This document shows, one piece after another, positions 1 to 10,365 of a stretch of 10,365 nucleotides of DNA (within the stretch, counting starts at the first letter, position 1; each line of letters starts with the position of its first letter). Source of the DNA: Mycobacterium sp. Its GTDB lineage: Bacteria > Actinomycetota > Actinomycetes > Mycobacteriales > Mycobacteriaceae. A program made the translations under genes and the position numbers. A model generated the notes under the pieces. The model searched no databases, was not told the DNA's origin, and saw only the letters and a program-made list of their open reading frames with translations. The stretch spans positions 1-10,365 of the forward strand of contig JAHFVB010000125.1 of assembly GCA_023264755.1 (NCBI GenBank). The letters are read 5' to 3'.

Positions 1-1
1 A

Positions 2-592
2 CTCTCCAACATCGTCTTCATGGGCATGGGGGAGCCGTTGGCCAACTACCAGCGGGTGCTTGCCGCGGTGCGCCGCATCATCGCGCCGGCGCCGGAGGGC
101 TTCGGCATCTCCGCGCGCTCGGTCACCGTGTCGACCGTCGGGTTGGCGCCGGCGATCCGCAAACTCGCCGACGAACACCTCGGGGTCACGCTCGCACTGT
201 CACTGCACGCTCCCGACGACGAGCTGCGCGACACGCTGGTGCCGGTCAACAACCGGTGGAAGGTTTCCGAAGCGCTCGAGGCCGCGCGGTATTACGCCGA
301 CGCGACCGGCCGGCGGGTATCCATCGAGTACGCCTTGATCCGTGACGTCAACGACCAGCCGTGGCGTGCCGACCTGCTCGGCAAGAAGCTTCACGGCGCG
401 CTGGGACCGTTGGTGCACGTCAACCTGATTCCGCTCAACCCGACGCCGGGCAGCAAGTGGGACGCCAGCCCCAAGCCGGTCGAGCGGGAGTTCGTCAAGC
501 GAGTCAAGGAGCGCGGGGTGTCCTGCACCGTGCGTGACACACGTGGTCGCGAAATTGCCGCCGCCTGCGGCCAATTGGCCGCCGAGGGCTAG
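2..592 (+). CDS. rlmN: 23S rRNA (adenine-2503-C2)-methyltransferase RlmN, 3' part
   Basis: This is the C-terminal 196 residues of RlmN, open from base 2; the start and the radical-SAM cysteine cluster lie outside the window. RlmN is a cytoplasmic radical-SAM enzyme that methylates C2 of A2503 in 23S rRNA, and also A37 of some tRNAs in other bacteria. Visible support: the SAM-binding GMGEPLAN segment at the start, the conserved [11 protein letters not shown] stretch, and the C-terminal [14 protein letters not shown] motif. The Cys in that motif matches the catalytic, methyl-carrying cysteine (Cys355 of the E. coli enzyme). The protein ends seven residues after that Cys, shorter than the E. coli tail. 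It is a housekeeping gene with no link to the catabolic genes that follow. It ends 13 bases from the convergent tetR stop, marking the border between core and accessory DNA. The identification is firm. Confidence 0.96.
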
Positions 593-605
593 TCGGGACG
601 GATCT

Positions 606-1196
606 TCAGGCTCCCAGGTCGGGGGATTTGAGGCCGGCCGCGTGGCGGAGCTGGGCCAGGAACTGGTCGCCGTCGTCGCTGCGCACGATGTAGTGCGCAA
701 TGGCCACCCGGACCACGGTGGCCGCCTTGACCGCGCTGTTGGGACCGGACATCAACTTCACCACGCGGGCGCGCATGAGCGGCATGATCTTGTCCAGTTG
801 CGCGATGACGACTTCGGGCTCGATGTCGACCAGCCGGACTCCGGAATACGACTGCTGGTATTGGACGATGAACTGCAGTGCGGCGTCCAGCTTGTCGTTG
901 CCGCGGAGCCCGGCGGTCGCTCTGCTGATGCCCGAGTCGAACATGTTGCGCTCGTAGAGCCCGAAGGCAGCGAGCAGCTCGTCCTTGGAGGCGAACCACC
1001 GGTACAGCGTCGGCCGGGATACCCCGGCTTGTAAGGCGACCTCGGAAAGGCTGAGCTTGGTCTGGCCACTATGGCCGAGCACCTCGGCGGTGGCGGCGAG
1101 GATCCGAGTCCGGGTCGACGTGTCTTCGTGAGAACCGCTGCCGTCCGACAATGCGTGTGGTTCGTTCACCTCAACACCTTCGTCATGTTCGGCCAT
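606..1196 (-). CDS. TetR-family transcriptional regulator
   Basis: A 196-residue protein of normal TetR length. An N-terminal helix-turn-helix domain spans about residues 28-75; its recognition segment, LSLSEVALQAGVSRPTLYRW (48-67), carries the family's typical TLYRWF...KDEL continuation. The rest is the variable, mostly helical ligand-binding and dimer domain. It is transcribed divergently from the CoA-transferase gene across a 195-base intergenic region that holds one copy of the repeated TTACAAA-N8-CAARTGTMAS element, so it is the best candidate for the local repressor, with an acyl-CoA or pathway intermediate as inducer. This role is inferred from position. The start is uncertain: ATG at 1196 has no good ribosome-binding site, while an in-frame GTG at 1169 (residue 10) is preceded by GAAGGTG. 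The first 25 residues are acidic and poorly conserved in appearance, so either start is possible. Confidence 0.9.
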   Translation of the reverse strand: MAEHDEGVEVNEPHALSDGSGSHEDTSTRTRILAATAEVLGHSGQTKLSLSEVALQAGVSRPTLYRWFASKDELLAAFGLYERNMFDSGISRATAGLRGNDKLDAALQFIVQYQQSYSGVRLVDIEPEVVIAQLDKIMPLMRARVVKLMSGPNSAVKAATVVRVAIAHYIVRSDDGDQFLAQLRHAAGLKSPDLGA

Positions 1197-1304
1197 ACCG
1201 CAAACTGTGCCCCCGATGGTAGAGCGTGCCGGGGATGGCCACGGTAGCCGCGCGGCACGATAAAGGTCACAATGAGCTCCGCATCGGTCCGGTGGTCTCG
1301 TCAG

Positions 1305-1333
1305 CTTACAAAGTGACGGCCAAATGTAAGGTG
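1305..1333. promoter_or_regulatory. Putative TetR operator, copy 1 (tetR / CoA-transferase intergenic)
   Basis: CTTACA (1305-1310) and TGTAAG (1325-1330) form a perfect 6-bp inverted repeat with a 14-base spacer. The 29-bp segment matches copies 2 and 3 at fixed spacing (TTACAAA-N8-CAARTGTMAS) and agrees with copy 2 at 17 of 29 positions. It ends 58 bases before the CoA-transferase ATG and lies 108 bases upstream of the tetR start, so it could control both directions. The assignment to the TetR protein is inferred from position and symmetry. Confidence 0.6.
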
Positions 1334-1379
1334 CTTTGGCGGAACCGACGGCGGCCTCGGGCCTGGGCGATTCGGACAG

Positions 1380-1387
1380 AAGGGGGG
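1380..1387 (+). promoter_or_regulatory. Ribosome-binding site of the CoA-transferase gene
   Basis: AAGGGGGG sits 4 bases before the ATG at 1392. It supports that start, which also gives the family's usual N-terminus (PLEGLTVVELG). Confidence 0.6.
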
Positions 1388-1391
1388 CGGC

Positions 1392-2579
1392 ATGGCCGGA
1401 CCGTTGGAGGGCCTCACCGTGGTCGAACTGGGAGTATGGGTAGCCGGTCCCGCGGCGGCCGGGATTCTCGCCGACTGGGGTGCCGATGTCGTGAAGATCG
1501 AACCGCCGACCGGAGATCCGGCGCGGGCGTTCGGCCGGATGTTGGGCCTACCCCAGGACGGTCACACCGCCAACCCACCGTTCGAACTGGACAACCGGTC
1601 CAAGCGCAGCGTCGTACTCGACCTGGCCGGCGCAGCGGATCATGCTTGCGCCCTCGAGCTGATCGCCGAGGCCGACGTCTTCGTCACCAACGTGCGGCCC
1701 GCGGCGCTGCAACGGCTCGGTTTGCACTACGAAGCCCTGGCCGTGCGAAATCCACGCCTGGTGTACGGATTGATCACCGGCTACGGAATGACCGGGCCCG
1801 ACGCGGACCGGGCGGCCTACGACGTGGCGGCCTTCTGGGCCCGAGCGGGGTTGGCGCATCTACTGACTAGGCCCGGCGATACGCCTCCGTTCCAGCGCGG
1901 TGGCATGGGAGACCACTCGGTGGGCATGACGTTGGCCGCAGCGGTGTGTGCGGCGTTGGTGGCCCGGGCCCGCACCGGGACTGGCCAACTGGTGACGACC
2001 TCGCTGTACCGCCAGGGGACGTACACCGTGGGCTTCGACCTCAATACCTTCTTGCTCACCGGCAATCCCATCGCGATCGGGCGGCGCGAGACGATGGGCA
2101 ACCCCTGCATGAACAACTATGCGGCCGGCGATGGGCGCCGGTTCTGGATCGTCGGACTGCAGGGCGAGCGACACTGGCCCGCCCTGTGCCGGGTGGTGGG
2201 ACGCGAGGATTGGCTGACCGACCCGCGGTATGGCACCGCCCGCGACCGCTTCGTCAACGGTGAACGGTTGATCGGCGAGTTGGACGAGCTCTTCGCGCGT
2301 AAGCCGCTGGCCGAATGGGCCGAGCTCTTTGCCGGCGAGCCGGACTTCTTCTGGTCGCCGATCAACTCGCTCGAGGACATCCTCGGCGACGAACAGTTCC
2401 ACGCCGGGGGTGGACTCGTCGACGTACCCGACGGCGACTCGAGCATTTCGATGGTCGCGACGCCGGCGGACTTTCACGGCACGCCGTGTCAACCGCGTTG
2501 GGCGGCCCCGGAACTCGGTGAACACACCGCCGAGGTGAGGTCGGAACTCGCCGCCAGGCGGCCGGCGCCGACGGCTTAG
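1392..2579 (+). CDS. CaiB/BaiF (class III) CoA transferase
   Basis: A 395-residue protein, the usual length for formyl-CoA-transferase-like family III enzymes, which move CoA between carboxylic acids through an aspartyl-CoA thioester. Visible family marks: N-terminal PLEGLTVVELGVWVAGP, then LADWGADVVKIEPPTGDP (residues 27-43), LDNRSKRSVVLDL (66-78), the FVTNVRP segment (97-103), and GGMGDHSVG, whose Asp174 matches the catalytic Asp (Asp169 in formyl-CoA transferase). The C-terminal part carries the typical GDGRRFWIVG and W..L motifs. It stands alone in its transcript, between the divergent tetR and the first P450, which has its own upstream element. It likely activates a pathway acid to its CoA ester using a second acyl-CoA as donor. 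The substrate cannot be read from the sequence; the family assignment is firm. Confidence 0.93.
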   Translation: MAGPLEGLTVVELGVWVAGPAAAGILADWGADVVKIEPPTGDPARAFGRMLGLPQDGHTANPPFELDNRSKRSVVLDLAGAADHACALELIAEADVFVTNVRPAALQRLGLHYEALAVRNPRLVYGLITGYGMTGPDADRAAYDVAAFWARAGLAHLLTRPGDTPPFQRGGMGDHSVGMTLAAAVCAALVARARTGTGQLVTTSLYRQGTYTVGFDLNTFLLTGNPIAIGRRETMGNPCMNNYAAGDGRRFWIVGLQGERHWPALCRVVGREDWLTDPRYGTARDRFVNGERLIGELDELFARKPLAEWAELFAGEPDFFWSPINSLEDILGDEQFHAGGGLVDVPDGDSSISMVATPADFHGTPCQPRWAAPELGEHTAEVRSELAARRPAPTA

Positions 2580-2638
2580 CCCGCCATGGGCTCACGGGTC
2601 CGGCGGCGCTCGGCGGTGGCGTGCGCCGTATTGCAGTG

Positions 2639-2667
2639 TTTACAAATTACTCTCCAAGTGTCACGCT
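2639..2667. promoter_or_regulatory. Putative TetR operator, copy 2 (upstream of first P450)
   Basis: TTTACA (2639-2644) and TGTCAC (2659-2664) form an imperfect inverted pair with the same 14-base spacer as copy 1. The 29-bp segment is identical to copy 3 at 25 of 29 positions. It ends 58 bases before the GTG start of the P450, the same distance as copy 1 from its gene. It shows that this P450 gene probably has its own promoter although it follows the CoA-transferase gene on the same strand. No clean -10/-35 pair is visible here. Confidence 0.62.
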
Positions 2668-2710
2668 GAATCGGTCGGTAACCGTATCGCGGGGCCGTCC
2701 GCCGGGGCAT

Positions 2711-2720
2711 GGAAGAGGAA
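2711..2720 (+). promoter_or_regulatory. Ribosome-binding site that fixes the first P450 start
   Basis: GGAAGAGGAA lies 5 bases before the GTG at 2726. It favours that start over an in-frame GTG at 2621, which would add 35 residues and place the repeated operator element inside the coding region. Confidence 0.7.
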
Positions 2721-2725
2721 GTCCA

Positions 2726-3982
2726 GTGACAGTTGCCAGCGTGGCGCGGGAACACGAGTACAGCCCATTCGACATTACGTCGCAAGCCTTCTGGAGCCAG
2801 ACGTTCGACGAGCGTGACCAGACGTTCGCGCGCCTGCGCGCGGGCGACGGGCTCACCTGGCACCGGCCACTGCCCTCGCTGTTCGACGTCACCGAACCGG
2901 GCTTCTGGGCGTTGACCCGACGGGCCGACATCGCCTTCGTCAGCACGCATCCGGAGTTGTTCACCTCGGCGCAGGGCGTGGCCCTGGATCCGATGCCCGC
3001 CGAGGTGCAGCGGTTCGCCTCGTTCTTCTTGACGATGGACCCGCCGCAGCACACCAGCTACCGCAAGTTGATCAGCTCGGCCTTCACCCCGCGCAATGTC
3101 CGCCGGATCGACGAGCAGATACACGAGACCGCGGTCGCGATCGTCGACGACCTCGTCGGGGCGGGCGAGCTCGACTTCGTCTCGGCGTGTTCGGCGCGTC
3201 TTCCGATGGTGACCATCATGAAGATGCTCGGTGTTCCGCCCGCGGATCAACCGGCCGTGGCAGCCGCCGCGGAGAAGCTGTTCGGCATGAGCGACGACGA
3301 GTACAGCACGCTGGAGGAGCGGGCCCAGGACACGATCAACGAGCTCCTGCTGTTGGCCGGTACTGGTGCCGAGCTGGCCAAGTTTCGCCGCAGCCATCCT
3401 GGCGACGACCTGATGACCAGCATCGTCGACGCCGAGGTCGACGGCCACCGGCTGACCGACGAGGAGATCGGTGCGTTCCTGATCCTGCTGTCCTCGGCGG
3501 GCAACGACACCACCAAACAGGCCACCACGCACGCGATGATGGCCTTGGTGGCGAATCCCGACCAGCGGGCCTGGCTGATGGAGGACTTCGACGATCGAAT
3601 CGGTCCGGCCATCGAGGAGTTCGTCCGATGGTCGTCGCCGGTGCTGCAGTTCGCGCGCTTCGCCACCGAGGACACCGAAGTGGCCGGGCAACGGATCGCG
3701 GCGGGCGAGAAGGTGGGGCTCTTCTACTGCTCGGCCAATCGCGACGAGAGGGTGTTCGACTCGCCGCACGCCTTCGAACTCTCGCGTTCGCCCAATCCTC
3801 ACCTGGGCTTCGGGGGTGGCGGGCCGCACTTCTGCCTCGGGAGCCGGCTAACCAAGAGTGAACTGCGAAACTTGTTCGGAGAGTTGCTCACTCGATTGAA
3901 GCGCGTCGAATTCGGCGAACCCGACCTGCTCCGCAGCAGCTTCGTGCACGGGGTGAAGCGGCTCCCCGCCGTCATCGAGTAG
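2726..3982 (+). CDS. Cytochrome P450 (CYP124/125/142-like group)
   Basis: A 418-residue soluble bacterial P450 from the GTG at 2726. Visible motifs: helix-C segment DPPQHTSYRKL (105-115); I-helix AGNDTT (258-263) with the Asp261-Thr262 pair used in oxygen activation; the K-helix ExxR (Glu298 to Arg301 in EEFVRW); and the heme loop FGGGGPHFCLG (362-372) with Cys370 as the iron ligand. The C-terminal RSSFVHGVKRLPAV resembles mycobacterial steroid and branched-lipid P450s such as CYP124, CYP125 and CYP142; this is recalled resemblance, not a computed match. It would hydroxylate a hydrophobic substrate with electrons from a ferredoxin not encoded here. It has its own upstream element at 2639-2667 and ends 3 bases from the convergent thioesterase stop. 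P450 identity is certain; the subfamily is tentative. Confidence 0.95.
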   Translation: MTVASVAREHEYSPFDITSQAFWSQTFDERDQTFARLRAGDGLTWHRPLPSLFDVTEPGFWALTRRADIAFVSTHPELFTSAQGVALDPMPAEVQRFASFFLTMDPPQHTSYRKLISSAFTPRNVRRIDEQIHETAVAIVDDLVGAGELDFVSACSARLPMVTIMKMLGVPPADQPAVAAAAEKLFGMSDDEYSTLEERAQDTINELLLLAGTGAELAKFRRSHPGDDLMTSIVDAEVDGHRLTDEEIGAFLILLSSAGNDTTKQATTHAMMALVANPDQRAWLMEDFDDRIGPAIEEFVRWSSPVLQFARFATEDTEVAGQRIAAGEKVGLFYCSANRDERVFDSPHAFELSRSPNPHLGFGGGGPHFCLGSRLTKSELRNLFGELLTRLKRVEFGEPDLLRSSFVHGVKRLPAVIE

Positions 3983-3985
3983 CGG

Positions 3986-4801
3986 TCAGCGCGTCGGCAT
4001 CGGACGGACCAGCACCGACTGCTGGATCCCGCCTACCGGGCCGCTCTGGTCGAACAGCGTGCCGAACGTGGTGCCGATGCCATCCGGCCCGTAGCTGGTC
4101 TCGGCGCGAATGCCGATCCAGTCCCCTTCGGGCACGCGGTGCACGTGCACGACCAGATCGGTGTTCATGAACGTCCACTTCCGGATGTCCAACTTGGTGC
4201 CGAGGCCGTTGGCATCGTCGGCGACGGAGAAGAGCCGCTGGAGCGGGGTCATCGCCTCGCCCTGGACCAAGTCCACCGTCGGTTTCAGCCACGACTCGCC
4301 GGGACCGGCCGCCATCGGCGTGGTGAGCCAACGCCAGTCCACGCTGTGGACGTAGTTGCGTTCCCAGCCCTTCGCGAGCTCTCTACTCACCGCTTCGGAT
4401 AGCGGCCGCAGCGGGGCGGCCGGCTGATGCACCAGGGCGCTGGTGTCCAACACCAGCATCCGCCAGCCACTGGCCCGCGCCACGGGCCTGGGCTCGCCGT
4501 CCTTGCCGAGGGCGAGCAGTTCGGCGGTGACCAACTCGATCTGCCTGCCGGGTCGGTCCACGCGGGCGCGCACCCATAGGTCACCCTCGACGGGGACGCC
4601 ACCCAACAGGTCGACCATGACCCGGCACAGTCGGGTATCGGCTCGTGGCGCGCACCGCTCGAGGGCACGCACCAGCAGTGCCGACACGGGCGCACCGTGT
4701 TGGATGGCCGCATTCCACGTGCCGCGGACCAGCTCGGTCGCCGCGAACCTCTCGCCGCGTTCGTCGTCGCCGTCGATCAGTTCGTAATAGCAGTCGGACA
4801 C
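3986..4801 (-). CDS. TesB-like acyl-CoA thioesterase (double hotdog)
   Basis: A 271-residue protein of the length expected for two hotdog domains, as in TesB-type thioesterases, which hydrolyse acyl-CoA to acid plus CoA. The N-terminal domain covers about 1-120 (ELVRGTWN, GWRMLVLDT) and the C-terminal domain about 150-271. Candidate catalytic residues, by loose comparison with the Asp204-Thr228-Gln278 set of E. coli TesB, are Asp195 or Asp196 (SVADDANG), Thr214 (FMNTDL) and Gln260 (GGIQQSVLV). The GTG start at 4801 lies four bases after the stop of the SMP-30 gene, with GAAGG just upstream, so the two genes form a minus-strand operon. In the pathway it could release an end product or relieve CoA trapping. 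Some relatives are annotated only as thioesterase family protein, and the substrate is unknown. Confidence 0.85.
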   Translation of the reverse strand: MSDCYYELIDGDDERGERFAATELVRGTWNAAIQHGAPVSALLVRALERCAPRADTRLCRVMVDLLGGVPVEGDLWVRARVDRPGRQIELVTAELLALGKDGEPRPVARASGWRMLVLDTSALVHQPAAPLRPLSEAVSRELAKGWERNYVHSVDWRWLTTPMAAGPGESWLKPTVDLVQGEAMTPLQRLFSVADDANGLGTKLDIRKWTFMNTDLVVHVHRVPEGDWIGIRAETSYGPDGIGTTFGTLFDQSGPVGGIQQSVLVRPMPTR

Positions 4802-4805
4802 TAGG

Positions 4806-5669
4806 TCACCTTCGTCCTCGAGCAGCGGGCGCCGTGCCCGACGCGGCCACTGGGACGTCGACGACCACCGCGTCGACCCGGGACGACTTGGTGCCCAGCA
4901 GCCGCTCTGGGTACGCGTCGGTGCTCGACACCAGGAACAACATCCTGCCTTCGGGCCCGCCGAGTGCGCACGCTATCGCCATCCGGTCGCCGACGTCGAT
5001 GCGGTCGGTCACGAGGCCGCCGGGCAGGATCCGCTGAAACTGATGAGCCAACGTCATCGCCACCCAGACGCCACCCTCGACGTCGATGGCCAGACCATCG
5101 GGCGGCCCTTCGAGCCCCTCGGCGAACGGCCGCCGATCAGTCAGCTCGCCGGCCGCCCCGATCGTGAACGCGGTCAGCCTGCGTCCCGTCGACTCGGCGA
5201 CGATCAGGGTTCCCCCATCGGCAGTGATGACCATGCCGTTGGGAAAGTCCAAGTCGTCCGCCACGACCGTGACGGGGGCCTCGGCGTCCTCGGGGTCAAT
5301 TCGCACGATGACGCCGCCCGTGCGGGCCTGGGATCCGACGTAGGCCCGCCCGGCCTCGTCCACCACCATGTCCCCGAGCTTGGCCGGAACCACCGAGGCG
5401 AGTTCGGCGACGGCGGCGACGGCGTCGCCGTCATAGCGCAGCACCTGGCGGTCTTCGGTCGAGACGATCAGCAGTGAACCGTCGGGGCGGAAGCCCAGTC
5501 CGGACGGCGCGCGGCCGGGCAATGCCAGCGTCGTCATCGACCCGCTGAGGTCGACGGTGTGAACGGCCTCGCCCAGCATGTCGGAGAACCACAGCAGACC
5601 CTCGAACCAGCGCGGCCCCTCACCGAAGCAGAACCCGTTGGCCAGCGGGGCGGGTGCTTTACAAATCAC
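4806..5669 (-). CDS. SMP-30/gluconolactonase/LRE-family hydrolase
   Basis: A 287-residue six-bladed beta-propeller of the SMP-30/gluconolactonase family, metal-dependent enzymes that mostly open lactones. Metal ligands are visible in the expected order: Glu17 (FGEGPRW), Asn144 (DFPNGM) and Asp191 (PPDGLAID). The blades show repeated strand patterns such as GSLLIVS, GRAYVGS and GTLIVAES. No signal peptide is seen, so it is cytoplasmic. I chose the GTG at 5669, which places GEGPRW about 15 residues from the N-terminus as is usual. A TTG at 5705 would add 12 residues encoded by the operator-like element. The gene is first in a minus-strand operon with the thioesterase and divergent from the second P450. 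Beside a Baeyer-Villiger monooxygenase, a lactonase role is a natural inference. The family is firm; the start is moderately sure. Confidence 0.88.
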   Translation of the reverse strand: MICKAPAPLANGFCFGEGPRWFEGLLWFSDMLGEAVHTVDLSGSMTTLALPGRAPSGLGFRPDGSLLIVSTEDRQVLRYDGDAVAAVAELASVVPAKLGDMVVDEAGRAYVGSQARTGGVIVRIDPEDAEAPVTVVADDLDFPNGMVITADGGTLIVAESTGRRLTAFTIGAAGELTDRRPFAEGLEGPPDGLAIDVEGGVWVAMTLAHQFQRILPGGLVTDRIDVGDRMAIACALGGPEGRMLFLVSSTDAYPERLLGTKSSRVDAVVVDVPVAASGTAPAARGRR

Positions 5670-5686
5670 GCGGCAAGTGTCACGCT
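5658..5686. promoter_or_regulatory. Putative TetR operator, copy 3 (SMP-30 / second P450 divergent region)
   Basis: TTTACA (5658-5663) and TGTCAC (5678-5683) have the same 14-base spacing as the other two copies, and 25 of 29 bases equal copy 2. It lies between divergent operons, 66 bases before the second P450 ATG, and overlaps the GTG start chosen for the SMP-30 gene. A regulator bound here could block both transcripts. The role is inferred from repetition, symmetry and position. Confidence 0.62.
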
Positions 5687-5705
5687 CGCTGGGTGTCGGT
5701 GTCAA
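5670..5705 (-). promoter_or_regulatory. Possible leaderless promoter of the SMP-30 operon
   Basis: On the minus strand, TTGACA (5705-5700) is followed after 18 bases by GACACT (5681-5676), which keeps two of the three key bases of a TANNNT -10. The GTG start at 5669 comes 6 bases later, the spacing expected if transcription starts at or near the start codon. Leaderless genes are common in mycobacteria. No Shine-Dalgarno sequence is visible before the GTG. The -10 match is weak, so this is tentative. Confidence 0.3.
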
Positions 5706-5752
5706 CTGCCCCTTGGGTGCGCGGGACCGTGTCGGAAAGGCAGTGAGCGGTC

Positions 5753-7000
5753 ATGGGCACCCATCTGGAAGCGGCTGTCGGCCAGGACTTCGCCTACGAT
5801 CCCTTCGCCCCGGAAGTGATGGCCGATCCTCACCCGTACTACCGGGTGCTACGCGACGAGCATCCCGTGTACTACCTGCCCACGTGGGACACCTATGCGC
5901 TGTCGCGGTTCGAGGACGTCTGGAACGTGCTGGCCATCAACGACGGGACCTTCGTCGCATCCGAGGGCACGCTGCCGGCCGCCTCGCTGCTGGCGCACCA
6001 CAACGAGGGACCGGTGCCCGATCCGGCATTTCACCCCATGCCGTTTCACGCCAACTTCGATTCGCCCATCTACGAAGGCGTGCGGCGTTCCCATTCCGGA
6101 CCGTTGCGGCCCAAGAGCGTTGCAAGATTGGTCGAACGCGTACGTGAACTCGCCAACGAGCGCCTGGACGTCCTGTTGCCGCGCGGCGTCTTCGACCTCA
6201 CCACGGACTACGGCGGAATGGTTTCGGCCTCGGTGGTGTGCGAACTGGTGGGACTGCCCGTGGAGTTGGCGGCCGACGTGCTGTGCGCCGTGAACGCAGG
6301 CAGTCTGGCCAAGCCGGGCGACGGTGTCGACACCGCGAACGCGCGGCCCGGCTTCCTGGACTACCTGGTCCCGGTCGTGGCGCGCCGGCGGGCCGCCTCC
6401 ACAAGAGGAGAACTGCCCATCGTGGACGGTCTGCTCGGCTACCGACTGCCCGATGGCTCCGAGCTCAGCGATGTCGAGGTCGCCACCCAGATGCTTGGGG
6501 TGTTCATCGGGGGGACCGAAACCGTGCCGAAGATCGTGGCCCACGGGCTGTGGGAGCTCAGCCGCAGCCGCGACCAATTGGCCGCGGTCCGCGCCGACCT
6601 GGAGGCCAACGTGGCCGTCGCGCGCGAAGAGCTGATTCGCTACTGCGCACCGGCGCAATGGTTCGCCCGAACATTGCGCAGGCCCTTCACCATTCACGAC
6701 ACCACCATGAAGCCGGGCCAACGCGTGATCACGCTGCTCGGCTCGGCGGCCCGCGACGAGCGGGAGTACCCCGATCCCGACGAATTCATCTGGAACCGCC
6801 CGATCCAGCGACTCCTGGCGTTCGGCCGTGGTCAGCACTTCTGTCTGGGGGTGCATCTCGCCCGGCTCGAAGTGACCGTCATGGTCACCGAGTGGCTCAA
6901 GCGGGTGCCCGACTTCCACGTCGTCGAGCAGTCGGCTCACCGACCGCCGTCGAGCTTTCAGTGGGGTTGGAGCAGTGTTCCCGTCGTGGTGGAGGTGTGA
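5753..7000 (+). CDS. Cytochrome P450, first gene of the oxidative operon
   Basis: A 415-residue soluble P450. Visible motifs: I-helix GGTET (253-257) with the Glu256-Thr257 acid-alcohol pair; ExxR as Glu293 to Arg296 (EELIRY); and the heme loop FGRGQHFCLG (357-366) with Cys364 binding iron. The helix-C region reads NFDSPIYEGVRRSHSGPL rather than the common DPPEHTRLRR form, so it belongs to a different subfamily from the P450 at 2726-3982. It opens a plus-strand operon: its stop is two bases before the dehydrogenase ATG, and the next junctions overlap. The ATG at 5753 is preceded by GGAAAGG and GAGCGG. A likely role is hydroxylation of the ring or side chain whose alcohol the downstream dehydrogenases oxidise. 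P450 identity is certain; subfamily and substrate are unknown. Confidence 0.95.
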   Translation: MGTHLEAAVGQDFAYDPFAPEVMADPHPYYRVLRDEHPVYYLPTWDTYALSRFEDVWNVLAINDGTFVASEGTLPAASLLAHHNEGPVPDPAFHPMPFHANFDSPIYEGVRRSHSGPLRPKSVARLVERVRELANERLDVLLPRGVFDLTTDYGGMVSASVVCELVGLPVELAADVLCAVNAGSLAKPGDGVDTANARPGFLDYLVPVVARRRAASTRGELPIVDGLLGYRLPDGSELSDVEVATQMLGVFIGGTETVPKIVAHGLWELSRSRDQLAAVRADLEANVAVAREELIRYCAPAQWFARTLRRPFTIHDTTMKPGQRVITLLGSAARDEREYPDPDEFIWNRPIQRLLAFGRGQHFCLGVHLARLEVTVMVTEWLKRVPDFHVVEQSAHRPPSSFQWGWSSVPVVVEV

Positions 7001-7002
7001 GC

Positions 7003-7971
7003 ATGTGGGCTCATCGGCTGACGGCGCCCTACACCTTCGAGCGGACGCAGATTCCCGAACCCACTGCGGAAGCCCTCACCGAAGGTCACGTGCTGCTTCG
7101 CTTTCTGGCGGCGGGGATCTGCGGTAGCGACCTGCCCGCGTTCCGCGGAGCGCAGGGCAAGCTACCCGGTGACACCGGGCTCAGCGCCGCCGAGCTCAAC
7201 GGGTTTCCAGCCCACGAGATCGTCGGCGAGGTACTCGCCAGCCGACATCCCGCCCATCGACCGGGCGACCGGGTCGTCGGCTGGGCGTCCGGATTCGATG
7301 CACTGATGGCGCTGGTGGTCGCCGACGGTGACGGGCTGGCCTCGTATGACGCCGCGCTGACCCCGGCCCAGGCGGTCGGTTTGCAACCGTTGGCCTGCGT
7401 GCTCTACGCGACCGAACAACTTCCCGACCTGACCGGGCGGCACGTGGCCGTCGTCGGACAGGGTTCGATCGGATTGCTGTTCTCGTATGTCGCCAAGGCC
7501 GCCGGCGCCGCCCAGGTCACCGGTGTCGATCCCGTCGACCGTTCGGTCGTCGGACCGGCGTTCGGAGTCGACACCGTGGTGCGGGCCACCAGCGATCGCT
7601 GGATCCGGCAGCTCGAGCCCGAGCACAAGCCCGACGTCGTCATCGAAGCCGTCGGCCATCAGGTGGCGACGTTGGGCCACGCCATCGAGGCGGCAGCCTT
7701 CGGTGGCACCGTCTTCTACTTCGGGGTCGCCGACGACGACACGTACCCGATCAGCATCCGGACCATGCTGCGCCAGAACCTGACGTTGAAATCCGGTGTG
7801 ACGCTTGAGCGGCGGCGAGTATTGCACAAGGCCGACGCCTTCGCCCGCGCACATCCCGACCTGTTGCCCAACTACCTCACCCACACGTTCGGGGTCGAGG
7901 ACGTGCAGTCGGCCTTCGAGCTGGCCTGCCGCCCGGTGGCGGAGCGGGTCAAGATTGCGGTGGCGGTATGA
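7003..7971 (+). CDS. Medium-chain (zinc-type) alcohol dehydrogenase-like protein
   Basis: A 322-residue MDR-superfamily oxidoreductase, slightly short because the structural-zinc loop with four cysteines is missing. The N-terminal catalytic domain shows GICGSD (Cys40) and PAHEIVGEV (His71, Glu72), usual catalytic-zinc ligands. At the position where sorbitol-dehydrogenase-like enzymes carry Glu before PL(A/S), this protein has Gln128 (LQPLACVL). The Rossmann fold has GQGSIG (152-157), and Asp176 at the end of the second strand suggests NAD rather than NADP. It would oxidise an alcohol, probably one made by the P450s, or reduce a carbonyl. The ATG at 7003 follows GGAGGTG closely. It starts two bases after the P450 stop and overlaps the aldolase by ATGA, so it is translated within the operon. 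The family is firm; the substrate is unknown. Confidence 0.9.
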   Translation: MWAHRLTAPYTFERTQIPEPTAEALTEGHVLLRFLAAGICGSDLPAFRGAQGKLPGDTGLSAAELNGFPAHEIVGEVLASRHPAHRPGDRVVGWASGFDALMALVVADGDGLASYDAALTPAQAVGLQPLACVLYATEQLPDLTGRHVAVVGQGSIGLLFSYVAKAAGAAQVTGVDPVDRSVVGPAFGVDTVVRATSDRWIRQLEPEHKPDVVIEAVGHQVATLGHAIEAAAFGGTVFYFGVADDDTYPISIRTMLRQNLTLKSGVTLERRRVLHKADAFARAHPDLLPNYLTHTFGVEDVQSAFELACRPVAERVKIAVAV

Positions 7972-8753
7972 CCTCCAAAATGGGGCAGGCGCTGGCGGCC
8001 CGACCGCGGGTCTTCGGCGGCTGGGTGGTCGGTCCGACGCTGATCGGACCGGAGTCGTTTGCGCAAACGGGCTACGACTACGTCGGATTCGACGCCCAGC
8101 ACGGCTATCTCGACGACGCCGACGTCGCGCTGCTGCTGAACCGGCTCGAACACGTGCCGATCGCCACCGCCGTTCGCCTACCGTCGCCGGCGCCCGCACC
8201 GATCGGCCGCGTACTCGACGCGGGGGCCGACGCGATCATCGTCGCCATGGTCGAAACTGCCCAGCAGGCCGCCGAGGCGGTCGCCGCGACACGGTTCGCC
8301 CCGCGTGGGACGCGCAGCTTCGGACCGCTGAGGGCCAGCATGGGCCTCGACGTCGGTGCGCTGGAAGCCCGCACGAGCGTCTACGCGATGGTGGAAACGG
8401 CGGCGGGCGTGACCGCCGTCGACGAGATCTGTTCTGTCGCAGGGCTGTCGGGCATCTACGTCGGCCCGGCCGATCTGGCCATTTCGATGGGACACGGGCC
8501 GACCGAGGCCTGGACCCGGCCAGACGTGCTGACGGCGATGGGCCGGTGCGTGTCCTCCGCGAACGCGGCCGGTCTGGTCGCCGGCGTACACGCCGGCGAC
8601 GGAACACTGGGCAGGACCGCCGCGAACCTGGGGTTTCGGATGATCACGCTAGCCTCGGAGGCGCAGGCGCTGCGCCATGGCGCAGCAGGCCAGCTGTCCG
8701 CCGCCAAGGCCGGAGCTGGCGAGACCGCCCAGGGCACCGGGGGATACCCATGA
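7968..8753 (+). CDS. HpcH/HpaI-family aldolase/citrate lyase-type protein
   Basis: A 261-residue TIM-barrel protein of the HpcH/HpaI family, class II metal-dependent enzymes that make or break carbon-carbon bonds next to a pyruvate-like enolate. The key residues match HpaI in order and almost in number: His45 in FDAQHG, Arg70 in TAVRLP, metal ligands Glu143 (AMVETAAG) and Asp169 (VGPADLA), and the GADAIIVAMVE stretch. The tail after about residue 240 is low-complexity and Ala/Gly-rich. The gene overlaps both neighbours by ATGA, so it is tightly coupled to the dehydrogenases. In this cluster it could cleave a hydroxy-oxo acid formed after ring opening, or act on a related acid; family members also include 2-keto-3-deoxy-sugar-acid and macrophomate-type enzymes. 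The substrate is unassigned. Confidence 0.9.
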   Translation: MTSKMGQALAARPRVFGGWVVGPTLIGPESFAQTGYDYVGFDAQHGYLDDADVALLLNRLEHVPIATAVRLPSPAPAPIGRVLDAGADAIIVAMVETAQQAAEAVAATRFAPRGTRSFGPLRASMGLDVGALEARTSVYAMVETAAGVTAVDEICSVAGLSGIYVGPADLAISMGHGPTEAWTRPDVLTAMGRCVSSANAAGLVAGVHAGDGTLGRTAANLGFRMITLASEAQALRHGAAGQLSAAKAGAGETAQGTGGYP

Positions 8754-9490
8754 GCTCCAAGACATCCCAGCGGGTGGCGCTGGTGACGGGGGCCGCGCGC
8801 GGACAAGGGGCGGCCATCGTCGCTCGGCTGCTGGCCGACGGATTCCGGGTCGGGGCCTGCGACGTCCGGAGCGACGAATTGCAGTCCACCACGTCGGCAT
8901 TGGCCAACGTCGATGCACTCGCCGTGCCCCTCGACGTCACCTCGGCCGAGCAGTGGGGGCTGGCCGTCGCCGCCGTTGTCGATCGATTCGGCTCATTGAC
9001 CACCCTGGTGAACAACGCGGGCGTGCTGCACCGGGCGGCCATCGCCGACGAGACCCCCGAGGGCTTCGAACGCAGTTGGCGGGTGAATTGCCTGGGCCCC
9101 TTCCTCGGGATCCAGGCCGTGCTCCCGCAGCTGCGGGAGGCCGACGGTGCATCGATCGTCAACACCTGCAGCACGGGCGCGCTCCGGCCGTTCCCCAACC
9201 ATTCCGCCTACGGCTCGTCGAAATGGGCGTTGCGCGGGCTGACCCAGCTCGCGGCGGCCGAACTGGCGCCCTCGGGCATCAGGGTGAACGCGGTCCTTCC
9301 TGGTCCTGTCGAAACGCCGATGCTCGCCCCCGACGTCCAGCGCCGGCTCGCGGAGACCGCGACCAGCGGCCGACTCGGCAAGCCGATGGAGATCGCCGAC
9401 GCAGTTGCATTCCTGGTGTCCGAGCACGCGTCGTTCGTCACCGGCGCGGAGCTGGTGGTCGACGGCGGCCAATCGCTTCGGATCGGATGA
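8750..9490 (+). CDS. Short-chain dehydrogenase/reductase (SDR)
   Basis: A 246-residue classical SDR. Visible motifs: cofactor loop TGAARGQG (13-20); Asp38 at the end of the second strand, which favours NAD(H); DV at 62-63; NNAG (88-91); and the catalytic set Asn113, Ser141, Tyr154 and Lys158 (YGSSK). PGPVETPM (184-191) follows, and the C-terminal VTGAELVVDGG is typical of FabG-like and hydroxysteroid-dehydrogenase-like members. It would interconvert a secondary alcohol and a ketone. Lying directly before a Baeyer-Villiger-type monooxygenase and overlapping it by ATGA, it is a good candidate to supply that enzyme's ketone substrate. GGGGGA at 8739-8744 is the ribosome-binding site, five bases before the ATG, which overlaps the aldolase stop. 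The family is certain; the exact substrate is not. Confidence 0.94.
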   Translation: MSSKTSQRVALVTGAARGQGAAIVARLLADGFRVGACDVRSDELQSTTSALANVDALAVPLDVTSAEQWGLAVAAVVDRFGSLTTLVNNAGVLHRAAIADETPEGFERSWRVNCLGPFLGIQAVLPQLREADGASIVNTCSTGALRPFPNHSAYGSSKWALRGLTQLAAAELAPSGIRVNAVLPGPVETPMLAPDVQRRLAETATSGRLGKPMEIADAVAFLVSEHASFVTGAELVVDGGQSLRIG

Positions 9491-10365
9491 GCCCGATGTC
9501 GAGCGGTCCCTCCGTGGGCATCATCGGAGCCGGCCCCGGTGGCTTGGCCTTGGGCATCTTCCTGCGCAAGGCGGGTTTTCGCGACTTCACCATCTTCGAC
9601 CGCGAGGACGGGGTCGGCGGAACGTGGCGGATCAACAGCTACCCAGGGTTGGCCTGCGACGTGAAGTCGCACCTGTATTCGTTCTCGTTCGACAAGAACG
9701 CCAACTGGTCACGACTGTGGTCGGGGCAGCCCGAGCTCCTGGCCTACTTCGAACGCTGCGCACAGCGGTATGGCCTCGGCCCGCACCTGGCGCTCGACAC
9801 CGAGGTCGTATCGGCACACTGGGACGCGGATTCGCGAACGTGGCGGTTGACGACCTCGACGGGCGCCGAGCACACCTTCGACGTCGTCGTATCGGCCGTC
9901 GGCCTCTTCACTCAGCCGACGATGCCGACCCTCAGCGAGGAGCAGCCCTTCGCGGGCACGGTGCTGCACACGGCCCGCTGGGACCACACCCTGGACCTGA
10001 CCGACCGGAAGGTCGCCGTGCTAGGGACGGGATCGACTGCAGCACAGCTGGTTCCGGAGGTCGTCAAGGTCGCCGAGAAGGTCTACTCGATACAGCGGTC
10101 CCCGACGTGGATTCTGCCCAAGGCCGACCGTGCGTACACCGTGCGAGAGCAGTGGGTCTTCGGGCACGTCCCGTTCGCGAAGACGCTCTATCGCGCCCGG
10201 CTGTGGTGGCGCAGCGAATCCAACATCGCGGTGATCGAACACGGCAGCGACAAGACGGCCGAGTTCCGCGCGACGGCCGCCGCGATGCTCGAGCAGGCCG
10301 TCGCCGACCCGGCCCTTCGCAATCGACTCACCCCCGAAACCCCGCTTGGCTGCAAGCGATTGGTG
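9487..10365 (+). CDS. Flavin-dependent monooxygenase, Baeyer-Villiger type, 5' part
   Basis: The first 293 codons of an FAD- and NADPH-dependent monooxygenase, open to the window edge; the family is usually about 480-550 residues, so roughly the C-terminal 40% is missing. Visible motifs: FAD-binding GAGPGG (14-19); GGTWRINSYPGLACDVKSHL (44-63), typical of the class; the Baeyer-Villiger fingerprint FxGxxxHxxxWD (Phe155, Gly157, His161, Trp165, Asp166); the second dinucleotide motif GTGSTA (180-185); and IQRSPTWILPKAD (202-214). Such enzymes insert oxygen beside a ketone, giving an ester or lactone. The ATG at 9487 overlaps the SDR stop (ATGA); an ATG at 9496 is an alternative start. A ketone from the SDR as substrate and the SMP-30 protein as lactonase would fit, but this is inferred. 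Confidence 0.93.
   Translation, partial: MSPMSSGPSVGIIGAGPGGLALGIFLRKAGFRDFTIFDREDGVGGTWRINSYPGLACDVKSHLYSFSFDKNANWSRLWSGQPELLAYFERCAQRYGLGPHLALDTEVVSAHWDADSRTWRLTTSTGAEHTFDVVVSAVGLFTQPTMPTLSEEQPFAGTVLHTARWDHTLDLTDRKVAVLGTGSTAAQLVPEVVKVAEKVYSIQRSPTWILPKADRAYTVREQWVFGHVPFAKTLYRARLWWRSESNIAVIEHGSDKTAEFRATAAAMLEQAVADPALRNRLTPETPLGCKRLV

Follow-up and report, generated by a model that had tools for sequence, protein, structure and literature searches.

A short dyad element that recurs in the promoter regions of a mycobacterial oxidative gene cluster is a conserved operator, and the protein predicted to bind it is the TetR-family regulator encoded beside it. We put a probability of about 0.86 on the reading that the adjacent TetR protein uses this element as its operator and that the element labels the promoters of the TetR regulon, with the protein acting as a putative autoregulated repressor of oxidative, CoA-linked catabolism. 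What we observe directly are the sites, their conservation, their two classes, their closeness to called starts and their co-occurrence with the TetR gene. Together they link an oxidative catabolic cluster to a candidate regulator with a specific operator, in a genus where a window-type TetR (match at E ≤ 1e-25) occurs in 123 of 148 sampled genomes. This kind of control is familiar; the regulator and its site are apparently undescribed, as a literature search whose scope was papers outside closed access found no description of either.

Three operator copies in the cluster

In the window, the 10,365-nt stretch of Mycobacterium sp. DNA that was analysed, the pattern TTACAAA-N8-CAARTGTMAS matches exactly at 1306–1330, 2640–2664 and 5659–5683, and a search of the whole window allowing up to three mismatches yields no further match. 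Copy 1 (1302–1333, no strand assigned), of the symmetric class (CTTACA...TGTAAG), lies between the divergent tetR gene (606–1196, reverse strand) and a gene for a family III, CaiB-like CoA-transferase (1392–2579, forward; Pfam CoA_transf_3, 4.5e-110). Copy 2 (2636–2667, forward), of the asymmetric class (TTTACA...TGTCACGCT), lies upstream of cytochrome P450-A (2726–3982, forward, with a GTG start of our choice), whose nearest solved relative is CYP268A2. Copy 3 (5655–5686, forward), also asymmetric, separates a divergent SMP-30/gluconolactonase-like gene (4806–5669, reverse; Pfam SGL, 7.5e-45) from cytochrome P450-B (5753–7000, forward; Pfam p450, nearest solved relative CYP130). The start of the SMP-30 gene is uncertain: the GTG at 5667–5669 lies inside copy 3, and the open frame extends to a TTG at 5705.

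The sequence-only reading had described this three-copy pattern with constant spacing and one copy per promoter region, and both descriptions hold exactly, each promoter-capable gap in the cluster containing one copy. Its identities between the 29-mers were recomputed with the same result (25/29 for copies 2 and 3, 17/29 for copies 1 and 2), and copies 1 and 3 share 16/29; the outer arms of copy 1 do form the perfect 6-bp inverted repeat that it had noted. The non-coding DNA is otherwise unalike, as it had also stated, with no same-strand 9-base word (the longest length tried) common to the three gaps outside the operator. None of 200 shuffled windows reached three matches, a post hoc figure because the pattern was derived from the same three copies. 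By our reading of the aligned letters, the operator probably extends wider, to about AGCKTKACA-N14-TGTMAMGCT.

Across its own genome the pattern has eight matches at up to three mismatches (three exact, one with one mismatch, three with two and one with three), so the flood of unrelated hits that would have counted against a binding site is not seen. The reversed control pattern yields four matches at the same tolerance against these eight, and the weakest own-genome matches are therefore not trustworthy from the pattern alone.

Two site classes at orthologous promoters

Conservation beside orthologous genes is strong. Among 28 loci with a relative of the window TetR, 27 keep 2–4 operator copies, each at orthologous promoters, as expected from the earlier proposal of selection on a binding site. 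The window and the 28 loci contain 98 TTACA-N14-TGTMA sites in total, all 98 in promoter gaps, a count that includes six sites inside over-extended P450A calls, scored as the gap upstream of P450A; these calls, which swallow a divergent gene, are gene-caller artefacts.

The sites fall into two classes with separate positions. All 25 symmetric sites are found in the CaiB/APH/TetR control region, in 25 of the 29 loci (window included), an exact symmetric site being absent from L009, L012, L026 and L032. All 73 asymmetric sites are found at other promoters; 23 of them adjoin P450A orthologues, and relatives also carry sites between SMP30 and F19-P450B. The asymmetric operator has one TTTACA half and one GTGACA half. 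One end of the element faces the P450 genes and the other faces ALDH, TetR and SMP30.

We built model R1 from 44 of the 73 asymmetric sites, with near-duplicates dropped by eye, and model R2 from 19 of the 25 symmetric sites. R1 scores copy 2 at 26.7 bits and copy 3 at 30.3 bits, both being members of its training set. Copy 1 is not among the R1 matches even when the limit is relaxed to E ≤ 10; it belongs to the training set of R2. The unlikeness of copy 1 to copies 2 and 3 follows from its membership of the separate symmetric class. In 11 genomes with weak or missing sites, the single R2 match (E 0.27) is in G053 and lies some 190 bp away from the TetR gene of that genome.

Distances to called starts are short: the operator ends 9 bp before APH in 18 of 23 cases, 10–11 bp before ALDH in 18 of 21 and 4–10 bp before TetR in 15 of 18. 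Judged from this placement, a position just before start codons would be a natural one for blocking. Activation, or activation combined with repression, by the TetR protein at these sites seems quite unlikely to us, although some TetR-family proteins do activate and the top Foldseek match of the TetR model is FasR, which NCBIfam labels an activator. Operators ending 4–11 bp before many called starts would place bound protein over the start region, and the FasR fold match is a general one, as many regulators match about equally; Rv0078 and EthR2 are also among the Foldseek matches. Moreover, the AlphaFold model behind that match, which consists of helices only, is of moderate confidence (pLDDT 77, pTM 0.65).

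Sites of the SMP30 type include an RTG on the strand of that gene, and we considered whether the operator carries the SMP30 start codon. This was rejected as a rule: a site lies within 120 bp of 15 SMP30 genes, and the reading frame stays open across the operator in just three of them (the window, L009 and L012), whereas in the other 12 it runs into a stop there. The analysis covered genes with the FCFGE motif, three more of which (L031, L033 and L035) have no site within 120 bp.

Genus-wide co-occurrence with TetR

Exact matches to the core TTTACA-N14-TGTCACGC are present in 114 of the 148 genomes of the genus, and matches to the reversed control in none. All 114 also encode the TetR; nine genomes have the TetR only, none has the site only and 25 have neither, so that the exact core is found in 0 of the 25 genus genomes lacking the TetR. 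With model R1 the corresponding counts are 117 with both, six with TetR only, one with the site only (E 0.038) and 24 with neither. Among six of the genomes with TetR only, two keep a weak candidate near TetR (22.1 in L083 and 18.5 in L084 by our own matrix), and the other four have no candidate scoring at least 10 by that matrix. Among 178 genomes of the order outside the genus, none has the site (R1, E ≤ 0.02) and none the TetR (E ≤ 1e-25).

These genome counts describe spread, not independent discovery, because the loci from which the core and the models were derived include species also represented among the 148 genomes (L014 and G048, for example); the reversed control and the search outside the genus are the independent parts of the evidence. 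TetR copy number rises with site number (Spearman 0.64 over the 123 TetR-bearing genomes, uncorrected for ancestry). Co-occurrence alone cannot separate TetR from the rest of its cluster, and the genomes share ancestry.

Two readings without a dedicated regulator can be weighed here. That the three copies arose by chance or are dispersed repeats has a negligible probability: the pattern was defined from the copies themselves, which would favour it, but the sites are conserved at orthologous promoters in 27 of 28 loci and the reversed control is absent from all 148 genomes. That the element is a sigma factor promoter signature instead of an operator is very improbable. TTTACA looks like a −35 hexamer, and called start codons are close by; yet the element has dyad symmetry, one copy serves two divergent operons, and it shows no single direction relative to the P450 genes on one side and ALDH, TetR and SMP30 on the other. 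Nor does a −10-like hexamer appear by eye at the standard distance in copies 2 and 3, and the absence of the core from the 25 TetR-less genomes and of R1 from the 178 outside the genus would be odd for a promoter signature.

The TetR protein and its paralogues

The window TetR has 196 residues and a single TetR_N domain (PF00440, 9.2e-13, above cutoff). A protein search returned 1,874 relatives at E ≤ 1e-30, and the names noted among 120 listed were only of TetR/AcrR-type regulators. The proposal of the sequence-only reading that the divergent TetR is the natural binder is a well-supported prediction, backed by the co-occurrence over 148 genomes, the symmetric copies in the TetR/CaiB region and a near-identical recognition helix in TetR paralogues located at other copies. 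This helix (residues 56–69) is 86–100% identical to that of the window protein in 25 other TetR proteins, and ligand-domain identity drops to 50–57% in ten second TetR paralogues.

A different regulator, for instance another TetR paralogue or a protein whose gene lies outside the cluster, might bind the site and leave the neighbouring TetR a passenger. Two to five TetRs of the same subfamily are present in 53 of the 123 TetR-bearing genomes, in relatives a second TetR directly adjoins the P450A or Fdx site, and co-occurrence alone does not name the binder. We nevertheless regard this as unlikely: the 70 genomes with a single such TetR still average 2.2 asymmetric core sites, both paralogues have almost the same recognition helix, so that both may bind the operator, and no other regulator family was recognised as recurring beside the sites on locus maps that are partly annotated.

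Alongside binding by the adjacent TetR, we consider it doubtful that at least two TetR paralogues with the same DNA-reading helix and different ligand pockets share one operator set, the asymmetric operator being read by a heterodimer or by competing paralogues. If true, one catabolic regulon would respond to several chemical signals by way of a common DNA code, and the shared helix with different ligand domains makes such operator sharing directly testable. An obligate heterodimer is weakened by the single-TetR genomes with several asymmetric sites, paralogues having been counted only to E 1e-25.

Comparison with known operators

KstR and KstR2, TetR repressors of mycobacterial sterol catabolism, resemble our proposed system in that a TetR protein controls its own expression and has its operator at the divergent promoters of a cluster for lipid degradation (PMC1995591, PMC3068626). 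Neither of their 14-bp operator palindromes, TnnAACnnGTTnnA and AnCAAGnnCTTGnT, coincides with the three copies, in agreement with the distinction drawn by the sequence-only reading. The KstR motif has one window match with one mismatch (937–950, inside tetR; 0.95 expected), and the KstR2 motif has four, all with two mismatches (1.49 expected), none at the copies. The window TetR aligns with KstR chains only across the DNA-binding part and its edge. BkaR is likewise an autoregulated mycobacterial TetR with conserved operators (PMC3920632), and its operator GTTA-N-T-N4-A-N-TAAC has no window match at up to two mismatches. With half-sites spaced by 20 bp, our operator is wider than the palindromes of KstR, KstR2 and BkaR, which we count against the operator reading. 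A spacing of two helical turns between the half-sites suggests a long operator of the QacR type; QacR itself occupies a 28-bp palindrome as a tetramer (PMC4482099).

The best PDB profile match of the window TetR is the second unit of Mce3R, which likewise is of the TetR type, has an mce/lipid regulon and recognises a nonpalindromic target. Mce3R differs in having a double TetR chain and, as its target, three conserved asymmetric stretches some 25 bp long (PMC11667970), whereas our protein has one TetR_N domain and a single dyad site.

Six loci carry a CYP51-linked TetR in a neighbourhood that we take, from gene order, to be of the Rv0767c type. All six contain TGGACA-N2-TGTCCA, a palindrome with no window match at up to two mismatches, and they give one match of at least 8 to our operator matrix (14.8, in L096). 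This TetR matches our TetR set over 46–79 residues only, at 32–37%. Rv0767c/G155_05115 resembles our regulator in lying near P450, ALDH and SDR genes, and motif X of Mycobacterium sp. VKM Ac-1817D is present in 14 operons, and growth on phytosterol raises 12 of these more than 3-fold (PMC6593523). TGGACA-N2-TGTCCA is presumably motif X. Identity of our site with motif X was rejected, the CYP51-linked TetR having a different, compact palindrome. Compared as sequences, the operator is thus unlike the KstR, KstR2 and BkaR operators and unlike the palindrome of the Rv0767c type.

Proposed regulation and content of the regulon

We infer TetR binding, repression, induction by a ligand and a type of substrate. 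Without inducer, TetR would sit on the site at the head of each operon and block transcription of CaiB/tetR, of P450-A, of SMP-30 with the acyl-CoA thioesterase-like gene downstream of it (3986–4801, reverse; Pfam 4HBT_3C/4HBT_3), and of the operon that runs from P450-B to the flavin monooxygenase. Release of the protein would come from a compound of the pathway, perhaps an oxygenated lipid or an acyl-CoA. The symmetric copy in the TetR operon/CaiB region would provide autoregulation, and the asymmetric copies would serve the other promoters.

Behind P450-B, all on the forward strand, follow a zinc-type alcohol dehydrogenase (7003–7971; Pfam ADH_zinc_N), an HpcH/HpaI-type aldolase (7968–8753; PF03328), a short-chain dehydrogenase (8750–9490; adh_short_C2) and a Baeyer-Villiger-like flavin monooxygenase cut by the contig end (9487–10365; FMO-like), whose best NCBIfam match is PtlE (8.4e-39, far under the PtlE cutoff). 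The cluster is best read as an oxidative, CoA-linked catabolic regulon, with a terpenoid- or steroid-like substrate as a weak suggestion. The site allows the regulon to be listed in other mycobacterial genomes, far-off genes included, which would narrow the substrate; in one genome an mce-like operon far from the cluster is among the site-bearing genes.

Conservation of a probable TetR-associated operator

The window, which spans an entire draft-genome contig of 10,365 bp, opens with a partial gene that we take to be rlmN by recognition rather than a family call, followed by tetR (606..1196, minus strand), a CaiB CoA-transferase, P450-A, a thioesterase and SMP-30 (both minus strand), P450-B, alcohol dehydrogenase, HpcH aldolase, SDR and a flavin monooxygenase truncated by the contig end. 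The sequence-only reading described a 29-bp element in each promoter region, and its three copies were confirmed at 1305-1333, 2639-2667 and 5658-5686, copies 2 and 3 sharing 25 of 29 bases and copies 1 and 2 sharing 17. On inspection, only three gaps are able to hold cluster promoters (tetR/CaiB, upstream of P450-A, and between SMP-30 and P450-B), and each has one copy, as proposed.

The shuffle test on the window pattern is post hoc, so evidence beyond chance was sought in other loci and genomes. The window's relatives are Mycobacterium and Mycolicibacterium records, and 28 loci, each encoding a close TetR relative, were sampled; 25 have an rlmN-like homologue. TTACA-N14-TGTMA occurs two to four times per locus in 27 of the 28, with none found in the other (L032), and all 98 sites of the window and loci stand before genes, allowing for six over-extended P450A calls. 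The exact core TTTACA-N14-TGTCACGC is present in 114 of 148 genomes of the genus and its reversed control in 0 of 148; this control weighs most, because the core was derived from the loci and some locus species are also among the 148.

The TetR (E <= 1e-25) is encoded in 123 of these genomes. Exact core and TetR occur together in 114, TetR only in 9, site only in 0 and neither in 25; with R1, our model of asymmetric sites (E <= 0.05), the counts are 117, 6, 1 and 24, the single site-only genome (G146) having a site at E 0.038. Fisher values are ~4e-21 (exact core) and 5e-21 (R1), ignoring shared ancestry. Mean core sites are 2.2, 3.6 and 4.1 with one, two and three TetR copies (n = 70, 35 and 16 genomes); two more genomes carry four and five copies, respectively. 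Two of the six TetR-only genomes by R1 have sites scoring 22.1, ahead of a SnoaL-epimerase pair (locus L083), and 18.5, adjoining the TetR (L084), as sums of our separate matrix rather than R1 bits. The other four show no site of at least 10 by this matrix in the fetched stretches, from which most of the cluster is missing. Across 200 genomes of the order, the site (E <= 0.02) is found in 21 and TetR in 22, all among 22 same-genus rows; neither was found in the 178 genomes outside the genus, unlisted rows being counted as outside because the lists are ordered by kinship.

Two site classes and TetR paralogues

Our reading of the sites suggests that the consensus extends to AGCKTKACA-N14-TGTMAMGCT, its half-sites being spaced by 20 bp. 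Symmetric sites (TTACA/TGTAA, n = 25) occur once each in 25 of 29 loci including the window, all in the gap separating CaiB from the APH-tetR operon, or next to just APH or just tetR. The asymmetric sites (TTACA/TGTCA, n = 73) all lie at other promoters: P450A, TetR-B, SMP30/F19 or P450B, ALDH, P450C/cyclase, F32, F41 and Fdx. Their TGTCA end points towards P450A (23/23), P450C (7/7) and F19 (9/9), and their TTACA end towards TetR (16/16), ALDH (21/21), SMP30 (12/12) and cyclase (7/7); as the sites are orthologous, this strict orientation may be mere inheritance. Copy 1 is absent from the own-genome R1 matches at E <= 10.

Among 26 aligned TetR proteins the SRPTLYRWF region is almost invariant; over residues 56-69, the recognition helix, the 25 others match the window TetR at 86-100% identity. 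Over the ligand domain, 13 TetR-A-type proteins share 69-83% identity with the window TetR and ten second paralogues share 50-57%; for the second TetR encoded in loci L031 and L033 the figure is 68-69%. With a near-invariant helix but divergent ligand domains, the two paralogues probably recognise a common site.

Comparison with known regulators

The site differs, as the sequence-only reading held, from the KstR and KstR2 motifs: in the form given in the accessible parts of the source papers, neither these (PMC1995591, PMC3068626) nor the BkaR motif (PMC3920632) is found at the three copies. The Rv0767c-type palindrome is likewise absent from them. In the TetR/aldehyde dehydrogenase gap of fetched loci L094-L099, a CYP51-linked TetR neighbourhood has TGGACA-N2-TGTCCA palindromes, a likely operator for Rv0767c-type TetRs. 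Unlike the window TetR and site, Mce3R is described, in the available part of PMC11667970, as two TetR units in one chain that bind a longer target lacking palindromic symmetry. Motif X of PMC6593523 was the closest lead and was set aside, since the CYP51-linked TetR, presumed to be Rv0767c-type, has a different palindrome. The site may overlap one of the motifs that PMC4482099 tabulates for Rv-named TetRs. These comparisons, covering literature open without subscription and partly in excerpt, would set the site apart from KstR, KstR2, BkaR, Rv0767c-type and Mce3R targets.

Operator placement

With start codons from our simple codon-usage caller, the operator-to-start gap is 9 bp for APH (18/23), 10-11 bp for ALDH (18/21), 4-10 bp for TetR (15/18), 36-38 bp for P450A (8/17; range 25-160) and 36-45 bp for F19 (8/9). 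The corresponding gaps in the window, by arithmetic, measure 62 bp for both CaiB and P450-A (GTG at 2726), 109 bp for tetR and 70 bp for P450-B. The cyclase/P450C pair occurs in seven loci, P450C starting 2-11 bp from the operator. Operators this close to called starts suit repression by blocking, and by analogy with the TetR family a pathway compound would induce the cluster.

In TetR-relative locus L010 the operator (1943-1971) fills the 29 bp between the called cyclase and P450C start codons. At window 5655-5752, P450-B directly follows the operator with no F19 gene called; relatives have F19 in between (the L076 copy weakly matches NIPSNAP). For SMP-30 (5667-5705), no conventional start codon closely follows the operator, and its in-frame GTG lies inside copy 3; the SMP30 frame is stopped at the operator in 12 of 15 genes examined.

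Regulon and candidate substrate

Our scan of the own genome (a 4.75-Mb draft, 636 contigs, 70% complete) gave extra sites by R1 at C69:3945 (E 0.004) and C573:1556 (E 0.035) and, with a looser pattern, on contigs C14, C133 and C236. Three of the five precede homologues of genes that elsewhere carry or adjoin the site. These are a DUF427 protein (73-74% to its counterpart behind tetR in loci L031, L033 and L035), the F32 protein (41-43%; in the same three loci a site lies 41 bp ahead of F32) and an epimerase (69% to L083, whose SnoaL-epimerase pair comes after a site). The C14 site is upstream of a P450, and chance probably accounts for the one on C236. In genome G066, matrix sites spread over ~67 kb of one contig; a strong one (L071:7658-7691, matrix 43.7) is ahead of what we take to be a YrbE/mce-like operon, suggesting that the importer belongs to the regulon. 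Others precede presumed acyl-CoA dehydrogenase-, ligase-, thiolase- and amidohydrolase-like genes, all G066 names being our recognition rather than family calls.

An APH-like gene (L010:8833-9972), ahead of tetR in many relatives and not seen in the window, encodes a protein matching the ecdysteroid kinase-like family EcKL (2.2e-14). Within the L010 cluster, a 737-aa gene (5395-7608; family in 17 loci) that we take, without a family call, to be beta-glucosidase-like hints at a glycosylated substrate. Among solved structures, P450-A is nearest to CYP268A2, and the accessible text of PMC6408508 places CYP268 alongside families that hydroxylate steroids and hydrocarbons. Together with the EcKL match, the Baeyer-Villiger-like monooxygenase, CoA-transferase, thioesterase, lactonase-like SMP-30 and one island's mce-like genes, this likeness gives a weak indication that the substrate is terpenoid or steroid-like.
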